Shown: positions 1 through 64,000 of the stretch, in pieces
Layout: every line of letters begins with the position of its first letter
Numbering within the stretch: position 1 is the first letter of the stretch
Notes under the pieces: generated by a model
Told to the model about the DNA's origin: nothing
Databases searched by the model: none
The model's input: only the letters and a program-made list of their open reading frames with translations
Virus record (IMG/VR): IMGVR_UViG_3300032287_001974
Location: 1-64,000 of that record
Source of the DNA: a virus
Direction: 5' to 3' (one strand)
DNA: 64,000 bases
Program-made: the position numbers and the translations under genes

Positions 1-45
1 CCTGGCATATAGCCAGCTCAGCAACAAGCAACCAACCCAACAAAA

Positions 46-73
46 AAACCTCACGCCCGAAGACGTGAGGTTT
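46..73 (-). terminator. Rho-independent terminator of leftward operon C
   Basis: A perfect 10-bp stem (AAACCTCACG / CGTGAGGTTT, arms 46-55 and 64-73) with an 8-nt loop. On the minus strand it is followed by a run of seven T (42-48). It lies 12 bp after the stop of the leftward gene 492-85, so it ends that transcript. Just beyond it is the 12-mer CCAACCCAACAA (32-43), which recurs in the palindromes at 601 and 1561. Confidence 0.85.
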
Positions 74-84
74 CTCTGCAAAAC

Positions 85-492
85 TTAAGGCGCTTGCACT
101 AGCCGAAGGGCGTGATAGGCACCTAACTCATCGTGGCTTGAGCGAACAACCTCTAGGATGCCGTTGTCAAGCAACTTGAAGCGAAGAGTGAAGTCACCGT
201 CGAGAGTGAGAGACGACCAAACATCCTTTACGGATTCAGGCTCCCATCCACCTCTGCCGGCTAGGCGTCGCCATGTTGCGCCCGAATACTCGACCTCAAC
301 CATGTACTCGCCTAGAGTCTTGTCACCTAGCCATTGTTCGATGACATACTCAACATGGTCGACTTGTTCGGTGAAACAGTCGCCATAGCAATACTCAGCG
401 GGCGTTGCCTCTCCCGTCTCATCATTCCAAACCTCGCAAATGCAGTCGCTAGTAAGCGTGCCGTTTGCGATTACCGTTGATTCCTGAACCAT
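85..492 (-). CDS. Hypothetical protein, 135 aa, acidic, early leftward operon C
   Basis: Function not recognised. The protein is acidic and soluble-looking, with no membrane segment. The N-terminal half has spaced cysteines (C17, C19, C35, C39 region), and the C-terminal half looks like alternating beta strands (SLTLDGDFTLRFKLLD). The ATG start at 492 has a GGGAG ribosome site 4-5 nt upstream. It is the only gene of the leftmost leftward operon: the shared promoter/leader element lies upstream at 534-592 and a clear terminator follows. Small leftward operons like this in actinophages are usually early host-takeover genes; that role is inference from position. Confidence 0.75.
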   Translation of the reverse strand: MVQESTVIANGTLTSDCICEVWNDETGEATPAEYCYGDCFTEQVDHVEYVIEQWLGDKTLGEYMVEVEYSGATWRRLAGRGGWEPESVKDVWSSLTLDGDFTLRFKLLDNGILEVVRSSHDELGAYHALRLVQAP

Positions 493-533
493 GATTCTCC
501 CTCAGTTGTGTAGCCCTTGTTGACTACAAGACA

Positions 534-592
534 AGACTATTAGGTAATAGCCTTGCTATCAGAGATAGCTAATCCGTTACCAAACCGTTATA
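534..592 (-). promoter_or_regulatory. Promoter/leader element of leftward operon C (third copy)
   Basis: This copy aligns with the elements upstream of operons B (1489-1549) and A (2772-2825). On the minus strand it reads GCTATC-TCT-GATAGC, a perfect small hairpin, then CTATTA-CC-TAATAG, a second perfect palindrome. A TATAAC -10 candidate lies at 592-587. The neighbouring GTTACCAAACCGTTATA block is the same motif as in the other two copies but in plus orientation here, so promoter direction is less certain for this copy. Confidence 0.55.
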
Positions 593-600
593 CATGCCCT

Positions 601-670
601 CAACCCAACAAACAGCCAACCAGCCGCCTATTATTTAGGGGGATCGGCTGGTTGGCTGTTTGTTGGGTTG
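601..670. repeat. Long perfect palindrome 1 (26-bp arms, 18-nt loop)
   Basis: Arms 601-626 and 645-670 are exact reverse complements over 26 bp, starting CAACCCAACAAACAGCC on the left. The loop, 627-644, contains TTATTTAGGGGG. The right arm ends in TTGTTGGGTTGG (660-671), identical to 1639-1650. It lies after the end of leftward operon B and before the promoter of operon C, followed on the plus strand by two GC hairpins and the linker GGGAACACCC. It is far longer and more perfect than an ordinary terminator and has no T-run next to it. Confidence 0.9.
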
Positions 671-683
671 GCCTCCCATGCCT

Positions 684-756
684 CTCAGCGGGGCTGTGCG
701 CCCCGCTGAGGGCTTTTGGGAACACCCAGCCACTCCGAGGGGGCGGAGTGGCTGGG
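684..756. other. Two GC-rich hairpins joined by GGGAACACCC (module 1)
   Basis: The first hairpin has arms CTCAGCGGGG (684-693) and CCCCGCTGAG (701-710). The second has 13-bp arms 725-737 and 744-756 around AGGGGG. The linker GGGAACACCC (718-727) is exactly repeated at 1688-1697. The pair sits directly after the stop of leftward operon B (763). The short T-runs (GGCTTTTG, GGGGGCTTTC) face the plus strand, so as terminators they would suit rightward better than leftward transcripts. Confidence 0.8.
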
Positions 757-762
757 GGCTTT

Positions 763-918
763 CTATGCGTGCCAGTAGTCCCATTCTTGGTCACGCAAAA
801 CTTGTGCTCCTTCGATACAGTCGGCGCACTCCAAATCGTAACCCTCGCGGTCGATTAGTTCCTCGACTTCTTGGTCACAAGTTGGGCAAGTGATTGCTTC
901 GTCGTTTTGTTCGGTCAT
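763..918 (-). CDS. Small zinc-binding protein, 51 aa
   Basis: Function not recognised. Two CxxC pairs (CPTC near residue 11 and CADC near residue 32) suggest a single zinc ribbon; the C-terminus is aromatic (DYWHA). I chose the ATG at 918 rather than the in-frame one at 948: a strong GGAGG lies 7 nt upstream, and the start overlaps the upstream gene's stop as ATGA. It is the last gene of leftward operon B, so it is translationally coupled to its neighbour. Confidence 0.75.
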   Translation of the reverse strand: MTEQNDEAITCPTCDQEVEELIDREGYDLECADCIEGAQVLRDQEWDYWHA

Positions 919-1130
919 GGCGTTACCTCCTGCGGTTCTTTGAGCCATTCATTTATTCTAGTGCGGAAGCCCTCGAAACTCATTTCTATCGTGGGCGTGT
1001 TGCTGGCGTAGTCCCAGACATTTATCAGGTCGTGGGGCTCGGTGTGGTTCTTGTTGCTTACTTCGATTAGAGCACCGCCAGACCACTCAAAACGCAAGTG
1101 CTCGGTTTCGGCGATTAGTTTGATTTCCAT
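915..1130 (-). CDS. Hypothetical protein, 71 aa
   Basis: Function not recognised. A small mixed alpha/beta-looking protein without cysteines or membrane segments, rich in W and acidic residues. The ATG at 1130 is preceded by GGAGGG at good spacing. Its stop overlaps the start of the 51-aa zinc protein. Second gene of leftward operon B. Confidence 0.75.
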   Translation of the reverse strand: MEIKLIAETEHLRFEWSGGALIEVSNKNHTEPHDLINVWDYASNTPTIEMSFEGFRTRINEWLKEPQEVTP

Positions 1131-1195
1131 TTAGTTCCCTCCAAAGGATTATTAGGTGAGCCAGTTTTAGGACTTGGCTCAGGTCACAGGAAAAT

Positions 1196-1426
1196 CTAGA
1201 ACCCTAGACTTTTGACTACCCAGAAATCGCCGTCTTTCCAGCGGTTTCGGGTCGCCAGACTACCAACGCCAGCGACCCTGATTTCCCTGACGCCATCAGC
1301 GTCAGTGGTTACCTCAGTCACTTCACCGGTAATGCTGGTGTCGGTTAGCCCGTGGCGTAGTGCCACCTTAGCACCGACTACAACCTGAGCCAACAACTCA
1401 GTCTGTTCGACTTGTAAAGTTTCCAT
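1196..1426 (-). CDS. Hypothetical protein, 76 aa, predicted beta-rich
   Basis: Function not recognised. The pattern (VVVGAKVALRHGLTDTS, then EVTEVTTD and REIRVAGVG) looks like a small SH3/KOW-type beta barrel, and it ends in FWVVKSLGF. First gene of operon B; its ATG lies about 60 nt downstream of the shared leader element, behind a purine-rich GAGGGTGAGAA site. Confidence 0.7.
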   Translation of the reverse strand: METLQVEQTELLAQVVVGAKVALRHGLTDTSITGEVTEVTTDADGVREIRVAGVGSLATRNRWKDGDFWVVKSLGF

Positions 1427-1488
1427 GTTCTCACCCTCTCTCCGTAGGCTCCCGCACTTTGCGTTTCCTCTCGCCTACAAAAACTAAT

Positions 1489-1549
1489 CTAGTGCCTAAT
1501 AGCCCTGCTAACAGACATAGCAGAAAAATAGTTATAACAGATTGGTAAC
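1489..1549 (-). promoter_or_regulatory. Promoter/leader element of leftward operon B
   Basis: Read on the minus strand it runs GTTACCAATCTGTTATAAC (likely -10 TATAAC), then a hairpin with arms CTGCTA and TAGCAG around TGTCTGT, then GGGCTATTAGGCACTAG. The block CTATGTCTGTTAG and the end GGCACTAG are shared exactly or nearly so with the operon A element. No good -35 hexamer is visible, so activation or a phage sigma/anti-sigma scheme is possible. Confidence 0.6.
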
Positions 1550-1560
1550 GACACGCCCGA

Positions 1561-1646
1561 CCCAACAAGTTATCAAATCGTTATAAAGCAATCGGCAACC
1601 CTAGTAATAGGCCGATTGCTTTATAACGATTTGATAACTTGTTGGG
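1561..1646. repeat. Long perfect palindrome 2 (36-bp arms, 14-nt loop)
   Basis: Arms 1561-1596 and 1611-1646 are exact reverse complements over 36 bp, extended by one A-T pair. The loop is 1597-1610. Each arm contains GTTATCAAATCGTTATAAA, which matches the promoter core of the leftward operons (GTTAYCAWWYYGTTATAA) and points into the loop. It lies between leftward operons A and B and is followed by the same two-hairpin unit as palindrome 1. Confidence 0.9.
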
Positions 1647-1651
1647 TTGGT

Positions 1652-1726
1652 GCCCCTGCTGGCATGGGGGATACCAGCAGGGGCAGGGGGAACACCCGCC
1701 CTTGACTAGGGGGAGCCAAGGGCGGG
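1652..1726. other. Two GC-rich hairpins joined by GGGAACACCC (module 2)
   Basis: First hairpin: GCCCCTGCTGG (1652-1662) with CCAGCAGGGGC (1674-1684), loop containing GGGGG. Second hairpin: CCCGCCCTTG (1695-1704) with CAAGGGCGGG (1717-1726), loop containing AGGGGG, followed on the plus strand by GGCTTTTA. Layout and linker match module 1, although the stem sequences differ, so structure rather than sequence is conserved. It sits 6 bp after the stop of operon A. Confidence 0.8.
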
Positions 1727-1731
1727 GGCTT

Positions 1732-1941
1732 TTATCCCAGCAAGCGTTTTACTTGCGGGGCGAATGTTAGCAGGACTGCTAGGACTGAACCGATTAGCAA
1801 GCCGTTAGCGAATGTCTCGCTGACTGTTTGGCTTGGTTCACCGCCTAGCAGGATTAGCACGCCGTAGAGCACGCACCAGAGAACAGCAACAACAGGAACC
1901 GCGAGCGCGCCTAGCACTGCTCGGCGAATGTAATACTTCAT
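1732..1941 (-). CDS. Two-span membrane protein, 69 aa
   Basis: Two hydrophobic segments (about residues 8-33 and 45-62) separated by a polar loop; a basic N-terminus (MKYYIRR) and basic C-terminus (QVKRLLG) suggest both ends are inside. Function unknown; an early inner-membrane effector is possible, but a holin is unlikely because lysis genes lie elsewhere. The start overlaps the upstream stop as TAATG, so translation is coupled. Confidence 0.75.
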   Translation of the reverse strand: MKYYIRRAVLGALAVPVVAVLWCVLYGVLILLGGEPSQTVSETFANGLLIGSVLAVLLTFAPQVKRLLG

Positions 1942-2081
1942 TAGTTCGCCACCTTTTCACGCTCGGCATTGGCGCAGGTGTAGCAGATTTCGCCGATGCG
2001 GTCTAGGCACTCCAAGAGTAGAGCGTCTACCCCAGAGTGAACGATTGACTCGATCGAGCCACAAACAGAACATTTATTCAT
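1941..2081 (-). CDS. Small zinc-ribbon protein, 46 aa
   Basis: A short reading frame from ATG at 2081 to TAA at 1941-1943. It begins MNKCSVCGS and has a second pair, CYTC, near residue 33, so four cysteines could bind one zinc. The stop overlaps the next start (TAATG). It fills the gap between 1941 and 2137 in operon A. Function unknown. Confidence 0.7.
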   Translation of the reverse strand: MNKCSVCGSIESIVHSGVDALLLECLDRIGEICYTCANAEREKVAN

Positions 2082-2136
2082 TTGATACTCCTTGATTAGG
2101 GAGAGAGCAGGGGCTTGCGCCCCCGCTCTGCTCGTA

Positions 2137-2436
2137 TTACTTGACTAGGTAAACCTCGCCTTTAGCGTGGATTTCGCTAACTGCGTCTAGCGGGATAGAG
2201 CGGATTGCTCGCTCTGGAGTTGTCTTGCTTGCGACTACATCAAGGACAACTAGCAAACCTTTTGACTTAGCGTCATAGGCGGGGTCTCCACCTTTTAGTT
2301 TGCTTGCGAAGTTGGTTGTTGCCAACATCTTGCGGGTCTCACCTGTGGTGCGCTTGGTGAAAACAACCGAGAACATTTTGCCGTTGAGGGAGCGGAGGAA
2401 GTCCTCCACCCCCTCACGCTGAATTGAGAGCGACAC
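2137..2436 (-). CDS. Hypothetical protein, 99 aa, possible SH3-like barrel
   Basis: The N-terminal part contains FSVVFTKRTTGETRKMLAT. That pattern (hydrophobic strand, basic turn, RKM) resembles small phage proteins annotated as SH3-barrel fold; this is recognition by pattern only. GTG start at 2436, coupled to the upstream gene by overlapping its TAG stop. Second gene of leftward operon A, downstream of the SOS boxes. Confidence 0.7.
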   Translation of the reverse strand: MSLSIQREGVEDFLRSLNGKMFSVVFTKRTTGETRKMLATTNFASKLKGGDPAYDAKSKGLLVVLDVVASKTTPERAIRSIPLDAVSEIHAKGEVYLVK

Positions 2437-2687
2437 TAGTTGTCGGTCCCAAAGTCGGCTTCGGCTTTTGCTCGCTCGGCTTTTGCCTTGCGGGTAGCCT
2501 TGCTCTCGGCAAGTGTGGCAACGAGCAACTTTTTGAGTTGCTTCGCTTGAGCAGGTGATAGCAACACGCTAACGCCCTGTCCGTTGTCGGCGGTGAACCG
2601 AACGGAGATGTCGCCATCGCTGTCTGCGTAGGCGGTAATGCGGGCGTTCTCTTCACTGTAGAGATGCGCCGATAGTGAGATAGCCAT
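2436..2687 (-). CDS. Hypothetical protein, 83 aa, first gene of SOS-box operon
   Basis: The N-terminal half is beta-rich (ISVRFTADNGQGVSVLLS); the C-terminal half is a charged helix (KQLKKLLVATLAESKATRKAKAERAKAEA cut here for length; residues about 48-78). No known domain recognised. ATG at 2687 is preceded by AGGGGG. As the promoter-proximal gene of operon A it is the one most directly under the two LexA-type boxes at 2831-2880. Confidence 0.7.
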   Translation of the reverse strand: MAISLSAHLYSEENARITAYADSDGDISVRFTADNGQGVSVLLSPAQAKQLKKLLVATLAESKATRKAKAERAKAEADFGTDN

Positions 2688-2771
2688 AAGGCTAGCCCCC
2701 TAACTCCCTTGCGGGATAGGTCTAGGTAATCGCCTAGCCGATTAGTTAGTTCCCTCTAACTACTACTAACA

Positions 2772-2825
2772 CTAGTGCCAAACAAGCCTACTAACAGACA
2801 TAGATTATAACGGAATGATAACGAC
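2772..2825 (-). promoter_or_regulatory. Promoter/leader element of leftward operon A
   Basis: On the minus strand: GTCGTTATCATTCCG then a perfect TATAAT -10 (plus 2804-2809), then CTATGTCTGTTAG and GGCACTAG, shared with operon B. The expected start of transcription is near 2797, about 110 nt before the first ATG. No clear -35 hexamer; the position it would occupy (2827-2832) abuts SOS box 1. Confidence 0.65.
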
Positions 2826-2830
2826 TACTC

Positions 2831-2846
2831 TCGAACACTTGTTCGA
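2831..2846. promoter_or_regulatory. Actinobacterial SOS (LexA) box 1
   Basis: TCGAAC-ACTT-GTTCGA, a perfect match to the actinobacterial LexA box TCGAAC(N4)GTTCGA. It overlaps the -35 zone of the operon A promoter, where bound repressor would block transcription. Confidence 0.8.
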
Positions 2847-2864
2847 ACAGGGGGGTAGGGTTAA

Positions 2865-2880
2865 TCGAACATCTGTTCGA
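2865..2880. promoter_or_regulatory. Actinobacterial SOS (LexA) box 2
   Basis: TCGAAC-ATCT-GTTCGA, a second perfect palindrome 34 bp (centre to centre) upstream of box 1, about three helical turns. Two full boxes side by side are very unlikely by chance and suggest tight control by host LexA or a phage repressor with the same specificity. Confidence 0.8.
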
Positions 2881-2883
2881 ACA

Positions 2884-3101
2884 CCCCGCCAGGTGTCAGG
2901 AACGGTTGAGGGTGCTAAAAGGTAGGCAGTAGCCTAAAACGGCGGGGGTAGCGGGCACGGCGGATCCGGCGCGCAGCGGGCCCTGCGGGTTTCTTTGTTC
3001 CCACCTACCTGCACATTTGCATCAAATATTTGAATAGCTACTTAAATAGATGATTGGAAGAGTTGAAGTAGCTTTGTCTGCTGCGCCGCCGAATTTCAAG
3101 C
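2884..3101. other. Non-coding gap between divergent transcription units
   Basis: No reading frame with a plausible start is seen. The stretch 2940-2990 is strikingly GC-rich (GCGGGGGTAGCGGGCACGG and on) compared with its surroundings. It contains a weak stem CGCAG/CTGCG followed by GGGTTTCTTTG, which might be a terminator. The part from 3020 on is AT-rich and leads into the strong promoter at 3102. Confidence 0.5.
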
Positions 3102-3129
3102 TTGACATGCAAAAAAACTTAAGTATAAT
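3102..3129 (+). promoter_or_regulatory. Strong consensus sigma-A promoter for rightward genes
   Basis: TTGACA (3102-3107), a 16-nt spacer, then TATAAT (3124-3129): both hexamers are perfect consensus. Transcription should start near 3136, about 40 nt before the first rightward gene. This is the best promoter in the window and probably drives the small genes from 3177 on. Confidence 0.85.
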
Positions 3130-3176
3130 CGAAGGTTTACAGGGCTATAGCTACTCAGCTAGTCCATAATGGAGTA

Positions 3177-3365
3177 ATGGAACCAGGACGTCAATTCGGT
3201 AAGCTAATCAACTTCACTCGTCGCCGCGCTCAGAAGCGTGATGAGCAGATCAGTCAGAGTACTCCCTTCGGTCCAATGAGCGCATTCCGCGATGACGCAG
3301 AGAACCGCATCAAGCATCAGGAAGTAAAGAACCTAGAAGAGCAAGCCAAGAAAGAAGATAAGTAA
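3177..3365 (+). CDS. Hypothetical protein, 62 aa, highly charged
   Basis: Function unknown. Basic N-terminus (FTRRRAQKRDEQ) and a charged helical C-terminus (HQEVKNLEEQAKKEDK). GGAG lies only 2 nt before the ATG, so initiation may be weak or atypical. First gene after the consensus promoter; stop overlaps the next ATG (TAATGG), a junction used again and again in this cluster. Confidence 0.7.
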   Translation: MEPGRQFGKLINFTRRRAQKRDEQISQSTPFGPMSAFRDDAENRIKHQEVKNLEEQAKKEDK

Positions 3366-3637
3366 TGGCATCTGCAGAAAGTCAAGACCCTAAAAACCCA
3401 GATTACTACGATTACGGTAATGGGAATGGAAAGTATTTAGATGACCATGACAAAAAGGTCATGCACCCTAGCTCTGGGATTAAAGGGTTTGAGTGGCACC
3501 CAGCGGGCGTCAATCCAGATAACGGTAAGAAGTTCTTGAAGCACCACACCTATATCGATTACAAGAATGGCTGCCGCAACTGTGAGCGACTAGAAGACGC
3601 GCGCATTCACCCTAACGGCTCTAAGCCCTGGGAGTAA
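3365..3637 (+). CDS. Hypothetical protein, 90 aa
   Basis: Function unknown. Rich in Asp, Asn, Tyr, His and Lys (DYYDYGNGNGKYLDDHDKK); a single CRNC pair near residue 73. No membrane segment. Coupled to the preceding gene. Confidence 0.7.
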   Translation: MASAESQDPKNPDYYDYGNGNGKYLDDHDKKVMHPSSGIKGFEWHPAGVNPDNGKKFLKHHTYIDYKNGCRNCERLEDARIHPNGSKPWE

Positions 3638-3638
3638 G

Positions 3639-3821
3639 ATGGCCGGCCGCGTTCACGAATTCCAATCGGGTGTATTTACCCCAAAAAGGCCCGTTTTTGA
3701 AGCTGGAGTAAGTAGAGTCAACGATCGTATCTTTACTGGTCCTAGAGGTGCTGTTCAGCGGTACAATGTTTCTATTGCGGCATCGGACGTCGCACGCAAC
3801 CCTTACAGAGGAAATTTCTAA
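3639..3821 (+). CDS. Hypothetical protein, 60 aa, basic
   Basis: Function unknown. A basic, Arg/Val/Phe-rich small protein (GRVHEFQSGVFTPKRPVF). It starts 1 nt after the preceding stop and its own stop overlaps the next ATG. No domain seen. Confidence 0.65.
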   Translation: MAGRVHEFQSGVFTPKRPVFEAGVSRVNDRIFTGPRGAVQRYNVSIAASDVARNPYRGNF

Positions 3822-4012
3822 TGGAGTCTAAAGACAATCAGTTTGGCGACATGTCTCACATTCGCAAGACCAATCCAATCAACGCCAAGGATCCAATCCC
3901 AAACTGCGTTAACTGCAAGGGTGTCCTCCACAACGGCTTCTACGGCGACTACAACTACTGCGACGACTGCGTGGTAGACTTGGAAGATCGCGCAATGGGT
4001 AAGGATAAATAA
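3821..4012 (+). CDS. Small zinc-ribbon protein, 63 aa
   Basis: Four cysteines in two CxxC pairs (CVNC near residue 28, CDDC near residue 47) separated by about 15 residues form a likely single zinc ribbon. No other feature. Translationally coupled to both neighbours. Confidence 0.75.
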   Translation: MESKDNQFGDMSHIRKTNPINAKDPIPNCVNCKGVLHNGFYGDYNYCDDCVVDLEDRAMGKDK

Positions 4013-4344
4013 TGGCTGAAAAGAAACCAGCAAGCAAGGCTAAGACCAAAGCCGGTACTACTAAAGACGGCAAGAAGGTCTACGGCCCATTCAAGGGTTC
4101 TGCTAAGAATGGCGGACGCCCTATGATGTCTGTCGTAAACAAAGACGGATCTCGCACGTCTGTAGATGCTGCTAAGTTCAAGTATGAGCAGAAGCACGGT
4201 AAGCTTCCAAAGGGCACCGACGTTGACCACAAGAACAACAATCACTCGGACGACAAGATGTCAAACCTTCGCCCACTTAAGCACGGAGCTAACACCGCTA
4301 AGGAAAACAAGCGTCGTGCCGGCAAGAAAGAGAACGACAAGTAA
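4012..4344 (+). CDS. HNH-endonuclease-like protein, 110 aa
   Basis: N-terminus is lysine-rich and probably DNA-binding (residues 1-25). Residues 70-95 carry DVDHKNNNHSDDKMSNLRPL, the D-H ... N core of HNH nucleases, followed by ANTAKENKR as in phage homing-type HNH proteins. Without an attached targeting domain it may be a free-standing homing nuclease or a packaging-associated HNH. It lies in the chain of tiny genes, not next to terL. Nuclease family call is firm; the role is not. Confidence 0.8.
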   Translation: MAEKKPASKAKTKAGTTKDGKKVYGPFKGSAKNGGRPMMSVVNKDGSRTSVDAAKFKYEQKHGKLPKGTDVDHKNNNHSDDKMSNLRPLKHGANTAKENKRRAGKKENDK

Positions 4345-4535
4345 TGGACCCAAAGTTTCCACAGATTGATAAGGCTGCAATGACTAAGCAGCTTCAAGAC
4401 GAGTCCGCTGACTATGTTGCCTCTCAGCCAAAAGAGCGCAATCAAGGCTACCTATCTAGCGGTGTCAATCGACTTGTTCGCGGCTCTCAGAACATTGTTT
4501 CAAGTGGCCCCCTAAAAGACCCCTACAAAATTTAA
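4344..4535 (+). CDS. Hypothetical protein, 63 aa
   Basis: Function unknown. Polar protein with QLQDESADYVASQPKERNQ in the middle; no cysteine or membrane segment. ATG overlaps the HNH stop. Confidence 0.6.
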   Translation: MDPKFPQIDKAAMTKQLQDESADYVASQPKERNQGYLSSGVNRLVRGSQNIVSSGPLKDPYKI

Positions 4536-4544
4536 GGAATAGTA

Positions 4545-4757
4545 ATGGACCCGAAAGACGACCAGTTCGCTGAACTTCGTAAGCTGCAGAGTGAGCACGA
4601 CCCATCTAACCTAGAAGCATGCCCTGACTGTGGCGCTGCTTCGACTATGGGTAAAGACATCTGGGGCAAGGACGTCAGACTGCATCGTGCAGATCGCGGC
4701 AATGGCATGTATGGCTATGATGTCGTAGACCACAGTAAAGACAAAGACGCCAAGTAA
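4545..4757 (+). CDS. Hypothetical protein, 70 aa, one CxxC pair
   Basis: Starts MDPKDDQF, similar to the N-terminus MESKDNQF of the 63-aa protein at 3821, which hints at shared ancestry. One CPDC pair near residue 26; only two cysteines, so a metal site would need histidines (H49, H64 region). Function unknown. Confidence 0.65.
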   Translation: MDPKDDQFAELRKLQSEHDPSNLEACPDCGAASTMGKDIWGKDVRLHRADRGNGMYGYDVVDHSKDKDAK

Positions 4758-4909
4758 TGTATCCAAATCAGACCCAGACTCCAGGCGCTTCTATGGGCGC
4801 TGCGACCCCAACCGGCGATGAGAGCAGCAAGCCTACTGAAGCCCCAGCCGCCACCGGCTCTGCCCCGCCCATTGCTAGCTCCGCGACTTCTGGCGTTGAA
4901 GGCTACTAA
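4757..4909 (+). CDS. Pro/Ala/Thr-rich small protein, 50 aa
   Basis: A short frame from the ATG overlapping the preceding stop (TAATG) to TAA at 4907. It is low-complexity and probably disordered (SSKPTEAPAATGSAPP), ending SGVEGY. Last gene of the 3177-4909 chain. Coding status rests on the TAATG junction and phase with the chain. Confidence 0.6.
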   Translation: MYPNQTQTPGASMGAATPTGDESSKPTEAPAATGSAPPIASSATSGVEGY

Positions 4910-5015
4910 ACAAATAATTTAGTTTAGACCGTTAAAATTTCCCCTAGGGGCGATACTTGTTATTAGCGTCCCGATCAGGCGCTGTAATTACTTCTCTAGA
5001 GATTAAGGAAAAAAC

Positions 5016-6224
5016 ATGGCAACAGATTCTAGCGGCCAGCAAGCCGTAGATTTCGTATGGGGAAAATTCCCTATGCAGCCAAACGATGACCGTGCGGCTA
5101 CAATCAGCAACACTGGTGGAACCACTGGTTCTACTCAGACTCAGAACAAGACTTACGTTGTTACTGCGGCTTCGGCTTCAGGTGGCGTTGTAACTTACAC
5201 ATCTGCTAACACTCTTCAGGTAGGCGAAATCGTAACCATCACTGGTCTATCGACTTCTGCATTCAACTTGACTAACGTAGCAGTTGGTACTGTGTCGTCT
5301 TCACAGTTCACTGTAACTAACGCAGCTACTGGAACCGCTGTTACTGGCGCTACTGCTGTTGCTACCGCTGCTGCTGGACGCCTTCCAGGCGTTGGTGCAG
5401 ACTACAGCTGGTCGGCTACTACTCAGGTTGCTTCAGACCGCCTAAACCCTGCTCTTGACGGACACTCAGACGCAGAGGCCGGATGGTCAGGCTACCCTCT
5501 ATTCGTTGCTGGCGAAGGTAACTTCATCGTTACTGCTGCATCTGGTAACGGAACCACAGTCACCTACACCTCACAGAACTTCTTGACTGCTGGCGAAACT
5601 GTAAACATCACTGGTCTAACTGCTTCGGCATACAACCTTACTAGCGCTACTGTTGCAACTGCTAACGCTACTTCGTTCACAGTTACTAACTCTGCTAACG
5701 CTGGTCTTGTTACTGGCCAGTACGGCAAGGTTCAGGCAACGGATGCACTAACAGCTGCTGACGGTGTCGGACTTGGTAACATCATCGTTCCTAACGTTCT
5801 AGGTGAGCTAACAACAGTGGCTCTTGATGAGCTAAAGGACGCTGGTTACGAAACCGCCAACATTACCAACACCACAGGCGTTACAAACACCGCTACACAG
5901 CCTACTCGTATTAACGTAACCTCGACTACCGCGGCTACTGTATACGTAAGCGGCGGTACTGGAACATGGCCTGTTGGAACCAAGGTTACCATTGCTACCG
6001 GTACGGGCATCCCAACTGCTCTCGTCGGTACTTGGTCGGTAACCGGAGGTAGCGGAAGCACCCTAGTTATCGCCGGTACTGGTTGGACCGTAGCCGACAC
6101 TGGCTCGATCACCCCTGGAACTAAGTTGACCGGTGCGACTCTGACCGTTAAGACTCAGAGCGTTGCCGCTAACGCAGCAAGCATTGGTACTGGTTCAGCA
6201 ATTACCATCACCTCCTGGGCTTAA
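5016..6224 (+). CDS. Decoration/fibre-like structural protein with Ig-like repeats and a PASTA-like segment, 402 aa
   Basis: Two long repeats (about residues 44-118 and 168-240) share VTAAS...VVTYTS, GE.V.ITGL, S.FTVTN and look like beta-sandwich units; the C-terminal 130 residues are a third, diverged Thr/Gly-rich unit. Between them residues 255-285 read IIVPNVLGELTTVALDELKD, matching the PASTA pattern (VPNV.G....A...L..AGY) known from peptidoglycan-binding kinases and PBPs. Likely virion surface protein; host cell-wall binding by the PASTA-like part is inference. RBS AAGGA 8 nt before ATG; strong terminator follows. Confidence 0.75.
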   Translation: MATDSSGQQAVDFVWGKFPMQPNDDRAATISNTGGTTGSTQTQNKTYVVTAASASGGVVTYTSANTLQVGEIVTITGLSTSAFNLTNVAVGTVSSSQFTVTNAATGTAVTGATAVATAAAGRLPGVGADYSWSATTQVASDRLNPALDGHSDAEAGWSGYPLFVAGEGNFIVTAASGNGTTVTYTSQNFLTAGETVNITGLTASAYNLTSATVATANATSFTVTNSANAGLVTGQYGKVQATDALTAADGVGLGNIIVPNVLGELTTVALDELKDAGYETANITNTTGVTNTATQPTRINVTSTTAATVYVSGGTGTWPVGTKVTIATGTGIPTALVGTWSVTGGSGSTLVIAGTGWTVADTGSITPGTKLTGATLTVKTQSVAANAASIGTGSAITITSWA

Positions 6225-6238
6225 TCACCCTAAAGAAG

Positions 6239-6268
6239 AGCCCCAGCCAATCGGCTGGGGTTTTTTCT
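6239..6268 (+). terminator. Rho-independent terminator after the PASTA-like gene
   Basis: Stem CCCCAGCC (6241-6248) / GGCTGGGG (6253-6260) with loop AATC, then six T. It isolates gene 5016-6224 from the next, which has its own promoter. Confidence 0.9.
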
Positions 6269-6297
6269 TTTAGCAGTAATTAATTATTAAAACGCTC

Positions 6298-6303
6298 TAC
6301 AAT
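6298..6303 (+). promoter_or_regulatory. -10 box giving a probable leaderless mRNA
   Basis: TACAAT with exactly 6 nt (CGAAGC) to the ATG at 6310. Transcription normally starts 6-7 nt after the -10, so the mRNA would begin at or next to the start codon. No Shine-Dalgarno is present. Confidence 0.5.
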
Positions 6304-6309
6304 CGAAGC

Positions 6310-7059
6310 ATGGCAGAAAACATCGAGCGCGCAGCGCAGAATCAAATATCTAATGCCGCTGGCTCAAGTCGCGGACAAAACGGCGTAATTGCCGGAATTC
6401 TTACGGGTAACTATCTCAGGGAGAGACGCGACCGCAACCGTGCTGGTCGACCAGGTGCAAACGGTGAACCTAGCCAGGCTCACTGGGAGAACATGGATGC
6501 TTACGCTAACCGTGAGCACCAGCGCCGTCTAGACTTCCTACAAAAAGCCCAATATGGCGACGGGGATGGTACTCCTGGCCCTGATGGTGCCCCTGCTCGT
6601 AGAAGTGGATCCCCAGAGGGAACGTTTGCTCACAACATTGAGTATGGCGACCGTGGTATCAAAGTAGGTTACACTCAGCGCAGAGCAGAAGCCGCAGCAG
6701 CTGCCGATAAGCCAGCTGCAAAGGGTCGCACTCGCCAGACCGCAGGAACCCCGCCTAAAGCCTCTACAGGCTCTAAGACTCGTGGTGCTCAGGCAGGTGC
6801 TGCAATTGGTGGCGCTATCGGAACTGCTCTAGGAGCCGCAGCTGTTAAGAACCCTGCAGGTGCCGCAGTGGGTGGCGAAATTGGCGCTAAGGCTGGAGAA
6901 GCTATTGGTAGCGCCGTGTCAAACACTATTGCTAAGTCTAAGGAAAAGAAGGCTGCTGCATCTTCGGGCAGTGCTGCTGGCTCTAGTTCTTCGCCAAAGC
7001 CTACTCAGCCGGCTGGCTCTAGCTACACCACTGACATTAAGTTCGGTACTACTAAGTAA
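6310..7059 (+). CDS. Glycine-zipper structural or membrane-active protein, 249 aa
   Basis: N-terminal 120 residues are polar and Arg/Asn-rich. Residues 155-205 form a clear glycine-zipper run (GAQAGAAIGGAIGTALGAAA, then GAAVGGEIGAKAGEAIGS), which usually packs into a membrane or oligomer. The tail is Ser/Pro-rich and disordered. Glycine zippers are found in phage internal or DNA-ejection proteins; that role is inference. No Shine-Dalgarno; see the -10 box directly upstream. Confidence 0.75.
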   Translation: MAENIERAAQNQISNAAGSSRGQNGVIAGILTGNYLRERRDRNRAGRPGANGEPSQAHWENMDAYANREHQRRLDFLQKAQYGDGDGTPGPDGAPARRSGSPEGTFAHNIEYGDRGIKVGYTQRRAEAAAAADKPAAKGRTRQTAGTPPKASTGSKTRGAQAGAAIGGAIGTALGAAAVKNPAGAAVGGEIGAKAGEAIGSAVSNTIAKSKEKKAAASSGSAAGSSSSPKPTQPAGSSYTTDIKFGTTK

Positions 7060-7173
7060 ATGAAGCCTTCAGGTAGAACGCGTGAGTTCCGCGACGCACT
7101 TATGCGTGTCGGAGATTATGCTATTGCCGGTCAGCGAACTAACCTAATCCAATGGGGAAGGTGGACACCGTGA
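7060..7173 (+). CDS. Hypothetical small protein, 37 aa
   Basis: Starts directly after the preceding stop (TAAATG) and reads MKPSGRTREFRDALMRVGDY at the N-terminus. Basic and helical; ends WGRWTP. Coding support is position and tight overlap with the next frame (GTGA). Confidence 0.5.
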   Translation: MKPSGRTREFRDALMRVGDYAIAGQRTNLIQWGRWTP

Positions 7174-7319
7174 AAAAAGAATTTAAGACGGCCGTTTTTA
7201 AGCCAGTTCAAATAAATGACTCACGCTTCGGTATCCGAAAGATTTACCTGAACACTCTAGAAAAACCAAGTATCCTTACATACAATAACCCCGGCAGACA
7301 CTGGTGGGGAACTAAATAG
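7170..7319 (+). CDS. Hypothetical small protein, 49 aa
   Basis: GTG start overlapping the previous TGA, GGAAGG upstream. Begins MKKEFKTAVFKPVQIND and ends NNPGRHWWGTK. Unknown function; the high aromatic and basic content is unlike random sequence. Confidence 0.55.
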   Translation: MKKEFKTAVFKPVQINDSRFGIRKIYLNTLEKPSILTYNNPGRHWWGTK

Positions 7320-7376
7320 CCTGTTTTATTTGGTTTAATAGTTTATCCTTGACCTGAAGCATTTGAAAGGACCGTA

Positions 7377-7706
7377 ATGGCCACCTATACCCCTAAGAGA
7401 CTCGCTGGACCAGCGCAGCTGACCACCTCTGCTGTTGCTGTTTACACCGCACCTAGCACAGCAGTTATTAAGCAGATTATCATCAATAACACTTCGGCCT
7501 CTGCCGTTGCAGTTACTGCGCACATTCTTCCAGTAAGCGCTTCCGCGAGCGCGGCTAACGCAATTATCAGCTCTCTTACAGTTGCACCTTACTCGCAGCT
7601 TATCTGGGCAGCGGATATCCCAATCACCACAGGTGAAAAGCTATCCATGCTTGCTGCTACCGGGTCAGTGATTACTTATCTAGTAAGCGGAATCGAGATC
7701 GTCTAA
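7377..7706 (+). CDS. Small virion beta-protein, 109 aa
   Basis: Ala/Ser/Thr/Val-rich beta-strand protein (YTAPSTAVIKQIIINNTSAS, then VTAHILPVS...YSQLIWAADIPITTGEKLS). The same type of fold pattern occurs in the 98-aa protein at 26968. Such proteins are usually tail- or head-surface components. RBS AAAGGA. Stop overlaps the next ATG. Confidence 0.65.
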   Translation: MATYTPKRLAGPAQLTTSAVAVYTAPSTAVIKQIIINNTSASAVAVTAHILPVSASASAANAIISSLTVAPYSQLIWAADIPITTGEKLSMLAATGSVITYLVSGIEIV

Positions 7707-7849
7707 TGGCGCGCCCGGGCGATGTGACCTCTTACGGCACTACAATCCTTACCAGCAATGACGACGGTCAGCGCAACATCTATGTTTCTACCGCCGCACC
7801 TATATCTTCGGACGGTCAAAATGGAGATGTCTGGATCGTCTACGCTTAA
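7706..7849 (+). CDS. Hypothetical small protein, 47 aa
   Basis: ATG overlaps the preceding stop (TAATGG). Contains GTTILTSNDDGQRNIYVST and ends GDVWIVYA, a pattern often seen at the edges of fibre proteins (INDGDVWFVY). Likely a virion accessory piece. Confidence 0.55.
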   Translation: MARPGDVTSYGTTILTSNDDGQRNIYVSTAAPISSDGQNGDVWIVYA

Positions 7850-7858
7850 GGAGACCCT

Positions 7859-8608
7859 GTGCCTGACGTTTATAGAAGCAAGGTTAAGGTAGGCGGTGTT
7901 TGGTATACCGTTTCCGCTACTTATGTAAAAGTAGCCGGTACTTGGAGAACAGCCACAGGTGTCTACTCTAAAGTAAATGGGGCCTGGGTAACTGCTTACC
8001 CCTATCCTCTTTCTGCCGATACTTCTTTAACTAACCTTAGAGTTAATGGTGTACTGGTCGGTAATGGCGGCACATTTAACGCGGCCACGGGCACAACTTC
8101 AGTATCCATCTCTGCTACCATCGCAGCCGGAGCTACTGCTACTGGCTTAGGTACTGTGTCAGTTGCCTACGCAAACAACCCAAATACCAAGAGCATTGTA
8201 GTAACCGCTGAAAACGGGTCTACCACCGCTACTTATACGGTTAACATCGCAGTAGGAGCTCCTCCGACAGTCACTGTGTACTACAAGTACTGTACTAGCT
8301 CGTCCTCTACGGCGATCACTTCAGGTAGCTACACAGACACTACAACCACAAGTGCAAGCACGGCTTGCGCTAATCGCTACGCACAACTGGGCTATCCATA
8401 CACTTGGCAATGTGGCGCTACCGTCCCCGCTGATCCCGACTGTCTAGCCACTTGTACTTCATGCTGTCAAGATACCGGAACGTTCACCTGTGCCCCCTAC
8501 GGCGTTGGAAGAGTTAGGTACATTTTCCCTCAGTACGACCCCTGCTGCGGCAGAACCTGTCCCGACCGAGTTTACTACGTAGACAACGCGCCTTGCATAG
8601 GCGAGTAG
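7859..8608 (+). CDS. Cys-rich fibre protein with cadherin-like domain, 249 aa (cassette 1)
   Basis: GTG start with GGAGA upstream. Residues 1-55: three short repeats of KVxGxWxT (VGGVWYTV, VAGTWRTA, VNGAWVTA). Residues 58-140: a cadherin-like/Big-type beta sandwich ending in TATYTVNIAVG. Residues 145-249: a region with 16 or so cysteines, including CTSCC and DPCCGRTC, probably disulfide-bonded. A short Thr-rich linker precedes it. Probably exposed on the virion. A second Cys-rich fibre protein with the same two downstream partners is at 21796. Confidence 0.75.
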   Translation: MPDVYRSKVKVGGVWYTVSATYVKVAGTWRTATGVYSKVNGAWVTAYPYPLSADTSLTNLRVNGVLVGNGGTFNAATGTTSVSISATIAAGATATGLGTVSVAYANNPNTKSIVVTAENGSTTATYTVNIAVGAPPTVTVYYKYCTSSSSTAITSGSYTDTTTTSASTACANRYAQLGYPYTWQCGATVPADPDCLATCTSCCQDTGTFTCAPYGVGRVRYIFPQYDPCCGRTCPDRVYYVDNAPCIGE

Positions 8609-8617
8609 TTAAAGCTG

Positions 8618-8623
8618 TATACT
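8618..8623 (+). promoter_or_regulatory. -10 box giving a probable leaderless mRNA
   Basis: TATACT followed by exactly 6 nt (TTTACT) and then the ATG at 8630. No Shine-Dalgarno. A TTGCAT lies 19 nt upstream as a poor -35. Confidence 0.55.
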
Positions 8624-8629
8624 TTTACT

Positions 8630-8992
8630 ATGTTTGAAAAAGTAAAGGCAATAGTAGAAATAAAGGTTGGCGATGACCTTGTACAGGCCATTTATATAAC
8701 TGACCTTGACAAAGCCCGCCACTGGCTAATTATTGCCGAGAACCCTGTGCTTATAGTTGAGGTCACAGGTATGGCCTGGGAACCTGCACGCGGCGCTCGC
8801 TGGACCGGCACAGAATTTGAATCGGTGACGCACCACCTACTTCTCCCAGATATGCTGTATTTTGCTTTTGTGGTGGACGGTGTATGTGTGTATGTTGAGT
8901 TGCTAGACCCCTCTTTCACAGAAAAAGCGGCCGTTGCTGCGGCTTATAGAACCGGACCGAGTTTTGAGGTGCACTATGGTCGACCTGAGTGA
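8630..8992 (+). CDS. Acidic cassette protein, 120 aa (cassette 1)
   Basis: Unknown function. Alternating hydrophobic strands (VKAIVEIKVGDDLVQAIYIT, LIIAENPVLIVEVTG) suggest a compact alpha/beta or beta protein. Its counterpart at 22350 (129 aa) lies at the same place between a Cys-rich fibre gene and a CxxC zinc-ribbon gene. A dedicated chaperone for the fibre is possible but unproven. Confidence 0.7.
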   Translation: MFEKVKAIVEIKVGDDLVQAIYITDLDKARHWLIIAENPVLIVEVTGMAWEPARGARWTGTEFESVTHHLLLPDMLYFAFVVDGVCVYVELLDPSFTEKAAVAAAYRTGPSFEVHYGRPE

Positions 8993-9260
8993 GTGGGAAA
9001 AGTACAAGGCTAACCCCGAAGAGTATTCTAAATCGCTTGTGGAGTCTAGAGCGGGCGAAGTAAGCAAAGAATCTAGGCCCTGGGACTTCCTTAATCCCCA
9101 CACTGAATACGTCTCTAAAGAAGAGGCGGCTATCCGCTTAGACATCTGTAAGTCATGCCCCGAACTTATACAGAGTTTATTGCAGTGTAAAAAGTGCGGC
9201 TGCTTTATGAAAGCCAAAACTATGATTAAGCATTCTGAGTGTCCGCTGCATAAATGGTAA
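8976..9260 (+). CDS. Zinc-ribbon protein, 94 aa (cassette 1)
   Basis: Contains DICKSCPELI, then CKKCGCFMKAK and SECPLHKW: five to six cysteines in the order CxxC, CxxCxC, C. I chose ATG 8976 over upstream in-frame 8934 because GAGG precedes it and the protein then begins MVDLSEWEKYK, like MSKSRWEQYK of the paralogue at 22732. It overlaps the previous gene by 17 bp. Proteins of this kind occur near fibre genes in other large phages; role unknown. Confidence 0.75.
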   Translation: MVDLSEWEKYKANPEEYSKSLVESRAGEVSKESRPWDFLNPHTEYVSKEEAAIRLDICKSCPELIQSLLQCKKCGCFMKAKTMIKHSECPLHKW

Positions 9261-9346
9261 TTTAGATGTAGGTTCAGGCCACTTGTAAAGTCAAAAAGTG
9301 CGACACTTTTACTAATGCTTTTTGGCCGAACTTAATAGGATTTATA

Positions 9347-9616
9347 ATGACCGTTGCAGAGCTAGCTACCACGCTCGCCGCTTTTGCTACGGTGCTAGCT
9401 TTTGTAGGTACCCTAATTGCGCGAATTATGCGCAACCACACTAATAAGGTCGTCGGCGACTTAATTAAAGAATATCTGTCTGAACTTAAGCCAAACTCCG
9501 GGTCATCCCTTAGAGACGAAGTTAAGTGTATTAGAGATGACATGGTAGACCTTAAAGTCGATATCGCATCCCTTGAAGGCAAGTTCGACCAACACATTAA
9601 AGAAACAAACCGCTAA
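9347..9616 (+). CDS. Single-span membrane protein with coiled coil, 89 aa
   Basis: Residues 5-29 form one membrane segment (LATTLAAFATVLAFVGTLIA); residues 45-85 are a charged heptad-like helix (DDMVDLKVDIASLEGKFDQH). This organisation matches small actinophage proteins annotated as holin-like or of unknown function. It is far from the lysis genes. AGGA lies 6 nt before ATG. Confidence 0.65.
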   Translation: MTVAELATTLAAFATVLAFVGTLIARIMRNHTNKVVGDLIKEYLSELKPNSGSSLRDEVKCIRDDMVDLKVDIASLEGKFDQHIKETNR

Positions 9617-9621
9617 ATCTG

Positions 9622-9636
9622 GTAGACTAGGTCTAC
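9622..9636 (+). promoter_or_regulatory. Extended -10 promoter overlapping a palindrome
   Basis: TGGTAGACT is an extended -10 (TAGACT, 9623-9628), and GTAGAC-TAG-GTCTAC forms a perfect 6-3-6 inverted repeat over it, as an operator would. The gene at 9664 lies 28 nt downstream with AAGGA. Confidence 0.4.
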
Positions 9637-9663
9637 TAATTCATTTAACTACTAAGGAATCCT

Positions 9664-9903
9664 ATGAACTGCGCTAATTGCCCAGAACCAGCTTTATACA
9701 AAATTGATCCTGTAGTAGCAAACGTTCGCTACTACTGTGAGAAGCACCTTCCACTTACCTACCAGGCACAGGCACACCTGGGGCTGTTTCCGCTAGATGA
9801 GCCGGCAGTCACCTCTTCTAAGAAGAAGTCGACTCCTGCAGTCGAAGAGGATCCAGTGGAAGAGCCTGTTGCAGAAGAAGCTTCTTCAGACGAAACCGAA
9901 TAA
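9664..9903 (+). CDS. Hypothetical protein with N-terminal zinc motif and acidic tail, 79 aa
   Basis: Cysteines CANC (3-6) and a later YYCEKH form a probable zinc site. The last 35 residues are Glu/Pro/Ser-rich (EEDPVEEPVAEEASSDETE) and probably disordered. Function unknown. Stop overlaps the next ATG. Confidence 0.65.
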   Translation: MNCANCPEPALYKIDPVVANVRYYCEKHLPLTYQAQAHLGLFPLDEPAVTSSKKKSTPAVEEDPVEEPVAEEASSDETE

Positions 9904-10166
9904 TGAAAATTATTCGGGTACAGGCTGTGCAAGCCCACCCAGTGCCCAAAAGGGTACACGAGCCTTACGGCCCATTTCCGGTAGAGTTATTTGATGAGCC
10001 GGAAATTGTTTACGATTACGCTAGCGAAGATGACGACGGCTCGTCTAGTCTAGAACCTGGCGCAACCGCCCAAAATAATTACAGACCTGCTCGTTATTTT
10101 AGATGCCGACACTGCGACCTTCGCGTAACGGAAGAAGAAATAGAAGCCCACATCTGCGGAGAATAA
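9903..10166 (+). CDS. Hypothetical protein with C-terminal zinc finger, 87 aa
   Basis: N-terminal half is Pro/Glu-rich. The C-terminus, CRHCDLRVTEEEIEAHICG, is a C2HC-type finger. No functional partner evident. Next gene starts right after its stop. Confidence 0.65.
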   Translation: MKIIRVQAVQAHPVPKRVHEPYGPFPVELFDEPEIVYDYASEDDDGSSSLEPGATAQNNYRPARYFRCRHCDLRVTEEEIEAHICGE

Positions 10167-10670
10167 ATGGCTAAAAGACCAAGCATACCTAGCTGGGATG
10201 AGATCAGCCGGGGTGCGGGAGTATCTAAGGCTTGGGAAAATACCTTCCTACCACCTAAGCCGTCTACCCCGTCAGAGTGGCGTGAAACGATGATGGCGGA
10301 AGTATCCCCGCAGCCAGATGAGGGATTCGAGACCATGGACCCGGGCGGGGCCGGCTTGTCGGTAACCTCTTCTTCTAATCCAGACAGACCTCGCACATTA
10401 CAGGCCGGGTATGACTACAACACGGGCACTATGACTGTAATCTTTAGAGACGGCACATGGTGGGAGTACCGAGAAGTACCGGCCTCAATGTGGCTAAGCT
10501 TTAACTCTGCCCCGTCTAAGGGAAAGTTTTTGCGTAGTTCTGGGCTAGATAACTGGGGTGACATGGGCCCGGCAGATGTTACTAACATGCCTCGACACCG
10601 TCGCGCTCAAATGAACGATGTACAAAAATTTGCAGATTACATGTATCCTAGTAATAAACCGAATCAATAA
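10167..10670 (+). CDS. KTSC-domain protein, 167 aa
   Basis: Residues about 75-130 match the KTSC domain: GYDYNTGTMTVIFRDGTWWE, YREVPASMW, then NSAPSKGKFL. KTSC domains are small domains found in phage and bacterial proteins with unknown, possibly nucleic-acid related, function. The N-terminal 70 residues are Pro-rich. Precedes two small genes and terL. Confidence 0.75.
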   Translation: MAKRPSIPSWDEISRGAGVSKAWENTFLPPKPSTPSEWRETMMAEVSPQPDEGFETMDPGGAGLSVTSSSNPDRPRTLQAGYDYNTGTMTVIFRDGTWWEYREVPASMWLSFNSAPSKGKFLRSSGLDNWGDMGPADVTNMPRHRRAQMNDVQKFADYMYPSNKPNQ

Positions 10671-10679
10671 AGGAACCCA

Positions 10680-10967
10680 ATGAAATCAATCGGATCAGTA
10701 TACGTAGACACCTTAAAACTAAAACACCCTGTACGCCCCGTCTTTGAGTGGGGCTGGTCACAAGAAACAGAGGAGCCGTTCCGAGAGAGCGCTGTCTGTG
10801 TCGTACTCTGGGTACCCTTCGTTCCCCGCGGTTACGCATTTGGTATCTGGGGCAAACCAGTTCACGAAGACATAGCACTGCAGAAAGCCATCAAAGCTTT
10901 TGACAAAGCACCTAAGCCGGAGGAGATCAAGACCTGGCAAAAGGTAGGCGAGCTTGAAGATTTTTAA
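10680..10967 (+). CDS. Hypothetical protein, 95 aa
   Basis: Trp/Pro/Phe-rich N-terminal half with a hydrophobic stretch (SAVCVVLWVPFVPRGYAFGI), then a charged helical C-terminus. Could be peripheral to a membrane; not a clean membrane span. RBS AAAGGA. Overlaps the next gene by 14 bp. Confidence 0.6.
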   Translation: MKSIGSVYVDTLKLKHPVRPVFEWGWSQETEEPFRESAVCVVLWVPFVPRGYAFGIWGKPVHEDIALQKAIKAFDKAPKPEEIKTWQKVGELEDF

Positions 10968-11202
10968 TAGCCGCCGAAAATGGGACAAGCCCTTCTCAGA
11001 GAGAATCTCTAAGCGGGTGTCTCGCATACCTACAAACGATCTAACCGTATGGCTAGACCAAGCTATCTATGAGCTAGGTAGATTGACCAGCGCGTATGAA
11101 AGAAATCCGGGAAAAGAAAGTGCCGGAGAATTACTTACAGCTGCAGAGGCCGTACATGCCGTTACAAACGAATTAAATAAAAGAATTACCCCCCTACTTT
11201 AA
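10954..11202 (+). CDS. Hypothetical helical protein, 82 aa
   Basis: Basic N-terminus and two predicted helices (LTVWLDQAIYELGRLTSAYE and LLTAAEAVHAVTNELNKRI). It is the last gene before the terL terminator/promoter region, where a small terminase might be expected, but nothing in it identifies it as TerS. Confidence 0.6.
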   Translation: MKIFNSRRKWDKPFSERISKRVSRIPTNDLTVWLDQAIYELGRLTSAYERNPGKESAGELLTAAEAVHAVTNELNKRITPLL

Positions 11203-11266
11203 TACTTTACTATTTAGTTCTGCTATTATTAAATAGCCAACCTCCTCTCTCCCGTGTGGCACTTAG

Positions 11267-11302
11267 TAACCCTGAGTCGTGTTGGCTCAGGGTTACTTAT
11301 TT
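11267..11302 (+). terminator. Terminator just upstream of terL
   Basis: Perfect 10-bp stem TAACCCTGAG (11267-11276) / CTCAGGGTTA (11286-11295), 9-nt loop, then CTTATTTTT. terL begins 15 nt after the T-run; its AAGGTG ribosome site lies between. terL must therefore depend on read-through or on a promoter inside this short region; none is clear. Confidence 0.8.
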
Positions 11303-11316
11303 TTAAGGTGTATTAA

Positions 11317-12897
11317 ATGAGCGATTTAGAAGATTTCTACGAAGACGACTTCGAGGAGCAAGACGGCCCCGAGGAAGAACTCATTGATGAGTACGACGAC
11401 GGGCTAGACGAACTATCCCGTGAGTTTGTAGAGACTCTCGTCGATAAAATCATGATATTTATGAAGGCCCTAGTAGGCCACGATTTGCGCGCCTACCAAA
11501 AGCCGCTGGCTCGCCGATTAATCGAATCGGTAATCATTAATGACGGCGAAGAGATTACGGCACTGGCCTCTCGTCAGTCAGGTAAGTCTGAGACAGTAGC
11601 CGACACCGTAGCAGCCCTTATGGTAATCCTCCCTCGCTTAGCTAAGATGTACCCTGATTTGTTAGGTCGGTTTAAAGACGGTCTGTGGGTAGGCCTGTTT
11701 GCCCCTGTAGAGGGCCAGGCAGAAACATTGTTTAGCCGTGTTATCTCACGACTTACCAGCGACCATGCCCTTGAGATTCTGGGAGACCCAGAGATCGATG
11801 ACGAGGCTAAGAAGGTGGCGGGTGTTACTAAGCAGGTCAGGCTAAAGAACTCGGGCTCCAGCGTTATGATGATGACGGCTAACCCACGGGCAAAGATTGA
11901 GTCTAAAACCTTCCACCTAATTGTTATCGATGAGTGTCAAGGCGCTGACGACTTTATTGTGGCTAAATCTATTGGCCCAATGCTTGCGTCTACTAACGGT
12001 ACTATGGTTAAAACAGGGACCCCAAGCACCCAGAAAAACAATTTCTATCGCGCTATACAGATGAACAAGCGCAGACAAACAGGCCGCGGATCAAAGCAAA
12101 ACCACTTCCAATGGGACTGGAAAGATGTATCTAAAGTCAGCGTAGAGTACGGCAAGTTTATTAAGAAAGAGTCGCTGCGCATTGGTGAAGACTCTGACGA
12201 GTTCCAGATGTCGTACAACTGCAAGTGGCTTCTAGAGCGCGGCATGTTTGTAACCTCAAGCGTTATGGACGAGCTGGGCGACACATCACAAGAAGTTGTG
12301 AAAGCCTGGCATAGAACTGCTTGTGTAGTGGGGATCGACCCCGCGCGTAAGATGGACTCTACTGTAGTAACTGTGCTATGGGTAGACTGGGACCGCCCAG
12401 ACGAGTTCGGTTATTTTGACCACCGAATTCTAAACTGGCTAGAGATTCAAGGTGACGATTGGGAAGATCAATATTTCCAGATAGTAAATTTCCTAGAGAA
12501 CTACAATGTATTAGCTGTGGGCGTAGACGCCAACGGAGTTGGAGATGCTGTAGCCCAGCGTCTGAGGCTACTGTTGCCCCGTTCAGAGGTGTACTCAATT
12601 GGGTCGAGTCAGCCAGAGCAGTCGAAACGCTGGAAACACCTAAAACAGTTGCTGGACCGAAGAATGGTAGGGTGGCCCGCCCACGCTAAGACGAGGCGAC
12701 TACGTACCTGGAAGCGCTTTTACCAGCAGATGACCGATCTAGAGACTAAGTTCACCGGGCCCAACTTCCTAGCCCACGCTCCAGAAGAAGCCCACGCTCA
12801 CGATGACTACGCTGACAGCCTGGCTATTGCGGTGTCTTTGACTATAGATTTGACTATGCCGCAGGTAGAAGTTTCCTCCTCACCATTTTTTAGATAA
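11317..12897 (+). CDS. terL: Terminase large subunit, 526 aa
   Basis: DNA-packaging motor ATPase/nuclease. Acidic N-terminal 40 residues, then ATPase domain: Walker A SRQSGKS (85-91), Walker B LIVIDEC with D205/E206. C-terminal RNase H-fold nuclease: GIDPARKMD (D341), GVDANGVGD (D404), HDDYADS (H495, D496, D500), which would bind the two catalytic metals. Length is normal for the family. No small terminase gene is recognisable next to it. Start of the packaging/capsid block. Confidence 0.96.
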   Translation: MSDLEDFYEDDFEEQDGPEEELIDEYDDGLDELSREFVETLVDKIMIFMKALVGHDLRAYQKPLARRLIESVIINDGEEITALASRQSGKSETVADTVAALMVILPRLAKMYPDLLGRFKDGLWVGLFAPVEGQAETLFSRVISRLTSDHALEILGDPEIDDEAKKVAGVTKQVRLKNSGSSVMMMTANPRAKIESKTFHLIVIDECQGADDFIVAKSIGPMLASTNGTMVKTGTPSTQKNNFYRAIQMNKRRQTGRGSKQNHFQWDWKDVSKVSVEYGKFIKKESLRIGEDSDEFQMSYNCKWLLERGMFVTSSVMDELGDTSQEVVKAWHRTACVVGIDPARKMDSTVVTVLWVDWDRPDEFGYFDHRILNWLEIQGDDWEDQYFQIVNFLENYNVLAVGVDANGVGDAVAQRLRLLLPRSEVYSIGSSQPEQSKRWKHLKQLLDRRMVGWPAHAKTRRLRTWKRFYQQMTDLETKFTGPNFLAHAPEEAHAHDDYADSLAIAVSLTIDLTMPQVEVSSSPFFR

Positions 12898-12972
12898 ATT
12901 GCGTTTATCCTGCAAAATAATTAGTTTCGGGCAACACTTGTATGGAGGCCTCAACCTTTTAGGAGAATATTC

Positions 12973-13371
12973 ATGTCAATAGCCCCAGCCCCAAAGTTCC
13001 CAGAGAAGCCGGGAACAACTTACGACCGTAAGGTATCTGCAGCAGTTCCTGGCCAGCGCGGCCCACTTCGTTTTGAAGAGGGTATCGGCACTGACACAGA
13101 CGTTCCAAACGAATTCTCGCGTGGAGCAATGCAGGGCTACATGCCAGCACCAGGTCGCCCAAACCGCAACCAGGCTGTCCACACAAAGACTGCTGAAGAG
13201 ACCATGAGCGAACGTGCTCACGTCGGTTCAGCATCGTGGGTAGAAGCACCTGATTTCCTTCAGGAATTCTCTAGCGGTTCGTTCCAGGACTATGGTCAGA
13301 ACACTTACGAAGAGAAGTTCGTAAGCGGTACTCACCAGCAGCACCCAAACCCTGCTCAGGTCCAGGACTAG
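12973..13371 (+). CDS. Hypothetical virion-block protein, 132 aa
   Basis: Gly/Pro/Gln/Arg-rich, probably largely disordered (PGQRGPLRFEEGIGTDTDVP, MPAPGRPNRNQAVH). No domain recognised. RBS AGGAG. Position between terL and portal suggests a capsid-assembly or packaging accessory; inference only. Confidence 0.7.
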   Translation: MSIAPAPKFPEKPGTTYDRKVSAAVPGQRGPLRFEEGIGTDTDVPNEFSRGAMQGYMPAPGRPNRNQAVHTKTAEETMSERAHVGSASWVEAPDFLQEFSSGSFQDYGQNTYEEKFVSGTHQQHPNPAQVQD

Positions 13372-13442
13372 TAATTGCTTATTGCCCTCGCTCGCTGCTA
13401 ATAGCGGCGGGCGGGGTGTAATAGCATCTAAGGTGGTGTGTT

Positions 13443-13742
13443 ATGGCTCTAATTAAAGGCCAAGAAGTAAAGGAAACTCCTAGACAGATTCCTGCTAACC
13501 CTAAGCTGTGGAACATGACCACCACACAAGCAAAAGTTAGATTTCCTAAATACCCTTCACCTGCAGCGGCTCACTGGGTGCACTCACGTTATATGCAACT
13601 AGGCGGCCGCTTTGTCGATTCCGAGAAGGATGTAGACCCTAGATTCCGAGACTACGCCCAGGAAAAGATGGATAAGCAGGAAGAGAAAGCTAAAGTCAAA
13701 GTCACTAAAAAAGTGACCAAAAACGTCACTAAAAAACTGTAA
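13443..13742 (+). CDS. Hypothetical basic protein, 99 aa
   Basis: N-terminal 75 residues look folded (PKLWNMTTTQAKVRFPKYPS ... HWVHSRYMQLGG). The C-terminus is a lysine/valine repeat (KVTKKVTKNVTKKL) encoded by repeats of about 15 bp. Possibly nucleic-acid binding. Function unknown. Confidence 0.65.
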   Translation: MALIKGQEVKETPRQIPANPKLWNMTTTQAKVRFPKYPSPAAAHWVHSRYMQLGGRFVDSEKDVDPRFRDYAQEKMDKQEEKAKVKVTKKVTKNVTKKL

Positions 13743-13830
13743 ACACTCTGAACTACAAATATTTAATTACGATACACTTTAGGTGTAAAATAAAACAATG
13801 CTGATTACAACCCCGGAAGCACGCTAAAGC

Positions 13831-15537
13831 ATGTCAATTGATTTTTCCCCACCAAGCTATAGAGCTGCGTCTTCCGACCTTACCATCTCCATTTCCCCAC
13901 TGGGTCTTGTTGAGCTTGCTGATGAAGAGTTTGAGGTTCACGGTCCTCGTCTAAACCGTTACTCACTAAACTGGGCCATGTACCTAGGCCACCACACTTC
14001 TTACCGCCGCCAGGCCGGCGAATCCTCTATTGTTCTAAATTACTACCGAGCAATCACAGACTTTATTATTAACTTCACCTTTAGCAAGGGCGTACAGTTC
14101 CGCAGCGAGAAGGCCACCGAAGCTATCCTCCCAGCCCTGCTAGAGCGCGTTTGGGAAGTGGACAACAACAAAGCCACCGTCCTTTGGGAGATCGGTCAGC
14201 AGGGCGGTGTGTCAGGCGACTGCTTTATCAAGGTTGCGTACGAAGAGGGCTACCAAGACCCAGCTGGAATGATCCACCCTGGCCGTGTTCGCATCCTTCC
14301 CCTTAACTCTTCTTTTGCCTTCCCTGAGTTCCACCCTCACGACCGCGAGCGCCTCATCCGTTTTAAGCTCAAGTACCGCTTCTGGGGAACCTCGCTAGAA
14401 GGTACTCGTCAGGTCTATACCTACACTGAGATTCTTACTGACGACATGATCGAAGAGTATATTAACGACGAGTTGATCGACTCACGCCCTAACCCACTCG
14501 GCGTTATCCCAATCATTCACATCCCTAACGTACGTGTTTCTGGCTCTCCTTGGGGCCTTAGTGACTGCAACGAGATTATCAATATCAACCGCACATACAA
14601 CGAGGTTGCTACCGACATCGCCGACATCGTGAACTACCACGCTGCTCCTGTGACTGTTATTACAGGTGCTAAGGCTAGCCAGCTTGAGAAGGGCGCTAAC
14701 AAGGTTTGGGGCGGCCTTCCAAAGGACGCTAAGGTAATGAACCTTGAGGGCGGCGGCACAGGCCTCAAGGGCGCTATGGATTTCATGGATCGTCTAAAAA
14801 AGGCCATGCACGAAATGACTGGTGTGCCTGAAACGGCACTTGGTCAAGCACAGCCTATTTCAAACACCTCGGGCGTTGCGCTATCTATTCAGTTCCAGCC
14901 TTTGATGAACCGCTACCACCAGAAGATTGTGCAGTACGCGCACGGCCTAGAGCGCATTAATGAGCTTGTACTTAAGACCCTCGCTATTAAAGAGCCAGAA
15001 ACCTTTATCTTTGACCCTGACAGCGAGACTCCACCTAAGCCTGACCAGCTTATTCAGCTTGACCCTAACGACCCGCACACGTACCGCACCTACTGCCACT
15101 TCCCTCCACCGCTACCGCTAGACAAACTAATTGTGTTGAACGAAATTCAGTCGCTTCTATCCCTCGGCCTTCAGTCTAAGGAAGGCGCTTTGCGTGACCT
15201 TGGCGAGGAGTTCCCAGAGTCGAAGCTCCAGGAAATTCGTCAGGAGCTTATTGACGACGCCCTAGCAGAGGGTTCTCTAAACCTTATTAAGACAGAGATT
15301 CAAAACGAGATCATGTCGCTTACAGGAATGGCCACTGGACCTGACGGACAGGCTACCCCGGCTGCACCTGAGCAAGTTGCTATGGCTGAACAAGCCGCTG
15401 CCAGCACCCAAGTCCTAGACCCGGCTATTCTCGATAACCTACGCTTAGGTGAGCAAAAAGTCAGAACACGACTTGTCACCGAGGCTTACGGAACTCGTCT
15501 CCCACAGAGACAGGTACCGCAAGATTATGAGAAATAA
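13831..15537 (+). CDS. Portal protein, 568 aa
   Basis: Forms the dodecameric DNA channel of the capsid vertex. SPP1 gp6/A118-type portal features: N-terminal LNWAMYLGHHTSYRR, the RGLSDCNEIININRTYNE-type helix (residues about 240-260), the wing/crown helix MDFMDRLKKAMHEMTGVPE and NTSGVALSIQFQPLMNRYHQ. C-terminal 40 residues are Ala/Gln-rich. Length is normal. The ribosome site is weak (GGAAG 11 nt away), and a 9-codon frame ends 3 nt before the ATG, so initiation may be coupled to it. Confidence 0.93.
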   Translation: MSIDFSPPSYRAASSDLTISISPLGLVELADEEFEVHGPRLNRYSLNWAMYLGHHTSYRRQAGESSIVLNYYRAITDFIINFTFSKGVQFRSEKATEAILPALLERVWEVDNNKATVLWEIGQQGGVSGDCFIKVAYEEGYQDPAGMIHPGRVRILPLNSSFAFPEFHPHDRERLIRFKLKYRFWGTSLEGTRQVYTYTEILTDDMIEEYINDELIDSRPNPLGVIPIIHIPNVRVSGSPWGLSDCNEIININRTYNEVATDIADIVNYHAAPVTVITGAKASQLEKGANKVWGGLPKDAKVMNLEGGGTGLKGAMDFMDRLKKAMHEMTGVPETALGQAQPISNTSGVALSIQFQPLMNRYHQKIVQYAHGLERINELVLKTLAIKEPETFIFDPDSETPPKPDQLIQLDPNDPHTYRTYCHFPPPLPLDKLIVLNEIQSLLSLGLQSKEGALRDLGEEFPESKLQEIRQELIDDALAEGSLNLIKTEIQNEIMSLTGMATGPDGQATPAAPEQVAMAEQAAASTQVLDPAILDNLRLGEQKVRTRLVTEAYGTRLPQRQVPQDYEK

Positions 15538-15568
15538 TTAGGGTTTAGCACCAAAAAAACAAAAGTGT

Positions 15569-15583
15569 CAAGTCATACTTGAT
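15569..15583. promoter_or_regulatory. Inverted repeat TCAAGT-CAT-ACTTGA upstream of the scaffold gene
   Basis: A perfect 6-3-6 palindrome in the 124-bp portal/scaffold gap; a second small one, GCAC-TTAG-GTGC, lies near 15616. These could be an operator or weak hairpins that adjust scaffold expression. No protein partner is known. Confidence 0.3.
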
Positions 15584-15661
15584 ATTGAAAACCATTGAGT
15601 GGTCATACGAGCTACGCACTTAGGTGCATTTGGAAAACGACCTAGAGAATAAAGGAAATAT

Positions 15662-16471
15662 ATGAGCACAGCAGAAACCCCATCAGCTGCTGCAGAGGCT
15701 TTTGAAGCCGAAGCAGGAGTAACTCCGGTCGTAGTAAGCCCTGACGCTGACGCGTCAACTGCTACGGACACGTCTACCTTCACCCAGGCACAGACCGAGA
15801 AGTCATCGAAGTTTTACACTGACGACGACCTCGCTAAGGTTCGAGCACAGGAGAAGGACAAGCTCTACCCTCAGATCGAGAAGTACAAGGCAGAACTCGA
15901 AGAGCTGAAGAAGCTCCGAGACGAAGAAGTCCAGTCTAAGCTCGCTGAGAAAGAGGCCAGAGACGCGGAAGCCCGCGCCAAGGCCGAGGCAGAGATGGAC
16001 GTTCGAGACCTTCTAAAGCAGAAGGAGCAGGAGTTCAACGAGCAGTTGGAGCGTGAGCGCCAGGAGCGCGAACGCCTATTTGCAACGCTGGAGCGTGAGA
16101 AGCAATTTGCTGACATCCAGTCTTTCAAGACAGAAGTTTTGGAAGCTGAGCGGGAAAACATCATTCCCGAACTATTGGATCTTGTAGGCGGAAACACCCG
16201 CGAAGAGATCGCACAGAGCATCGAGGGCTTGAAAGAGCGCTCAGCTCGAATCCTGGAGAGTGCTCAAGCAGCAATGCAGAACGCTCGTAAGGAAATGAAG
16301 GGAACGAGCGTAACAACTCCTCCCGCCGGGCCAATGGACATTAATTCGGAGCAACGTAACTACACGGCTGATGAAATCGCAGCCATGCCGATGAACGAAT
16401 ACGCTAAATATCGACAGCGCCTACTGAGCCCAACAGCTCAGGGACGCTCCCAGGGACTGTTCGGAAACTAA
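15662..16471 (+). CDS. Capsid scaffolding protein, 269 aa
   Basis: Long highly charged coiled coil (residues about 45-215; EKYKAELEELKKLRDEEVQS and ERERQERERLFATLEREKQF) flanked by a Ser/Ala/Thr-rich acidic N-terminus and a C-terminus with NYTADEIAAMPMNEYAKYRQ, a typical scaffold capsid-binding helix. Directly upstream of the major capsid gene, as usual. No separate prohead protease is visible in the window. Confidence 0.85.
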   Translation: MSTAETPSAAAEAFEAEAGVTPVVVSPDADASTATDTSTFTQAQTEKSSKFYTDDDLAKVRAQEKDKLYPQIEKYKAELEELKKLRDEEVQSKLAEKEARDAEARAKAEAEMDVRDLLKQKEQEFNEQLERERQERERLFATLEREKQFADIQSFKTEVLEAERENIIPELLDLVGGNTREEIAQSIEGLKERSARILESAQAAMQNARKEMKGTSVTTPPAGPMDINSEQRNYTADEIAAMPMNEYAKYRQRLLSPTAQGRSQGLFGN

Positions 16472-16510
16472 CCCAACCTCAACCACTAAGTCTTTAAGGA
16501 GACCCCCACA

Positions 16511-17578
16511 ATGGCATCAGGTATAACGGGTACCGGCAATCTAGCCGCAGCCCCTACCTCATACTCGGGTACTAACACCCAGCTAACTCAGGCGATTCAG
16601 CAGATCTGGTCAAAGGAAATCCTTTTCCAGGCTATGCCAATCCTTCGCTTTGAGCAGTTCGCAGTTAAGAAGACAGAACTAGGTGTTGCACCTGGTCTTC
16701 AGATTAACTTCCTGCGTTACAACAACCTCGGAGCAGCTTCACCGCTCGTTGAAGGTGTACGTATGCAGACCAACGCGCTAACCGCACAGCAGTTCTCGAT
16801 CACCGTTTCGGAGCACGGATACGCACTTGCTGTATCAGAGCTTCTTCTTAACGCTTCGTTCGACGACGTAATGGCATCGGCTTCGCGTCTTCTAGGTCGC
16901 AACATGGCTCTTTACCTAGACAAGTTGTCACGCGACACTCTATACAGCGCGACTTCAACCATCTATGGTGAGGACCGCTCAGGCCTTGCAGGTGTGAACA
17001 ACTGGTACGCTTACGGAGTTAACGGCACCACCCGTGCTTCGATGACCGGTTCGAACTTCCTAACCCCTCGCACCGTCAAGGATGCAGTTGAGACCCTCTC
17101 GACCAAGAACATCCCAAGACTAGGCGAGACCTACGTTGCGTTCGTTCACCCGCACCAGAGCCGTCGTCTACGCGACAACCCAGAGTTCATTGAAGTAACC
17201 AAGTACGCTGCACCTGGTAACTTCATGCTAGGTGAGATCGGCCGTCTATACGACACCGTATTCATCGAGACTACTCAGGTTCGCCGTACACCTAACGGTG
17301 CCGGTACCAACTACACCACCGACACAGCTGCTGCTTACACAGTAACTCCTGGTGGAGGTTACATCACTCCAAACGACTTTACCGGTAACGGTAGCTCGGA
17401 CCGCTACGACGCCATCTTCATTGGTGACAACGCATTCGGTCACGCTATCTCGCTTCCAGTAGAGCTCCGCGATGGTGGTATTCTAGACTTCGGTCGTGAG
17501 CACGCCCTTGCTTGGTACTCAATCTTCGGTCTTGGTCTAATCACTGACCAGGCTGTTGTGATTGCAGAAACCAACTAG
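16511..17578 (+). CDS. Major capsid protein, 355 aa
   Basis: HK97-fold capsid family by order and pattern: long N-terminal helix region, SEHGYALAVSELLLNASFDD (E-loop/spine region), TFVAFVHPHQSRRLRDNPEF-like P-domain segment, and C-terminal DAIFIGDNAFGHAISLPVEL ... HALAWYSIFGLGLI, as in Gram-positive myovirus capsids. RBS AAGGAGA. Codons appear strongly biased to C-ending forms, fitting high expression. Ends at a strong terminator. Confidence 0.94.
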   Translation: MASGITGTGNLAAAPTSYSGTNTQLTQAIQQIWSKEILFQAMPILRFEQFAVKKTELGVAPGLQINFLRYNNLGAASPLVEGVRMQTNALTAQQFSITVSEHGYALAVSELLLNASFDDVMASASRLLGRNMALYLDKLSRDTLYSATSTIYGEDRSGLAGVNNWYAYGVNGTTRASMTGSNFLTPRTVKDAVETLSTKNIPRLGETYVAFVHPHQSRRLRDNPEFIEVTKYAAPGNFMLGEIGRLYDTVFIETTQVRRTPNGAGTNYTTDTAAAYTVTPGGGYITPNDFTGNGSSDRYDAIFIGDNAFGHAISLPVELRDGGILDFGREHALAWYSIFGLGLITDQAVVIAETN

Positions 17579-17592
17579 TAGTACCCCGATTA

Positions 17593-17622
17593 GTGGGGGG
17601 TCAGAAATGGCCCCCCACTTTT
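17593..17622 (+). terminator. Terminator after the major capsid gene
   Basis: GTGGGGGG (17593-17600) / CCCCCCAC (17611-17618), loop TCAGAAATGG, followed by TTTT. It separates capsid mRNA from downstream head/tail genes. Confidence 0.85.
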
Positions 17623-17657
17623 CACCCCCCATCAGTTACTAATCAGGAGAATACCCC

Positions 17658-18026
17658 GTGGCTACACAAAAAAAGGCAACCGACTTTACAGGACGTCAGC
17701 GCGACAAGCTTGCGCAAGAAAATCTAGAGGCTATGCAGGAACGCGCTACTGAAATGGCGCTTGCTACTGCAGAAGCAGCTTTCAAGGTTGAGAACGAAAT
17801 TCTCGACGCAACCAAGCCAAACCTAGTTGAGACTATCGTAGTAGACGACATCACAACTACAGGCGCAAGCGGCAAGACTGTCGTAATCCGAGTCGCAGAG
17901 GACATCGAATCGATGACCCTAGGCGCTGGCAATTACTACACTTTTAAGGCTGGTCAGAAGTACGAAGTGACCCCAGAGGTCGCAGCTCACCTAGAGCAAA
18001 AGGGCTACCTAGCTACTCGTTACTAG
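17658..18026 (+). CDS. Head-associated protein, 122 aa
   Basis: Helical N-terminus (residues 15-50), then a small beta domain (VETIVVDDITTTGASGKTVV ... YTFKAGQKYEVTPEVAAHLE). Similar small proteins directly follow the capsid gene in actinobacterial myoviruses and are usually capsid decoration or head-completion proteins. GTG start with AGGAGA. Role inferred from position. Confidence 0.7.
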   Translation: MATQKKATDFTGRQRDKLAQENLEAMQERATEMALATAEAAFKVENEILDATKPNLVETIVVDDITTTGASGKTVVIRVAEDIESMTLGAGNYYTFKAGQKYEVTPEVAAHLEQKGYLATRY

Positions 18027-18044
18027 ACACAGCTTCCTACGACT

Positions 18045-18072
18045 CAGCGGGCCTAGTGCCCGCTGTTTCGTT
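18045..18072 (+). terminator. Terminator after gene 17658
   Basis: CAGCGGGC (18045-18052) / GCCCGCTG (18058-18065) with loop CTAGT, followed by TTTCGTTT. Confidence 0.8.
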
Positions 18073-18135
18073 TATCCAGACTTTTCCTTACATTTAAGGC
18101 ACCATAGTTATAGTGAATCCGTTAGGGGCTATTAA

Positions 18136-19200
18136 ATGGCAACTCTCTTAGACCTAGTGGCTAAGGTAAGAACTGAACTGAACGACCAGCCTCGTCAGTT
18201 CACTAAGTCGTTCACGGGGGACGGCGCAACTAAAGACTTTGTTCTTGGTTATAAGCCAATCGATGCCAACACTCTTTTAGTTACCTCGGGTAACACAACC
18301 CTTACCAACCCAACAACCTACACAGTTGAGGCCGGGATTGGTGTCGTTCACACTGTAACCGCTCCAGCATCTAACGTAGTTCTTAAGGTAGTTGGTAGCG
18401 TTTACCGATACTTCTCTGATGCCGAAATTGAGTATTTTGTAAATACTGCTGTAACTCAGCACACCTTTAACCGCACAGACGGCTACGGTCGGCAGATGAA
18501 CATTAGCATGTTGCCAGAGGTCGAGGTCTATCCAATAACGATCTTGTCTACAATAGAGGCCCTATACGCCCTGGCAACAGACGCTTCTTTTGATATTGAC
18601 ATCCAAGCTCCAGACGGTGTCACAATCCCGCGAGCGCAGCGATACAGCCAGCTCATGGGCCTAATTGCTCAACGCCAGGAACAGTACCGCAACATTTGTT
18701 CCGCCCTTAACATCGGCCTCTGGCGTATCGAAATCGGCGTTCTGCGCCGCGTCAGCAGGACAACAAACAAGCTTGTGCCTGTTTACATGCCGCAAGAGGT
18801 TGATGACGCTAGAAAGCCGGAGAGGGTCTATTTGCAGAACGACCTTACTGGTCGCAGCCCGCTACCTACTACCGTAGGAATCTACGACCTAGTTATTGAA
18901 GAAGGCGACAACTTCTCTGTAGTCTTGGACTTCCCTGACGACACTAACTTTAACGACCTAGTTTGGAAAGCCCAGATCCGTACTTACCCAGGCTCCCCTA
19001 CTTTGTGGGCAACTATGACCACTGCCGTTAATAACTCAACGCTAAAGAAGCTCACTATCTCCTTAACTAAGGAACAGACTAAATATCTGCCAGTTCGTTG
19101 CTCATGGGACATCCAGGCCACATCAATTGCTGACCCTACACAAACTCGTACTTACCTTCGTGGTCAGGTGTTTGTAAACAAGCAGGTGACTGTAGACTAA
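18136..19200 (+). CDS. Head-tail connector protein with C-terminal Ig-like domain, 354 aa
   Basis: N-terminal part has TLLDLVAKVRTELNDQP, which is typical of connector/adaptor proteins. It is followed by FTGDGATKDFVLGYKPI-type beta repeats and a helical region (residues 110-200). The C-terminal 120 residues (YDLVIEEGDNFSVVLDFPDD ... LTISLTKEQT) resemble the BppU/fibre N-terminal Ig-like domain that anchors receptor-binding proteins. This combination suggests a neck protein that also carries fibres. Neck role is moderately sure; fibre anchoring is inference. Confidence 0.75.
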   Translation: MATLLDLVAKVRTELNDQPRQFTKSFTGDGATKDFVLGYKPIDANTLLVTSGNTTLTNPTTYTVEAGIGVVHTVTAPASNVVLKVVGSVYRYFSDAEIEYFVNTAVTQHTFNRTDGYGRQMNISMLPEVEVYPITILSTIEALYALATDASFDIDIQAPDGVTIPRAQRYSQLMGLIAQRQEQYRNICSALNIGLWRIEIGVLRRVSRTTNKLVPVYMPQEVDDARKPERVYLQNDLTGRSPLPTTVGIYDLVIEEGDNFSVVLDFPDDTNFNDLVWKAQIRTYPGSPTLWATMTTAVNNSTLKKLTISLTKEQTKYLPVRCSWDIQATSIADPTQTRTYLRGQVFVNKQVTVD

Positions 19201-19553
19201 TGGTAGACACAATCATTGTAACTCCGGCTGCCCCCGTCACTGTAGGGGTGTACTCCGGACAGCCTGGCCCCCCAGGAGCTACTGGTGCTACTGGTGCTAC
19301 TGGTGCTACTGGTCCTGCTGGACCACAAGGACCTGCGGGAATTAATGGAACTACACAGGTTATCGCATACACCCATACGCAAAATGCGGTATCCTCTACT
19401 TGGAGCATTACACATAATCTGAGTTTCAAACCTAACGTCTCAACTACGGATTCCTCCGGATTCGGTATGGAGGGAACAGTTAGCTACACGAGCGCTACCA
19501 CTCTAACTATTGAATTTGGCTTCGGCACAACCGGATTTGCGTATCTATCTTAG
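19200..19553 (+). CDS. Collagen-like fibre protein, 117 aa
   Basis: Residues 20-48 are Gly-X-Y triplets (GPPGATGATGATGATGPAGP), encoded by four tandem copies of GGTGCTACT. The C-terminal domain (STWSITHNLSFKPNVSTTDS ... TTLTIEFGFGTTGFAYLS) is the small beta domain that ends many phage fibres and probably trimerises. ATG overlaps the connector stop. The collagen run is prone to slippage and length change. Confidence 0.85.
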   Translation: MVDTIIVTPAAPVTVGVYSGQPGPPGATGATGATGATGPAGPQGPAGINGTTQVIAYTHTQNAVSSTWSITHNLSFKPNVSTTDSSGFGMEGTVSYTSATTLTIEFGFGTTGFAYLS

Positions 19554-19561
19554 GAAAGTAA

Positions 19562-21250
19562 ATGGCCCGTAATTTTTATACCCCAATCAACCTGAATGGT
19601 CTTGAACTTCAAGACGCTGCGGTAGGTAACCTATCGACTACGTCGATCAACGCCATAACTTCGGGAACTGGTCGTATCCAGTATGACTCCACCCTAAACG
19701 TCCTTAAGTACCGCGATAACTCGGGCTGGCAGACTATCTCTACCGGTGGCGGCTCGTTTACCCTCGGTAGCACTAGCATTTCGCTAGGTGGCACAGTTAC
19801 CACAGTTGCAGGTCTTACTCTTTCAGGCCCTACATTTAGCGGCACTATTACTACGCCGCTTACCACTGCTGGTTATGTAACCAATAACGGCAGCGGTGTT
19901 CTAGGGTCTGTAACCACAATCCCTAACGCTGGCCTTACTAACTCAACTATTTCTGGCGTTTCTCTGGGTGGCACCCTAGGTGCTCTTAGCCTAGGAACCG
20001 GCCTTTCTTACGACGCTGGCACTACCTACACAGGTGGCACAGCCCGTACACTAAGCGTTGCTACTGGCTCTACTTCGACTGCTGGTATTGTCTCCCTAAC
20101 TGACTCTACTTCGTCTACAAGCACTACGACTGCCGCTACCCCAAACAGCGTTAAGTCTGCATACGACTTGGCTAATGCTGCCCTACCAAAAGCTGGTGGC
20201 ACCATGTCTGGTGCTATCGCTATGGGCAGCAGCAAGATTACGGGTCTTGGAACCCCTACTGCGTCAGATGATGCGGCTACTAAAGCTTACGTTGACAACG
20301 TGTCTCAGGGCCTTAATGTGCACGATGCTGTTAACTATGCAACTACCGCTGCTCTAGGCACTACCGGTAACCTTGTCGGTGGAACTATTACTACCACTTA
20401 CGCAAACGGAACTAGCGGCGAGGGCGCGACCCTTACTATTGCTACTTCGTCTAACTGGACAGCAATCACAATTGACGGCCAGTCGCTCACTGTTACCAAC
20501 CGTGTGCTTATTAAGAACCAGTCATCCGCCCTACAGAATGGTATTTATACCGTAACCTCTGTGGGTGCTGTGGGAAATACCACTTCGTTTGTGTTTACCC
20601 GTGCAACAGACAACGATCAGGTCCCAGAACTCGAAGCCGGTGACCTAACTTACGTAATTGCGGGTACTGCAAACGGCGGTAACGGATACGTCCAGACCGC
20701 TGTAGTAACCACAGTTGGTAGCTCGTCGGTTACTTGGTCTCAGTTCTCTGGTTCATCTACCACTCTTGCAGGTGCTGGTCTTACTCCTAACGGAACTAAC
20801 CCTAACCAAATTGACGTCGGCTCTACAACACTTACCGTAACCTCAAACGCCGTCGATCTTGCAACTGTTACTCCAAGCAACTCTGGTTCGGCAAGCGCCG
20901 CTACTATCGTAGATGACATAACAGTTGACAGCTACGGTCGCGTAACTGGTGTGACTTACACGTCTGTCCCGTTCACCGCCCTGGGTACCACTACCTCTAC
21001 TGCCACAGCTACAGCCGCTTCTGGAACGATTACCTCTGCTCGCCGCGTAACCGGCGTAGGTATTGGTACTGGTACAGCAATGGTTGTAAACCACGGCCTT
21101 GGTCAATGGGTACACGCCCAGATCTTTGACACTAGCGGTAACCTAGTTGAAACTGACGTATTAAACGCCTCTACCAACAGCGGAACTACGACATTTACAT
21201 TTGCTTCTTCGCAGACCTTGACTGGATTCCAGTACGTTATTGTAGGTTAG
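19562..21250 (+). CDS. Tail fibre protein, 562 aa
   Basis: Starts MARNFYTPINLNGLELQD, a common fibre N-terminus, followed by TGRIQYDSTLNVLKYRDNSGWQ (residues 36-57, the widespread fibre motif). The centre is Ser/Thr/Gly beta-repeat (residues 70-200), then a helix PSDDAATKAYVDN at about 235, a conserved phage-fibre signature, then beta-rich domains. The last 60 residues (MVVNHGLGQWVHAQIFDTSG ... FTFASSQTLTGFQYVIVG) are again the terminal fibre domain. Likely long or side tail fibre. Confidence 0.88.
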   Translation: MARNFYTPINLNGLELQDAAVGNLSTTSINAITSGTGRIQYDSTLNVLKYRDNSGWQTISTGGGSFTLGSTSISLGGTVTTVAGLTLSGPTFSGTITTPLTTAGYVTNNGSGVLGSVTTIPNAGLTNSTISGVSLGGTLGALSLGTGLSYDAGTTYTGGTARTLSVATGSTSTAGIVSLTDSTSSTSTTTAATPNSVKSAYDLANAALPKAGGTMSGAIAMGSSKITGLGTPTASDDAATKAYVDNVSQGLNVHDAVNYATTAALGTTGNLVGGTITTTYANGTSGEGATLTIATSSNWTAITIDGQSLTVTNRVLIKNQSSALQNGIYTVTSVGAVGNTTSFVFTRATDNDQVPELEAGDLTYVIAGTANGGNGYVQTAVVTTVGSSSVTWSQFSGSSTTLAGAGLTPNGTNPNQIDVGSTTLTVTSNAVDLATVTPSNSGSASAATIVDDITVDSYGRVTGVTYTSVPFTALGTTTSTATATAASGTITSARRVTGVGIGTGTAMVVNHGLGQWVHAQIFDTSGNLVETDVLNASTNSGTTTFTFASSQTLTGFQYVIVG

Positions 21251-21259
21251 ACTTAACCT

Positions 21260-21796
21260 ATGGCAAGGACTATATATACGGACCTTACGGCCACTGGTCG
21301 TACATTTACCGCCGCTACCTTCTCAGGTAACCTTTCTGGAACCATAAACAGCATTACTATCTCCGGCACATCTAGCACAACCATGACGCTGCCTTCTACT
21401 ACGGCAACTATTGCTAGAACTGACGCGGCTCAGACCTTTACAGGAGTGCAGACGTTTAATGGAAACGTCATTTACCACATTGCTACAAACGCCCAAACCG
21501 CGTCCTACACCCTTGTTTTAGCGGATGATGGAAAAATAGTTGAAGTCAGCAACGCATCTGCTAACACCGTGACTATTCCATTGAACTCCGCGGTTGCTTT
21601 TCCTGTAGGAACTCAAATTACCGTTATTCAAACAGGCGCTGGACAGACAAGCTTTGCAGTTACTGCTGGTGTGACTCTTAACGCTACCCCACAAGCAACC
21701 GCAAACACCGCAAAGCTTCGTGCCCAATGGTCCTCAGTAACCCTACTCAAGCGTGACACAAATATTTGGGTTGCCATGGGCGATTTGACGTTCTAA
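21260..21796 (+). CDS. Tail fibre protein, 178 aa
   Basis: Starts MARTIYTDLTATGRTFTAAT; Thr/Ser-rich strands with TMTLPSTTATIARTDAAQTF (residues 40-60), a classical fibre repeat motif, then a compact beta C-terminus. A short version of the preceding fibre; may be its partner. Ends by overlapping the next ATG. Confidence 0.8.
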   Translation: MARTIYTDLTATGRTFTAATFSGNLSGTINSITISGTSSTTMTLPSTTATIARTDAAQTFTGVQTFNGNVIYHIATNAQTASYTLVLADDGKIVEVSNASANTVTIPLNSAVAFPVGTQITVIQTGAGQTSFAVTAGVTLNATPQATANTAKLRAQWSSVTLLKRDTNIWVAMGDLTF

Positions 21797-22332
21797 TGGC
21801 TATAAGTGGCGGTATTGCCGCGGGAGCAGGGAAAGAGCCTGACAGGCCTACGTCTGTGTCAGCCACGGCCGGTAATGCCTCAGCAACCGTCTCCTTTACA
21901 GCTTCCACCCATAAGGGCAAAGGAAACTCAATTGCTACGTATGTAGCTACCTCTTCCCCTACAGGAATAACTGGCACTAGCTCAACTTCACCAGTTACTG
22001 TTAACGCTCTGTCTAACGGTACTGCCTATACTTTTACTGTTGTAGCCAATGCAACCTACGGGGCTTCAACTATAACTAGTGCGGCATCAGTTGCAAGCAA
22101 CTCTGTTACCCCAGTAGCCCCAACTACCACTACTACCACTACTACCACGACAACTACAACCACCACAACCACCACAACCACTGCGGGAACTACCGCAGCC
22201 CCTAACTACAAACGTTGTACTTCTGCCCAAGTTTCTGTGGGTTGTTGTACGAGCACAAGCTGCTGTGTCGTAGGTGGTGGCGGTGTTTCTTGTGCTACCC
22301 CATCTTGTGGTGGTACGCTAACTTGTTTCTAA
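21796..22332 (+). CDS. Fn3-type, Thr-linker, Cys-rich fibre protein, 178 aa (cassette 2)
   Basis: I chose ATG 21796 (overlapping the previous stop) rather than the in-frame ATG 21766. Residues 15-100: one fibronectin type III domain (PTSVSATAGNASATVSFTAS, later GTAYTFTVVA). Residues about 110-135: about 25 consecutive threonines encoded by ACT/ACC/ACA/ACG. Residues 140-178: ten cysteines (GCCTSTSCC, CATPSCGGTLTC). The Thr run is an obvious O-glycosylation-like target, and a glycosyltransferase gene lies downstream. Paralogous in layout to 7859. Confidence 0.75.
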   Translation: MAISGGIAAGAGKEPDRPTSVSATAGNASATVSFTASTHKGKGNSIATYVATSSPTGITGTSSTSPVTVNALSNGTAYTFTVVANATYGASTITSAASVASNSVTPVAPTTTTTTTTTTTTTTTTTTTTAGTTAAPNYKRCTSAQVSVGCCTSTSCCVVGGGGVSCATPSCGGTLTCF

Positions 22333-22349
22333 GATGTTAGGATTTATAT

Positions 22350-22739
22350 ATGCTTACTGATGCTGATCTAGAGTTTGTGCACCAAGGCACTAATGGGGTT
22401 GCACTAGTTTGGGTTATTGACGAACAGTGCCTCTATGATTTGCCGCTATCTGTAGAGCACGCGTTTATCTTTCAAGAAGCGGACGAGGTGCTGGACGTAT
22501 CGGAAGACTACTCAGACCACGACGGCATTACAGTGGAGTTCCGTAAAAATGGCGTGACCCTAGAAACCCTGCAGACAGGTGAGTACTTCGGCAGTATTTT
22601 GCTAAGTAACCCTTTGGTATTAGACCTGCATCAGTACCCTTACGGACTGTACGTAAGCTCCCCAGACGCACTATTCCAAAACGGTGAGTTTGTTATACTT
22701 GACCACGACGTAACAGGAGAGGACCCTTTCTATGAGTAA
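22350..22739 (+). CDS. Acidic cassette protein, 129 aa (cassette 2)
   Basis: Acidic, beta-rich (LVWVIDEQCLYDLPL, GITVEFRKNGVTLETLQ), same position as 8630 in cassette 1. TAGGAT lies with exactly 6 nt to the ATG, but it also contains AGGA, which could be the ribosome site, so leaderless expression is only one option. Function unknown. Confidence 0.7.
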   Translation: MLTDADLEFVHQGTNGVALVWVIDEQCLYDLPLSVEHAFIFQEADEVLDVSEDYSDHDGITVEFRKNGVTLETLQTGEYFGSILLSNPLVLDLHQYPYGLYVSSPDALFQNGEFVILDHDVTGEDPFYE

Positions 22740-22962
22740 GAGTCGCTGGGAGCAGTACAAAGAAAAAAATGGCGTTACTCCTCTAGATTTGTTAAACCCT
22801 AAAACCATAAAAATTGATCTCACTGCCGCAACCGCGCGAATGGATATCTGTAAAAGTTGTCCAGAACTTATAGGTCTTACCCACCAGTGCAAAAAGTGTG
22901 GGTGCTTCATGGACGTTAAAACTAAGCTAGAGGCGGCTAAATGCCCTCTCGGCAAGTGGTAG
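22732..22962 (+). CDS. Zinc-ribbon protein, 76 aa (cassette 2)
   Basis: N-terminus MSKSRWEQYKEKNGVTPLDL, then RMDICKSCPELIGL, CKKCGCFMDVKTKLEAAKC, PLGKW. The cysteine order is identical to 8976. The N-terminal RWxxYKxKxGV block reappears at the start of the adjacent radical SAM enzyme, which suggests both carry a common docking peptide. Overlaps both neighbours. Confidence 0.8.
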   Translation: MSKSRWEQYKEKNGVTPLDLLNPKTIKIDLTAATARMDICKSCPELIGLTHQCKKCGCFMDVKTKLEAAKCPLGKW

Positions 22963-24008
22963 CGACTACTCGCTGGGACGAGTATAAAAAGAAGCACGGC
23001 GTTACGTCGCCTCTTAAGTACCCAATTGCAATGGCGCAGATTGACCCTAATGGGCTCTGCAACGTTGGCTGTTGGTTTTGCCCTGTAGGCTACGCGCCTA
23101 ACCCCGAAGTAGGCAAAAAGAACATGCCCATAGAGGTTCTTGACAGCATCCTTAAGCAGCTACACGAGGGCAAAGGTAGTTTTGTTTCTCGCGGCTTTGA
23201 TTTTATATACACCGCTCATTACAACGAGGTCCTGCTGTACAGGCACTTTGAAGAGATGTTGGCCCTCTTTCGAAAGTACGGGTTTAAAACAATGATCCTT
23301 ACTAATGGGACCCCCCTTACCCCGGCTAAGACAGACATCATAAAACAGTACCCTGATGTCGTATATGGTATTTGCTTTAATACTCCCTCAGCAAACCAAG
23401 AACGCTGGTCCAAGGCTGTAGGAATGAACGAAAAGATATTTGCCAAGCTTCTTTCTAATATTAGCTACGCTATCGAACAACTCCCTGAGATGTTTGAGAC
23501 CAAGCGCCTATCGATCCAAGTAAACGGCCTCAATAAAATGTCGTTGTTTGAGTATGGTGGTTGGATAGATAAACTACAGAACGCTCCAGAAATAGACCTA
23601 GACCCAGAAACGGGCTCCCTTGCTACAGAGGTTGCTGAATTTGAATCCCTATTCCCAGGCATGCAGGTGTACGGTATGCCAAGCCTTATTGATCGAGCAG
23701 GGCACCTAGACAAACATGGGGTTATAACTAACGCTCGTGCTATTGAGTCCTACAGCAAGGGCGACAAGACTCGTGTAGTGGGCTGTGGCAACGGCAAGGA
23801 GGTCGGCGGTAGACCTAATGGGTGGCTGCACGTAAACGCTAATGGTGACGTATTTATCTGCTGTAACGATTATGACTTTGAAAGTACATTTGCTAACGTT
23901 GCAGATAAGCCTTTAAAGGATATCTGGCACGGCTCAGAGCACACCACTATGATACAGCAAGCCTACGACACTATATGTAGGACCTGCTCAGCTGCAATTT
24001 GGGAGTAA
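22941..24008 (+). CDS. Radical SAM/SPASM enzyme, 355 aa
   Basis: CNVGCWFC (C40, C44, C47) is the CX3CX2C iron-sulfur/SAM motif, in IDPNGLCNVGCWFCPVGY. The C-terminus has a SPASM-type cysteine cluster (VGCGNG, FICCND, TICRTC) that would hold auxiliary clusters, as in peptide- or sugar-modifying maturases. N-terminus TRWDEYKKKHGV matches the neighbouring zinc-ribbon protein. It lies between Cys-rich fibre genes and a glycosyltransferase, so modification of a virion protein or of a host glycan is the likely role. Substrate unknown. Confidence 0.88.
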   Translation: MPSRQVVATTRWDEYKKKHGVTSPLKYPIAMAQIDPNGLCNVGCWFCPVGYAPNPEVGKKNMPIEVLDSILKQLHEGKGSFVSRGFDFIYTAHYNEVLLYRHFEEMLALFRKYGFKTMILTNGTPLTPAKTDIIKQYPDVVYGICFNTPSANQERWSKAVGMNEKIFAKLLSNISYAIEQLPEMFETKRLSIQVNGLNKMSLFEYGGWIDKLQNAPEIDLDPETGSLATEVAEFESLFPGMQVYGMPSLIDRAGHLDKHGVITNARAIESYSKGDKTRVVGCGNGKEVGGRPNGWLHVNANGDVFICCNDYDFESTFANVADKPLKDIWHGSEHTTMIQQAYDTICRTCSAAIWE

Positions 24009-24009
24009 C

Positions 24010-24981
24010 GTGGCAAGCATATTTATTCAACTAGCTTCATACCACGACTATGAGCTCCCCGGCACTATCTTAAACGCGCTAGAGATGTCATCGGGTAATC
24101 ACCAGATTAACTTTGGGGTTCACCACAACTACTACGAAGTAGACGATATCTTGATTCCAAATATCTCTAACGTAAAGGCCACTATAAGCAAGGCCCCCCA
24201 CAATCTAGGTATGGGCATTAGCAGAGAGATAGCGCATAACTTCTACTGCGGTGAAGACTACTATATGCAAGTAGATGCTCACACTAGGTTCAGAGAGAAC
24301 TGGGACAATAACTACATAGTCGAGATTGATTACTACAGGTCATTAGGGTTTGAGAAGCCGCTGCTGACAACCTATCCCAGAAACTACTGGTACACAGACG
24401 GCAAGATGGAGCACGATGAGGGCTGGGCAATCAGCTGCATTAGCTTTGAGGAAGATAAAGAACGGTTTGCAACCTTAAGGGTTCCTTCTCAAATGGCCTG
24501 GAGCAACCCCAAGGGAAACGTATTTAGTCGGTCCGTGTCGGGCGGCTCCATATTTACTGTAGGGCCCTTCTTTGTCCCCAACAGGCGCACACACTCAGTT
24601 GGTGAAGAGATTTTAATAGCTGCAAGGGCTTATACCCACGGGTATGACTTGCTCGTACCGAGACAGAACCAGTTGTCTCACCTTTATTACGACCACACTA
24701 AGGCGGGCGTAAACGGGCGACGTTTGGTTTGGCAAGACTTTCCTGAGAAGTCAAGTGACTTTGAAAAAATAGGGCTTGAGGAGGTTCAGTCCATATTTAA
24801 AAACAATGTCATAGGCGACCAAGGGTTTGGTACTGAACGAACTCTAGAAGAGTTTGAGGTGTTTGCTGGGTTGGATTTTGCCTCGGGAGCAGTAATTGCT
24901 AGGGAGGACGCCGGGGTTGAGACCAGACTCGCTGAGCTTTCTTGCCCAGTAGGGTTTTGGAACCCACTCTTGCGTCAATAG
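24010..24981 (+). CDS. GlcNAc-type glycosyltransferase, 323 aa
   Basis: N-terminus SIFIQLASYHDYELPGTILN and YMQVDAHTRFRENWD (D89, H91, R93) match the GlcNAc-transferase family of Skp1-type GnT1 (GT-A fold, metal-binding DAH in place of DxD). Later SGGSIFTVGPF and VGEEILIAARAYTHGYDLLV fit the acceptor half of the fold. GTG start one base after the radical SAM stop: co-transcribed. Likely transfers GlcNAc or a similar sugar to Ser/Thr of virion proteins or modifies host surface. Confidence 0.85.
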   Translation: MASIFIQLASYHDYELPGTILNALEMSSGNHQINFGVHHNYYEVDDILIPNISNVKATISKAPHNLGMGISREIAHNFYCGEDYYMQVDAHTRFRENWDNNYIVEIDYYRSLGFEKPLLTTYPRNYWYTDGKMEHDEGWAISCISFEEDKERFATLRVPSQMAWSNPKGNVFSRSVSGGSIFTVGPFFVPNRRTHSVGEEILIAARAYTHGYDLLVPRQNQLSHLYYDHTKAGVNGRRLVWQDFPEKSSDFEKIGLEEVQSIFKNNVIGDQGFGTERTLEEFEVFAGLDFASGAVIAREDAGVETRLAELSCPVGFWNPLLRQ

Positions 24982-25077
24982 CCCTGATTTTTTTGGCAAT
25001 ATGCGAGACACTATAAGTGATCAATAGACTTACCTGGTAGCAGGTAGGAACAAAAAATACCCGACAAGGTACTAGGG

Positions 25078-25110
25078 TAAAGCCCCCAGCAGAGGTGACT
25101 GGGGGCTTTA
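25078..25110 (+). terminator. Terminator ending the fibre/modification block
   Basis: Perfect 12-bp stem TAAAGCCCCCAG (25078-25089) / CTGGGGGCTTTA (25099-25110). Flanked by a repeated 10-mer TACCCGACAA at about 25058 and TACCCGACAA again at 25130. A second small hairpin, TACCTG-GTAG-CAGGTA, lies near 25031. Confidence 0.8.
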
Positions 25111-25146
25111 CTAATTAATTACCCGACAAAGATAACAAAATACCAG

Positions 25147-25152
25147 TATACT
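25147..25152 (+). promoter_or_regulatory. -10 box TATACT for the neck/tail genes
   Basis: TATACT followed by A7 and GG; transcription would start near 25159, giving a short leader with AAAGG before the ATG at 25167. It lies right after a terminator, so a fresh start is expected here. Confidence 0.5.
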
Positions 25153-25166
25153 AAAAAAAGGTAATC

Positions 25167-25757
25167 ATGAGAGCACATACACCTGGCGGTAGATTTGATG
25201 CGGACTTTGAGTCCGATCGTATCAGTGAGGGAATCACTGAGGATTTAGCCAATCCCGCAGGTAACTCAGCGGACTGGTGGAAGTTCGACTCCGTGAACAA
25301 CAAGGTAGACCCTATCTATGACGTAGAACCTATCGGCACCGGAAGAACCTGGACCGGCCCGAGCGTTCTTCGAGTTATCCGCTCTACTATTACTGAGGGT
25401 TCTAACCCACTTAACCCACGTGGTTTCTACAACACAGACACGTTGCACCTTACAGTCAACATTGATGACATGTACGATGTAAGTTCAGAGCTATTCTTTG
25501 ATCGCTCTAAAATTAAACCGGCCCTTGACCTTGCAAACAAATACCGCGTTGTGTGGAAAGGGCAAGTTTACCGCCCAATCCGAACTCAACCAGCGGGCCT
25601 AGTGGCTACCCGCCACACCCTAATCGTTATTGATCTTATACAGCTAGCTCCGGATGAGCTAGTCAATGACAGTCAGTTCCTTGACTACGCTGCACCTGGC
25701 GTAGTGGGAATAGGCTATGGTAATGCACCATTCGGAAACAACCCTTACGGAGATTAA
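25167..25757 (+). CDS. Neck/head-completion-like protein, 196 aa
   Basis: No family recognised with certainty. Residues 85-170 (TDTLHLTVNIDDMYDVSSEL ... YRVVWKGQVYRPIRTQPAGL) look like a small beta barrel, as in head-closure or tail-completion proteins. C-terminus is Gly/Asn/Tyr-rich. Position after the fibre block and before the tail operon supports a neck role. Confidence 0.65.
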   Translation: MRAHTPGGRFDADFESDRISEGITEDLANPAGNSADWWKFDSVNNKVDPIYDVEPIGTGRTWTGPSVLRVIRSTITEGSNPLNPRGFYNTDTLHLTVNIDDMYDVSSELFFDRSKIKPALDLANKYRVVWKGQVYRPIRTQPAGLVATRHTLIVIDLIQLAPDELVNDSQFLDYAAPGVVGIGYGNAPFGNNPYGD

Positions 25758-25979
25758 ATGCCAGTTCCAAATAAACCTGTAGTTGGAGAAACCAACTGGG
25801 GAGACAAACTTAATACTGCTCTGGACTACTTAGATAATAAAGTAGGTCCTTGGGTAGCCGTTCCTGCAACTGCTACTTCCACCGGCACTGCCGGTCAGAT
25901 AGCCTATGCTTCTGGATTTTTGTACGTATGCGTTGCTACTAACACCTGGCGTAGAACCGCCCTAACCACCTGGAGTTAA
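25758..25979 (+). CDS. Small fibre-like protein, 73 aa
   Basis: Contains VGETNWGDKLNTALDYLDN, a motif common at the start of fibre proteins, and ends AYASGFLYVCVATNTWRRT, a typical fibre carboxy-terminal strand. Begins right after the preceding stop. Confidence 0.65.
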   Translation: MPVPNKPVVGETNWGDKLNTALDYLDNKVGPWVAVPATATSTGTAGQIAYASGFLYVCVATNTWRRTALTTWS

Positions 25980-25982
25980 CCC

Positions 25983-26222
25983 ATGGCTAAAGTAAGAACT
26001 AAAGACGGCGTCGGGCACGTAGTCACTAAAAAGAAGTCTGACAAAGGTATTGGCAAGAAGGGCGACATTATTGTTGACCACACCGCCACCTCAAAAGGCA
26101 AGTACGACAAGATGAACTTGACCAAAGTAGCTAAGGCTAAAACTGTTAAAGAAGGCGTTGCTGGAACTCGTAAGTGGCACGCAGAGAACCCCCAGAAGAA
26201 AGCGAAGAAGAATGGCAAGTAA
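25983..26222 (+). CDS. Lysine-rich small protein, 79 aa
   Basis: Over a quarter lysine (VTKKKSDKGIGKKGDIIVDH, then NPQKKAKKNGK). Probably binds nucleic acid or acidic surfaces. First of six tightly linked basic genes (25983-27944). Function unknown. Confidence 0.65.
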   Translation: MAKVRTKDGVGHVVTKKKSDKGIGKKGDIIVDHTATSKGKYDKMNLTKVAKAKTVKEGVAGTRKWHAENPQKKAKKNGK

Positions 26223-26388
26223 GAAGCCGGTCTGGGAAAAGCCAGACCCTACTAAAAAAGACAAGCCGCTCAGCAAAGGCCAAAAGTCCTCTGCTAAAGC
26301 TAAGGCTAAGGCTGCTGGTCGTCCGTACCCTAATTTGATTGATAACATGGCTGCTGCCAAGAAGGCGAAGAAGAAAAATGGCAAGTGA
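26212..26388 (+). CDS. Lysine-rich small protein, 58 aa
   Basis: I chose ATG 26212, which overlaps the end of the preceding gene and gives MASKKPVWEKPDPTKKDKP, over the ATG at 26158. It ends KKAKKKNGK, like its neighbour, and the pair may be diverged copies. Unknown function. Confidence 0.6.
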   Translation: MASKKPVWEKPDPTKKDKPLSKGQKSSAKAKAKAAGRPYPNLIDNMAAAKKAKKKNGK

Positions 26389-26695
26389 AGCTTGGCAGAA
26401 AAAATCTGGCAAAAATGCTAAAGGCGGCCTGAATGAAAAAGGCCGCAAGTCTTATGAGAGGGCTAACCCTGGCTCAGACCTAAAAGCCCCAGTAAAGTCT
26501 GGCGACAACCCTCGCCGCGCTTCGTTCCTAGCTCGAATGGGTGGAAACCCAGGCCCAGAACGTAAGCCCAACGGAGACCCTACCCGCCTGTTGCTATCGC
26601 TACAGGCGTGGGGAGCATCATCCAAAGCTGACGCTAAAAAGAAAGCAGCCGCCATGTCTAAGCGTCTCGACAACAAGAAGAAAGGCACTAAGTAA
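26378..26695 (+). CDS. Basic phage protein, DUF6321-like, 105 aa
   Basis: Begins MASEAWQKKSGKNAKGGLNE (ATG 26378 overlapping the previous stop region). Conserved blocks: W..K.GKN..GGLN.KGR, LKAPVKSGDNPRRASFLARM, PTRLLLSLQAWGAS. I recall this as the DUF6321 family of phage proteins; function unknown, possibly internal virion or DNA-binding. Same MAS-xx-xW start as the upstream gene. Confidence 0.7.
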   Translation: MASEAWQKKSGKNAKGGLNEKGRKSYERANPGSDLKAPVKSGDNPRRASFLARMGGNPGPERKPNGDPTRLLLSLQAWGASSKADAKKKAAAMSKRLDNKKKGTK

Positions 26696-26919
26696 TGCCA
26701 CTAGCACCAAAGGGCTCTAAGAGCTCAATCAACAAGCAGTCAAACGCTGCTCCTAAGTACGCACCAAACAACCCTGTAGACCGCCAAGCAAAGAAGGCGT
26801 TGTCCAAGGGATCTGTGGCTAAGGGTGGTACAATTAAAGCTCCAGGCGAGATCATTGCCATGGCATCTGATAAGACGCGTAACAAAGCAAACGCCATCTC
26901 ACAGAAAAGAAATAAGTAA
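26695..26919 (+). CDS. Basic small protein, 74 aa
   Basis: Lys/Asn/Ala/Ser-rich with no aromatic core (KGSKSSINKQSNAAPKYAPN); likely disordered. Coupled by TAATG to both neighbours. Confidence 0.6.
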   Translation: MPLAPKGSKSSINKQSNAAPKYAPNNPVDRQAKKALSKGSVAKGGTIKAPGEIIAMASDKTRNKANAISQKRNK

Positions 26920-26984
26920 TGTCTGATTGCAAGTGCGGCAACTGCGGTTGCGGAAAGAAGGACCCTAATGGCCCTAGTTCATAA
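26919..26984 (+). CDS. Cys-rich micro-protein, 21 aa, metallothionein-like
   Basis: ATG overlaps the previous stop (TAATG), and the frame ends 17 bp into the next gene. It reads MSDCKCGNCGCGKKD then six more residues: four cysteines as CxCxxCxC, the spacing seen in metallothionein-type clusters. It may bind Zn or Cu, or simply be a coupling leader for the next gene. Coding support is the junction pattern; moderate. Confidence 0.45.
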   Translation: MSDCKCGNCGCGKKDPNGPSS

Positions 26985-27264
26985 CTCATATACCCTAGCG
27001 GCAACAACGCCTACCGCTATTGCTACCATCCCGTTGAACAACCCTAGAACCTCAGTTGTTGTTACTAACGTGGACACCGCCTCGGTATACCTTGGCGATT
27101 CTTCTGTTTCTACAGGAGCTAACGTAGACCGCGGAATTAGGGTTGCTACCAACACCAACCAGGAAATCTGGCTAAATGGTGGCGAGACCCTATATGCCGT
27201 TTCTCTAGCCGGAACCGCAGCCTACGCAGTTGCAGTTCTATACTCAACCGTTATCCCAGCGTAA
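26968..27264 (+). CDS. Small virion beta-protein, 98 aa
   Basis: Beta-strand rich (TAIATIPLNNPRTSVVVTNV, VYLGDSSVSTG, NQEIWLNGGETLYAVSLAG), resembling phage head/tail surface subunits such as tail-associated or decoration proteins. Similar in pattern to 7377. ATG lies inside the preceding micro-gene. Confidence 0.65.
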   Translation: MALVHNSYTLAATTPTAIATIPLNNPRTSVVVTNVDTASVYLGDSSVSTGANVDRGIRVATNTNQEIWLNGGETLYAVSLAGTAAYAVAVLYSTVIPA

Positions 27265-27273
27265 GGAACGTAA

Positions 27274-27573
27274 ATGAATAAGAAACCAGCGTACGAAAAA
27301 GGCAAGTACACCGAGGCCAAGGACGAGAAGAAGGACGCGGCAATGCTTAAGAAACGCGGCCTAACCTCTAAGTCTGACAAGTCTGAGTGGAAGAAGAAAG
27401 ACGACGCCCACGCCGCTAAGAAGAAGCCAAAGACTATGGCTGAAGACAAGAAGATTGACGCCAAGATGATGAACTCTATGGCTGCCAAGAAGCACTCTGC
27501 TCATGAGAAGGCTGAAGGCAAAAAAGGCGAAAAACTCGAAAACAGGATGGAAAAGAAGCCAGGCCGTAAGTAA
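27274..27573 (+). CDS. Very lysine-rich protein, 99 aa
   Basis: About one third lysine with Glu/Asp/Ala/Met (EKKDAAMLKKRGLTSKSDKS); alternating charge suggests a long disordered or single-helix chain. Could be an internal capsid protein packed with DNA. RBS AAGGAACG. Confidence 0.6.
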   Translation: MNKKPAYEKGKYTEAKDEKKDAAMLKKRGLTSKSDKSEWKKKDDAHAAKKKPKTMAEDKKIDAKMMNSMAAKKHSAHEKAEGKKGEKLENRMEKKPGRK

Positions 27574-27575
27574 CA

Positions 27576-27944
27576 ATGGCTAAAACCGACAAGGAACTTA
27601 GGCAGGTTAAGAAAGACTCTGCCACCTCTGCGCGCGTACTGCGCGTCAAGGTCCCTCAGCAACCTGGTTACAACGGCGTTGTTACCAAAAAAGAGGGTAA
27701 GAAGACGGTAAGCACTAACGCCGTAAGGGCTGTTAAGCGAACCGACGACCGCCTTGCGGACAACAGCGCTAAAGGCTTTGACCAGTCTCCTCGCGATAAG
27801 CAGTTATACAAGGCTATCGGCGCTGGTAGAAGTCAGCAGTTTAAGTCTGACTTGGAGCGCTCGCGGGTTGGAAAGCTAGAACGCGGGGTTGACATGCCAA
27901 GGAAAGGCATTGTAGGAGCACCCAAGGGCTCCGGCACAGTTTAA
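27576..27944 (+). CDS. Basic protein, 122 aa
   Basis: Lys/Arg-rich throughout (RQVKKDSATSARVLRVKVPQ, SDLERSRVGKLERGVDMPRK). No domain. Last of the basic cluster and followed by a terminator. Confidence 0.65.
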   Translation: MAKTDKELRQVKKDSATSARVLRVKVPQQPGYNGVVTKKEGKKTVSTNAVRAVKRTDDRLADNSAKGFDQSPRDKQLYKAIGAGRSQQFKSDLERSRVGKLERGVDMPRKGIVGAPKGSGTV

Positions 27945-27957
27945 ATATAAAAGGTTT

Positions 27958-27986
27958 AGCCCTGCGAAAGCGGGGCTTTTCTTTTA
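27958..27986 (+). terminator. Terminator after the basic-protein cluster
   Basis: AGCCCTGC (27958-27965), GAAA tetraloop region, GCGGGGCT (27970-27977; one T-G pair), then TTTCTTTT. Confidence 0.8.
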
Positions 27987-28057
27987 TCCTGTAAGTGGCC
28001 CTATGCGGGGGCTGCACCAAACTTGCGCTGTACCTTGCTTATTTAATGGAGACACTC

Positions 28058-28225
28058 ATGTCTAGCCTTGACAGAGACCAACACAGATCGGTCTCACAAT
28101 TTTCCGAGATGGATTTCATCCGCGGAATGGCTGACAGCGCTACTAAGGGCCACGGCACAGCAAACTTGCTGGCGGGTCTAGCAATAGGGTTTCTAGTAAA
28201 TAAAGCAGTACGGTGGTACAAGTAG
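28058..28225 (+). CDS. Small membrane protein, 55 aa
   Basis: I chose ATG 28058, which has GGAG 6 nt upstream, over the ATG at 27995, which lies against the terminator. The polar N-terminal half is followed by one membrane segment near the end (TANLLAGLAIGFLVNKAVRW). Stop overlaps the next GTG. Function unknown. Confidence 0.6.
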   Translation: MSSLDRDQHRSVSQFSEMDFIRGMADSATKGHGTANLLAGLAIGFLVNKAVRWYK

Positions 28226-28551
28226 TGGCGACAACTTTTAAAGATACCGCAGCCAACTCACTTAAGACTCTCCAGTCATCTTTGACTAAGGAGATACAGT
28301 CTGACGCCCTATCTGCCGGGTGGCCTAAAATGTACGCTAACTCGCTAAGTGTTCGAATCGATAAATCAAACATTTATATCGATTACCCAGAACAGCTAGC
28401 TCAAGACATCGAGGACTTGGAGTACGGGTCTGAGTCTCAGCCGCCTAAGCCGATCTTGCGCCTATTCATAGACCGCCACTCAGAGGACTTTCAAAACATT
28501 TTTGCCGAGTCCTCGGTCAACTATCTATTTGATTCGGGGGTACTTCCTTGA
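28225..28551 (+). CDS. Tail completion-like protein, 108 aa
   Basis: GTG 28225 overlaps the preceding TAG and gives MATTFKDTAANSLKTLQSSL; the longer GTG at 28213 is less likely. Contains SVRIDKSNIYIDYPEQLAQD and LEYGSESQPPKPILRLFIDR, the pattern of small neck/tail completion proteins. Overlaps the next TTG. Confidence 0.65.
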   Translation: MATTFKDTAANSLKTLQSSLTKEIQSDALSAGWPKMYANSLSVRIDKSNIYIDYPEQLAQDIEDLEYGSESQPPKPILRLFIDRHSEDFQNIFAESSVNYLFDSGVLP

Positions 28552-29159
28552 GTTTTCTATTTAGCGAAGATGAGGCCCTAAAGACTCGACTTAAGGGAAT
28601 CATTGTTTACGACGAGAAGAACAACAACCGCGAAGTAGGCGTTTGGTTTGCTAACCCTGACATTGAACAGCGCGCCCAGTCTTACCCCTACATTACTGTT
28701 GAGCTAATTGACACTGTGTGGGCTAGCTACCGTCAGGCTTCTGGCTTGATTGTGGACAACGACGCCCAAGGAACAATTGCCCCAGTAGCTGGAAAGCTAT
28801 ACACCTACGAAGTACCGGTTGCTTGGGATTTAACTTACCAAGTTACTACCTACGCCAGACACCCGCGACACGACCGCGCTATGCTGGCCCACCTGCTTAA
28901 TAAGGTATTCCCGTCAAAGCGCGGGTACTTGCCTATTAAAAATGATCTGGGAACAGAAACGGGCTATCGCCACTTGTTCCTCGATGAATACACAAAGCGA
29001 GACACTATTGAGGATGGCCGTCGGCTATACCGCAACGTGTTCACTCTCACAGTTACAAGTGAGGGAGCTGCTCTGCTTCCAACGGATGCGCCGGAAGTTG
29101 AACAAGTACTCATTAACGACACTACACAAAATATCCCGACTGACCTACAACCTCTGTAA
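28548..29159 (+). CDS. Tail completion/terminator-like protein, 203 aa
   Basis: TTG start overlapping the preceding TGA. N-terminus SFLFSEDEALKTRLKGIIVY, centre with paired strands (VPVAWDLTYQVTTYARHPRH, DRAMLAHLLNKVFPSKRGYL) typical of tail terminator proteins that cap the sheath/tube in myoviruses. It directly precedes the sheath gene, where this protein normally lies. Confidence 0.75.
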   Translation: MSFLFSEDEALKTRLKGIIVYDEKNNNREVGVWFANPDIEQRAQSYPYITVELIDTVWASYRQASGLIVDNDAQGTIAPVAGKLYTYEVPVAWDLTYQVTTYARHPRHDRAMLAHLLNKVFPSKRGYLPIKNDLGTETGYRHLFLDEYTKRDTIEDGRRLYRNVFTLTVTSEGAALLPTDAPEVEQVLINDTTQNIPTDLQPL

Positions 29160-29194
29160 TATACCGCTACCTCTAACTATCAAGGAGAAAACTA

Positions 29195-30718
29195 ATGCCG
29201 TACCTACGTCCCGGTGTGTACATTGAGGAAACCCTCAATCCAAACCCACCTATCGTCGGTCCTAACTCTGACTCAGTTGCAGCCTTTGTGGGCACTTCTG
29301 ACAAGGGCCCAGTGGCCGCAACTCTAGTGACCTCATGGTCACAGTTCACAAGCCTTTATGGCTCATGGAGCACAACTGCTAGCCGTAACAAGCTAATTAC
29401 AGCTGTATACATGTTCTTTGCAAACGGCGGAAGCCGCTGCTACGTCAAGCGCGTTACTGCTGGAACCCCTGTTGTTGCTACCAGCACCTTCCTAGACAGC
29501 ACCTCTCCAACAGCAGCCAATACTTTAACCGTAAACGCGCTTAACGCTGGTGCTTGGGGCAACGACATCTGGATTGGTATCAACACCTCATCACTTGGCT
29601 CTAGCTACTTTGATCTAACTGTCTACTACAGCAGCACTGCCTCTGCAGGTAATGCAGTTGAGCGATTCACTGACATTACTATGCTAAACAGCGACCCACG
29701 TTACGCTATCTCAGTTATTAATGGAAGTTCTGCTTACATCACTGTAGTTGACGCAAGCCCATCGGACAGCCACACAGCGAGCGACAACCCAGCCCCTACT
29801 GGAGCTGGTGGAAGCGTTCCTGTAGAGCTAGCCTCTGGTGCAGATGGCACCGCCCCTACAGATGCTAACTTGGTTTCTGCGCTGACTGCTTTTGACACCA
29901 TTACTCAGAGCCTAATCCTGAACCTTCCAGGTGTTACAGGCACAACTGATGTAAACGGTGCAATCACTTACGCAGCCGGCCGTGGAGACGTGTTTGTAGT
30001 TATCGACCCTCTTGTTGATACTGTGTCAGCTCAGCTAACTCGTGCGGCTGCTTACACCAGCACTTCGTACGCAGCCGTGTACTACCCTAGCTTGGTTATT
30101 CCAGACCCAGTTAGCTCTGCACCTAACGCAATTACAACTGTCCCGACCGGAGCCGCTGTTATGGGCCGCTATGTTGCAACAGATGCTTCTCGCGGTATTT
30201 TCAAGTCTCCTGCTGGTCTAGATGCTCGTCTTTCTGGAGTTGTCTCAGTAGCACAGTTGACTAACAGCGACCTTGACGCACTAAACAGCGCCTCGGCTCC
30301 TGTAAACGCAATCCGCTACGTACCAGGTTCTGGCATCGTGGTTATGGGTGCCCGTACCCTAAAGCCAGGATACGCAGACCGTTATGTATCGGTACGCCGT
30401 AGCCTAATCTACTTAAAGAAGAGCTTGGAAGACCTAACTGGTTTTGCAATCTTCGAGCCAAACGACGAGCGTCTATGGAATCGACTAACTTCTACAGTAG
30501 AAACTTTCCTCACCGACTTCTGGCAACAGGGCGGTCTCCGCGGTCTAACCCCGGCAGACTCGTTCTACGTCAAGTGTGACGAGGAGAACAACACTACCAA
30601 CCAAATTGACAATGGAAACGTAGTGGTCGAGGTAGGCGTTGCTCTCCAGCGTCCTGCTGAATTCGTAGTTATCCGCATTAGCCAGTACGACAGCGGCGCT
30701 GTTGTAACTATTTCCTAG
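29195..30718 (+). CDS. Tail sheath protein, 507 aa
   Basis: Contractile sheath subunit. N-terminal PYLRPGVYIEETLNPNPPIV and AAFVGTSDKGPVAATLVTSW are hallmark sheath sequences; the C-terminal domain has VNAIRYVPGSGIVVMGARTL, YVSVRRSLIYLKKSLED and a closing NNTTNQIDNGNVVVEVGVAL. Inner residues 95-220 form the variable outer domain. RBS AAGGAG. Defines the phage as a myovirus. Confidence 0.96.
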   Translation: MPYLRPGVYIEETLNPNPPIVGPNSDSVAAFVGTSDKGPVAATLVTSWSQFTSLYGSWSTTASRNKLITAVYMFFANGGSRCYVKRVTAGTPVVATSTFLDSTSPTAANTLTVNALNAGAWGNDIWIGINTSSLGSSYFDLTVYYSSTASAGNAVERFTDITMLNSDPRYAISVINGSSAYITVVDASPSDSHTASDNPAPTGAGGSVPVELASGADGTAPTDANLVSALTAFDTITQSLILNLPGVTGTTDVNGAITYAAGRGDVFVVIDPLVDTVSAQLTRAAAYTSTSYAAVYYPSLVIPDPVSSAPNAITTVPTGAAVMGRYVATDASRGIFKSPAGLDARLSGVVSVAQLTNSDLDALNSASAPVNAIRYVPGSGIVVMGARTLKPGYADRYVSVRRSLIYLKKSLEDLTGFAIFEPNDERLWNRLTSTVETFLTDFWQQGGLRGLTPADSFYVKCDEENNTTNQIDNGNVVVEVGVALQRPAEFVVIRISQYDSGAVVTIS

Positions 30719-30729
30719 GAGGAACCTAA

Positions 30730-31329
30730 ATGGCAACCACCCAAAACGCCAAGAGTAGCATTCAACGCTTCTCTAAACTGGCTACTGATCCAATCCGTAA
30801 TTTTAGATTCCTTGTGGAATTTCAGACTACCGCGGATGGCAACCCAGCTGCCAACACCTTCATGAACTTCAGTGGAGGCTTCACTCAGATTTCAGGTCTG
30901 AACATCACTACCCAGAGCATCAGCTACCGCGAAGGCGGCATGAACACGACTCTGCACCAGGTTCCTGGTCAGACCTCGTTCCAGCCAATCACCCTTCAGC
31001 GTGGTGTTATCTACGGTAAGGATGAGTCAATCAACTGGATGAAGACCCTGTTCGCAGCTGCTGCTGGCGAAGGTATCCCGGGTTCTGGCGGAAAGAACTT
31101 CCGTTGCAACCTAGTCATCTACGTCCTTGACCACCCAATTACCGCTGACCCGCTAATCACGGCTAATGACATCGTGTCTACAAAGGCATTTAAGATGAAG
31201 TTTAAGGTACACAACGCTTGGATTCAGGCGCTGAACTTTACTGACCTTAACGCCCAAGACAACGCGCTTATGTACGAGACCATGACTCTTGTGCACGAGG
31301 GCCTTTCGGTATCTTTCGTAACTCAGTAA
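30730..31329 (+). CDS. Tail tube protein, 199 aa
   Basis: Inner tube subunit of the T4 gp19-like family. DPIRNFRFLVEFQTTADGNP, GGFTQISGLNITTQSISYRE, PGQTSFQPITLQRGVIYGKD and the ending MYETMTLVHEGLSVSF are family hallmarks. RBS GGAGG; follows the sheath directly. Confidence 0.95.
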   Translation: MATTQNAKSSIQRFSKLATDPIRNFRFLVEFQTTADGNPAANTFMNFSGGFTQISGLNITTQSISYREGGMNTTLHQVPGQTSFQPITLQRGVIYGKDESINWMKTLFAAAAGEGIPGSGGKNFRCNLVIYVLDHPITADPLITANDIVSTKAFKMKFKVHNAWIQALNFTDLNAQDNALMYETMTLVHEGLSVSFVTQ

Positions 31330-31334
31330 TAAAT

Positions 31335-31342
31335 TCTGGTAA
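31335..31342 (+). promoter_or_regulatory. Extended -10 promoter upstream of the tail chaperone
   Basis: TGGTAAACT: an extended -10 with TAAACT and a 24-30 nt leader holding AGGAG before ATG 31372. The same TGGTAnACT form occurs at 9621. Confidence 0.4.
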
Positions 31343-31371
31343 ACTAATAAATAACTAATTAGGAGCATTAC

Positions 31372-32175
31372 ATGTCTGAAGAGATTTTCACAAGCAATAC
31401 AACGGCAATTGAATCAGCTATCGCTGAGGTCAATGATACGCCGGAAGTAGAGATCGAAACCGTTGCACCATCTAATACTGACGTGCTGCTCCCCGGCGGA
31501 TTCATCGCCGGGGACGGCTCGGTAGTAAAGTACGCAGAAGTGCGTGAACTTAACGGAGTTGACGAAGAGGCAATTGCCAAAACCGGAACTCCAGGCAAGG
31601 CTCTCATGGCTATGCTACAGCGAGGTCTAGTGTCTCTTGGCGGCGAAAAAGCTACCAAAGAGGACCTAGACAAGATGCTTAGCGGAGACCGTGACGCAGT
31701 GCTTATTGGTATTCGTCGAGTAACCTTCGGTGACACTATTGACTTTGAGTTCCCTTGCGAAAACTGCAAGACAGACTTAAACGTAACCGTGAACTTAGGA
31801 ACTGACGTCCCTTACAAGAATCTTGAGGACCCTCAAGAGGGACGCACGTTTGTGTACCAGTCTAAGACCAGCGGTGAAATTAAAGTCTCTTTGCCTACTG
31901 GCCTTGTGCAGCGAAAGCTTCTTGAGAACATTGATAAGAGCCGACCTGAACTAAACACCATCCTTTTGGCTGGCTGTGTAGATTCAATTAACGGCAATGG
32001 TTCTCTGGGAGCTAGCTCTGTTCTAAAGCTTGGTATGAAAGACCGAGAGCAACTTGTCACTGAGATCATTACCAGAACCCCAGGCCCACGCCTTGGGGAG
32101 GTGAAGACGACCTGTGAGGCATGTGGCGAGGATATTCCTATGCCACTGTCGTTGGCAGATTTGTTTCGTCTATAG
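31372..32175 (+). CDS. Tail assembly chaperone/baseplate gp26-like, frame-0 product, 267 aa
   Basis: The middle (AVLIGIRRVTFGDTIDFEFP, CENCKTDLNV) and C-terminus (TTCEACGEDIPM) show two CxxC pairs that would bind zinc, as in the T4 gp26-like baseplate/chaperone family. N-terminal 45 residues are acidic. The frame closes at TAG 32173 just after SLADLFRL. A second frame continues the family pattern, and a clean +1 slip site (UUU-C) lies 7 nt before the stop. Confidence 0.75.
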   Translation: MSEEIFTSNTTAIESAIAEVNDTPEVEIETVAPSNTDVLLPGGFIAGDGSVVKYAEVRELNGVDEEAIAKTGTPGKALMAMLQRGLVSLGGEKATKEDLDKMLSGDRDAVLIGIRRVTFGDTIDFEFPCENCKTDLNVTVNLGTDVPYKNLEDPQEGRTFVYQSKTSGEIKVSLPTGLVQRKLLENIDKSRPELNTILLAGCVDSINGNGSLGASSVLKLGMKDREQLVTEIITRTPGPRLGEVKTTCEACGEDIPMPLSLADLFRL

Positions 32176-32323
32176 AGACGAAGATTACGAAGCACTACTC
32201 GACCAGTATGAAGCACTAACCAGATCATTTCCCGGATGGACGCTCTCTGACATCAGAGAGATGTCTGTAAGAGAACGTTTAAATTGGTTGTCTCGTGCAT
32301 CCAGAAATAGGATAGGTCAGTAA
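32165..32323 (+). CDS. Frameshift extension of the tail chaperone, about 52 aa
   Basis: Reading in the +1 frame from TTC 32165 gives VYRDEDYEALLDQYEALTRS followed by FPGWTLSDIREMSVRERLNW and a basic end. The in-frame ATG at 32114 would force an unnatural Cys/Trp-rich N-terminus, so I read this as the second half of a frameshift fusion. Codons TTT CGT become TTC GTC if tRNA-Phe slips +1. Such fused tail chaperones are common before the tape-measure gene, which begins at its stop. Confidence 0.6.
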   Translation, partial: FVYRDEDYEALLDQYEALTRSFPGWTLSDIREMSVRERLNWLSRASRNRIGQ

Positions 32324-34698
32324 TGTTAGGTTTACCGGTAGGCGGTAGCAGCCCTAAAAAGGCTAAGCTAGTCGCTGACCTTGCCGTTGAGTATACCAAG
32401 CTCAACGCTATCCTTGAAAAAACGGCAACGCTTTCTGGCACCATCTCTAAAAACCTTAAAAATTCTAAAGGTGGCGGCCCCGGCGGCGGCGCTATGCAAT
32501 TTGGCAGCAGCCCGCCCCCTCCTATAGCCGGTGGCTCTCCTCCCCCAGGCAGCTCTGCTGTAGTCGGTACCGGCCCTGGTGGCGGTGGCTTAACCACTCC
32601 TGTAGGAAACACTCAATTTAAGAGCCCTGGCGCTAGCAGCATGAGCTGGAGCGAAGTAGGCAAGAATGCTATGCGCTCTGTTGCCGAGGGTATTCCCGGC
32701 GCACTTGCCGCAGGTGGCTCAGGATTTTTACAGGCTATTAACCCTAGCGATTTTGTTGCCAACGATATGGCTCGTCGATCAATGGCTTTTTACCAGGGAA
32801 TGGGCGGACAAACAGGGGCCGATAAAGCCGGCAAGCAAATTGAAAATATGATGAACGCTGGAACCGCTACCAGCGCTCTAGATGGTGCTAACGCTGCCAT
32901 GATGGGTGCCAGTAATGGCCTTATGCCAGGCATAGGTGGTGGAGCATACAGTGGTGCTGCTGGCGTTTCTAACATTATGCCGGGTGTTGGCCTTGAGGGC
33001 GGTATGGAAGCTCAGGCTGCCCTTAATAAAGCTAGTTCTGTAAACAAGCTTCGTATGATCGGCATTCAAGTTCGTGACGCTAACGGTTTGCCTAGGGCCG
33101 TAGAGGATGTTGCACGTCAGCTTTGGGGCCAACTAAAGGGCATGACCGGCGGCGACGGCCAGGGCTCTATTACTGAGGAAGACCTTACCTTTGCTTTGCA
33201 ATCAGGTAACTCACTTGACTCAATGCTTAACCAATACTTTGGTAATGACCCAATTCTTCGTCAGTCAGTTATCCGCTACCTGTACCAGTTTGCTTCAGGA
33301 AAAGGCACAAGTAAAAAAGACCTAGAAAAAACTAACGCTAACCCCGCTGTATCCCAATCAGCAGGTAGACGAAACGCTGCCGCTTACGGCGCTATTAATG
33401 CTTACACTACCAAGGGCGCGCAGGGGGTTACAGACGCTAACGATATGGTCGCTCAGCTAGCTAGAATCGCAACTTCTTTGGAATTCCTGCTGGGCCCTGT
33501 AGTCCAGTTTACTACGTTTATGCAGACGCTTAGCGGCGGAGCCAACGGCGGTATCGGAAACCTAATCGGTGGTCTTGGAAACCTAGTTGGTCCAGCCATT
33601 GGAATGGCGCTTACAAAAGCATTTGGGCCTGTAACTAACTTTTTTAAAGGCATGTTTGGCGGTGGCACGGCTGCTGCCGGAACAACTGCTGCGGGCACAT
33701 CCGCTAAGGCTGGTACAGCTGCAGCCAGTAAACTAGGCACTAGGGCAGCGGGTCTTGCGGCTGCGCCATTTATTACTAACGTCAGTAATATGATTGGCCT
33801 TGCTACTAGAGACAAGAATGTTCCGCTAACTGAAATCGAAAAAGCTACGCTACAGCATGAGTCTGGAATTAGAGCCGCAGATGCTATGTATATACCTTCG
33901 GGCAAAGATGGCAAGCCTTGGTGGGAAGACTTTGGCGGCGGCGAGGGCGGCGACGGCCAGCTTTACGGCATGGGCGATGGTGGCACCCTTGCAAGCCCTA
34001 CCGATGGATACAGCAACAACATTACTAGTCGCTGGGGCGAGATCCGCCACCTAGTTATTGACGGCAAGAAGGTCACTACTAAGCCGCACGGCGGCATGGA
34101 TATTGGTGTTCGTGAGGGTACATCTGTAAAGGCTGTTAAAGACGGAACAGTTATTCACACCGGATATAACCCAGACGGCTTTGGTAATAACGTTATTATT
34201 CAGCACGACGATGGTTACCAAACTGTTTACGCCCACCTTAGCTCTAAGTCAATGCAGAAGGGTGACAAGGTAACTGCTGGTCAACTTGTTGGGTTGAGCG
34301 GTAACACCGGTTTCTCTAGCGGCCCTCACTTGCACTTCCAGGTACAAAAGAACATTAATGGTAAAACTTATGACCCCGCTGCTTACCTATCCGGGTCTAA
34401 GGACGTAACGGCTTCTGGCGTACACTCAGGCACTCCGGAAGACGCGGTTTCTAACGCGTTGTTCAGCTCTAGCGCCGGGTCTCTATTCTCTGGAGTAAAG
34501 CCCAAAGATGGCGGCGGTGGGTCTGAGTCTAGCGACCCTACTATCCTTCCAGTCGGGTCTGGCAGCCGTGGAGGAAATAACGTTACGGTAAACATCAACG
34601 TACCTGCCAGCGCTTCAATTAACGAGCAGACACTGGCTCGGGAAGTAAAAAGAATTCTTCAGGAAGATGAACGAGTAAAGATGGCGGTAAATAGATAA
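32323..34698 (+). CDS. Tape measure protein with M23 peptidase domain, 791 aa
   Basis: Tail-length/ejection protein. Residues 1-60 helical, then a Gly/Pro-rich linker (GGGPGGGAMQFGSSPPPPI), long Ala/Gly helical and hydrophobic stretches (residues 360-480). Residues about 565-685 hold an M23 metallopeptidase: HGGMDIG (H589, D593) and HLHFQ (H669, H671), with VKDGTVIHTGY and VGLSGNTGFSSGP. It can cut peptidoglycan during DNA entry. At about 1.5 A per residue it suggests a tail a little over 100 nm (estimate). Confidence 0.88.
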   Translation: MLGLPVGGSSPKKAKLVADLAVEYTKLNAILEKTATLSGTISKNLKNSKGGGPGGGAMQFGSSPPPPIAGGSPPPGSSAVVGTGPGGGGLTTPVGNTQFKSPGASSMSWSEVGKNAMRSVAEGIPGALAAGGSGFLQAINPSDFVANDMARRSMAFYQGMGGQTGADKAGKQIENMMNAGTATSALDGANAAMMGASNGLMPGIGGGAYSGAAGVSNIMPGVGLEGGMEAQAALNKASSVNKLRMIGIQVRDANGLPRAVEDVARQLWGQLKGMTGGDGQGSITEEDLTFALQSGNSLDSMLNQYFGNDPILRQSVIRYLYQFASGKGTSKKDLEKTNANPAVSQSAGRRNAAAYGAINAYTTKGAQGVTDANDMVAQLARIATSLEFLLGPVVQFTTFMQTLSGGANGGIGNLIGGLGNLVGPAIGMALTKAFGPVTNFFKGMFGGGTAAAGTTAAGTSAKAGTAAASKLGTRAAGLAAAPFITNVSNMIGLATRDKNVPLTEIEKATLQHESGIRAADAMYIPSGKDGKPWWEDFGGGEGGDGQLYGMGDGGTLASPTDGYSNNITSRWGEIRHLVIDGKKVTTKPHGGMDIGVREGTSVKAVKDGTVIHTGYNPDGFGNNVIIQHDDGYQTVYAHLSSKSMQKGDKVTAGQLVGLSGNTGFSSGPHLHFQVQKNINGKTYDPAAYLSGSKDVTASGVHSGTPEDAVSNALFSSSAGSLFSGVKPKDGGGGSESSDPTILPVGSGSRGGNNVTVNINVPASASINEQTLAREVKRILQEDERVKMAVNR

Positions 34699-36152
34699 TG
34701 TCTGACGCAGGACTATATAATCTTCAGAGCTCCGCAGCTAAAAGATCTGCTAACTCTAATGACAGGGACCTAAGCCCTGCACAGTACTACGCTAATCTTG
34801 GTGTAGATCCGTCGGTAAAGCCGGGAACTCCGCAGCCAAAGATTAAGGCGGGAACGATTATTACCACAGTCGGCCCGGCAAACAACTCTATTTGGGCACT
34901 CCAGACATCAAGACACGCCGCCGGCATTCCTGTAGTACCTGCCGCTTGCTACCCAAAGGGGCATAAACTTGCTGGCGGAGTCAGCATGGGAGTTACTAAG
35001 GTCCTGTCTTACGCTGACACGCAGAACCCTAGCGTCACTAAAAACTACACCTTTGTTAACCAGTCTGTTAAGATTAAGGGCCCTGACGGCGAGTGGCTGT
35101 ACTACCGCGGTTACTACATTCCTAAAGTTAAGACTGTTGTTGCCAAGCCGAGCGTAGACAATAAGCCTATTCCACTAAAGCCAAGCAGCCCTAATGAGTA
35201 TAGGTGGAACTTACCGCCTCACAAGTGGAGCCTTCCTGTACTGCCGTCTAGTGACCCTAACTTTATGCCAACTGGTTACAACCGACCTCCGTCACAAGAC
35301 CGATACCGTCGTGGCCGTTTGTGGTGGAAGTCTAGTGACCCTAACCTGTCTATCGGTACCAGCACTGACAATAGCAAAAACTCTAGTGTTGCAGGAAAAG
35401 ACGACGCTCACAAATACGGGTTTCAGTTCCTGTGGAACCCGGAAAAGTTTACTACCTCAGTTCAAGTAAACATGGATGCTACCCCCTCTGCACAAGACCG
35501 TTTTATTGGTGGCCCTGGTTACTTCCCAGCTACTGAAGTTCTCTCACTGACTATCAGGATTGACAGAACTAATGACTTTGCTTGCGCAGCTAGCATGTTT
35601 GATCGCCCCACCTGGTCGGCTCCTCCTACCCTACTTAAAAGAGATTCGGGACTGTCTCAGGACATTATTAATTTAACCAACGCAGGGCTTCTTGCAAATA
35701 ACTTTGCTAAACACCAAAACTTTGTCGATAAGTCACAAGTAGCGCAGTTTATTCAGTACTACCGCGTCAACGGCAGCTTTGCTCAAGACGAAACAAATGC
35801 GTCTATCGAAGCAAAACTTATTGACCTGTATCAGCGCGGCACTTTGGCTGATATTGAGTTTTTGCTTAGAGCTATTAACGGCTCTGGACCGGGTAGCGGT
35901 AGAAACGGTAAACCGGTTACGTGGGCCAATGGTCGAGGTATTTCTACCGCCGACATTGGGTTTCTTGTTCCTACCGTTCTAAACATTGACGTTGGTCCGT
36001 TGTCTTACCAAGGTTACGTAACTAGCTTGTCAATCGAACACGGGGCTTTCACTCAGGACATGATTCCTATTCGTTCTGACCTTACTGTTTCATTTAACCT
36101 ACTGGCTACAGTCGGCCTTACCGCACCTGAGTTGGCAGGAGGAACTAAATAA
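34698..36152 (+). CDS. Tail/baseplate protein, 484 aa
   Basis: No firm family. The middle (KYGFQFLWNPEKFTTSVQVN, TEVLSLTIRIDRTNDFAC) resembles the beta domain of the XkdP/LysM tail proteins, with the LysM part supplied by the separate next gene. N-terminal 230 residues are Pro/Lys/Ser-rich. C-terminal YQGYVTSLSIEHGAFTQDMI and RSDLTVSFNLLATVG is typical of baseplate components. Coupled by TAATG to neighbours. Confidence 0.75.
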   Translation: MSDAGLYNLQSSAAKRSANSNDRDLSPAQYYANLGVDPSVKPGTPQPKIKAGTIITTVGPANNSIWALQTSRHAAGIPVVPAACYPKGHKLAGGVSMGVTKVLSYADTQNPSVTKNYTFVNQSVKIKGPDGEWLYYRGYYIPKVKTVVAKPSVDNKPIPLKPSSPNEYRWNLPPHKWSLPVLPSSDPNFMPTGYNRPPSQDRYRRGRLWWKSSDPNLSIGTSTDNSKNSSVAGKDDAHKYGFQFLWNPEKFTTSVQVNMDATPSAQDRFIGGPGYFPATEVLSLTIRIDRTNDFACAASMFDRPTWSAPPTLLKRDSGLSQDIINLTNAGLLANNFAKHQNFVDKSQVAQFIQYYRVNGSFAQDETNASIEAKLIDLYQRGTLADIEFLLRAINGSGPGSGRNGKPVTWANGRGISTADIGFLVPTVLNIDVGPLSYQGYVTSLSIEHGAFTQDMIPIRSDLTVSFNLLATVGLTAPELAGGTK

Positions 36153-36433
36153 TGACTATTCACATTGGTTCTCGATACGAAGACTCAGTAGTAGATTTTG
36201 TAGCGTTCTCTCAAGACGGGGACGCCGCTCCTATTGTCTTCTACGAGTTTTCTGACATCGGTCAGATTCAGTACGTTGAGTACACGTGGAAAGAGGGAGA
36301 CCGCCTAGACCAGGTAGCAGCTAAGTTTTACCAGTACCCCGACCACTGGTGGATCATTGCTGAATATAACCCCAACGTTACTGACCCGCAAAATATTCCC
36401 GCTGGAACAAAGTTAAGGATACCTAGTGTCTAA
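36152..36433 (+). CDS. LysM/gp53-like baseplate protein, 93 aa
   Basis: Contains a LysM-like unit at residues 40-92: YTWKEGDRLDQVAAKFYQYP, DHWWIIAEYNPNVTDPQNIP, AGTKLRIPSV. Phage tail LysM proteins of this size join the hub to the tube. Overlaps the following GTG by 8 bp. Confidence 0.85.
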   Translation: MTIHIGSRYEDSVVDFVAFSQDGDAAPIVFYEFSDIGQIQYVEYTWKEGDRLDQVAAKFYQYPDHWWIIAEYNPNVTDPQNIPAGTKLRIPSV

Positions 36434-37739
36434 CTTTGTAAGGCTTGATTTGCCTAATAACCAGTTTAAATTTAAGCGTGTCTACAAACTTAGTTACATG
36501 CAGGAAAACTACCACCATGATTTTGCCCGTGTCTACTTTAGAGACTGGGCAATTAGCCCTACTCAACTGAGGTCCGGTTCTCCGATGGTAATTCAGTTGC
36601 ACGGTAAAAAGTTCTATGGGTATGTGCACGACGTGCGCTCCCACCAAGATAACAACAGCAACTTTACTGAGATCGGTTTTATTGGCGCATCTTGGGTGAT
36701 GAGACAGGCTAGCCAGCAAGTATACAATGACGTTACAGCTGACCAGATCGTTGTGCAAATTGCTAAGAAATACAACTTTGGATACAAAGTTACTGCGCAC
36801 CCACGCGTGTTCCCGCACATTTCTCAGGGCGGGTTAACTGACTGGGAGTTCATGGTAAAGCTAGCAAAGCAGTCTGGGTATTTCTTGCGCGCCGAAAACA
36901 CAGTTCTGTACTTCCAGCCCCTGCTAGAGGACTTTGACGGCCTGATCAACGAAGCTAAAGATTTTATTAAGGCTGACGCTGGTGTTAAGTCCGGCCCCCC
37001 TTTGTATTACTTTAAGCCAATTGTAGGGGAGACACTGGTGCACCACGGTGCAGATAAGTCAGCTGTATCAATTGCAGGTGTTAACCCAGAGACTGGTAAA
37101 CTATTTAAATACACTAAACAAACCCGATCAAAGTCCACCAGAGCAAAATCTAATCCTGAAATGTTTGATAAGCACGCCACCAACGTTGTAGCTAACAGCT
37201 ATGAGGCCGCCGTGTCTGAGGCAGTAGCTGCCGACAATAAAAGCCTTTTTCCTTATCAGGCTGACGCTCAGGTTATCGGTACCCCATCTTTGCGCCCCGG
37301 CATGCCTATACACCTATCTAATTTAGGAAAAGACTTCTCCGGCTATTGGACCATTCTTCGGGTAGAGCACGAGGTTCTTGAGGAATCTCTAAACGTTCAG
37401 GTTTACAGCACTACCCTGAGCCTAGGCACAGACTCACTTGGAGAAACCTCTAAGCCTCAATACCCTAGGCGTCCGGCCGCTAAACCTGCCCGCAACATTG
37501 TCCCTAACGTTAGGAACACCAGACTTAAGCCAGAAACCAAACTTAAAAGCAGCGGGCTCCACGTGCAGCAAACTAAAACGACTGCTTTAGTCGGACGTGT
37601 TAACCGCGCTGACCTAAAATCTAAATCATTAGTTAAGGCGGCGTGGACCTCTGTTCAGGGAAATCTGAACACCAAACAGCCGTCTCCTACATCTCCAGTG
37701 CAAAGGTTTAAGGTGAACGCTAATGCAGCACGAGGTTAG
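36426..37739 (+). CDS. Baseplate hub protein (gpD/gp27-like), 437 aa
   Basis: GTG start. N-terminal LDLPNNQFKFKRVYKLSYMQ; the central EIGFIGASWVMRQASQQVYN, VTADQIVVQIAKKYNFGYKV and GGLTDWEFMVKLAKQSGYFL are hallmarks of late-control D/gp27 hub proteins. C-terminal 100 residues are basic and Pro-rich, probably disordered. Works with the gp5-like spike encoded next. Confidence 0.87.
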   Translation: MSNFVRLDLPNNQFKFKRVYKLSYMQENYHHDFARVYFRDWAISPTQLRSGSPMVIQLHGKKFYGYVHDVRSHQDNNSNFTEIGFIGASWVMRQASQQVYNDVTADQIVVQIAKKYNFGYKVTAHPRVFPHISQGGLTDWEFMVKLAKQSGYFLRAENTVLYFQPLLEDFDGLINEAKDFIKADAGVKSGPPLYYFKPIVGETLVHHGADKSAVSIAGVNPETGKLFKYTKQTRSKSTRAKSNPEMFDKHATNVVANSYEAAVSEAVAADNKSLFPYQADAQVIGTPSLRPGMPIHLSNLGKDFSGYWTILRVEHEVLEESLNVQVYSTTLSLGTDSLGETSKPQYPRRPAAKPARNIVPNVRNTRLKPETKLKSSGLHVQQTKTTALVGRVNRADLKSKSLVKAAWTSVQGNLNTKQPSPTSPVQRFKVNANAARG

Positions 37740-38430
37740 GTATCCAGGTTTCTATCGGGCCGTTGTAGTAGACAATAACGACCCAAAAAACTTAGGCCGT
37801 ATTAAAATGATGGTTCCGCAAGTCTCTGGCGAGAGCGTAACTGACTGGGCATGGCCTGTGCTAGGCGGCATTTCTGGGTTTAACCCTGTCTACGGTGAGT
37901 GGCAAGCAGACTACGCTCAGACGGCCGCGAGCACTACTGCAGCCTACGCTGTGACCTTTGGGACTAATGATGGCGCATACGGCATAGACCTGGAAAACAA
38001 CAGTGAAATTCACTTTAGTTTGGCCGGTATATACAATATCCAGTTCTCGTTTCAGTTTGAGAACACTGCTGCAGCTGACCACGATGTGACTATTTGGCTT
38101 CGTAAAAACGGCGCAGACGTGCAGGGCTCTGCCGGATTTGTAGCGGTACCCAGCAAACACGGCAGTATAAACGGGCACACAATTGCTGCGTGGAACTACG
38201 TGCTTGAGTTTGCCGCCAATGATTACTTTGAAATTATGTGGCACGTAGATAATACTGCTGTGAGTATGCCGTACTACCCGCCCGGCACCTCGCCTACCCA
38301 CCCTTCTGCAGCCAGCTCCATCCTTACCGTAGCTGCCGTAGGTAAGGTAACCCCAGCTGCCTCCGGCGGGGTTTGGGCGGCTTACGAAGGCGGAGACCCT
38401 AATTTCCCACTATGGATTGGAACATTTTAA
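37723..38430 (+). CDS. gp5-like baseplate spike OB-fold protein with a large insertion, 235 aa
   Basis: N-terminal YPGFYRAVVVDNNDPKNLGR and IKMMVPQVSGESVTDWAWPV are the gp5/VgrG-type OB fold. The fold is completed only at the end by SGGVWAAYEGGDPNFPLWIG (residues about 213-233). Between them about 155 residues form a separate TNF/C1q-like beta domain (AAYAVTFGTNDGAYGIDLEN ... FSFQFENTAAADHDVTIWLR). No lysozyme domain. The insertion would project from the spike. Confidence 0.8.
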   Translation: MQHEVRYPGFYRAVVVDNNDPKNLGRIKMMVPQVSGESVTDWAWPVLGGISGFNPVYGEWQADYAQTAASTTAAYAVTFGTNDGAYGIDLENNSEIHFSLAGIYNIQFSFQFENTAAADHDVTIWLRKNGADVQGSAGFVAVPSKHGSINGHTIAAWNYVLEFAANDYFEIMWHVDNTAVSMPYYPPGTSPTHPSAASSILTVAAVGKVTPAASGGVWAAYEGGDPNFPLWIGTF

Positions 38431-38837
38431 TGGCCGGATCAGTATTTACTATACCGTTTAGCTTTAACAACATTGGCCAGACCTCGGCCACTGAGGACCC
38501 AAAGCAGTACTGGAAACAGCGAATTGTTCTGGTCTTGGCTACCCGCTTTGGTGAGCGAGTGATGCGACCCGACTTTGGCAGTGACCTGTACACCGCCCTC
38601 TTTGAAAACGAGGCTATGGCCGCTGACATAGCCCAGAGAACTATTAATATCGCCTTTAATACTTGGCTCCGTGAATTACAATTAATAGAGGTTATACCTA
38701 GCTACGACTACACCACCGGCTACCTGGATGTTTATGTCAGATACAACTTGCCTACTGGGGACGAGGACAACGTATCTATTAGTACAGCTATATTCAACCG
38801 AACCGGAGACTTGATCCAGGAGATAACTAATGGCTAA
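38430..38837 (+). CDS. Baseplate wedge protein (gpW/gp25 family), 135 aa
   Basis: I chose ATG 38430 (overlapping the spike stop), giving MAGSVFTIPFSFNNIGQTSA. Family core: KQRIVLVLATRFGERVMRPD, FGSDLYTALFEN, then NTWLRELQLIEVIPSYDYTT. Forms the wedge and resembles T4 gp25 lysozyme-like wedge proteins. Overlaps the J-like gene by 8 bp. Confidence 0.92.
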   Translation: MAGSVFTIPFSFNNIGQTSATEDPKQYWKQRIVLVLATRFGERVMRPDFGSDLYTALFENEAMAADIAQRTINIAFNTWLRELQLIEVIPSYDYTTGYLDVYVRYNLPTGDEDNVSISTAIFNRTGDLIQEITNG

Positions 38838-40536
38838 TTCTGTAAACTACATACCGCAGGTAGACTATACCTCCCGCGACTACTCCGCTATTCGTGACGA
38901 TCTGCTTAATCTTATTAACCAGTACAATCCTGCGTGGACAAGCCGTGACCCATCTGATTTAGGTATGACACTTGTAGAACTGTTTGCCTACATGGGCGAC
39001 CTTATGAACTTCTACACTGACCGTGCCGCAAACGAGGGATTCCTAGCCACCGCTAGCCAACGTGACAGCATCTTGCAGATGGCTGCAATGTTGGGCTACG
39101 CGCCTACAAAAGCAGTAGCCGCTACTACTACATTGACGCTTACTAACTCAACCGCCTCCGCAGTTACTTTTCCGGCCAAAACTCAAGTAGCTACTACGGC
39201 AGTAGTTAATGGTTTAAACACTCAAGTTGTGTTTGAAACAGACGTCGCAGTTACCGTTGCCGCTAAAGTTTCCGGAGTTAACGGAACCGCCTCAGTAGCG
39301 GCTACCGAAGGTGTCACTACTACTCTTGAAGACCTGGGGCCATCTACTGGATCGCCAAGTCAGGTATTTAGACTTGCAAACACAGGTGTAATTAACGACA
39401 GTATCACTGTGACCGTTAACAATGTTGTTTACACTTACCTGACCTCAATGGTTGAGAGCAACAGCTTTGACACTGTGTTTACTACAATAAACGATGCCGA
39501 TGAAAACACTTACATCATCTTTGGTGACGGAGTTATGGGACGAGTCCCAGCAGCTGGAAATACTGTCTACGCCACTTACCGCACCGGTAATGGGCACGCA
39601 GGAAACGTACCAGCACAGACGCTAAAAAGTTTCCTAACTAACTCTGCGGCTGGTGTTACCGTAACTAACGGTTCTGCGGCTACTGGCGGCGCTGATGAAG
39701 AGTCTTCTGACTCTATTCGACTGAACACCCCTAGGGCCCTTAAGTCCCTAAACCGAGCTGTATCGCTTAGGGACTACGCCTACCTAGCTTTGCAGGTTTC
39801 AGGCGTAGCAAAAGCAAGCGCGGACGCAAACTCGTTTAACAGCATTATCCTGTACATGGCTCCTTCCGGAGACCCTGGAGTAAGTGCGGGTGTTGCTACC
39901 CCAGCCTTTACTGCGTTAGCGGACAAGGTAGCGGCCTACTTCATGGACAAGACGGCTCCAAACGTATCGCTGACTATTCTTCCGCCTACTTACGTCCCTG
40001 TGAACTTAGAGATCACTGTGCGAGTGCTGCCTCAGTACCAACAGAGCGTTGTAGTTGGTCAGGTCAATACTGCGCTTTCACAGCTCGTTTCTACTGATAG
40101 CTCATTCTTTGCGGACTTGATTCCAGTGCAGTACTTACTTACCAGCGCAAGCACAGTAAATGGCGTTGACTACATCACTGTAGAGCACCTACGCAAAAAC
40201 ACAAGCGAGCAATCTTTCACCGTCTCTAGCTACACCAGAACATCTAACGTGGCACAGCTAACTACAAGTGCTACGCACAACATTACTGTTGGCCAGACAA
40301 TTAAAGTCACCAACTCAGCTAACGGTGGAAACAACGTAGATACCGCTGCAGCCGTAGTAACCGCTGTGGGCGCAACTACTATCTCGTTTGCAAACACAGG
40401 CGGCAACTTGGGCGCTACTACGCCAACAGTTACATCCACTGTACGAGCCAACGTCGTTGAGACAATCTCGTGCGCAGTCAACGAAATCCCATCAAAGGGC
40501 ACCTTCACCCTAACCGGTGTCGGTGGTATTCAGTAA
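38830..40536 (+). CDS. Baseplate J-like protein, 568 aa
   Basis: Large wedge component (gp6/P2 J). N-terminal PQVDYTSRDYSAIRDDLLNL, FAYMGDLMNFYTDRAANEGF; the middle SDSIRLNTPRALKSLNRAVS, LRDYAYLALQVSGVAKASAD is diagnostic. Residues about 455-540 are an extra Ser/Thr beta repeat (FTVSSYTRTSNVAQLTTSAT) like those in 5016. RBS AGGAG. Confidence 0.93.
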   Translation: MANSVNYIPQVDYTSRDYSAIRDDLLNLINQYNPAWTSRDPSDLGMTLVELFAYMGDLMNFYTDRAANEGFLATASQRDSILQMAAMLGYAPTKAVAATTTLTLTNSTASAVTFPAKTQVATTAVVNGLNTQVVFETDVAVTVAAKVSGVNGTASVAATEGVTTTLEDLGPSTGSPSQVFRLANTGVINDSITVTVNNVVYTYLTSMVESNSFDTVFTTINDADENTYIIFGDGVMGRVPAAGNTVYATYRTGNGHAGNVPAQTLKSFLTNSAAGVTVTNGSAATGGADEESSDSIRLNTPRALKSLNRAVSLRDYAYLALQVSGVAKASADANSFNSIILYMAPSGDPGVSAGVATPAFTALADKVAAYFMDKTAPNVSLTILPPTYVPVNLEITVRVLPQYQQSVVVGQVNTALSQLVSTDSSFFADLIPVQYLLTSASTVNGVDYITVEHLRKNTSEQSFTVSSYTRTSNVAQLTTSATHNITVGQTIKVTNSANGGNNVDTAAAVVTAVGATTISFANTGGNLGATTPTVTSTVRANVVETISCAVNEIPSKGTFTLTGVGGIQ

Positions 40537-40545
40537 GGAAATATA

Positions 40546-41031
40546 ATGCCATTAGCAAACGCTTATTACCCCGGGAACATTAAGACGGACTTTACTACAA
40601 AGGTAAACAACACCGACATCGTAGATGCGTCGCACCCTAACATCTTGCAGGATGAGGTGATCGCTATTGAGACATACCTTGGAGTTAACCCGCACGTAGG
40701 AACAAGAACCTACACCACGTCAGGCTTTACGACTGGTACCAGCCACGCCTCCGTAGCGGCTCGCCTTACCAACCTTGAAGTTGGTATCACAGGAGACGTC
40801 CACACCCAGTACGTGAAGATTGTCGGCGGAAGCACAATTACTGCGGCTACTTCAGGTACTAAAGGTTTGGTAGTCAAAGCTGCAGCTAGCCAATCAGCTA
40901 ACCTGTTGGAGTTCCAGCCTAGCGGGTCAACCACTCCAATTGCTTACATCACCGCAGCTGGCGGGCTGGTGGACACACGAGTCACCGAAGACATCGACAA
41001 CTTACACGTACTTACTTACGTATTTGGCTAA
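40546..41031 (+). CDS. Fibre-like tail protein, 161 aa
   Basis: Start PLANAYYPGNIKTDFTTKVN and VDASHPNILQDEVIAIETYL are common in actinophage tail-fibre or tail-tip proteins, followed by GDVHTQYVKIVGGSTITAAT, a typical fibre motif. Likely a short fibre or fibre adaptor on the baseplate. Confidence 0.75.
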   Translation: MPLANAYYPGNIKTDFTTKVNNTDIVDASHPNILQDEVIAIETYLGVNPHVGTRTYTTSGFTTGTSHASVAARLTNLEVGITGDVHTQYVKIVGGSTITAATSGTKGLVVKAAASQSANLLEFQPSGSTTPIAYITAAGGLVDTRVTEDIDNLHVLTYVFG

Positions 41032-41043
41032 TTAGGGATTTAA

Positions 41044-43053
41044 ATGGCGCTCTACGGCAGTAATTTTTATAACCTCTTCACCTATGGTGCGGAGACGCTC
41101 GCTGACTTTGACGCCAGACCTATCTTCTCTAATCCTACTGATTACAAAACCATTTCTGTCTGGTGGACCAAACCGTCGGGTGACTGGTCACAGCTCGTTC
41201 TAGTTAGAAGCAGCTTGGGATTCCCAGTAACTCCAGATGATGGAATTACTCTTCTAACCACAACCTTTGCTAACCACGACTCTTTGCAGCTTCCGTTTGT
41301 AGACGTTGGTGCCGACTTTGTTGGCGGACAGGGATTGGCCGAAGGCCAGACGTACTACTACTCTGTATTTGTAAAGCGCACCTCAGATAGTTTGTGGTTT
41401 AGGGCCGGTAATACACTTTGCATTTCTGTAAAAGATTATGGAACTGCATCTTTGATGTACAACTACATACCGACACCATATAAAGTTACAGACTTTAATA
41501 CTGCGTTGACCCCGTCACCAGGAACTAACAACGACCTATATAACTTCCTAAAGGTCTTTGCTTTTGAGTACGACCTCATTAAGACAACCGCCGAGAACGT
41601 TAAAAACAGATACAACATCAGACTTTTGGATGGGCGACTTATCCCACTAATGATGGACCAGTTTGGCTGGACCTACGAGTCTGAGATGGGTATTGCCCAA
41701 GGTAGACGACTGCTTCAGTACGCAGCCCAAATTTACATGACTAAGGGCTCAGTGTACGGAGTCAAAGCTTTTGCTAAAGCGTTCTCCGGCTACGGGGCTT
41801 CTTTGGGCACTGCTGTAAACCTCATGCTTACACAGGATGACTCGTCGTTTGAAGACACAGTCGGCTCTTGGAACACCGTGACTAATGGAACAGCTACGGC
41901 TATTACTGGATTGGCTGAGTCGCCTGTAGTGCCTCCGTACGCAGAGTCAACTGCGCCTTCTAATTTCCCTAACCTGCAGACTGGTATTCTCAAGATTGCC
42001 GCCAGTGCTTCTGGCGGAACCGTATCTACTTCGTGCGGTGCGTCTGCGCCTGTTACTAAAGGCATTCCAGTAACGGCAAGCACAGCGTACACCTTTAGCA
42101 TTTACGCTAGGTCTAAAACTACCGCCCGAGCAGTTTCTATAAATATTAACTGGTATGACAGAGACGGCACCCTCCTTGGCCAAGGCACGGCAGCTACCAC
42201 TACTACTTCAACTAGCGCCTGGGCTCGATTGACAAAGATCACGGCTACTGCCCCTAGCACTGCGCAGTTTGCCGTACCTACTATCTCTATCGCGAGCACC
42301 GCGGCTAACGAGGTTCACTACTTTGACGCAGCTCAGTTCCAGCTAGGGTCTTCCGCAACTGACTTTGTAGATGCCCGACGCGTAGATATTTACCTACAGC
42401 CTAACCGCATCAACTACATTAAAAACCCAAGCTTTGAGTCGGTGACTACTAACTGGTCTGTCTCTGACGCTACGGCTACTGTGTTTGCTGACGGTGCAAC
42501 TACAGGAAGCACAAACTGCCTAAAACTTGCAGTAACAGCGGCAAGCCCTACGGCCACTACTTCTTCCTATAGCAACGTGACAGCCGGCAAAGACTACACC
42601 GCGAGCGCTTACGTTAAAGGCACAGCCGGAAGAACCTCTCACATACGAATTTATTGGTATGACTCGTCTAACACATTGTTAAGTTTTTCCGCGGGTAGCG
42701 ACGTCACCTTAAGCGCTACGGCATGGCAAAGAGAAACGGTAACTGGCCTTGCGCCAACCGGTGCTGCTAAAGCTAAGGTATCTATTCGATACTCAGCAAG
42801 CACCGTGTCTGGAGACACAGTTTACGCAGACTCTGTTTTATTTGAGCCAGGTAACGTAGCTAACCCATATTTTGATGGCAGCAATGGGTACAAACAAGCC
42901 ACTGATTTGTTATGGGAAAGTAACGACACGGTCAACGGTCTGTCTATGTACTACAAGAATAGGACTAACACTACCCTGCGTTTAAAGAACATTATGGGCG
43001 ACTACATTGACGTCGGATCCCCGTGGGCACTATTTACTGGAACCATTATTTGA
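41044..43053 (+). CDS. P2 gpI-like tail protein fused to two CBM-like domains, 669 aa
   Basis: Residues 1-145 Ig-like; residues 165-260 (LKVFAFEYDLIKTTAENVKN, LLDGRLIPLMMDQFGWTYES, AAQIYMTKGSVYGVKAFAKA) match tail protein I of the baseplate. Then two similar jelly-roll units (about residues 280-450 and 460-620): each runs from a F/SxEDT.GSW or PSFESVTTNW start through YTFSIYARSK or YTASAYVKGT to a VYAD/HYFD-type end, as in carbohydrate-binding modules. Probably binds host surface glycan. Confidence 0.82.
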   Translation: MALYGSNFYNLFTYGAETLADFDARPIFSNPTDYKTISVWWTKPSGDWSQLVLVRSSLGFPVTPDDGITLLTTTFANHDSLQLPFVDVGADFVGGQGLAEGQTYYYSVFVKRTSDSLWFRAGNTLCISVKDYGTASLMYNYIPTPYKVTDFNTALTPSPGTNNDLYNFLKVFAFEYDLIKTTAENVKNRYNIRLLDGRLIPLMMDQFGWTYESEMGIAQGRRLLQYAAQIYMTKGSVYGVKAFAKAFSGYGASLGTAVNLMLTQDDSSFEDTVGSWNTVTNGTATAITGLAESPVVPPYAESTAPSNFPNLQTGILKIAASASGGTVSTSCGASAPVTKGIPVTASTAYTFSIYARSKTTARAVSININWYDRDGTLLGQGTAATTTTSTSAWARLTKITATAPSTAQFAVPTISIASTAANEVHYFDAAQFQLGSSATDFVDARRVDIYLQPNRINYIKNPSFESVTTNWSVSDATATVFADGATTGSTNCLKLAVTAASPTATTSSYSNVTAGKDYTASAYVKGTAGRTSHIRIYWYDSSNTLLSFSAGSDVTLSATAWQRETVTGLAPTGAAKAKVSIRYSASTVSGDTVYADSVLFEPGNVANPYFDGSNGYKQATDLLWESNDTVNGLSMYYKNRTNTTLRLKNIMGDYIDVGSPWALFTGTII

Positions 43054-43105
43054 CAAACGTCCTGACTCGGACTTAGTATGGGATCTCCGTTCATAGGAGG
43101 CAAAC

Positions 43106-43690
43106 ATGAGACGAGTAACCATCGCGGTTATAGGTAACGCAAAAACAACCCGAGCCAACCTAGAGGCTCTAATCAGCGACGTAGTTGAGTCAGTAGATGA
43201 GGCTACCATCGTAACTGTGTACAACGAAGCTCCGTCTGAGGGGCTTATCTGGGCAACCCAGTACGCGCAGGACAAGGGCATAGAGTCCCTACAGTATCCA
43301 GACAACAACTATGAAACTCTAGTGGCTGACCACAAGCGGGACGAACTTCGCTTTTTTATGCTTTGGTCCGATGAGGACCCTGAGTGCCAACTAGCTGCTT
43401 CTATGGCCCAGGAGCACAACATCCCAGCATATGACCTAACTGATGGTCTTATGTTAATTTCCCTAAATCAAGCCCCAATCTCCAGGCCGGCTAAGACTGA
43501 ACCGCCAGTTATTGAGGCTGTTGTAAACCCCGCACCAACCCAACAACCGGAGCCTGATGTAGAAGAACCTGTAGAGGAAGGGCTTGAAGAGTATGATCTC
43601 GGAGAGGTCATGACCCTGGCTCTTGAAGAGGCTGGTAAAATATTTGCTCGGTCATTTGCTGCCGAGTTCATGAGACTTCTAAAGAAGTAG
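43106..43690 (+). CDS. Rossmann-like SLOG-type protein, 194 aa
   Basis: N-terminal TIAVIGNAKTTRANLEALIS, TIVTVYNEAPSEGLIWATQY is a Rossmannoid pattern similar to YspA/SLOG nucleotide-binding proteins; weak but plausible. Residues 135-165 are an acidic Pro-rich linker, and the C-terminus is a helix that may be an interaction peptide. First gene of the replication block, RBS AGGAGG. Confidence 0.6.
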   Translation: MRRVTIAVIGNAKTTRANLEALISDVVESVDEATIVTVYNEAPSEGLIWATQYAQDKGIESLQYPDNNYETLVADHKRDELRFFMLWSDEDPECQLAASMAQEHNIPAYDLTDGLMLISLNQAPISRPAKTEPPVIEAVVNPAPTQQPEPDVEEPVEEGLEEYDLGEVMTLALEEAGKIFARSFAAEFMRLLKK

Positions 43691-43691
43691 C

Positions 43692-44573
43692 ATGGAAGAG
43701 CTAAGCACGTCAGCGCAACGCTGGCTACGTTTCTTTACCCAAAACCCAGAGCTGCCTTTAAATTACCTTACAATTATGAGCATGGACGTTAGTCGTGCTC
43801 GCAGTGTGGCAATCCTAAAAGAACTAAAGGAATTTGGTTTTGTTCAGGTGGTCAAGCGTATTGGTGGAGGTTCTTCACTTAAGCTTGCACGCAACGGAGC
43901 TTCCAATGCGGTAGGCTCCGGAGCTTCCAATACGGTAGGCTCTGGTTATAGCTATACAGCTAGTAGTGCTATTTCCAATAGCTATACAGCTAGTACTGCT
44001 AATAAAGCTACAAATAAATTCCTCGACGGGGTCGAGGGAGAGGAAAATAAAATGGGTGACGATTGGTTTGATAGAACCTACGGCTCTAGCGATGACCTTG
44101 CTCGTGACCGTAAGCGGCACATGGAGCAGAAGAAGGCCGAGTACACAGAGGCCCGCGAAGTCAAAGCAGCACAGCGCAAAGACAAGCACCGCTCAAACAT
44201 TGATCCGGTCAGCTGGACTTGCAAAGACGTTGCGTACGAGTTCTCTGACCGCATGGCAAACATCTGGAGCATCAAGCCGTTTAGCGTTACCCAGTCTAGG
44301 TTTGTCCAGGCACTTGCAGTATTCCGCAAACAGCACGATACCGACGGCGCGCTAGAGCTTGCTATTGTAGATCTTTTCTTCAGCACCCTGCAGCACGACA
44401 AGTACACCGATGGCAACCACCTGTGGAGAGCGTTTTTGTACAAGGCTCCGTCTCTAATCCAGACAGCACGCGAGCGCACAATTTCAGTTGAACAGCGCGA
44501 GACCGATATCATTAAGGACCAAGAGCTAACTTCTAAGAAGCTTTCACTACTAGACGAGGACGACGATGTATAA
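43692..44573 (+). CDS. Putative replication initiator/helicase-loader partner, 293 aa
   Basis: N-terminal winged helix (residues about 5-70: QRWLRFFTQNPELPLNYLTI, VAILKELKEFGFVQVVKRIG). Residues 70-110 are a low-complexity linker encoded by iteron-like repeats: GASNAVGSGASNTVGSG, then two AxSNSYTAST-like units. C-terminal helical domain (residues 160-270; DVAYEFSDRMANIWSIKPFS) as in primosomal DnaD/lambda O-type proteins. Followed by DnaC-like and DnaB-like genes, the lambda O-P order. Function by context and domain layout, not by homology. Confidence 0.65.
   Translation: MEELSTSAQRWLRFFTQNPELPLNYLTIMSMDVSRARSVAILKELKEFGFVQVVKRIGGGSSLKLARNGASNAVGSGASNTVGSGYSYTASSAISNSYTASTANKATNKFLDGVEGEENKMGDDWFDRTYGSSDDLARDRKRHMEQKKAEYTEAREVKAAQRKDKHRSNIDPVSWTCKDVAYEFSDRMANIWSIKPFSVTQSRFVQALAVFRKQHDTDGALELAIVDLFFSTLQHDKYTDGNHLWRAFLYKAPSLIQTARERTISVEQRETDIIKDQELTSKKLSLLDEDDDV
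43896..44037. other. Putative origin: iteron-like repeats and palindrome inside the initiator gene
   Basis: Two tandem 24-bp repeats (43896-43919 and 43920-43943; 22 of 24 identical; each begins GGAGC and ends GCTC). Two 23-bp repeats beginning ATAGCTATACAGCT (43948-43970 and 43978-44000; one mismatch). An AT-rich stretch (44001-44020). A perfect palindrome CCTCGAC-GGG-GTCGAGG (44021-44037). This order (iterons, AT-rich, inside the linker of an initiator gene) is that of lambda ori in O. Confidence 0.45.
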
Positions 44574-45252
44574 GCCAGACGAACTTCCGGCCAGACGCCG
44601 TACCTGGGTAAAGATTGCCAGCCTTCCACCAGCCAAAATTGGCTGGACTCTAGAGGACTGCAAGGATGTGCCCGCAGAAACACTTGGCCATATAAACAAG
44701 TGGATGAAAGCTGTAAGCGCCGATAAGGTAATTCGTGCTGAGGGCAAAGAGACCTGTGGTCTTGGATTGATGCTGTACGGCCTTCCAGGGCGCGGTAAGA
44801 CCACGGTTGCCAATACCATACTCCAGGAGGTTATCCGCACCATAGACCCCGCTGTGCTCGGTATGGAGCCGGGGAAGGCCGTTTCTCGTCCTTGCTACTT
44901 CATCACCTACAACGGCCTACTGGACCTAAAAGGTTCCATTATGGAGAACCACGACAACACTGAGGAACTGCTGTACAACAGCATTTTGGGTGAGGCTGAG
45001 GATGACGCCTACAATGTCAGGCTGCTAGTTCTAGATGATGTAGGCAAGGAGCACGCCAGCGCATCAGGGTGGCAAAAGAACATGCTGCACCACGTATTGC
45101 GTACTAGGTTTAACAATGGTTTGCCAACTATTGTGACTACCAACATCCGCCTTGATGACTGGGAGGCCCACTACGGGTCCGCTACCCAATCGTTTGTTCA
45201 TGAGGCGTTTCTGTACATCAATATGGACTCAATTACGGATCTGAGGAAGTAA
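44566..45252 (+). CDS. DnaC-like AAA+ helicase loader, 228 aa
   Basis: Walker A GLPGRGKTT (72-80); Walker B LLVLDDVGKEH; sensor/arginine region TIVTTNIRLDDWEAHYGS. N-terminal 65 residues are the partner-binding part. Loads DnaB on to DNA opened by the initiator. Overlaps the upstream gene by 8 bp and the next by one base. Confidence 0.87.
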   Translation: MYKPDELPARRRTWVKIASLPPAKIGWTLEDCKDVPAETLGHINKWMKAVSADKVIRAEGKETCGLGLMLYGLPGRGKTTVANTILQEVIRTIDPAVLGMEPGKAVSRPCYFITYNGLLDLKGSIMENHDNTEELLYNSILGEAEDDAYNVRLLVLDDVGKEHASASGWQKNMLHHVLRTRFNNGLPTIVTTNIRLDDWEAHYGSATQSFVHEAFLYINMDSITDLRK

Positions 45253-45548
45253 TGACTGTCAGACTTATTCAAGTCTTTCTTAGCCACAAGTCAGATGCCC
45301 CAGGGCCAGGGATATTCGAGGTCAGCGCGGATGAGGATAGAAACCTAACTTGCACTTGCCCTGGGTTTATGTCTAAGTCTGTGTGCAAACATACAAAGCT
45401 TGTTACTGAGCGGATTGAACGAAACAACGGCATGTACCCATTTGATTTTGTTGACGAGACTAACCAAAAAGAAATTAAGCTAGCGATGACAGACGAAAAC
45501 CTTTTTAGGGAGTTCATAATTAAACACGCTAAGATCGAGGTCTACTAA
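45252..45548 (+). CDS. SWIM-type zinc-finger protein, 98 aa
   Basis: TCTCPGFMSKSVCKH (C34, C36, C45, H47) is a SWIM zinc finger (CxCxnCxH), a protein- or DNA-binding motif. Rest has no known domain. Sits in the primosome operon, so a role in replication control or repair is possible. Confidence 0.75.
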   Translation: MTVRLIQVFLSHKSDAPGPGIFEVSADEDRNLTCTCPGFMSKSVCKHTKLVTERIERNNGMYPFDFVDETNQKEIKLAMTDENLFREFIIKHAKIEVY

Positions 45549-45955
45549 TGCAGAACGGCGATATTAGCAATGCAATGCCTAAGCGCATACTAGTAACGAC
45601 TGACGTTATTACCGATGAATATGAGGACAAGAAAAAAGTGCTAGGATTTGTCCCAGTAAGGTCTAAGAAGATTGAGTACAACAGGCTCGTTCTTAGTCAT
45701 CTGTATATGACCACGTTAAAGCGCGGCATTACTATGGAGTTAATCAGCTATACTCGCTCTGAAAAAGAGATGGTAGATTTGATGCTCTACTTAGACAAGA
45801 TCGGTACGAACCCGTTTCGTTATGGATCTGCTTACAAGTCGGTCGACAAGTTAGTTGCAGAACTACCTTTTAGACCAGAGGTTATCGGTGTAATAGATAT
45901 CCCAACGCGACTACTTCGGTATGGTCGTTGGGGATTGGACTTTCCTTCATTATGA
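45548..45955 (+). CDS. Hypothetical replication-block protein, 135 aa
   Basis: Function not recognised. PKRILVTTDVITDEYEDKKK ... VLGFVPVRSKKIEYNRL, then LISYTRSEKEMVDLMLYLDK and FRPEVIGVIDIPTRLLRYG suggest an alpha/beta, possibly HAD- or Rossmann-like fold without catalytic residues I can assign. Stop overlaps the dnaB start (ATGA). Confidence 0.65.
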   Translation: MQNGDISNAMPKRILVTTDVITDEYEDKKKVLGFVPVRSKKIEYNRLVLSHLYMTTLKRGITMELISYTRSEKEMVDLMLYLDKIGTNPFRYGSAYKSVDKLVAELPFRPEVIGVIDIPTRLLRYGRWGLDFPSL

Positions 45956-47178
45956 GTACAGAAGCAAAACTACTAAGTGCGGTCATAGCCGTCCGCGACT
46001 TATCCCCGCTTTTTGAGCGCAATGTCGCAGATCAGTGGTTCCCCGACGAAGAAGACCGCCGTGTGTGGACCTTTATGCGTACGCACTTCTCTAAATATGC
46101 AGAGTGCCCAAGCGCAGAGGTCATATCGGCTAACTTCCCTACCTACGTTCTTCAGCCAATCACCGACTCGATTGACTATCTGCTTGACGACCTGCTAGAT
46201 AAGCGACGTAAGAACTCGATTACGACGACGCTACGTGCTGCTGTAGACGAGATTCAAAACAATAAGAACCACGAGTCTGCGCTGATGATTATGCAGGGCG
46301 GCCTTATCCGCCTTGAAGAAGAGGGACTTAACAACACCTCTGACGTTAACCTTATCCAGACCACAGAGTCTCGATGGGAAGACTACATCTTCCGTAAGAA
46401 CAACCCAGGTTTGCTGGGCGTTGCTACCGGCTTCCCTACTATTGATGCTGTGACTAACGGGCTACAAAAGGGCCAGTTGATTGTGGTAGTCGCCACACCA
46501 AAGACCGGTAAGTCAACTCTGGCCTTGCAGATTGCAAATAACATTCACAAGCAGGGGCTATCACCAATGTTCCAGTCGTTTGAGATGACTAACCGTGAAC
46601 AGCAAGACCGTTACGACTCTATGCGCGCCTTGGTTTCGCACAATCGACTTATTACTGGTGCTCTTACTTCAGACGAAGAAAAACGATACAAAGAGTCGCT
46701 AGACAAAATGTCTGAGGATGAGGCTAATTTTTGGCTAGTGGACTCGGCACACGGCATTACTACCTCAGCCATCCACAGCAAGATTCAGACTCTACAGCCA
46801 GACGTTATCTTTATTGACGGTGTGTACTTAATGCTTGACGAGCAGACTGGTGAGTCAAACACTCCACAGGCCCTTACTGGAATCACCCGTTCCCTAAAGC
46901 GACTAGCCCAGAAAACAAATAAGCCAGTTGTAATCACTACACAAGCACTTAACTGGAAGTCTAAAAAGGGAAAGGTAACCACTGACTCGATCGGTTACTC
47001 ATCCTCATTCCTCCAAGACGCAGACGTTGTGTTTGGCCTTGAGCGCGAAGATGAGAACGTAGATGATACCCGTATCCTAAAGGTCATGGCAGCCCGTAAT
47101 AGCGGTAACGTAGAGGCTACACTTATGTGGGATTGGGCATCAGGTCTATTCCGTGAAATGAACAGCGACGACGTATGA
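45952..47178 (+). CDS. dnaB: DnaB-like replicative helicase, 408 aa
   Basis: ATG 45952 overlaps the previous stop, preferred over the in-frame ATG 45928. N-terminal helical domain (residues 1-110); RecA-like ATPase: ATPKTGKST (181-189), QPDVIFIDGVYLM (Walker B), PVVITTQALNW, and C-terminal LKVMAARNSGNVEATLMWDW. Shorter than host DnaB. Its 3-prime end overlaps the primase gene. Confidence 0.93.
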   Translation: MSTEAKLLSAVIAVRDLSPLFERNVADQWFPDEEDRRVWTFMRTHFSKYAECPSAEVISANFPTYVLQPITDSIDYLLDDLLDKRRKNSITTTLRAAVDEIQNNKNHESALMIMQGGLIRLEEEGLNNTSDVNLIQTTESRWEDYIFRKNNPGLLGVATGFPTIDAVTNGLQKGQLIVVVATPKTGKSTLALQIANNIHKQGLSPMFQSFEMTNREQQDRYDSMRALVSHNRLITGALTSDEEKRYKESLDKMSEDEANFWLVDSAHGITTSAIHSKIQTLQPDVIFIDGVYLMLDEQTGESNTPQALTGITRSLKRLAQKTNKPVVITTQALNWKSKKGKVTTDSIGYSSSFLQDADVVFGLEREDENVDDTRILKVMAARNSGNVEATLMWDWASGLFREMNSDDV

Positions 47179-48128
47179 GACTAGAAGAAATGGAGCGCGT
47201 ACTAGAACGCCTCAACATTGACCCTATAAACATCCGCGGGTCAGAGATTCTTGCACTATGCCCAGGCCACAAGGAGATGACCGGCAAAGAAGACCACCAC
47301 CCATCTTGGTGGATTAACGCTGAGACAGGTGCGCACATCTGCTTTTCCTGCGGGTTCAAGGGAAACATCTGGTCGCTAATTGCTTCAGTGCAGGGTCTCA
47401 AGGACGCCAACGGGCTTCTAGACTACGCAGATGCTAAGGACTGGCTATACCTTTCATTCGACAACATTTTACTTGGCTCACCTGACGAAGAAGAAACTGA
47501 AGAGTCAATCTTTAAAGAGGTAGTCGAGGTTGGTGAATCTAGACTAGCTTTGTTTACTATGCCGCCCGCTAGCGCACTAAAAGCTAGAGGCTTTACGCAG
47601 GAAGCTGCTCAGAAGTACGGGCTTATGTGGGACCCTAAGTATTCAAACTGGATAACCCCAATTCGCAACCCCTATTCAAATAAATTGCTCGGTTGGCAGG
47701 AGAAGGGCTACAAGCGACGTTATTTTAATAACTACCCGCAAGGCGTGGAAAAATCGACTACATTATTTGGGTTCAAGCAATATACAGGCGGTCGCATGAT
47801 TGTGGTCGAGTCTCCGCTCGATGTGGTTCGCTTAGAGGCCGTCGGTATCACTGGCGGAGTATCCACCTACGGTTCCATTATTTCCGCTACTCAGGTAGGC
47901 TTGATCAGAGAAGCAGACGAGATTGTGTTTGCTTTGGACAACGACGAGTCAGGAATCAACTCATCTAAGAAAATGCTGGAACTTAGCATCAAGCTCGGAT
48001 TTGAGGCCTGGTTCTTTAGCTACTCACACACTGAAATGAAAGATGTAGGCGGCATGAGCCGTAGCGAAATACTTATGGGGCTAGACAACGCTAAGCACTC
48101 CGTACACGGATTAGGAGCTATTCAATGA
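47175..48128 (+). CDS. DnaG-type primase, 317 aa
   Basis: CHC2 zinc finger ALCPGHKEM ... HICFSCGFKG (C29, H32, C56, C59), then TOPRIM core: MIVVESPLDVVRLEAVGI (E212) and EIVFALDNDESGINSSK (D255, D257). Lacks the C-terminal helicase-binding domain of host DnaG. Makes RNA primers; expressed with dnaB. Confidence 0.92.
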   Translation: MRLEEMERVLERLNIDPINIRGSEILALCPGHKEMTGKEDHHPSWWINAETGAHICFSCGFKGNIWSLIASVQGLKDANGLLDYADAKDWLYLSFDNILLGSPDEEETEESIFKEVVEVGESRLALFTMPPASALKARGFTQEAAQKYGLMWDPKYSNWITPIRNPYSNKLLGWQEKGYKRRYFNNYPQGVEKSTTLFGFKQYTGGRMIVVESPLDVVRLEAVGITGGVSTYGSIISATQVGLIREADEIVFALDNDESGINSSKKMLELSIKLGFEAWFFSYSHTEMKDVGGMSRSEILMGLDNAKHSVHGLGAIQ

Positions 48129-48421
48129 GCGCACCAGATTATATGGCACAGGTTGAAAAAAACGCCAATGAGGAATGGGTAGGCGCAGCTGCCGACATTG
48201 TAGCGCGCCTAGCCGCCGCTAAAAAAACATTTACCACAGACGACGTGTGGGAAGAACTAGCCAAACTAGATGTTAGAACGCACGAGCCGCGGGCTATGGG
48301 CGCAGTCATGTCAGCCGCAAAACGTATGAAAATGGTCTCATCAACATCAACTTACGTCATTAGCACTAGACCTGAATGCCACAGCCGACCAATACGTGTT
48401 TGGGAATCATTAGTAATATGA
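48125..48421 (+). CDS. Hypothetical winged-helix-like protein, 98 aa
   Basis: Helices (AADIVARLAAAKKTFTTDDV, WEELAKLDVRTHEPRAMGAV) followed by strands (KMVSSTSTYVISTRPECHSR) fit a small winged-helix DNA-binding protein common in actinophages. Overlaps the primase stop. Confidence 0.7.
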   Translation: MSAPDYMAQVEKNANEEWVGAAADIVARLAAAKKTFTTDDVWEELAKLDVRTHEPRAMGAVMSAAKRMKMVSSTSTYVISTRPECHSRPIRVWESLVI

Positions 48422-50001
48422 GTTTTGTAGGCACGCTACTTCCATACCAGCCCGAGGCCGTAGACAAAATGTGCGAACGAGGCAAGATGTTGGTCGCCTA
48501 CGACCTAGGACTTGGCAAGACTGTTTTGACTATTGCCGCTGTAGAACGCCTAATGGACGAACAAAAGGTTACAGAACCCGGTCTAATTATTTGCTTGTCT
48601 AGCCTTAAGTACCAGTGGGCAGCTTCTATTAAGAAGTTTACTAATGGCTCTAACCCAATTGTGATTGATGGCTCTCCTGAACAGCGTAAGCGCCAGTACG
48701 ACCGCGCTATGAAGTGGCGCACTACCGGAATCGACTACATCATTATGAATTACGAGCAGGTAGTAAATGATTGGGAGTTTGTCAGCAAACTACCTCGCGG
48801 ATTTGTAGTCTTAGACGAGGCAACAGCCATTAAGTCATTTAGATCTAAGCGAGCCAAGGCCGCTAAAAAGCTTGCAACTTGTGAGTACCGGTTTGCTTTG
48901 ACGGGTACCCCTGTCGAGAATGGCAAGCCAGAAGAGCTTTACAGCATTATGCAGTTTGTTGACGACAGCGTGCTCGGCAGGTTTGACAAATTTGACGCAA
49001 CTTTTATTGTACGTAACGCTTGGGGCGGCGTAGACCGCTACCGTAACCTGCCTACTCTTCATGAGCGTATGAAAGAAGCTTCTGTGCGTAAAGCTCAGAA
49101 AGACGCAGACGTAGCGCCGTTCCTTCCCGGGACAATTCATAAAGACCCTGTCTATGTGACGTTAGACAGAAAAGCAGCTAAGTTATACAAGCGCATCTCT
49201 GACGATCTTTTGCTAGACCTAGACAACGCCCAGACATTGTTCGGTGGTTCGTTTAACATTATGGCGCACTACGGGTTTGAGAAATCATGGGGCGGCCCTG
49301 AAGATGAGCTGCGCGGTCAAGTAATGTCAAAGGTTGGCGCACTTAAGATGCTTGCTTGTTCTCCACAGTTGCTTAAGACTAGCGCTAAGAAATTCCACAG
49401 CGGTAATGGCGAAGGTTCTGCTTATGCCGCTCAATTGGATGACGAAGGGTTGCTAGAGGCAATGCCCAATACAAAGCTAGACGTTTTTACTGCTTATGTA
49501 AAAGACTTTTTAGAACAAGACGAGAAGAATAAGCTGGTGGTATTTTGTTCCTACGTAGACATGGTGGATCTTATAGCAGACCGCGTTGGACGCGATATAA
49601 CCGTTACCTACACTGGTCAATTAGACGCTAAGACAAAGGAGAAGCATAAGAATGCTCTTAATAACGACCCTTCTGTTCGTGTTTTCGTCAGTTCTGATGC
49701 TGGCGGCTACGGTGTTGATTTACCAGCGGCGAATATGCTCATTAACTATGATCTCCCTTGGTCTTCTGGTCTTGCTACTCAGCGTAACGGCCGTATTCGT
49801 CGGGCTTCTTCTGAGTGGAAAACTATAGTTATCCAGGACTTCCTAATTGCCGGCTCAGTAGAAGTTAGGCAATTTGAGGCACTTCAGCAGAAAAATGCTA
49901 TTGCAGCCGCTGTTATAGACGGCGAGGGAATCAATAAAAACGGCGGGGTAGACCTAACTATTGGCTCACTACGCGGATTTTTGCTAGACACATCGGTATA
50001 G
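48418..50001 (+). CDS. SNF2/DEAD-type DNA helicase, 527 aa
   Basis: ATG 48418 (MSFVGTLLPYQPEAVDKMCE; Q-motif like) is better than 48376. Motif I DLGLGKTV (29-36), motif II LDEAT (D133, E134), motif III FALTGTPVENG, motif V/VI GYGVDLPAANMLINYDLPWS and QRNGRIRR (455-462). Likely DNA remodelling, repair or replication restart. Next to primase/helicase genes. Confidence 0.9.
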   Translation: MSFVGTLLPYQPEAVDKMCERGKMLVAYDLGLGKTVLTIAAVERLMDEQKVTEPGLIICLSSLKYQWAASIKKFTNGSNPIVIDGSPEQRKRQYDRAMKWRTTGIDYIIMNYEQVVNDWEFVSKLPRGFVVLDEATAIKSFRSKRAKAAKKLATCEYRFALTGTPVENGKPEELYSIMQFVDDSVLGRFDKFDATFIVRNAWGGVDRYRNLPTLHERMKEASVRKAQKDADVAPFLPGTIHKDPVYVTLDRKAAKLYKRISDDLLLDLDNAQTLFGGSFNIMAHYGFEKSWGGPEDELRGQVMSKVGALKMLACSPQLLKTSAKKFHSGNGEGSAYAAQLDDEGLLEAMPNTKLDVFTAYVKDFLEQDEKNKLVVFCSYVDMVDLIADRVGRDITVTYTGQLDAKTKEKHKNALNNDPSVRVFVSSDAGGYGVDLPAANMLINYDLPWSSGLATQRNGRIRRASSEWKTIVIQDFLIAGSVEVRQFEALQQKNAIAAAVIDGEGINKNGGVDLTIGSLRGFLLDTSV

Positions 50002-50008
50002 TAATAGA

Positions 50009-50182
50009 ATGCCAACTTATCAATACAAATGCCCGCTCTGCCAGGCGGCTCTAGAGGTTACCAGGAGTATTCACGAGGACGACCCAGGCTACGAGTGCAG
50101 CAACTGTAAAGTTCCGTTTACCCAGGTGCTCAGCGGCATCTCACTATCATTTAAGGGGTCAGGGTGGGCGCACAAGGAGTAA
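50009..50182 (+). CDS. FmdB-type zinc-ribbon protein, 57 aa
   Basis: Frame from ATG 50009 to TAA 50182: MPTYQYKCPLCQ ... YECSNC ... SFKGSGWAHKE. Two CxxC pairs and the ending FKGSGW are characteristic of FmdB-type putative regulatory zinc ribbons. Overlooked easily because it is short. Regulatory role unknown. Confidence 0.75.
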   Translation: MPTYQYKCPLCQAALEVTRSIHEDDPGYECSNCKVPFTQVLSGISLSFKGSGWAHKE

Positions 50183-50187
50183 TAAAG

Positions 50188-50526
50188 ATGCCAACTAAAA
50201 TTAAGGTTGGCTCCCAGATTTGGGATATAGTAGAAAAACCTCGTAAGGGTGACCTAAGCCTTTCCGAAGACAGCTTTGGCTACACTTTGGCTCGTGAAAA
50301 TCTAATAATCCTAGATAACAGCATGTCAAACAGCCGTAAGCGCCAGACTCTCTTGCATGAGATTCTTCACGCAATTAAGTTTTCTTTTGGCAGCCCGGTC
50401 ACACCAAAAAAGACTGACGAAGCCGAAATTTGGGAGCACTACTACATAGCAATGTACGAAGAAGGGCTGCTTTTAGTTCTTCGGGATAACCCGGGGTTAC
50501 TTGCATACCTATTAAAGGAAGATTAA
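50188..50526 (+). CDS. HExxH metallopeptidase-like protein, 112 aa
   Basis: ATG 50188 with AAGGAG 8 nt upstream. TLLHEILHAIKFSF holds HEILH (57-61), the zinc-binding HExxH helix as in ImmA/IrrE- or SprT-type peptidases; a third ligand may be E89/E90 (DEAEIWEHYY). Could cleave a repressor or host protein; no partner HTH gene is adjacent. Confidence 0.75.
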   Translation: MPTKIKVGSQIWDIVEKPRKGDLSLSEDSFGYTLARENLIILDNSMSNSRKRQTLLHEILHAIKFSFGSPVTPKKTDEAEIWEHYYIAMYEEGLLLVLRDNPGLLAYLLKED

Positions 50527-50535
50527 GGTTAAACA

Positions 50536-50793
50536 ATGGCAGCAGGAGAATCATTTAAAATGACATTTGATGAATGGCTACAGATTGGCCTTGACAACGC
50601 CTGGGTAGGGCCATCCGTGTGCTCTACGCACGACGGCATTCCAATGACTGGTGAAGAGGAAGAAGAAATGTACGAAGGGGACCCTTGCGTACACATTCTT
50701 AGACTTTACGAGGACGAGGAAACTAAGAAAGCTGTAGAGGAAAACCACTCTCCTAGCGTCTGGCGTGCAACCAACTCCGGTTTTAGTGTATAG
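50536..50793 (+). CDS. Hypothetical acidic protein, 85 aa
   Basis: Acidic (TGEEEEEMYEGDPCVHILRL, YEDEETKKAVEENH), no domain. Last protein gene before the tRNA/tmRNA cluster, RBS weak. Confidence 0.6.
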   Translation: MAAGESFKMTFDEWLQIGLDNAWVGPSVCSTHDGIPMTGEEEEEMYEGDPCVHILRLYEDEETKKAVEENHSPSVWRATNSGFSV

Positions 50794-50805
50794 TTGTACC
50801 TACAT

Positions 50806-50879
50806 CGCGGTGTGGGGCAGCTCGGTAGTCCGCTAGGCTCATAACCTAGAGATCGCAGGTTCAAATCCTGCCACCGCAA
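50806..50879 (+). tRNA. Initiator-type tRNA-Met (CAU)
   Basis: 74 nt, anticodon CAT at 50840-50842 in loop CTCATAA. Acceptor CGCGGTG/CACCGCA has C1 opposite A72, the unpaired first position that marks bacterial initiator tRNA. D-arm GGGC AGCTCGGTA GTCC, variable AGATC, T-loop TTCAAAT also match the initiator form. The anticodon stem is CTAGG/CCTAG with only two of the three G-C pairs typical of fMet. CCA not encoded (ends A then CG). Confidence 0.85.
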
Positions 50880-50895
50880 CGAAAGAAAGTGCAAT

Positions 50896-51033
50896 ATGGC
50901 AAAAGGAAAGGGCGGAGGCCCAAAGCCACCTGTTAAGGGCGGTAACTCAGACCGCAAGAACGGTAAAGCTGACAAGAAGTCTCCAAAAGTCTTTGACCCA
51001 GTAAAGCGCCGTCTTGTAACTAAAACTAAATAG
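50896..51033 (+). CDS. Basic small protein, 45 aa
   Basis: ATG 50896 to TAG 51033: MAKGKGGGPKPPVKGGNSDR and then lysine-rich, ending RRLVTKTK. Lies between tRNA-Met and tmRNA. May be nucleic-acid binding; function unknown. Confidence 0.5.
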   Translation: MAKGKGGGPKPPVKGGNSDRKNGKADKKSPKVFDPVKRRLVTKTK

Positions 51034-51039
51034 TGACTA

Positions 51040-51370
51040 GGGGATGATCGGTTTCGACGGTCATTCGTAAATTGGTGAAGCAAGCAGAGATAGCGGAGTC
51101 TCTTAAAACCGCTAAAAAAATAAATGCTGAATCTCGTTCTGCATTCGCACTAGCTGCCTGATCGTAGTTAGTACCCCCAGGAAAGCAGCAGTTCTAGCTG
51201 GGCACTTGGGTTTTAAATAAATAGAACAACTTGTATCACGTCCATGCTGGAGACGTAAAACTGAAGCACCACAGGATGTGGCAGTTCGGTCCTGGAAATA
51301 TAAACTGCCTAAGCTTGTAGAAGAACAACACACTAATGATCGGACCGGGGTTCAATTCCCCGCATCTCCA
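51040..51370 (+). ncRNA. ssrA: Transfer-messenger RNA (tmRNA)
   Basis: 5-prime GGGGATGATCGGTTTCGAC and 3-prime ending GGGGTTCAATTCCCCGCATC TCCA form the tRNA-like domain (acceptor GGGGATG / CATCTCC). The tag frame runs from GCT 51111 to TGA 51161 and encodes AKKINAESRSAFALAA, ending with the ClpXP-recognised ALAA. No encoded CCA. Phage-borne tmRNA keeps ribosomes recycling and is known in actinobacterial myoviruses. Confidence 0.93.
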
Positions 51371-51432
51371 CGCTTGCAGATAAAGGGAGCGCCCAGCGGT
51401 CTGCCCGTCCTAGGCAACGGAATTCTCCCAAT

Positions 51433-51504
51433 TGATCACTAGCTCAACGGCAGAGCAACGAGCTGTTAACTCGAAGGTTCCTGGTTCGAATCCAGGGTGG
51501 TCAG
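51433..51504 (+). tRNA. tRNA-Asn (GUU)
   Basis: 72 nt; anticodon GTT at 51465-51467 in loop CTGTTAA; acceptor TGATCAC/GTGGTCA with one T-G pair; T-loop TTCGAAT; discriminator G. CCA is not encoded. 62 bp after the tmRNA. Confidence 0.9.
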
Positions 51505-51506
51505 CC

Positions 51507-51580
51507 CGCGGGGTAGGGTAGTTAGGTAATCCGCCAGCTCGACTAGCTGGAAATCGTGGGTTCAAATCCCACCCCCGCAA
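51507..51580 (+). tRNA. tRNA-like gene with initiator-type acceptor and odd anticodon loop TCGACTA
   Basis: Folds as a 74-nt cloverleaf: acceptor CGCGGGG/CCCCGCA (C1 opposite A72, as in initiators), D-arm GGGT...ATCC, anticodon stem CCAGC/GCTGG, T-stem GTGGG/CCCAC with TTCAAAT. The 7-nt loop puts GAC at 34-36 (Val codon GUC) but has C instead of the invariant U33. Identity uncertain; may be degenerate or specialised. Confidence 0.6.
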
Positions 51581-51581
51581 C

Positions 51582-51616
51582 AAAAAAGCCCCAGGCTATA
51601 AACCTGGGGCTTTTTT
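51582..51616. terminator. Bidirectional terminator between tRNA cluster and lysis operon
   Basis: AAAAAAGCCCCAGG (51582-51595) / CCTGGGGCTTTTTT (51603-51616), 7-nt loop: T-runs on both strands, so it ends both the rightward RNA cluster and the leftward lysis operon. Confidence 0.93.
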
Positions 51617-51625
51617 ATTTAGTTA

Positions 51626-51979
51626 TTACTTGACGTTGTCGTCGTCATCAAATAGATCAGAGAGGTCTCCGAAGTCGTCTAGCTCTGAGGTTTCTTTGGC
51701 TGAGGCTTTTACAGCTTCTGCAACATCCTTATTGTCAGCGGCTTGTTTAGCAACAGCAGCGCGGAAGCCTTTTTCGATGTCTTCGTCTGAGATATTTGCA
51801 TCCCAAGCTAGCTGAACACCGAAGAAGATAATAATTGATGAGAACACTGTTGCAACACCGATAAGACCACCAGCAACCCATCCAACTGACGAGCTACCAC
51901 CAACGGCAGCACCAGGGATAAACGCAAACATGACTACACCAATGGAGCGAACAATAATTTGTTTTAATTGCTTAAGCAA
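51626..51979 (-). CDS. Holin-like two-span membrane protein, 117 aa
   Basis: I chose TTG 51979: AAGGAG lies 7 nt upstream, and the start overlaps the endolysin stop. Basic N-terminus (MLKQLKQIIVRS), two membrane segments (about residues 13-30 and 34-56), then a long acidic soluble tail (LDDFGDLSDLFDDDDNVK). Directly after the endolysin, so likely holin; the charged tail is typical. Confidence 0.7.
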   Translation of the reverse strand: MLKQLKQIIVRSIGVVMFAFIPGAAVGGSSSVGWVAGGLIGVATVFSSIIIFFGVQLAWDANISDEDIEKGFRAAVAKQAADNKDVAEAVKASAKETSELDDFGDLSDLFDDDDNVK

Positions 51980-52505
51980 GCGGGGTCTCCTTCTTAGGGG
52001 CTTTAGAAGTTGGAGCAGGAGCAACTACTGGAGCTTCTGCAGGGGCAGCGGTTTTTGCAGCAGCTTTAGCTGCAGCGGCTTCGCTCTTAATCATTTTTTC
52101 TAGGAAAGTGTGGGCGTCGTATACCTTGCCAGTAATGCCTCCACCGCTGGTTAGCGATAGGGTAAAGTGCAGGTGAACCCCGCTACTGGCGCTTCCAGAT
52201 GTTCCAGCCCCACCAACTGAAGCACCAGACTTAACTTTGGTGCCTACTTTAAGAGGAGACTGCTTGTCCATGTGGCAGTAGATGAAATAGTGCTTCCCAA
52301 CCTTAAGCTCAACAACCCAACCAAGGACGTCAGTCCATTTGTTTAGGGTAATCTGACCATCTCCAACAGCTGGCAGCGGTGTGCCAGCTTTGAAGCCGTT
52401 GTAGTCCACGCCTCGGTGAGGGCCTAGGCCCATAGCCTTGCGCTGAGGTGAGTGCGAGCCAAATGGGTCAGCAACCTTTTTGAACGGCAAACGGTAGTTG
52501 TACAT
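51972..52505 (-). CDS. Endolysin, M23-family metallopeptidase, 177 aa
   Basis: GPHRGVDYNGF (H30, D34), YFIYCHMD (H78), SSGVHLHFTLS (H111, H113): complete M23 zinc site. Single N-terminal domain; the last 45 residues are Ala/Pro/Lys linker without a recognised wall-binding domain. No signal peptide, so it needs a holin. Cuts peptidoglycan cross-links. Confidence 0.88.
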   Translation of the reverse strand: MYNYRLPFKKVADPFGSHSPQRKAMGLGPHRGVDYNGFKAGTPLPAVGDGQITLNKWTDVLGWVVELKVGKHYFIYCHMDKQSPLKVGTKVKSGASVGGAGTSGSASSGVHLHFTLSLTSGGGITGKVYDAHTFLEKMIKSEAAAAKAAAKTAAPAEAPVVAPAPTSKAPKKETPLA

Positions 52506-52536
52506 TGTAGTCCTTTCAGTACTTGTCTATTGTCTC

Positions 52537-52704
52537 TTATTCGTCGTGGTTTCGCAGGGGAAACGTAACGACCCAAGCAATAATTGCACCAATAATGGCC
52601 CAACCAACTACCGACTTAGCCGAGCCCTCAAGTACGATCCAGGCCACAAACATACCCAGAAGGGTCCATAGTTGGCCCAGCATGTCGTTAAAAAACTTTT
52701 TCAT
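52537..52704 (-). CDS. Small two-span membrane protein, 55 aa
   Basis: Frame from ATG 52704 to TAA 52537: MKKFFNDMLGQLWTLLGMFV ... VVGWAIIGAIIAWVVTFPLR, ending HDE. Two hydrophobic segments with a polar turn, class-II-holin like. Start overlaps the stop of the next upstream gene. Confidence 0.7.
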   Translation of the reverse strand: MKKFFNDMLGQLWTLLGMFVAWIVLEGSAKSVVGWAIIGAIIAWVVTFPLRNHDE

Positions 52705-52940
52705 TAGTCCTCATCCTCCTTACTGTTCTTATTAGATGCCTTAGCGCCAAAATAGCCGCCGAGAATACCTATGATTCCACCTAGGGCAGTCTGCACCAAG
52801 GTCATAACGTCCGAGGAGACCTCTACAGGTTCCCCAGTGGTTTGGGTCTCAATGGCTGCTACAACATAGTCGCCAACGATTGCAAATAGAATTGCAACCA
52901 TAACGCCAGCCGCAAGGATTAGCATTGTTTTTTCTTTCAT
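52704..52940 (-). CDS. Holin-like two-span membrane protein, 78 aa
   Basis: Membrane segments at residues 5-28 (MLILAAGVMVAILFAIVGDY) and 46-66 (TLVQTALGGIIGILGGYFGA); charged C-terminus (NKNSKEDED). This is the commonest actinophage holin form. With the 55-aa and 117-aa proteins, three membrane proteins share the operon. Confidence 0.72.
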   Translation of the reverse strand: MKEKTMLILAAGVMVAILFAIVGDYVVAAIETQTTGEPVEVSSDVMTLVQTALGGIIGILGGYFGAKASNKNSKEDED

Positions 52941-52942
52941 TG

Positions 52943-54784
52943 TTAGTTCTTTCTACTAGAAACGGAACTGGCAGCAGCGGCTGCTGCGCTAGTGGCTGCT
53001 CCCGTTGCCGCTTGTACTGCTGCTCCAACAGCAACTACAGCCACAACTACTTGCTTTTCCGCTAATTCACGGACTGCGGGGGACATATCAGAACCGACGT
53101 TGCCCATAAAGTTAATGGCGTCAGTAAGGGCGACTACGGCGGCTCCAAGTACAGGAACAGCAGCCAGTTCAGGATCTACCTCAATGTCGTCTGCTTGGGC
53201 AGCCACAAATAGGGCTTCAAGAGCCTGAGTATATTCAGGAGAGCCTTGTTCAGTATTTTCAAGTACCGTGTAAGCGGCTTCTACTAGCTCTTCTACCTGA
53301 GCTTCGCTAAGTTCTTGCGGATCAATCTCAGTTAGGTTTTCCATTACAGCTAAAGATTCTTCGGTGGCTGCTGCTTCGTCTGGAGGCTGTACCGGTTCGG
53401 GCTGTACCGGTGTTGGCTCTTCAACAGGTTCCTCGCTAGGCGAAGGTTCAGATGCTGGCTCTTCCTCAGATGGAACGGGGTCAACTGGCTCCTCTACTGG
53501 GGTAGCGTCTATTACCGCCTGAGTAAGGGCAGGGATAGCCGCCACAGCTGTGTTTAATCTATTGTCCGCGTTTTCTTGGTCAATAACTGCTGAATCATAA
53601 ATAGATTTAGATGCTAATTCCGCCGCTACTTTATCAATTAAAATGGCCTGAAGTGTAGGGTCATGGATCAAAGGGGCCGTGGCATCCATCACCGGTTCTT
53701 CGGTAAAGAACGTTTCTGTTTCCCAAACGGTGATGTCTTCGGACGTAACCACGTCCTCGTACGTGACGACGTCTACCCAAACAATTACCTCTTCAAACGT
53801 AGTCTCAGTAACCCAAGTGACAACATCTTCGTAAGTTGTTACCGCCTCATACGTAGTCTCTGTTATAGTCTGCTCACCAAACCAGCTTGGCGGGACAATA
53901 GTGTTGGCTGTGCCAGCGGTTGAATAAAACAGCTGTACCCATGCGCCACCGCCATTTTCGTAGTAGTACAGGGTAGTTGGGTAAAGAATGCCCGCTCTAA
54001 TCCACATTGGCTCAGAGATAGTTCCACCGCCACCTTTGTCGTACCAGTCATTAATAAGCGACATACCAGCGATGGTTAGTTTGATCCCATCGTCGCCCGG
54101 GGCGTAAAACGTGTACCAACCGTCGGAAGGGACCATAATATTGCCCTCAAATGCGACAAGAACGTCCTCTGCCTTGCCCGAGTTAAGCACCAAACCGCCG
54201 CCCCACTGGAAGTCAATGTTTTGTACATTTTGTACAGAAAGCGGGGTCTCGTTAGCCGTTGGTAGCGGCGGAGCATTGTTGTACCCCTGGCGATTATAGG
54301 ACTTAGCCATTAATCCGCCAGGAACTACTGTTGTTGTAGTGCGGGGAACATAGGTCGTAGTAGCAACTTGAGTCACTACCGGAACTTCCTGTGTGTGCGT
54401 CACAATCTCTGTGTGCGGGGTAGGAGTAACATGCTCAACAGTTGTGGTCGTAGTAATGGTTTCAATGTGTGAAACCTCACGAGTGTGGGCTACCTGCTCA
54501 GTAGGCCTTACCCAAGCAGGGTCAGGTATTAACTCGTTGTCGTATTCGCTTTGGGCGTTTGCACGGTTAACTTGAGACGCCTCATACTCAGCAAGGGTTG
54601 AGGATACTTTTTGATCTGCGGTTTCTTTTGCTAGGGTAGCGTCAGTTACCTCTTGCTGACCTGCAGCAAGAGCTAATTGTGCCTCTTCAAAACTTTGGGC
54701 GTAGGCTGGTGACTGAAATAGTAGCGGACTAAAGGCTACAAAGACTATTCCGATTGATGCTGCGATTTTTCGCAGTTTTTGCAA
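52943..54784 (-). CDS. Exported surface protein with PA14 domain, 613 aa
   Basis: TTG start with AAGGA 5-7 nt upstream. Sec signal peptide (residues 1-29, ending SPAYA). Coiled-coil region 35-90. PA14-like carbohydrate-binding domain about 157-297 (WYTFYAPGDDGIKLTIAGMS, NGGGAWVQLFYS). Residues 300-370 carry many VVTYEDV/TTYE repeats, then a Glu/Pro/Ser-rich stalk (430-470). C-terminal Ala-rich hydrophobic end (580-605). First gene of the lysis operon. Secreted by the infected cell; cell-surface or biofilm role is inference. Confidence 0.8.
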   Translation of the reverse strand: MQKLRKIAASIGIVFVAFSPLLFQSPAYAQSFEEAQLALAAGQQEVTDATLAKETADQKVSSTLAEYEASQVNRANAQSEYDNELIPDPAWVRPTEQVAHTREVSHIETITTTTTVEHVTPTPHTEIVTHTQEVPVVTQVATTTYVPRTTTTVVPGGLMAKSYNRQGYNNAPPLPTANETPLSVQNVQNIDFQWGGGLVLNSGKAEDVLVAFEGNIMVPSDGWYTFYAPGDDGIKLTIAGMSLINDWYDKGGGGTISEPMWIRAGILYPTTLYYYENGGGAWVQLFYSTAGTANTIVPPSWFGEQTITETTYEAVTTYEDVVTWVTETTFEEVIVWVDVVTYEDVVTSEDITVWETETFFTEEPVMDATAPLIHDPTLQAILIDKVAAELASKSIYDSAVIDQENADNRLNTAVAAIPALTQAVIDATPVEEPVDPVPSEEEPASEPSPSEEPVEEPTPVQPEPVQPPDEAAATEESLAVMENLTEIDPQELSEAQVEELVEAAYTVLENTEQGSPEYTQALEALFVAAQADDIEVDPELAAVPVLGAAVVALTDAINFMGNVGSDMSPAVRELAEKQVVVAVVAVGAAVQAATGAATSAAAAAASSVSSRKN

Positions 54785-54887
54785 TCAAATCCTTTTAGAT
54801 AAGGGGGGTAGCTCAATTATCGCCGATATGCTAGCATTTTTCTCTATAAACCGACCGTAGCTCCCAAGAAGCTCTCTCGGGTTGTGT

Positions 54888-54893
54888 TATAGT
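54888..54893 (+). promoter_or_regulatory. Possible -10 (TATAGT) for the NlpC/P60 gene
   Basis: TATAGT at 54888 with no clear -35. The 85-nt leader contains GACCGAGTACTAACTACC and AAAGGTAGGT before ATG 54979. The leader is too short for a c-di-AMP riboswitch, which often precedes such genes. Confidence 0.3.
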
Positions 54894-54978
54894 GGCTCTT
54901 ACAACTAAATAGTGGTAACAATGTCACTTTGACAATAAACGACCGAGTACTAACTACCAAGGAAAGGTAGGTCGCTAA

Positions 54979-55548
54979 ATGAAGAAGATCATTGCAATCG
55001 GTGCTATCGCACTAGTAATGACAAGCTGCAGTTCATCAGCATCTGCAGTGGAAACAAAGGCTAGTGCAGTAGCCGTCGTACGGGTTGTGGAACCCGTCAG
55101 CTTTCTAACGAAAGTTAAGCACAAGCAGTTGGACTTTAAAAAAGAAATCAAACTGCGCGGCATAACTAACAAAATGGAAAGTGTAGTAAACCAGGTAAAG
55201 AGCCGTGTCGGCAAGACATGGTACGTTTTCTCTGGCGCATCGCCTAGAGGCTGGGATTGTTCCGGCCTTACATACTGGGCGTATGAACAATTAGGAATAG
55301 AAATCCCTCACTCTGCTAATAAGCAGGGCCACCTTAATAAGGGTGTAAAAGACCCAAAGGTTGGCGATATCGTGCTGTTCGGTTACAAAGGAACACGCAC
55401 TTACTACCATGCCGCACTCTACATCGGTAACGGAAAAATAATCCATGCAGGATTCCGAAAGGGTACATCTACACAGATATTAGATCTGAATGACCCTTCA
55501 CTCAAAGGCAGCAAAGTTAAATTTGTTCGTCTCGTAGAAACACTATAA
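54979..55548 (+). CDS. NlpC/P60 lipoprotein hydrolase, 189 aa
   Basis: Lipoprotein signal MKKIIAIGAIALVMTSC with C17 as lipid site. Catalytic triad GWDCSGLTYW (C94), YYHAALYIG (H144), IIHAGF (H156). Cell-wall cysteine peptidase/amidase displayed outside the membrane. Divergent from the leftward lysis operon and not linked to a holin. It may act in infection exclusion, wall remodelling or lysis. Confidence 0.88.
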   Translation: MKKIIAIGAIALVMTSCSSSASAVETKASAVAVVRVVEPVSFLTKVKHKQLDFKKEIKLRGITNKMESVVNQVKSRVGKTWYVFSGASPRGWDCSGLTYWAYEQLGIEIPHSANKQGHLNKGVKDPKVGDIVLFGYKGTRTYYHAALYIGNGKIIHAGFRKGTSTQILDLNDPSLKGSKVKFVRLVETL

Positions 55549-55564
55549 ACTAGACCAGTAACGG

Positions 55565-55598
55565 CTGGGGGCGTGCGTAAAGTGCGCCCCCAACTTTA
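55565..55598 (+). terminator. Weak terminator before tRNA-Thr
   Basis: CTGGGGGCG / CGCCCCCAA stem (arms about 55565-55573 and 55585-55593) followed by CTTTAAT; T-run short. Ends the NlpC/P60 mRNA or marks tRNA processing. Confidence 0.5.
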
Positions 55599-55600
55599 AT

Positions 55601-55673
55601 GCCTCAATAGCTCAGTTGGTAGAGCGCCATACTTGTAATATGGATGTCGCGGGTTCGATTCCTGCTTGGGGCT
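55601..55673 (+). tRNA. tRNA-Thr (UGU)
   Basis: 73 nt; anticodon TGT (55634-55636) in loop CTTGTAA; acceptor GCCTCAA/TTGGGGC (one T-G), D-loop AGTTGGTAGA, T-loop TTCGATT, discriminator T. Reads ACA/ACG codons. No encoded CCA. Confidence 0.92.
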
Positions 55674-55693
55674 CTCAATAACTAAGGAGAACC

Positions 55694-55924
55694 ATGTCTG
55701 TCGTTGTTTACAGCAACCCTAACTGTGTCCAGTGTGAGCAAACTAAAAGATTCTTAACCCTTAAGGGCATTGAGTTTGAGTCTAAGATGATTACCGATAG
55801 CCCGGAGGTCATGCCAATTATTGAGGAGAACGGCTACAAGTCCGCCCCAGTAGTAGTGGCTGGAGACAACAGCTGGTCCGGATTTAGACTTGACAAGTTA
55901 AGCTCGCTTGTCAACGTTAAGTAG
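55694..55924 (+). CDS. NrdH-like glutaredoxin, 76 aa
   Basis: N-terminal VVVYSNPNCVQCEQTKRFL with redox pair C11-V-Q-C14; SAPVVVAGDNSWSGFRLDKL near the C-terminus is the NrdH/glutaredoxin ending. Donates electrons to ribonucleotide reductase for dNTP supply. No nrd genes in this window. AAGGAG before ATG. Confidence 0.9.
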   Translation: MSVVVYSNPNCVQCEQTKRFLTLKGIEFESKMITDSPEVMPIIEENGYKSAPVVVAGDNSWSGFRLDKLSSLVNVK

Positions 55925-56027
55925 TGTATCCTTGACATAGACACGCCAATCGGGTGTCCTATAAAAATACTGTGCTGCGGGCAGTTATATAACTAACTAA
56001 GGCACAGTTGTCGTCTAAGGAGACAAC

Positions 56028-56573
56028 ATGAGTAGAAATCCGTACGAAGAGTACGATAACTTCAAAAAGGGCAAGGGACAATTCCCGCCAAACCCCTACG
56101 AGCCACATGATCCGTGGCCAAAGCATCCGGAATGGAAAATTCCGGAAAAACCAAAAGTAATTACCATTTCCGACCTATTCCCGCGCATTGACCGCTGGGG
56201 TATTGGCTATCTCCCACTGCTAGAGCAGCTCAAGCAAATCGCTAATGAAAAGCCGTCGTACCCTCCGTATGACATCATTGACAATAAAAACGACACCACT
56301 ACGGTATCAGTTGCTGTTGCCGGCTTTACCAAGAAAGAGCTTGAGGTCAGCATCCACGAAGGTGTGCTAAAGATCGAAGGTAAGAAGAAGGCCAAGAAAG
56401 AAACTGGCGAGGTTGTCTACCAAGGCATCGCTGCCCGTGACTTTACGCTGACCTTCGCGCTTGCAGAGTACTTCGAGGCCCAATCAGCTTCGGTAGAGGA
56501 CGGCATGCTAACTATCACGCTCTTTAAGAACGTGCCTGATGAAAAGAAACCAAAGGTAATTGACATCAGCTAG
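56028..56573 (+). CDS. Hsp20 small heat-shock protein, 181 aa
   Basis: Residues about 80-178 form the alpha-crystallin domain: PPYDIIDNKNDTTTVSVAVA, GFTKKELEVSIHEGVLKIEG, ending EYFEAQSASVEDGMLTITLF. N-terminal 80 residues are Pro/Lys/Trp-rich. Phage sHsps are known in large myoviruses; likely protects host proteins or assists virion assembly. Long leader (56028) with AAGGAG; see the terminator after. Confidence 0.9.
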   Translation: MSRNPYEEYDNFKKGKGQFPPNPYEPHDPWPKHPEWKIPEKPKVITISDLFPRIDRWGIGYLPLLEQLKQIANEKPSYPPYDIIDNKNDTTTVSVAVAGFTKKELEVSIHEGVLKIEGKKKAKKETGEVVYQGIAARDFTLTFALAEYFEAQSASVEDGMLTITLFKNVPDEKKPKVIDIS

Positions 56574-56593
56574 GTAATTTGGTAACCTAGAAC

Positions 56594-56634
56594 AAAGCCC
56601 GGGATACACAGATGATGCGTCCCGGGCTTTTGCT
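56594..56634 (+). terminator. Terminator after the Hsp20 gene
   Basis: AAAGCCCGGGA (56594-56604) / TCCCGGGCTTT (56620-56630), perfect 11 bp, then T. The following -10 (TATACT, 56634) overlaps the end of its T-run, so the next gene starts its own transcript. Confidence 0.85.
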
Positions 56635-56639
56635 ATACT
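56634..56639 (+). promoter_or_regulatory. -10 box giving a probable leaderless mRNA
   Basis: TATACT with exactly 6 nt (TGGTAT) to ATG 56646; no Shine-Dalgarno. Same geometry as 8618 and 6298. Confidence 0.55.
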
Positions 56640-56645
56640 TGGTAT

Positions 56646-56810
56646 ATGCCTAACGCACCTAAAACCCCAACCAGGACCATTCGTGTTTCTGATGACCTAT
56701 GGACCGCCGCTCAAGCTCAGGCCGCCGAGCAGGGGATCACGGTAACTAGTGTGCTCATTGAGGCCCTAGAAAAATTTGTTTATCCTGAACTTGACAACCG
56801 GGAGAAATAA
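56646..56810 (+). CDS. Ribbon-helix-helix regulator, 54 aa
   Basis: Frame MPNAPKTPTRTIRVSDDLWT then AAQAQAAEQGITVTSVLIEA and a helical end. TRTIRVSDDLW is the ribbon strand, followed by two helices, as in CopG/Arc/omega repressors. Probably a DNA-binding dimer. No Shine-Dalgarno; -10 box placed for a leaderless mRNA. Confidence 0.75.
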   Translation: MPNAPKTPTRTIRVSDDLWTAAQAQAAEQGITVTSVLIEALEKFVYPELDNREK

Positions 56811-56872
56811 CCTTACGTTTGTATTGCTAAGAGTTAGCAAACCCCAAGGGGTTTTAGACTAATAAGGAATAC

Positions 56873-57307
56873 ATGCCAATCATCACTAACGAGCCAGCAC
56901 CAGATCTGGACCCAATCCGCCGCGAAGTTCAGCAGTACGTTACCCTAAAGGACGAGGCTGAAGCAATCACTGAGCGTGTTAACACCATCAAGAAGCGCCT
57001 AACTGGTTACATCGAAGACCTAGGCGAGCCAAACGAAAAAGGCAGCATTGTTCTTACGGTTGATGATGACCGCACCGGAACCCGCTCAATCGTAAAGCAA
57101 CGTCGAGTCTCAAAGCAGTTTGACGAGGACAAGGCAAACACCATACTCCAGTCAAAAGGTGTTTTTGAAACCTGCACCAAGACCATCACCGTTCTAGATC
57201 AAGACGCAGTAATGGCCGCCTACTACGAGGGCAAGCTTACCGATGACGACATTGACACCATGTTCCCTGAAAAGGTGACCTGGGCTATCGTTTTGGAGAA
57301 GAAGTAA
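56873..57307 (+). CDS. Hypothetical protein, 144 aa
   Basis: N-terminal helix (REVQQYVTLKDEAEAITERV, NTIKKRLTGYIEDLG), then beta segment and WAIVLEKK end. Similar proteins occur in the replication region of actinophages; function unknown. RBS AAGGA. Confidence 0.7.
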   Translation: MPIITNEPAPDLDPIRREVQQYVTLKDEAEAITERVNTIKKRLTGYIEDLGEPNEKGSIVLTVDDDRTGTRSIVKQRRVSKQFDEDKANTILQSKGVFETCTKTITVLDQDAVMAAYYEGKLTDDDIDTMFPEKVTWAIVLEKK

Positions 57308-57519
57308 TGTCCAAAATGGCCGAGCTACATGCTCGTGGCATCTCCAACCTGCGCGACTACGTTCTTGGTCGCCAGGACGAGCGCGAGGAACTGCTACGCA
57401 TTTTGGAACAGGAGCTAACTGCCGCTGACAAAATGTACGACACCGACATGGTGGAGATATGCACTCACCTAATTCAGGCGCTTAACGTTTTCCCTGTTGA
57501 AACAGAGGAGCCGGTATGA
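57307..57519 (+). CDS. Hypothetical helical protein, 70 aa
   Basis: Acidic, helical (RQDEREELLRILEQELTAAD), no domain. ATG overlaps the preceding stop; stop overlaps the next ATG. Confidence 0.65.
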   Translation: MSKMAELHARGISNLRDYVLGRQDEREELLRILEQELTAADKMYDTDMVEICTHLIQALNVFPVETEEPV

Positions 57520-57752
57520 GCAAATCATTTTCAGAAATTTTTGCAAAGTTTAACCCTCTAGAGATACTTAAAGAAGAAATGCGGGTAGACATAAATAACC
57601 CGTCTCCGGCCGTTGAAGAGATACTTGCATTAGGAGCACAGGCAGAACGTGTGCGAATCCACAATGCAGTATCTAAGCTTAATGTCGACTCGTTTGATGA
57701 CATCTGTTACAAAGCAGACGTGCTCGCGCTTCTAGAGGCAGACAAGAAATGA
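57516..57752 (+). CDS. Hypothetical helical protein, 78 aa
   Basis: Helical, contains EILALGAQAERVRIHNAVSK, an arrangement common in small phage proteins that accompany coenzyme or DNA enzymes; function unknown. Overlaps both neighbours. Confidence 0.65.
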   Translation: MSKSFSEIFAKFNPLEILKEEMRVDINNPSPAVEEILALGAQAERVRIHNAVSKLNVDSFDDICYKADVLALLEADKK

Positions 57753-57925
57753 ACGAAGACATAACTAAGCAAGAGATACTTGTTTTTGTGGCTATTTTTC
57801 TTGTTATGATTGGCACCCTAGTTTATGGTTTCTTTTTTGCTGGGGTCGGAAAAGTAGATAGCTGCTGGGATAAGTACTCTACGGAAGAAGAAGCCATACT
57901 TAATTGTGAGGGAGAAAACAAGTGA
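57749..57925 (+). CDS. Single-span membrane protein, 58 aa
   Basis: ATG 57749 overlaps the previous stop (ATGA). N-terminus MNEDITKQEI, one strong membrane segment (LVFVAIFLVMIGTLVYGFFF), then an acidic tail with two cysteines. Function unknown. Confidence 0.65.
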   Translation: MNEDITKQEILVFVAIFLVMIGTLVYGFFFAGVGKVDSCWDKYSTEEEAILNCEGENK

Positions 57926-58089
57926 GCATTATTGCTTATGACGCAGGTCTTAAAGACGGCAAATCTGAAACCATCCAAAAAGTGCTTGACAAAATCAGCG
58001 ATATGATGGTTGACCCGCCCATGCGCGGGGACATAGCGCTGTCAGATCTTCGCCGGTTCATTGACTCCGAGTTTTTAAAAGATAAGTAA
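57922..58089 (+). CDS. Hypothetical protein, 55 aa
   Basis: GTG start in the overlap GTGA; GGGAG upstream. Reads MSIIAYDAGLKDGKSETIQK, helical, ends EFLKDK. Function unknown; it sits in the same coupled chain as 56873-57925. Confidence 0.6.
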   Translation: MSIIAYDAGLKDGKSETIQKVLDKISDMMVDPPMRGDIALSDLRRFIDSEFLKDK

Positions 58090-58099
58090 CAGGTTCACC

Positions 58100-58570
58100 A
58101 TGGCATCAGACTTTTTTGACGAAACATTCGCTGACTTGGATAAGTTCTATCCAAACAGCAAGCGTAAGCGCCGTGAACCTGTCGCACCTAAAGCACCAGT
58201 TGTAACTAGCTGGGAAGACACATACTTTGAAAAAACTTTGCCAAATGGTAGACAACTTCAAATGTATACACTAGGCTCTTTAGCTAAGGCCCTAGGACGT
58301 TCAACCAAAACCATGAGGCAATGGTTGGACAAAGGAATACTTCCATCATCTCCTTACCGACTCCCCTCCAAGCAGGGAGCCAATGGTAAGGAGTATGCTG
58401 GGAGGCGCTTGTACAGCAAGGCTATGGTGGAGGCCGCGGTAGTGATTTTTGCTAACGCTGGACTTATGGACACAGATCGTGTAGACTGGTCTATACACCG
58501 GAATCTTGTTGACAAGATCGCCGAGGCGTGGGAAACTATCCGCGCAAAAGAAATGCAAACAACTAATTAA
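58100..58570 (+). CDS. MerR-like HTH DNA-binding protein, 156 aa
   Basis: Residues about 56-90 (YTLGSLAKALGRSTKTMRQW, LDKGILPSSPYR) form a MerR/excisionase-type helix-turn-helix, followed by RRLYSKAMVEAAVVIFANAG, the usual wing/helix. Probable regulator of phage transcription. No C-terminal effector domain. RBS weak. Confidence 0.72.
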   Translation: MASDFFDETFADLDKFYPNSKRKRREPVAPKAPVVTSWEDTYFEKTLPNGRQLQMYTLGSLAKALGRSTKTMRQWLDKGILPSSPYRLPSKQGANGKEYAGRRLYSKAMVEAAVVIFANAGLMDTDRVDWSIHRNLVDKIAEAWETIRAKEMQTTN

Positions 58571-58578
58571 GGAAAAAC

Positions 58579-59238
58579 ATGCCAGTACAGCAAAATGCCC
58601 CAGATGCCGCCAGCTACGTTGCCGACGACATTGACAACCGTCCAGAGCAGAACACTGCTACATCGACCTCAGTCCTTTCGGGCTGGGATGCCGCGGACAG
58701 CATTACCACTACGAGCGATTACCCAACTGAGGTAAAGTTCGAAGAGAACAAGCACCAGGTTTTTAAATTCCTGGACGAGAGTGGCCCATTCGCCATCTAC
58801 AAGCAGCACTTCCTAAAGCAGAAGACAAGCGGTAAGCGCTCGTACGTCTGCATCGGTGCTGATTGCCCACTATGCGTTAAGCTCCAGGACCGCCCGGAGA
58901 ACAAGCGCGCATTCACCGTTGTTACCCTCAACTCACCAGAGGGAATGCAGCGTCAGATGCTCATCTCAGGTGCACGCCTTTACCAGGCTTTGCACGCAGC
59001 TCACTACTCACCACAGGGCCCGCTTACCAAGGGCTACTGGGCGATTGTGCGCCTCGGTAAGGGTCCACAGACCACTTACACGGTAACTCCTATCAAGGAG
59101 CGCGACCTCGACGAAGACTGGAGCATCAGCCAGGAAAAGGCTGCCTCAGTAGTCTCTTCTTCAGAGGTTTACACTCGCGGACTCATCAAGGAACACTCGC
59201 TAGAGGAACTTGACGAGATCGCGGACTCGCTTATCTAG
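58579..59238 (+). CDS. ssDNA-binding-like protein, 219 aa
   Basis: Resembles actinophage single-stranded DNA-binding proteins: KHQVFKFLDESGPFAIYKQH, SYVCIGADCPLCVKLQDRPE (with CIGADCPLC, a possible zinc site), AFTVVTLNSPEG, WAIVRLGKGPQTTYTVTPIK, and an acidic C-terminus. Located just before DNA polymerase. Moderate confidence in function. Confidence 0.72.
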   Translation: MPVQQNAPDAASYVADDIDNRPEQNTATSTSVLSGWDAADSITTTSDYPTEVKFEENKHQVFKFLDESGPFAIYKQHFLKQKTSGKRSYVCIGADCPLCVKLQDRPENKRAFTVVTLNSPEGMQRQMLISGARLYQALHAAHYSPQGPLTKGYWAIVRLGKGPQTTYTVTPIKERDLDEDWSISQEKAASVVSSSEVYTRGLIKEHSLEELDEIADSLI

Positions 59239-59252
59239 ATAACCCAGCGATT

Positions 59253-59280
59253 GGCGGGGGACTAACCTCCCCCGCCTTTT
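59253..59280 (+). terminator. Terminator before the DNA polymerase gene
   Basis: GGCGGGGGA (59253-59261) / TCCCCCGCC (59268-59276), 6-nt loop, TTTT. The polymerase start (59303) is only 22 nt further, so attenuation is possible. Confidence 0.8.
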
Positions 59281-59302
59281 GCGTCAATGCCAGGATGCCA
59301 AA

Positions 59303-61285
59303 ATGAATATCATCACCACTGCTGAACAACTATCCGAGATGGTAGACCACTACCTAACTCAAGACGCGTTTGCGTTTGACGTAGAGACCGTAGGACCACG
59401 CCGAGGCATGACCCCGGTGAACGAGGTCTTATGGATCACACTAGCCACACATGGCCGATGCGATGTTATCCCTATGGGTCACCCTAATGGTGATTTTGTA
59501 GAAGAGGTATTTCCGCTCACCGGCCAGGGTGAAATAAGAAAGCAAAAAGGGCTGCCACTGCGCCCTAGCGACTACAGCCGAGACAGCAAGAAAGCCACTA
59601 AGGTTTTTGGTCCTGCCCCCCAACAGCTTTACCCAGCTGAAGTCTTTAAGGCCCTAGAGCCTCTCATGTTCAACGAACAGATTTTAACTATTGGTCACAA
59701 CCTTGTGTTTGATGTCACGTCTATCTCTAAGTACTACGCCGGTCGCATACCTACCGCACCCTACTTCGACACCATGGTTGCCTCATTTGTAGTAGACAAC
59801 AGAAACAAGAACAAGTGCGGACTTGCAGACTGTCTTAAGCGCGAGTTTGGTTACGAAATGGAAAAGGGCGTTGGTAAGGAAGTTGAGGTCTACGACTTTG
59901 ACACTGTAGCCAAGTACGCTTACCTAGACTCTAAATACACGTTCTTGCTATGGAAGTCCTTAGTGCCAAAGCTACAGGTTGCTGATCTTGACCGAGTTAT
60001 GTCACTTGAGATGGATGTGCTAGGTGTGCTTTGCGACATGAAGCTTACCGGCGCAACGATTGACATCGAGTCTCTCAAGCAACTCAAGGAAGACCTAGAG
60101 GCAAAGGTAGAAGAAGCCAAGGGCAACATCTACAGGGCTGCTGGGCGTGAGTTTAACATTAACTCTAACCAAGAAAAGCAAGCCCTACTGTATGGGGCTA
60201 AAGAAGACGGCGGTCGCGGACTAAAGGCTAAGGTCCTTACCCCAAAGGGTAACCAGAAAGACCGAGACAACGTAGACCTATCATCCTCCGACTACTCTGT
60301 GTCAGCTGAGGCACTGGAGCCCTATCGTGACAAAGACCCGTTGGTAACCGCACTTCTGGAATACGCAGATTACAACAAACTTTTGTCTACCTACGTTATC
60401 CCATACCTAGGCGGCGACATCGAGAGAACTACAGCGGGAAAGACCCGAACTGAGACCAAAGAGACCATGCTGATTAATGGGCGACTCCACGGTGACTTTA
60501 TTCAGATCGGTGCTGAGACCGGACGCTTCTCTAGCCGAAACCCTAACCTACAGAACGTCCCTGCTCCGCACACGCCTCACGGTAAAGCGATTCGTAACTT
60601 GTTCGTAGCCCCTCCAGGTCACAAGCTAGTGGTCGCCGACTACTCGCAGATTGAGCCTCGCGTTATCGCCTCGTTCTCAGAAGACCCAATTATGATGGAC
60701 AACTATCTAAACGGTAAAGACATCTACACCACCGTGGGTGAGACTATGGGCGTAGATCGCAAGGCTGGCAAGGTGCTTGTCCTGGCAATGGCTTATGGGG
60801 TTGGCCCAGACAAAATTGCCGCAAGCATCGGGTGTACTAAGACTGAGGCTAAGGACCTACTGGACCGATTTGCGCATGAGTTTAGCTCAATATCTAAATA
60901 CCGAGCAAAGGTACTAGGCGCAACTCGTCAAGGTAAGCCTGTCCCACACATCAAGACCATCACAGGACGCCGCCGTTATTTACCAGAGATCCTGTCTAGG
61001 GATAACGGGTTCAGGGCCGGTGCAGAGCGCCAAGCGTTCAACACCAAGATTCAGGGCAGTGCTGCAGACATCATCAAGATAGCCATGGTCCGTGCGCACA
61101 AAATGATTCCAAAAGGTACTAAGATTATTCTTACGGTCCACGATGAGTTGGTACTCACCACTCCAGCAGAGACCGCTGATCAAGCAGCAGAAGCGCTGCG
61201 CGAAGCGATGGAGGACATCCAAGTGCTAAAAGTACCGTTGATTGCAGACGTAAAGGTAGTAGATAGATGGGGCGAGGCAAAGTAA
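59303..61285 (+). CDS. polA: Family A DNA polymerase, 660 aa
   Basis: ATG 59303 (AGGA upstream) is preferred over the TTG at 59279 that lies in the terminator. 3-5 exonuclease: FAFDVETVGP (D26, E28), later HNLVFDVTS and YAYLDSKYTF. Polymerase: motif A VVADYSQIEPRVIASFS (D446), motif B AGKVLVLAMAYGVGPDKIA, motif C LTVHDELVL (H613, D614, E615). No 5-nuclease domain. Main replicative polymerase. Confidence 0.96.
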   Translation: MNIITTAEQLSEMVDHYLTQDAFAFDVETVGPRRGMTPVNEVLWITLATHGRCDVIPMGHPNGDFVEEVFPLTGQGEIRKQKGLPLRPSDYSRDSKKATKVFGPAPQQLYPAEVFKALEPLMFNEQILTIGHNLVFDVTSISKYYAGRIPTAPYFDTMVASFVVDNRNKNKCGLADCLKREFGYEMEKGVGKEVEVYDFDTVAKYAYLDSKYTFLLWKSLVPKLQVADLDRVMSLEMDVLGVLCDMKLTGATIDIESLKQLKEDLEAKVEEAKGNIYRAAGREFNINSNQEKQALLYGAKEDGGRGLKAKVLTPKGNQKDRDNVDLSSSDYSVSAEALEPYRDKDPLVTALLEYADYNKLLSTYVIPYLGGDIERTTAGKTRTETKETMLINGRLHGDFIQIGAETGRFSSRNPNLQNVPAPHTPHGKAIRNLFVAPPGHKLVVADYSQIEPRVIASFSEDPIMMDNYLNGKDIYTTVGETMGVDRKAGKVLVLAMAYGVGPDKIAASIGCTKTEAKDLLDRFAHEFSSISKYRAKVLGATRQGKPVPHIKTITGRRRYLPEILSRDNGFRAGAERQAFNTKIQGSAADIIKIAMVRAHKMIPKGTKIILTVHDELVLTTPAETADQAAEALREAMEDIQVLKVPLIADVKVVDRWGEAK

Positions 61286-61761
61286 TGTGGCCGTTCTCTA
61301 AAGGGCCTTCAGACGAAGGCGACGATTCAGAGCAAGGGGTCGAATACGTCATGGATAAAATTCCACTGACTACACTTTTTCGTTGGTACATGTACGACAT
61401 GAATGTAGATGAGCCAAACAAGCACACTAAAGTTTTTGATCTTACTCCAGTAAGCCCAGAGGGTGACGAAAAAGAAAGACAAGAGTCTGAGGCTCGCTCT
61501 GACCAGATAGAGCCTCTATTGTCGTTTCTAAACTTGTACGCTAATATGAACGCCCGATACATATTTGAAATGCAAAAAGCTGACCTATTAGATGCTCCCG
61601 ACATGACTGAAGCAAAGCTTAAAAACGAGTCTGCAACGATTCAAGCATTTTATAGGCAAATCACTTTTGCTGGATTAGTGACTACTTTTTCAAGCGCATT
61701 AGAACTCGGGCTGGTTACAATTAACGGCTCGTACACAGAGATAGATGAAGGAATCCTATGA
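61285..61761 (+). CDS. Hypothetical protein, 158 aa
   Basis: ATG 61285 overlaps the polymerase stop. Mostly helical (EPLLSFLNLYANMNARYIFE), no domain recognised. Position between polymerase and recA suggests a replication/repair accessory. Overlaps the next ATG. Confidence 0.65.
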   Translation: MWPFSKGPSDEGDDSEQGVEYVMDKIPLTTLFRWYMYDMNVDEPNKHTKVFDLTPVSPEGDEKERQESEARSDQIEPLLSFLNLYANMNARYIFEMQKADLLDAPDMTEAKLKNESATIQAFYRQITFAGLVTTFSSALELGLVTINGSYTEIDEGIL

Positions 61762-62141
61762 GTAACTCATGGTGGGCTGACAAGCTCGGAAATCAACAAG
61801 CACCTGCACAGAGACCGGCAGCACAGCCCTACGCAGCTCCCCCAAGCTATCCGTCGCAGACACCGCCGCCAATCGCTCAGGCGACTGCTGAGGGCCACAG
61901 GCTTCCAGCTAGCGCTGTGTCGTACGACCGCTGCCCAAACTGTTCTAGCGGTAACTACGGCAAGATGCCTGGCATGCCTGAAGCTAAGGCACGCTGCTAC
62001 GACTGCGGATATCCAATTACTCAGTCAGGGTCTGGCATGCCCGGAATGCACATCCCATCTAACGGTAATACCGAAGCTGCAAAACAAATCAGCACCAGCA
62101 ATAACTTCAACCCCGGAACTATCATTGATCGGATTGGCTAA
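61758..62141 (+). CDS. Pro-rich zinc-ribbon protein, 127 aa
   Basis: N-terminal Ala/Pro/Gln-rich (PAQRPAAQPYAAPPSYPSQT), then zinc ribbon YDRCPNCSSGNYGKM ... ARCYDCGYP, then Gly/Asn/Ser tail. Unknown function; may be a protein-interaction adaptor. Confidence 0.7.
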   Translation: MSNSWWADKLGNQQAPAQRPAAQPYAAPPSYPSQTPPPIAQATAEGHRLPASAVSYDRCPNCSSGNYGKMPGMPEAKARCYDCGYPITQSGSGMPGMHIPSNGNTEAAKQISTSNNFNPGTIIDRIG

Positions 62142-63160
62142 TGTCTAAAGCAGTAGAAGCCCTAGCGGCAAAGTTAAATAAAAAACTGGGCGACAACACT
62201 ATTGTCAGAGCTTCTGAGATTGTACCTATGACTCGGTTTACATCCGGCTCACTATCACTCGATATGATTTTGGGCGGAGGCTGGCCAACGAACCAGTGGC
62301 ATGAAATTATTGGCGAGGCAAGCAACGGTAAGACTGCGCTAGCCCTAAAGACTATTGCAGCCAATCAAAAACTTAACCCTGACTTTACTACTATTTGGGT
62401 CGCCGCAGAAGAATGGGTGCCCGAGTACGCAGAGATGTGTGGCGTAGACGCCAGTCGTGTCCACGTGTTTACTAGCAATGTCATGGAGATTGCCTTGAGT
62501 GCGGTCCTAGAGTTTGTAGAAACCAAAGAGGTAGACTGCGTAGTTATTGACTCCCTACCCGCTCTAGTACCTGCTGCGGAAGACGAGAAAGAAATGGACG
62601 AGTTCACTGTCGGTCGTGGCGCTATGCTCATGGGCAAGTTCTTCCGTAAGATGGAGAAGGCTGGTAAGCGTAGCATGCTAGGCGAAGACCGACCATTTAT
62701 CGGTCTAATCATCAATCAGTTCCGTATGAAGATCGGCGTAATGTACGGCGACCCACGCACCACCCCTGGCGGAGAAGCTAAGAACTACTTTTTCTTCACA
62801 CGCATTGACGTAAAGCGCGATGAGTGGATTGAGGTCGGTACTGGCCAGGACAAGAAAAAAGTCGGCCAAACTATTAAGTTCCAAACCCGTAAGAACAAGT
62901 CATCCCCTCCGGGGCAGTCAGCGTTCGTAGACTTCTACTTTGACGACGGTTCGGGCATTGACAAAGGCGAGTACGACTTTGCTAAAGAGATTGTATCCCT
63001 AGCCATCATTAACAAGCTAGTTACTCGTGCAGGTGCTTACTATCGGTACGCTGATCGACAGTGGCAGGGCGCAGACGCGCTGCTTAATTCCATTCGCGAA
63101 GAGGTAGATTTGCAGGAGCAGTTAACTACCGACGTTATGGGTACACTTAAGCTGGCATAA
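62141..63160 (+). CDS. recA: RecA-like recombinase, 339 aa
   Basis: Walker A GEASNGKTA (58-66), TIWVAAEEWVPEYAEMCGVD, Walker B DCVVIDSLPALVPAAE, FIGLIINQFRMKIG and loop-2-like TTPGGEAKNYFFFTRIDVKR. Somewhat diverged phage RecA/UvsX type; strand exchange and recombination-dependent replication. ATG overlaps preceding stop. Confidence 0.93.
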   Translation: MSKAVEALAAKLNKKLGDNTIVRASEIVPMTRFTSGSLSLDMILGGGWPTNQWHEIIGEASNGKTALALKTIAANQKLNPDFTTIWVAAEEWVPEYAEMCGVDASRVHVFTSNVMEIALSAVLEFVETKEVDCVVIDSLPALVPAAEDEKEMDEFTVGRGAMLMGKFFRKMEKAGKRSMLGEDRPFIGLIINQFRMKIGVMYGDPRTTPGGEAKNYFFFTRIDVKRDEWIEVGTGQDKKKVGQTIKFQTRKNKSSPPGQSAFVDFYFDDGSGIDKGEYDFAKEIVSLAIINKLVTRAGAYYRYADRQWQGADALLNSIREEVDLQEQLTTDVMGTLKLA

Positions 63161-63372
63161 TGCAACGGGCAAAGAGGAACGTACAAGCTGTATGCAACAC
63201 TTGCGATAGGCCTTTTTATTCTAAAGGGATGTGTAAAAGATGCTACATGGCATTGTACAGAAGCCAATTAAGCAAACCAAAGCCAGACCGAATCACAAAC
63301 CGCAATTATGTACCAGAAACTGATGCAGAAGACCTCTGGCTATTTGTAAAGAAAGAGTTAAATATTGGCTAA
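63160..63372 (+). CDS. Small zinc-finger protein, 70 aa
   Basis: CNTCDRPFYSKGMCKRCYM (two CxxC pairs 11 residues apart) is a treble-clef-like finger, as in actinophage proteins of the HNH/rubredoxin-like class. Basic middle, acidic end. Function unknown. Overlaps the next TTG. Confidence 0.7.
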   Translation: MQRAKRNVQAVCNTCDRPFYSKGMCKRCYMALYRSQLSKPKPDRITNRNYVPETDAEDLWLFVKKELNIG

Positions 63373-63709
63373 GTCAGAGGGGCAAAAACAATCCCTTAAG
63401 CACGAGAAAAGACTAGCTAAGGCAGTCGGAGGTCAGCGTAATGTTGCCTCCGGCGCGTTTTGGTTTCGCAAAGGCGACGTCCGCTCTCAGGACCTGTTGA
63501 TTGAGCATAAGTGGACGGGTAAGAAGTCGTTTACCCTTAAGTCTGACGTCTTAGAGAAGATCACTACCGAGGCCCTTCTTGACAGCCGTACGCCAGTCCT
63601 GGGGATTAGCCTAAACAACGTAAACTACGTGGTCATGGACGAAAATGACTTCTTGACTATTCGCGAATATTTGATAGACTGTTTAGAGGAGCACACCGGA
63701 GAGAAGTAG
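63365..63709 (+). CDS. PD-(D/E)xK nuclease, Holliday junction resolvase-like, 114 aa
   Basis: TTG start. E14, then RKGDVRSQDLLIEHKWTGKK gives D43 and E47-x-K49, the PDDEXK core, with SGAFWFRKGDVR as in phage resolvases. Likely resolves recombination intermediates next to recA. Confidence 0.78.
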   Translation: MAKSEGQKQSLKHEKRLAKAVGGQRNVASGAFWFRKGDVRSQDLLIEHKWTGKKSFTLKSDVLEKITTEALLDSRTPVLGISLNNVNYVVMDENDFLTIREYLIDCLEEHTGEK

Positions 63710-63731
63710 GCCCGACTATTTTTGGAGCCAC

Positions 63732-64000
63732 TTGTCTGACGACGACTTTCAATTCCAGTACTTTCCATGGATGGATGACGCTAAATGCGCCGAGACTGTC
63801 CCAGGTACTAAGCCCCCGGTATCTAAGTACGATCCAGACATCTGGTTTCCCCCTCGCGATAAGAACTTGTACAAACCTATCGCTGATAAAGCTAAGTCCA
63901 TTTGCTTTGGTAAAGACGGCAAGGGCGAATGCCCTGTTCGTATGCAGTGTCTATTGAGCGCAGATGAGCGAGACGAAGTCCACGGCATCTGGGGCGGCAT
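63732..64000 (+). CDS. WhiB-like iron-sulfur transcription factor, partial
   Basis: TTG 63732 with GGAG 5 nt upstream. AKCAE, AKSICFGKDG, ECPVRMQC (four cysteines for a 4Fe-4S cluster) and HGIWGG turn are the WhiB signature. The gene runs off the right end. WhiB occurs only in actinobacteria and their phages; phage WhiBs can modulate host transcription or exclusion. Confidence 0.88.
   Translation, partial: MSDDDFQFQYFPWMDDAKCAETVPGTKPPVSKYDPDIWFPPRDKNLYKPIADKAKSICFGKDGKGECPVRMQCLLSADERDEVHGIWGG

Follow-up and report, generated by a model that had tools for sequence, protein, structure and literature searches.

Perfect palindromes with fixed ends and changing cores at unit boundaries in uncultured phages, candidate joints for cassette exchange

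Described hairpin sites and the present locus

Phage genomes are mosaics, and to our knowledge defined joints between their modules have rarely been seen. Promoter early stem-loops (PeSLs) of T4-type phages were reportedly described by Arbiol in 2010 and Comeau in 2014. As far as the accessible text of two sources goes, a PeSL combines a terminator stem-loop and a promoter at the cassette boundaries of an accessory region whose modules are shuffled by recombination (PMC4503421, PMC3950731). The integron attC site likewise provides one palindromic, sequence-variable and structure-conserved site per cassette, with the end consensus RYYYAAC ... GTTRRRY and extrahelical bases whose role has been described (PMC3053210). 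Cluster O mycobacteriophages carry many intergenic copies of a 17-bp palindromic repeat, dense in the leftward region, with reported repeat-to-repeat deletions (PMC4351075), and in the haloarchaeal virus HGTV-1 a TATA-box-like plus inverted-repeat motif precedes many ORFs, a regulatory repeat that its authors compare with PeSLs (PMC3950731).

Here we describe a palindrome array in an 85.6-kb (85,632-bp) phage contig, of which 64 kb, the whole stretch of DNA that was analysed, is called the window. By analogy the locus seems to work like PeSLs, the layout and the shuffling being known from them and the palindrome part apparently new, and we lean, with no great confidence, towards reading the palindromes as DNA-level cassette joints of a PeSL-like kind. 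This likeness is drawn from the layout, terminator followed by presumed promoter, and from the shuffling, with breakpoints falling at the element here (the chimaera at L019:1287 and the adjacency test below). Compared with what the accessible PeSL text describes, there is an additional perfect palindrome of 24-40 bp, separate from the terminator, its 12-bp ends fixed and its core replaceable, and OmpR-family-like boxes take the place of T4 early promoters. The Cluster O repeat is one short fixed sequence, at times within genes, whereas here a long core differs in nearly every copy; HGTV-1 is an archaeal virus with a conserved motif, and the accessible part of that source describes no hypervariable perfect palindrome. 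The literature searched yielded no description of a perfect palindrome whose ends are fixed and whose core can be replaced.

Most copies have an attC-like end, GTTGAGT, GTTGGGT and GTTAGGT fitting the consensus and GTTACGT (L126) and GTTGTGT (L018) departing from it. Identity with attC was nevertheless rejected, as the arms lack extrahelical bases (65 of 74 palindromes are perfect) and no tyrosine recombinase (PF00589) was detected in five records, which may be incomplete and in which controls were positive. Elements of the IS200/IS605 or REP/RAYT type were likewise set aside, the Y1 transposase (PF01797) being absent from the same number of records.

Palindromes, terminators and boxes

The first-pass annotation had reported two modules of a palindrome and two GC hairpins, and both were recovered, at 601-756 and 1557-1726 (Table 1). 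Its arm length of 26 bp holds for palindrome A, while the 36 bp given for B becomes 37 bp of perfect pairing (1560-1647), or 40 bp with one mismatch. The short blocks it had listed are indeed shared, with TTGTTGGGTTGG exact at 660-671 (copy A) and 1639-1650 (copy B), the linker exact in both copies and GGGGGCTTT facing the plus strand in both. The contig holds three further members, C, D and a half palindrome at its left end. A whole-contig scan for near-perfect inverted repeats (arms of at least 16 bp, loop of at most 60) returned only A, B, C and D, all of which end in TTGTTGGGTTGG or in a version differing from it by one base. Arms here measure 26-37, whereas the longest in any of 30 dinucleotide shuffles of the 85.6-kb genome was 16 (median 11). 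Read leftward, the contig's left end runs from a terminator through a T-run into TTGTTGGGTTGGTTGCTTGTTGC... and stops, which is best read as a fifth palindrome, E, where the assembly broke. The leftward order is B, A, (E), D, C. That the palindromes themselves are an assembly artefact was ruled out, because identical ones are shared by L014, L015 and L020, which come from separate metagenomes. No overlapping Rfam family was found.

Table 1. Positions of palindromes and neighbouring features in the contig
Feature	Position	Strand	Remarks
Palindrome A, type 1	601-670 (arms 601-626/645-670)	none	26-bp arms, 100%; 18-nt loop; ends CAACCCAACAA / TTGTTGGGTTG
Palindrome B, type 1	1557-1650 (arms 1557-1596/1611-1650)	none	40-bp arms, one mismatch; 14-nt loop
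Palindrome C, type 2	83323-83412		contig's other end
Palindrome D, type 2	85055-85138		contig's other end
Palindrome E, type 2, half only (TTGTTGGGTTGGTTGCTTGTTGC...)	1-43	-	cut by the contig's left end; missing half presumed
Leftward intrinsic terminator of gene 85-492	41-78	-	CCTCACG hairpin + T7; abuts end motif of E
Two GC hairpins after A (684-710, 725-756)	684-756	none	terminator position of leftward gene 763-948
Two GC hairpins after B (1651-1685, 1695-1726)	1651-1726	none	terminator position of leftward gene 1732-1941
Linker GGGAACACCC, exact	718-727 and 1688-1697		
11-bp-period direct-repeat box TATAACGGTTTGGTAACG	575-592	-	directly leftward of A
11-bp-period box, opposite orientation (TATAACAGATTGGTAACG)	1533-1550	+	leftward-downstream of B
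Leader/promoter-region repeat	537-568	-	downstream of A; more copies 1489-1520, 2772-2803
Accessory gene, 135 aa, family F10	85-492	-	behind different palindromes in L019 and L115
Three-gene unit (76, 71 and 61 aa)	763-1426	-	between B and A

With two pattern scans the collection grew to 74 distinct palindromes, among which 71 different arms occur. An initial scan with short spacing had given coding coincidences only, and wider-scan matches in L094, L097, L100, L110, L112 and L114 were discarded as such. Type 1 palindromes (A and B) have the layout CCAACNNAACAA, core, a loop of about 13-25 nt, complementary core and TTGTTNNGTTGG, and in type 2 (C, D and E) the ends are reversed, with a loop usually of 26-40 nt that often consists of a small GC hairpin and an adjacent A-rich stretch. 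Along the arrays of L016, L017, L019, L020, L105, L115 and the window contig, type 1 always precedes type 2, the switch falling at different genes. The fixed 12-bp end TTGTTNNGTTGG is present in nearly all palindromes of the set, and in an alignment of 61 copies, whose anchoring on this motif bears on the result, 10 of its 12 positions are invariant and the two central ones vary. This central dinucleotide is near-uniform within a phage despite differing cores (AC in L126; GA in L016, L105, L115 and L116). Next to the end the core often consists of an 8-nt unit in duplicate (TAGCCNNN), and 46 of 61 arms hold a perfect 5-nt repeat with a period of 7-9, compared with 2% after shuffling. The arms of a few unusually long palindromes (36-64 bp) also contain operator-like repeats: the window copy at 1557-1650, with TATAACGATTTGATAAC at 1568-1585 and 1622-1639, L104:1171-1256, and L115 (reverse strand, 389-528).

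Pairing is almost without exception Watson-Crick (1877 of 1886 pairs over the 74 palindromes), the nine mismatches being 3 G-T, 3 A-C and 3 others. At nearly every variable core position of the 61 aligned copies three or four Watson-Crick pair types occur with almost no mismatch, a covariation that strongly supports the earlier proposal of a selected structured or cruciform element in which sequence differs while structure persists. The combination of uniform ends with cores that vary but are always self-complementary suggests recognition by sequence at the ends and by structure in the core. Moreover, the scarcity of wobble pairs favours maintenance of the arms at the DNA rather than the RNA level, although it is no proof, since template switching at hairpins (quasipalindromes) can, according to the accessible text of two studies, itself perfect inverted repeats (PMC7202029, PMC3820800).

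A typical leftward unit consists of one or more genes, a terminator hairpin, the palindrome, a box with an 11-bp period and a leader, followed by the next gene or genes. A T-tailed sense hairpin stands ahead of the palindrome in 52 of 62 units, compared with 18 in shuffled sequence. The palindromes themselves do not have the form of intrinsic terminators (a GC hairpin and a U-run in the direction of transcription), which most of the separate upstream hairpins do have. Beside A and B the T-runs lie on the plus strand only, which had been held against leftward termination, but close analogues in L104 also have a leftward hairpin without a T-run, so that a terminator is not excluded by their lack. 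The GC hairpins, which occupy the relatives' leftward terminator position, are hence best read as terminators of the neighbouring genes rather than as belonging to a rightward RNA, and the antisense-RNA option found no support. At the start of the L020 array (3231-3317) two end motifs flank not a single palindrome but a terminator and a different hairpin.

An RNA-level role would be that host RNase III cleaves the 24-31 bp stem formed by the palindrome in leftward read-through transcripts, so that neighbouring units are separated or 3′ ends protected. The stem length suits a two-turn RNase III substrate, and the position between units and the retention of structure under varying sequence are as expected. 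Nevertheless, with the sense terminator before the palindrome and the box beyond it, most transcripts should exclude the palindrome, wobbles are far fewer than RNA selection usually leaves (a scarcity that template switching could also produce), and the fixed ends are left unexplained; we regard such processing as unlikely.

The box sits 2-20 bases past the palindrome in the leftward sense, at a near-constant distance. In L017, L019 and L020 it is GTTCACCTNNTGTTCACC (e.g., L017:6075-6092), a PHO-box-like repeat ahead of many accessory genes; for Streptomyces coelicolor, 11-nt direct repeats of the heptamer GTTCACC have been published as the PHO-box core (PMC4415409). In the window phage, L016, L105 and L115, and judged by eye in L126, the box is TATAACGATTTGATAACG-like and resembles direct-repeat MtrA sites of Streptomyces (PMC13189361). 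Other group members have 11-bp repeats of the TATAACGATTTGATAACG or CTGGGAAC type where L017, L019 and L020 have PHO-box-like ones. The boxes are thus OmpR-family-like, suggesting control by a host OmpR-family regulator, and the accessory genes of these phages may answer to two-component regulators of the host; no OmpR-type DNA-binding domain was detected in the phage contig. Sigma70-like hexamers are not enriched downstream of the palindromes (7.4 vs. 7.6 shuffled), and the promoter position is therefore presumed. A short hairpin (GTAGCC...GGCTAC-like) recurs in many unit leaders shortly ahead of the RBS, in the window at 526-497 (minus strand).

The palindrome might instead be an operator, a phage regulator binding the inverted pair of TTGTTNNGTTGG motifs and controlling the next unit, for which the fixed ends, the near-uniform centre within a phage and the steady spacing to the box speak. 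Such an operator would not require perfect, ever-changing complementary arms, and gene families served by the type 1 end arrangement in one phage have the opposite, type 2 arrangement in another, which makes it quite unlikely.

Arrays in relatives and probable exchange at the palindromes

Relatives were reached through a 260-aa DUF1281-like gene (83.9-84.7 kb, between D and C), which led to IMG/VR contigs with palindrome arrays; none were found via the small neighbour genes 85-492 and 1196-1426. Such arrays, of up to nine palindromes, occur in at least seven other uncultured phages, with about one palindrome per unit boundary in L014-L020 and others. Thus the layout is conserved in relatives, while the linker GGGAACACCC, found neither elsewhere in the contig nor in any fetched relative, is private to the window phage; the copy number makes the packaging site once considered unlikely. 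In complete-sized relatives all confirmed copies lie within a single 6-8 kb stretch of the 87-88 kb genome (37.3-45.6 kb in an 87.3-kb record; 82.2-87.8 kb in an 88.6-kb record). The nearest cultured phages are Streptomyces Borockviruses such as BRock (tail sheath at most 43% amino acid identity, DNA polymerase 40%), so that an actinobacterial host is likely. No close DNA relative was found among cultured phages, the palindromes were found neither in BRock nor in the examined parts of LuckySocke, and a scan of 84,980 prokaryote genomes for the type 1 pattern returned no match.

Comparison of L020 with L019 at six matched positions showed flanks mostly 85-96% identical around cores that are 47-79% identical at five of the six; the sixth core is identical (L020:7950 and L019:3052), and core turnover is therefore not universal. 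Conversely, nearly identical cores occur in dissimilar flanks, namely 98% with flanks of 60/47% for L020:8585 and L016:1630, and 95% with flanks of 55/51% for L019:1287 and L098:1076. The junction at L019:1287 is chimaeric, the upstream flank of L020:5610 (63/65) and the downstream flank of L020:6253 (~97%) enclosing a third core, a unit having been gained or lost at the palindromes. Loops occur in both orientations and are inverted at the matching sites L016:4559 and L105:4572. Furthermore, gene order breaks more often at palindromes than within units: gene neighbours are kept in other phages in 72 of 100 comparisons inside a unit and in 20 of 54 across a palindrome (Fisher p = 3e-5, for comparisons that share ancestry and are not independent). 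Core turnover with kept flanks, the chimaera and the gene-order breaks together point to exchange taking place at palindromes, and of the roles first proposed they favour the recombination site.

The same cores in unrelated flanks and the two loop orientations would also suit selfish, MITE-like mobile hairpins inserting between terminator and promoter. However, neither Y1 nor a tyrosine or serine recombinase was detected in the five records, and there is no copy beyond the array, no empty site was found and boundaries carry about one copy each, so that we consider mobile hairpins distinctly improbable.

A possible mechanism of cassette joining

Under the cassette-joint reading, the accessory region would be a row of small leftward transcription units joined at palindromes, each a DNA element with a fixed 12-bp end and a free yet self-complementary core, able to fold into a hairpin or cruciform in single-stranded or supercoiled DNA. 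Exchange between copies, within or between phages, would swap whole units, and cores could be replaced or inverted independently of their flanks. All five records tested contain RecA; together with the failure to detect site-specific recombinases and Y1 there, this favours homologous exchange focused on hairpin joints, with phage-encoded RecA the most likely agent, probably acting on shared ends and stalled or broken hairpins. In the endonuclease VII search no control responded. We infer that recombination at the palindromes is active, that they may promote exchange rather than merely tolerating it, and that some protein probably reads the end motif. Against such joints, core turnover could stem from template-switch mutation under weak constraint, with no driving role for the palindrome; RecA exchange needs no conserved end; crossovers could sit in nearby homologous boxes and terminators; and there is the one identical matched core. 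A more specific and tentative possibility is a hairpin site of fixed 12-bp ends and arbitrary self-complementary core, read by a putative phage factor, which, attC-like without the recombinase, would permit the reshuffling of cassettes as well as replacement or inversion of the joint. That the elements are ordinary unrelated repeats, terminators plus palindromes generated by mutation and without function of their own, accords with the template-switching reports cited above, as far as their accessible text goes, but is very improbable and already disfavoured by the restriction to unit boundaries and by fixed ends and fixed neighbours in many phages.

If true, the more specific reading, a recognised hairpin site, would make the palindrome a recombination joint of a new class, letting uncultured phages reshuffle accessory cassettes. 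With 74 distinct copies whose ends are fixed and whose cores change, and with chimaeric junctions mapped, targeted and random models of exchange can be tested directly, and the copies form an unusual natural data set on the upkeep and renewal of perfect palindromes in DNA.

Some minor features of the contig may be added. The array ends with an AAA_5 (MoxR-like) ATPase beside a VWA-domain protein (L012 15395-17458 and 17463-18902; contig ~79.4-82.9 kb, minus strand), a pair conserved in relatives (families F4 and F12). TCGAACANNTGTTCGAACA, which resembles an actinobacterial SOS (LexA) box, occurs twice, 34 bp apart (2831-2849 and 2865-2883), in the space separating the leftward array from the rightward structural genes. 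The window also encodes a phage tmRNA (51040-51371; tag AESRSAFALAA), which lies among Met, Asn and Val tRNAs.

Follow-up and report, generated by a model that had tools for sequence, protein, structure and literature searches.

Twin SOS boxes and a recurring second motif ahead of an early operon in an actinophage-like virus with no detectable integrase

The analysed window comprises bases 1–64,000 of an 85,632-base virus record. The terminase large subunit (TerL, 11317–12897) matches those of Streptomyces Borockvirus-type phages (phage BRock and its relatives) at 55% identity over 94% coverage and is no more than 34% identical to any other in the phage collection, so that Borockvirus provides the nearest cultured TerL relatives. 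Portal, capsid and baseplate genes are present, which points to a contractile-tailed phage, and the virus further encodes RecA, DNA polymerase A, a pyrimidine-dimer glycosylase, ribonucleotide reductase, SpoVS and Hsp20. As in Borockvirus, a RecA gene is combined with the lack of a detectable integrase: no tyrosine/phage integrase was found in this record, which is possibly incomplete, or in ten others searched alongside, in agreement with an earlier reading of the sequence alone that saw no lysogeny module. Lysogeny without integration is possibly compatible with this absence. A TerL search of genome contigs for the host gave no match; TerL kinship, with the best known-phage matches infecting Streptomyces, suggests an actinobacterial host. 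A phage-encoded tmRNA gene (51040–51371, tag AESRSAFALAA) lies beside tRNA genes.

The locus of interest is a divergent upstream region ahead of four small leftward ORFs (2687–1732) in operon arrangement, hereafter operon A (Table 1). None of these genes has a known DNA-damage function. For the 69-aa membrane protein, a single-sequence scan gave no relatives, and a four-member alignment was too divergent for scanning; a 73-aa homologue is nevertheless encoded in the leftward operon of the L010 phage, likewise behind twin SOS boxes (local score 114 vs a shuffled maximum of 47). A GC-rich hairpin between operon A genes 2 and 3 (2101–2136), present with sequence changes in L050, is a possible attenuator or processing site. 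Near-perfect long inverted repeats are located at the borders of leftward operons, at 1557–1650 and 601–670 (arms of 40 and 26 bp) and at record positions 83322–83417 (by inspection). All three share the outer stem CCAACCCAACAA and differ in their inner stems; compared with Rfam, the long hairpins gave only below-threshold matches that we judged to be chance.

Table 1. Features of operon A and its upstream region (positions in the window)
Feature	Position	Strand	Remarks
Operon A gene 4, 69 aa	1732..1941	-	two predicted transmembrane segments; homologues in L053, L059/L133 and the unrelated L010 phage
Operon A gene 3, 46 aa	1941..2081	-	cysteine-rich small protein; 78% identical in L059
Operon A gene 2, 99 aa	2137..2436	-	PHROG 2267; two Rhodobacter phage relatives annotated as WYL domain protein
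Operon A gene 1, 83 aa	2436..2687	-	ORF; no assigned function
Predicted core promoter of operon A, CTGTTA-17-TAGTGT	2769..2797	-	consensus match only; layout repeated in operons B and C and in siblings
Phage-wide motif GTTATCATTCCGTTATAA	2805..2822	-	includes all but the last base of the TATAAT at 2809–2804
Proximal SOS box (slot 1) TCGAACACTTGTTCGA	2831..2846	.	perfect in L151; one edge mismatch in L131/L132; one mismatch in L147
Conserved core TAACCCTACCCCCC	2850..2863	-	between slot 1 and slot 2
Distal SOS box (slot 2) TCGAACATCTGTTCGA	2865..2880	.	perfect in L131/L132; other sequence in L133, L137 and L063
Conserved anchor CCTGG	2889..2893	-	25 bp ahead of the core in every relative compared
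Conserved anchor GGCTACTGCCT	2924..2934	-	second copy at record position 83171 (-)
Predicted divergent rightward promoter, TTGACA-16-TATAAT	3102..3129	+	about 220 bp from the distal box

Within this region, the 16-bp LexA-operator palindrome TCGAAC-N4-GTTCGA occurs in two perfect copies, 34 bp apart from start to start, both intergenic and upstream of a transcription unit. The twin boxes and the four or more small genes behind them, as described in the sequence-only reading, are thus borne out, and these are the only copies in the 85,632-base record, where no third site was found either as a perfect match or with one mismatch. The expected number of perfect boxes per 64 kb is 0.002 under an order-1 Markov model and 0.0015 when calculated from counted half-sites. 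With up to three mismatches allowed, the 20 sites detected against 20.3 expected are at chance level, so that the perfect pair alone stands out. The two boxes further conform to the stricter pattern TCGAACANNTGTTCGA, in which the outer bases of the spacer are A and T, a feature that the earlier reading had not used. Neither the RecA gene (62141–63160) nor the pyrimidine-dimer glycosylase gene (record 78074–78538, placed by reading its translation) has an SOS box.

These sites are identical in kind to the operators of the actinobacterial SOS regulon, for which the Streptomyces venezuelae LexA motif is tCGAAC-N4-GNNCGa (PMC9380542). Of 199 sampled genomes belonging to the phylum of an Acidimicrobiia MAG, 60 contain the strict motif and 3 the reversed control; one genome of this sample (G026) holds 30 copies, of which the 20 listed are identical and repeat-like. 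Cellular SOS genes seldom carry two perfect boxes this close: among 84,980 genomes scanned, strict pairs 10–26 bp apart occur in only two places, both canonical SOS loci, namely, between a LysM gene adjoining lexA and an nrdR-like gene (L139), and directly ahead of an imuA-like gene (L138; names read from translations). Twin boxes are rare in cellular genomes but, contrary to the sequence-only reading, not in phages: such a pair was found in 45 viral stretches. Some of these are repeats within long ORFs, and the twin boxes of, for example, L014, L022, L023, L027, L032 and L047 were rejected as promoter sites on this ground, as was the single perfect box of G210, which lies within a helicase ORF. 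In five high-GC viral contigs (L014, L023, L027, L032 and L047), the twin SOS-like palindromes lie in an ORF of 338–390 aa, with a similar third copy between them.

The location of the operon A promoter bears directly on how the boxes might act. A minus-strand TATAAT (2809–2804), taken in the sequence-only reading as the promoter element next to the boxes, does exist; however, it overlaps the end of the recurring motif GTTATCA-N4-GTTATAA, which occurs in both orientations, being inverted relative to the genes in L137, L147 and L151, and is accompanied by no conserved -35 element. The TATAAT is thus probably part of the phage-wide motif rather than a -10 box, so that simple blocking of RNA polymerase is not supported. 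More likely core promoters are predicted downstream of the motif, where operons A, B and C of the window have CTGTTA/CTGATA-17-TAGTGT/TAGATT/TAGTCT and other phages have similar elements in the same place (TTGACT-17-TATCTT in L155, TTGACT-17-TAGTCT in L156 and TTGCTA-16-TATTGT in L010); no such match was found downstream of the motif in L157/L161. If these predictions are right, the boxes, although near the TATAAT, are some 70 bp or more away from the likelier start: they would span about -69 to -84 and -103 to -118, and the motif would fall between them and the core promoter.

Comparison with related phages shows a region in which anchors are fixed and the sequences between them are exchangeable. 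A pattern scan for the flanking anchors, together with a direct count, gave the same coordinates for GGCTACTGCCT (1), CCTGG (42) and TAACCCTACCCC (72) in five sequences, namely the window, L131, L132, L133 and L063; in L137, the last two are shifted by one base, to 43 and 73. The element at 2850–2934 can be written GGCTACTGCCT-N30-CCTGG-N25-TAACCCTACCCCCC, with constant spacing and variable filling; the C run of the core is replaced by a G run in L147, L151 and L046. What fills the 25-bp slot from CCTGG to the core differs: an SOS box in the clade of the window, a GTTATCA-type motif in L137, and unrelated sequence in L133–L136 and L063. The proximal slot, past the core, contains an SOS box in the window clade and in L151 and L147 (TerL identity to the window 86% and 82%, respectively), and one relative has the phage-wide motif in both slots. 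In the siblings L131 and L132, the boxes differ from those of the window by 1 change in 32 bp at about 8% divergence, a conservation that is not significant by itself. The more distant L046 (52% TerL identity) carries two perfect boxes and further near-perfect ones in a divergent region that precedes TerL by 8.5 kb, just as it does in the window. Boxes are missing from the homologous region of other relatives (L056/L137, L059/L133 and L063), and none were found in further relatives searched, many of whose contigs stop short of the region. Unlike the present phage, cultured Borockvirus-type records have no SOS boxes above background. Thus, LexA control does not appear to be essential to this phage group.

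The GTTATCA-N4-GTTATAA motif, with up to two changes allowed, is found at the starts of the leftward operons of the record (2822-, 1549- and 576+), in both arms of the long hairpin at 1557–1650 (1569 and 1638), and near 82948–83310. Another leftward unit, in which an AAA_5 ATPase gene adjoins a gene with a VWA-like motif (record 79395–82902, minus strand), has GTTATCA-type motifs and the second GGCTACTGCCTA anchor (83171) upstream, and no SOS box. Scanning viral contigs for an SOS box 3–28 bp before the motif detected the composite in nine, namely L131, L132 and the otherwise different L155, L156, L157/L159/L161, L158 and L160, against a rough chance expectation well below one; the composite was present in none of 397 genomes sampled from the same bacterial phylum. 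In these unrelated phages, box and motif hold one orientation and one distance to the downstream early gene. The same arrangement, with twin perfect boxes and a slightly changed motif, recurs in the L010 group, whose TerL is different and in which no integrase was found: none of the 32 box positions varies across four contigs of this group, whereas the leader does, and 29 of 31 bases of a block beside and including the proximal box are the same as in the window (by inspection). In L155 (1–420), one perfect and one near-perfect SOS box precede GTTATCAAATCGTTATAA upstream of a SprT-like gene (judged from its translation).

The sites themselves, their rarity, their recurrence in relatives and in unrelated phages, and the lack of detectable integrase and LexA-like proteins are direct observations. 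The explanation that we consider to be the most probable, with a good measure of confidence, is that the boxes are operators for host LexA and belong to a composite switch that keeps operon A low until the host is damaged. The perfect pair, the position kept in relatives, the recurrence in unrelated phages and the presence of the motif at true SOS genes of cellular genomes make host-LexA control, as proposed in the sequence-only reading, the best-supported interpretation; that LexA binds, that it represses, where the promoter lies and what part this plays in infection are predicted from sequence. In an undamaged host, LexA would occupy both sites and keep the four-gene operon low; activation of host RecA by UV or by the infection itself would then lead to LexA cleavage and release of operon A. 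The layout consists of an SOS box, about 10 bp, the GTTATCA-N4-GTTATAA motif and then the core promoter; given that the motif sits between the boxes and the core promoter, LexA would probably hinder a factor bound to the motif, or bend or loop the DNA, rather than only cover the -35 element. Counting against host LexA, the boxes are located about 69–118 bp upstream of the likelier start, an unusual place for simple repression; the lack of boxes in other relatives that have the homologous region, and of known DNA-damage genes in operon A, weighs in the same direction.

The same slots hold the phage-wide motif in other members of the family and so are regulator sites in any case, a fact that would suit a phage-encoded repressor with LexA-like specificity that serves phage timing rather than damage sensing. 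HTH_3 proteins are indeed encoded by G003 and G005. However, this alternative, also raised in the sequence-only reading, seems improbable: the present record (G000) yielded no match to Peptidase_S24, LexA_DNA_bind or HTH_3, no helix-turn-helix family appears among the Pfam matches of its non-structural ORFs (1e-4), and the site is an exact match to the cellular SOS motif. We assign a similarly small chance to the possibility that host LexA is bound for another purpose, either as a decoy that titrates LexA or for control of the divergent rightward operon. The clusters of two to five perfect or near-perfect sites in the divergent region, and the remoteness of the boxes from the operon A core promoter, would fit such a role, but titration would be poorly served by two sites per genome, the predicted rightward promoter is too remote to make the rightward operon a likely main target, and the constant orientation and distance of box and motif relative to the downstream early gene in unrelated phages speak against it. 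That the palindromes are chance occurrences or relics without present function, as their absence from most relatives and the non-significant sibling conservation might suggest, is very improbable given two adjacent copies where about 0.002 are expected per 64 kb, the filling of the same position in L151, L147 and L046, and the same composite in unrelated phages.

Beyond operator function for host LexA, we put forward, as a suggestion that we lean slightly against but take seriously, that LexA operators, the GTTATCA-N4-GTTATAA motif and a core promoter form a transferable composite switch that has spread among unrelated virulent-type actinophages, and that one family exchanges LexA sites for the phage-wide motif, or the reverse, in operator slots at constant spacing, thus re-wiring its early genes from host damage sensing to another regulator or back.

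Several temperate phages are known to have genes under host-LexA control, the best-established case being the Bacillus phage GIL01 (Betatectivirus; PMC4551915), where host LexA acts at dinBox1 and dinBox1b of promoter P1 (PMC4551915, PMC6182141). The present phage resembles GIL01, by sequence, in having more than one host-LexA site in an early promoter region at which host and phage factors would act jointly. GIL01, however, is temperate and depends on LexA for lysogeny; its LexA sites are a near-canonical one and a half-site, and its genes include those for gp7 and a LexA homologue. In the present phage, both sites are perfect and a second motif separates them from the likely core promoter; the possibly incomplete record yielded no LexA-like protein and no tyrosine integrase. 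GIL01 itself is non-integrating. Another parallel is offered by the CtrA-controlled phages of Alphaproteobacteria, for which control by a host master regulator outside the lysogeny paradigm, through its binding sites at phage promoters, has been proposed as 'lytic deferment' (PMC9437464); these differ in the regulator and in the signal, which is the cell cycle and not DNA damage, and have experimental support, whereas the LexA sites described here are known from sequence. Two Streptomyces tectiviruses have been searched for LexA sites, with a negative outcome (PMC6950372). The openly licensed literature searched yielded no description of virulent actinophages with twin LexA operators.

Host LexA has been associated chiefly with the triggering of temperate phages. 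What appears to be new here is the apparent exploitation of LexA by phages without detectable lysogeny genes, through exchangeable slots and in combination with a recurring second motif. These phages probably tie some of their early genes to the damage alarm of the host. If so, a virulent phage, with a RecA gene and no detectable integrase, would read the damage state of its host during infection, and the exchange of LexA sites and another motif in slots of fixed length would provide a natural comparison set for phage promoters that gain or lose host control.
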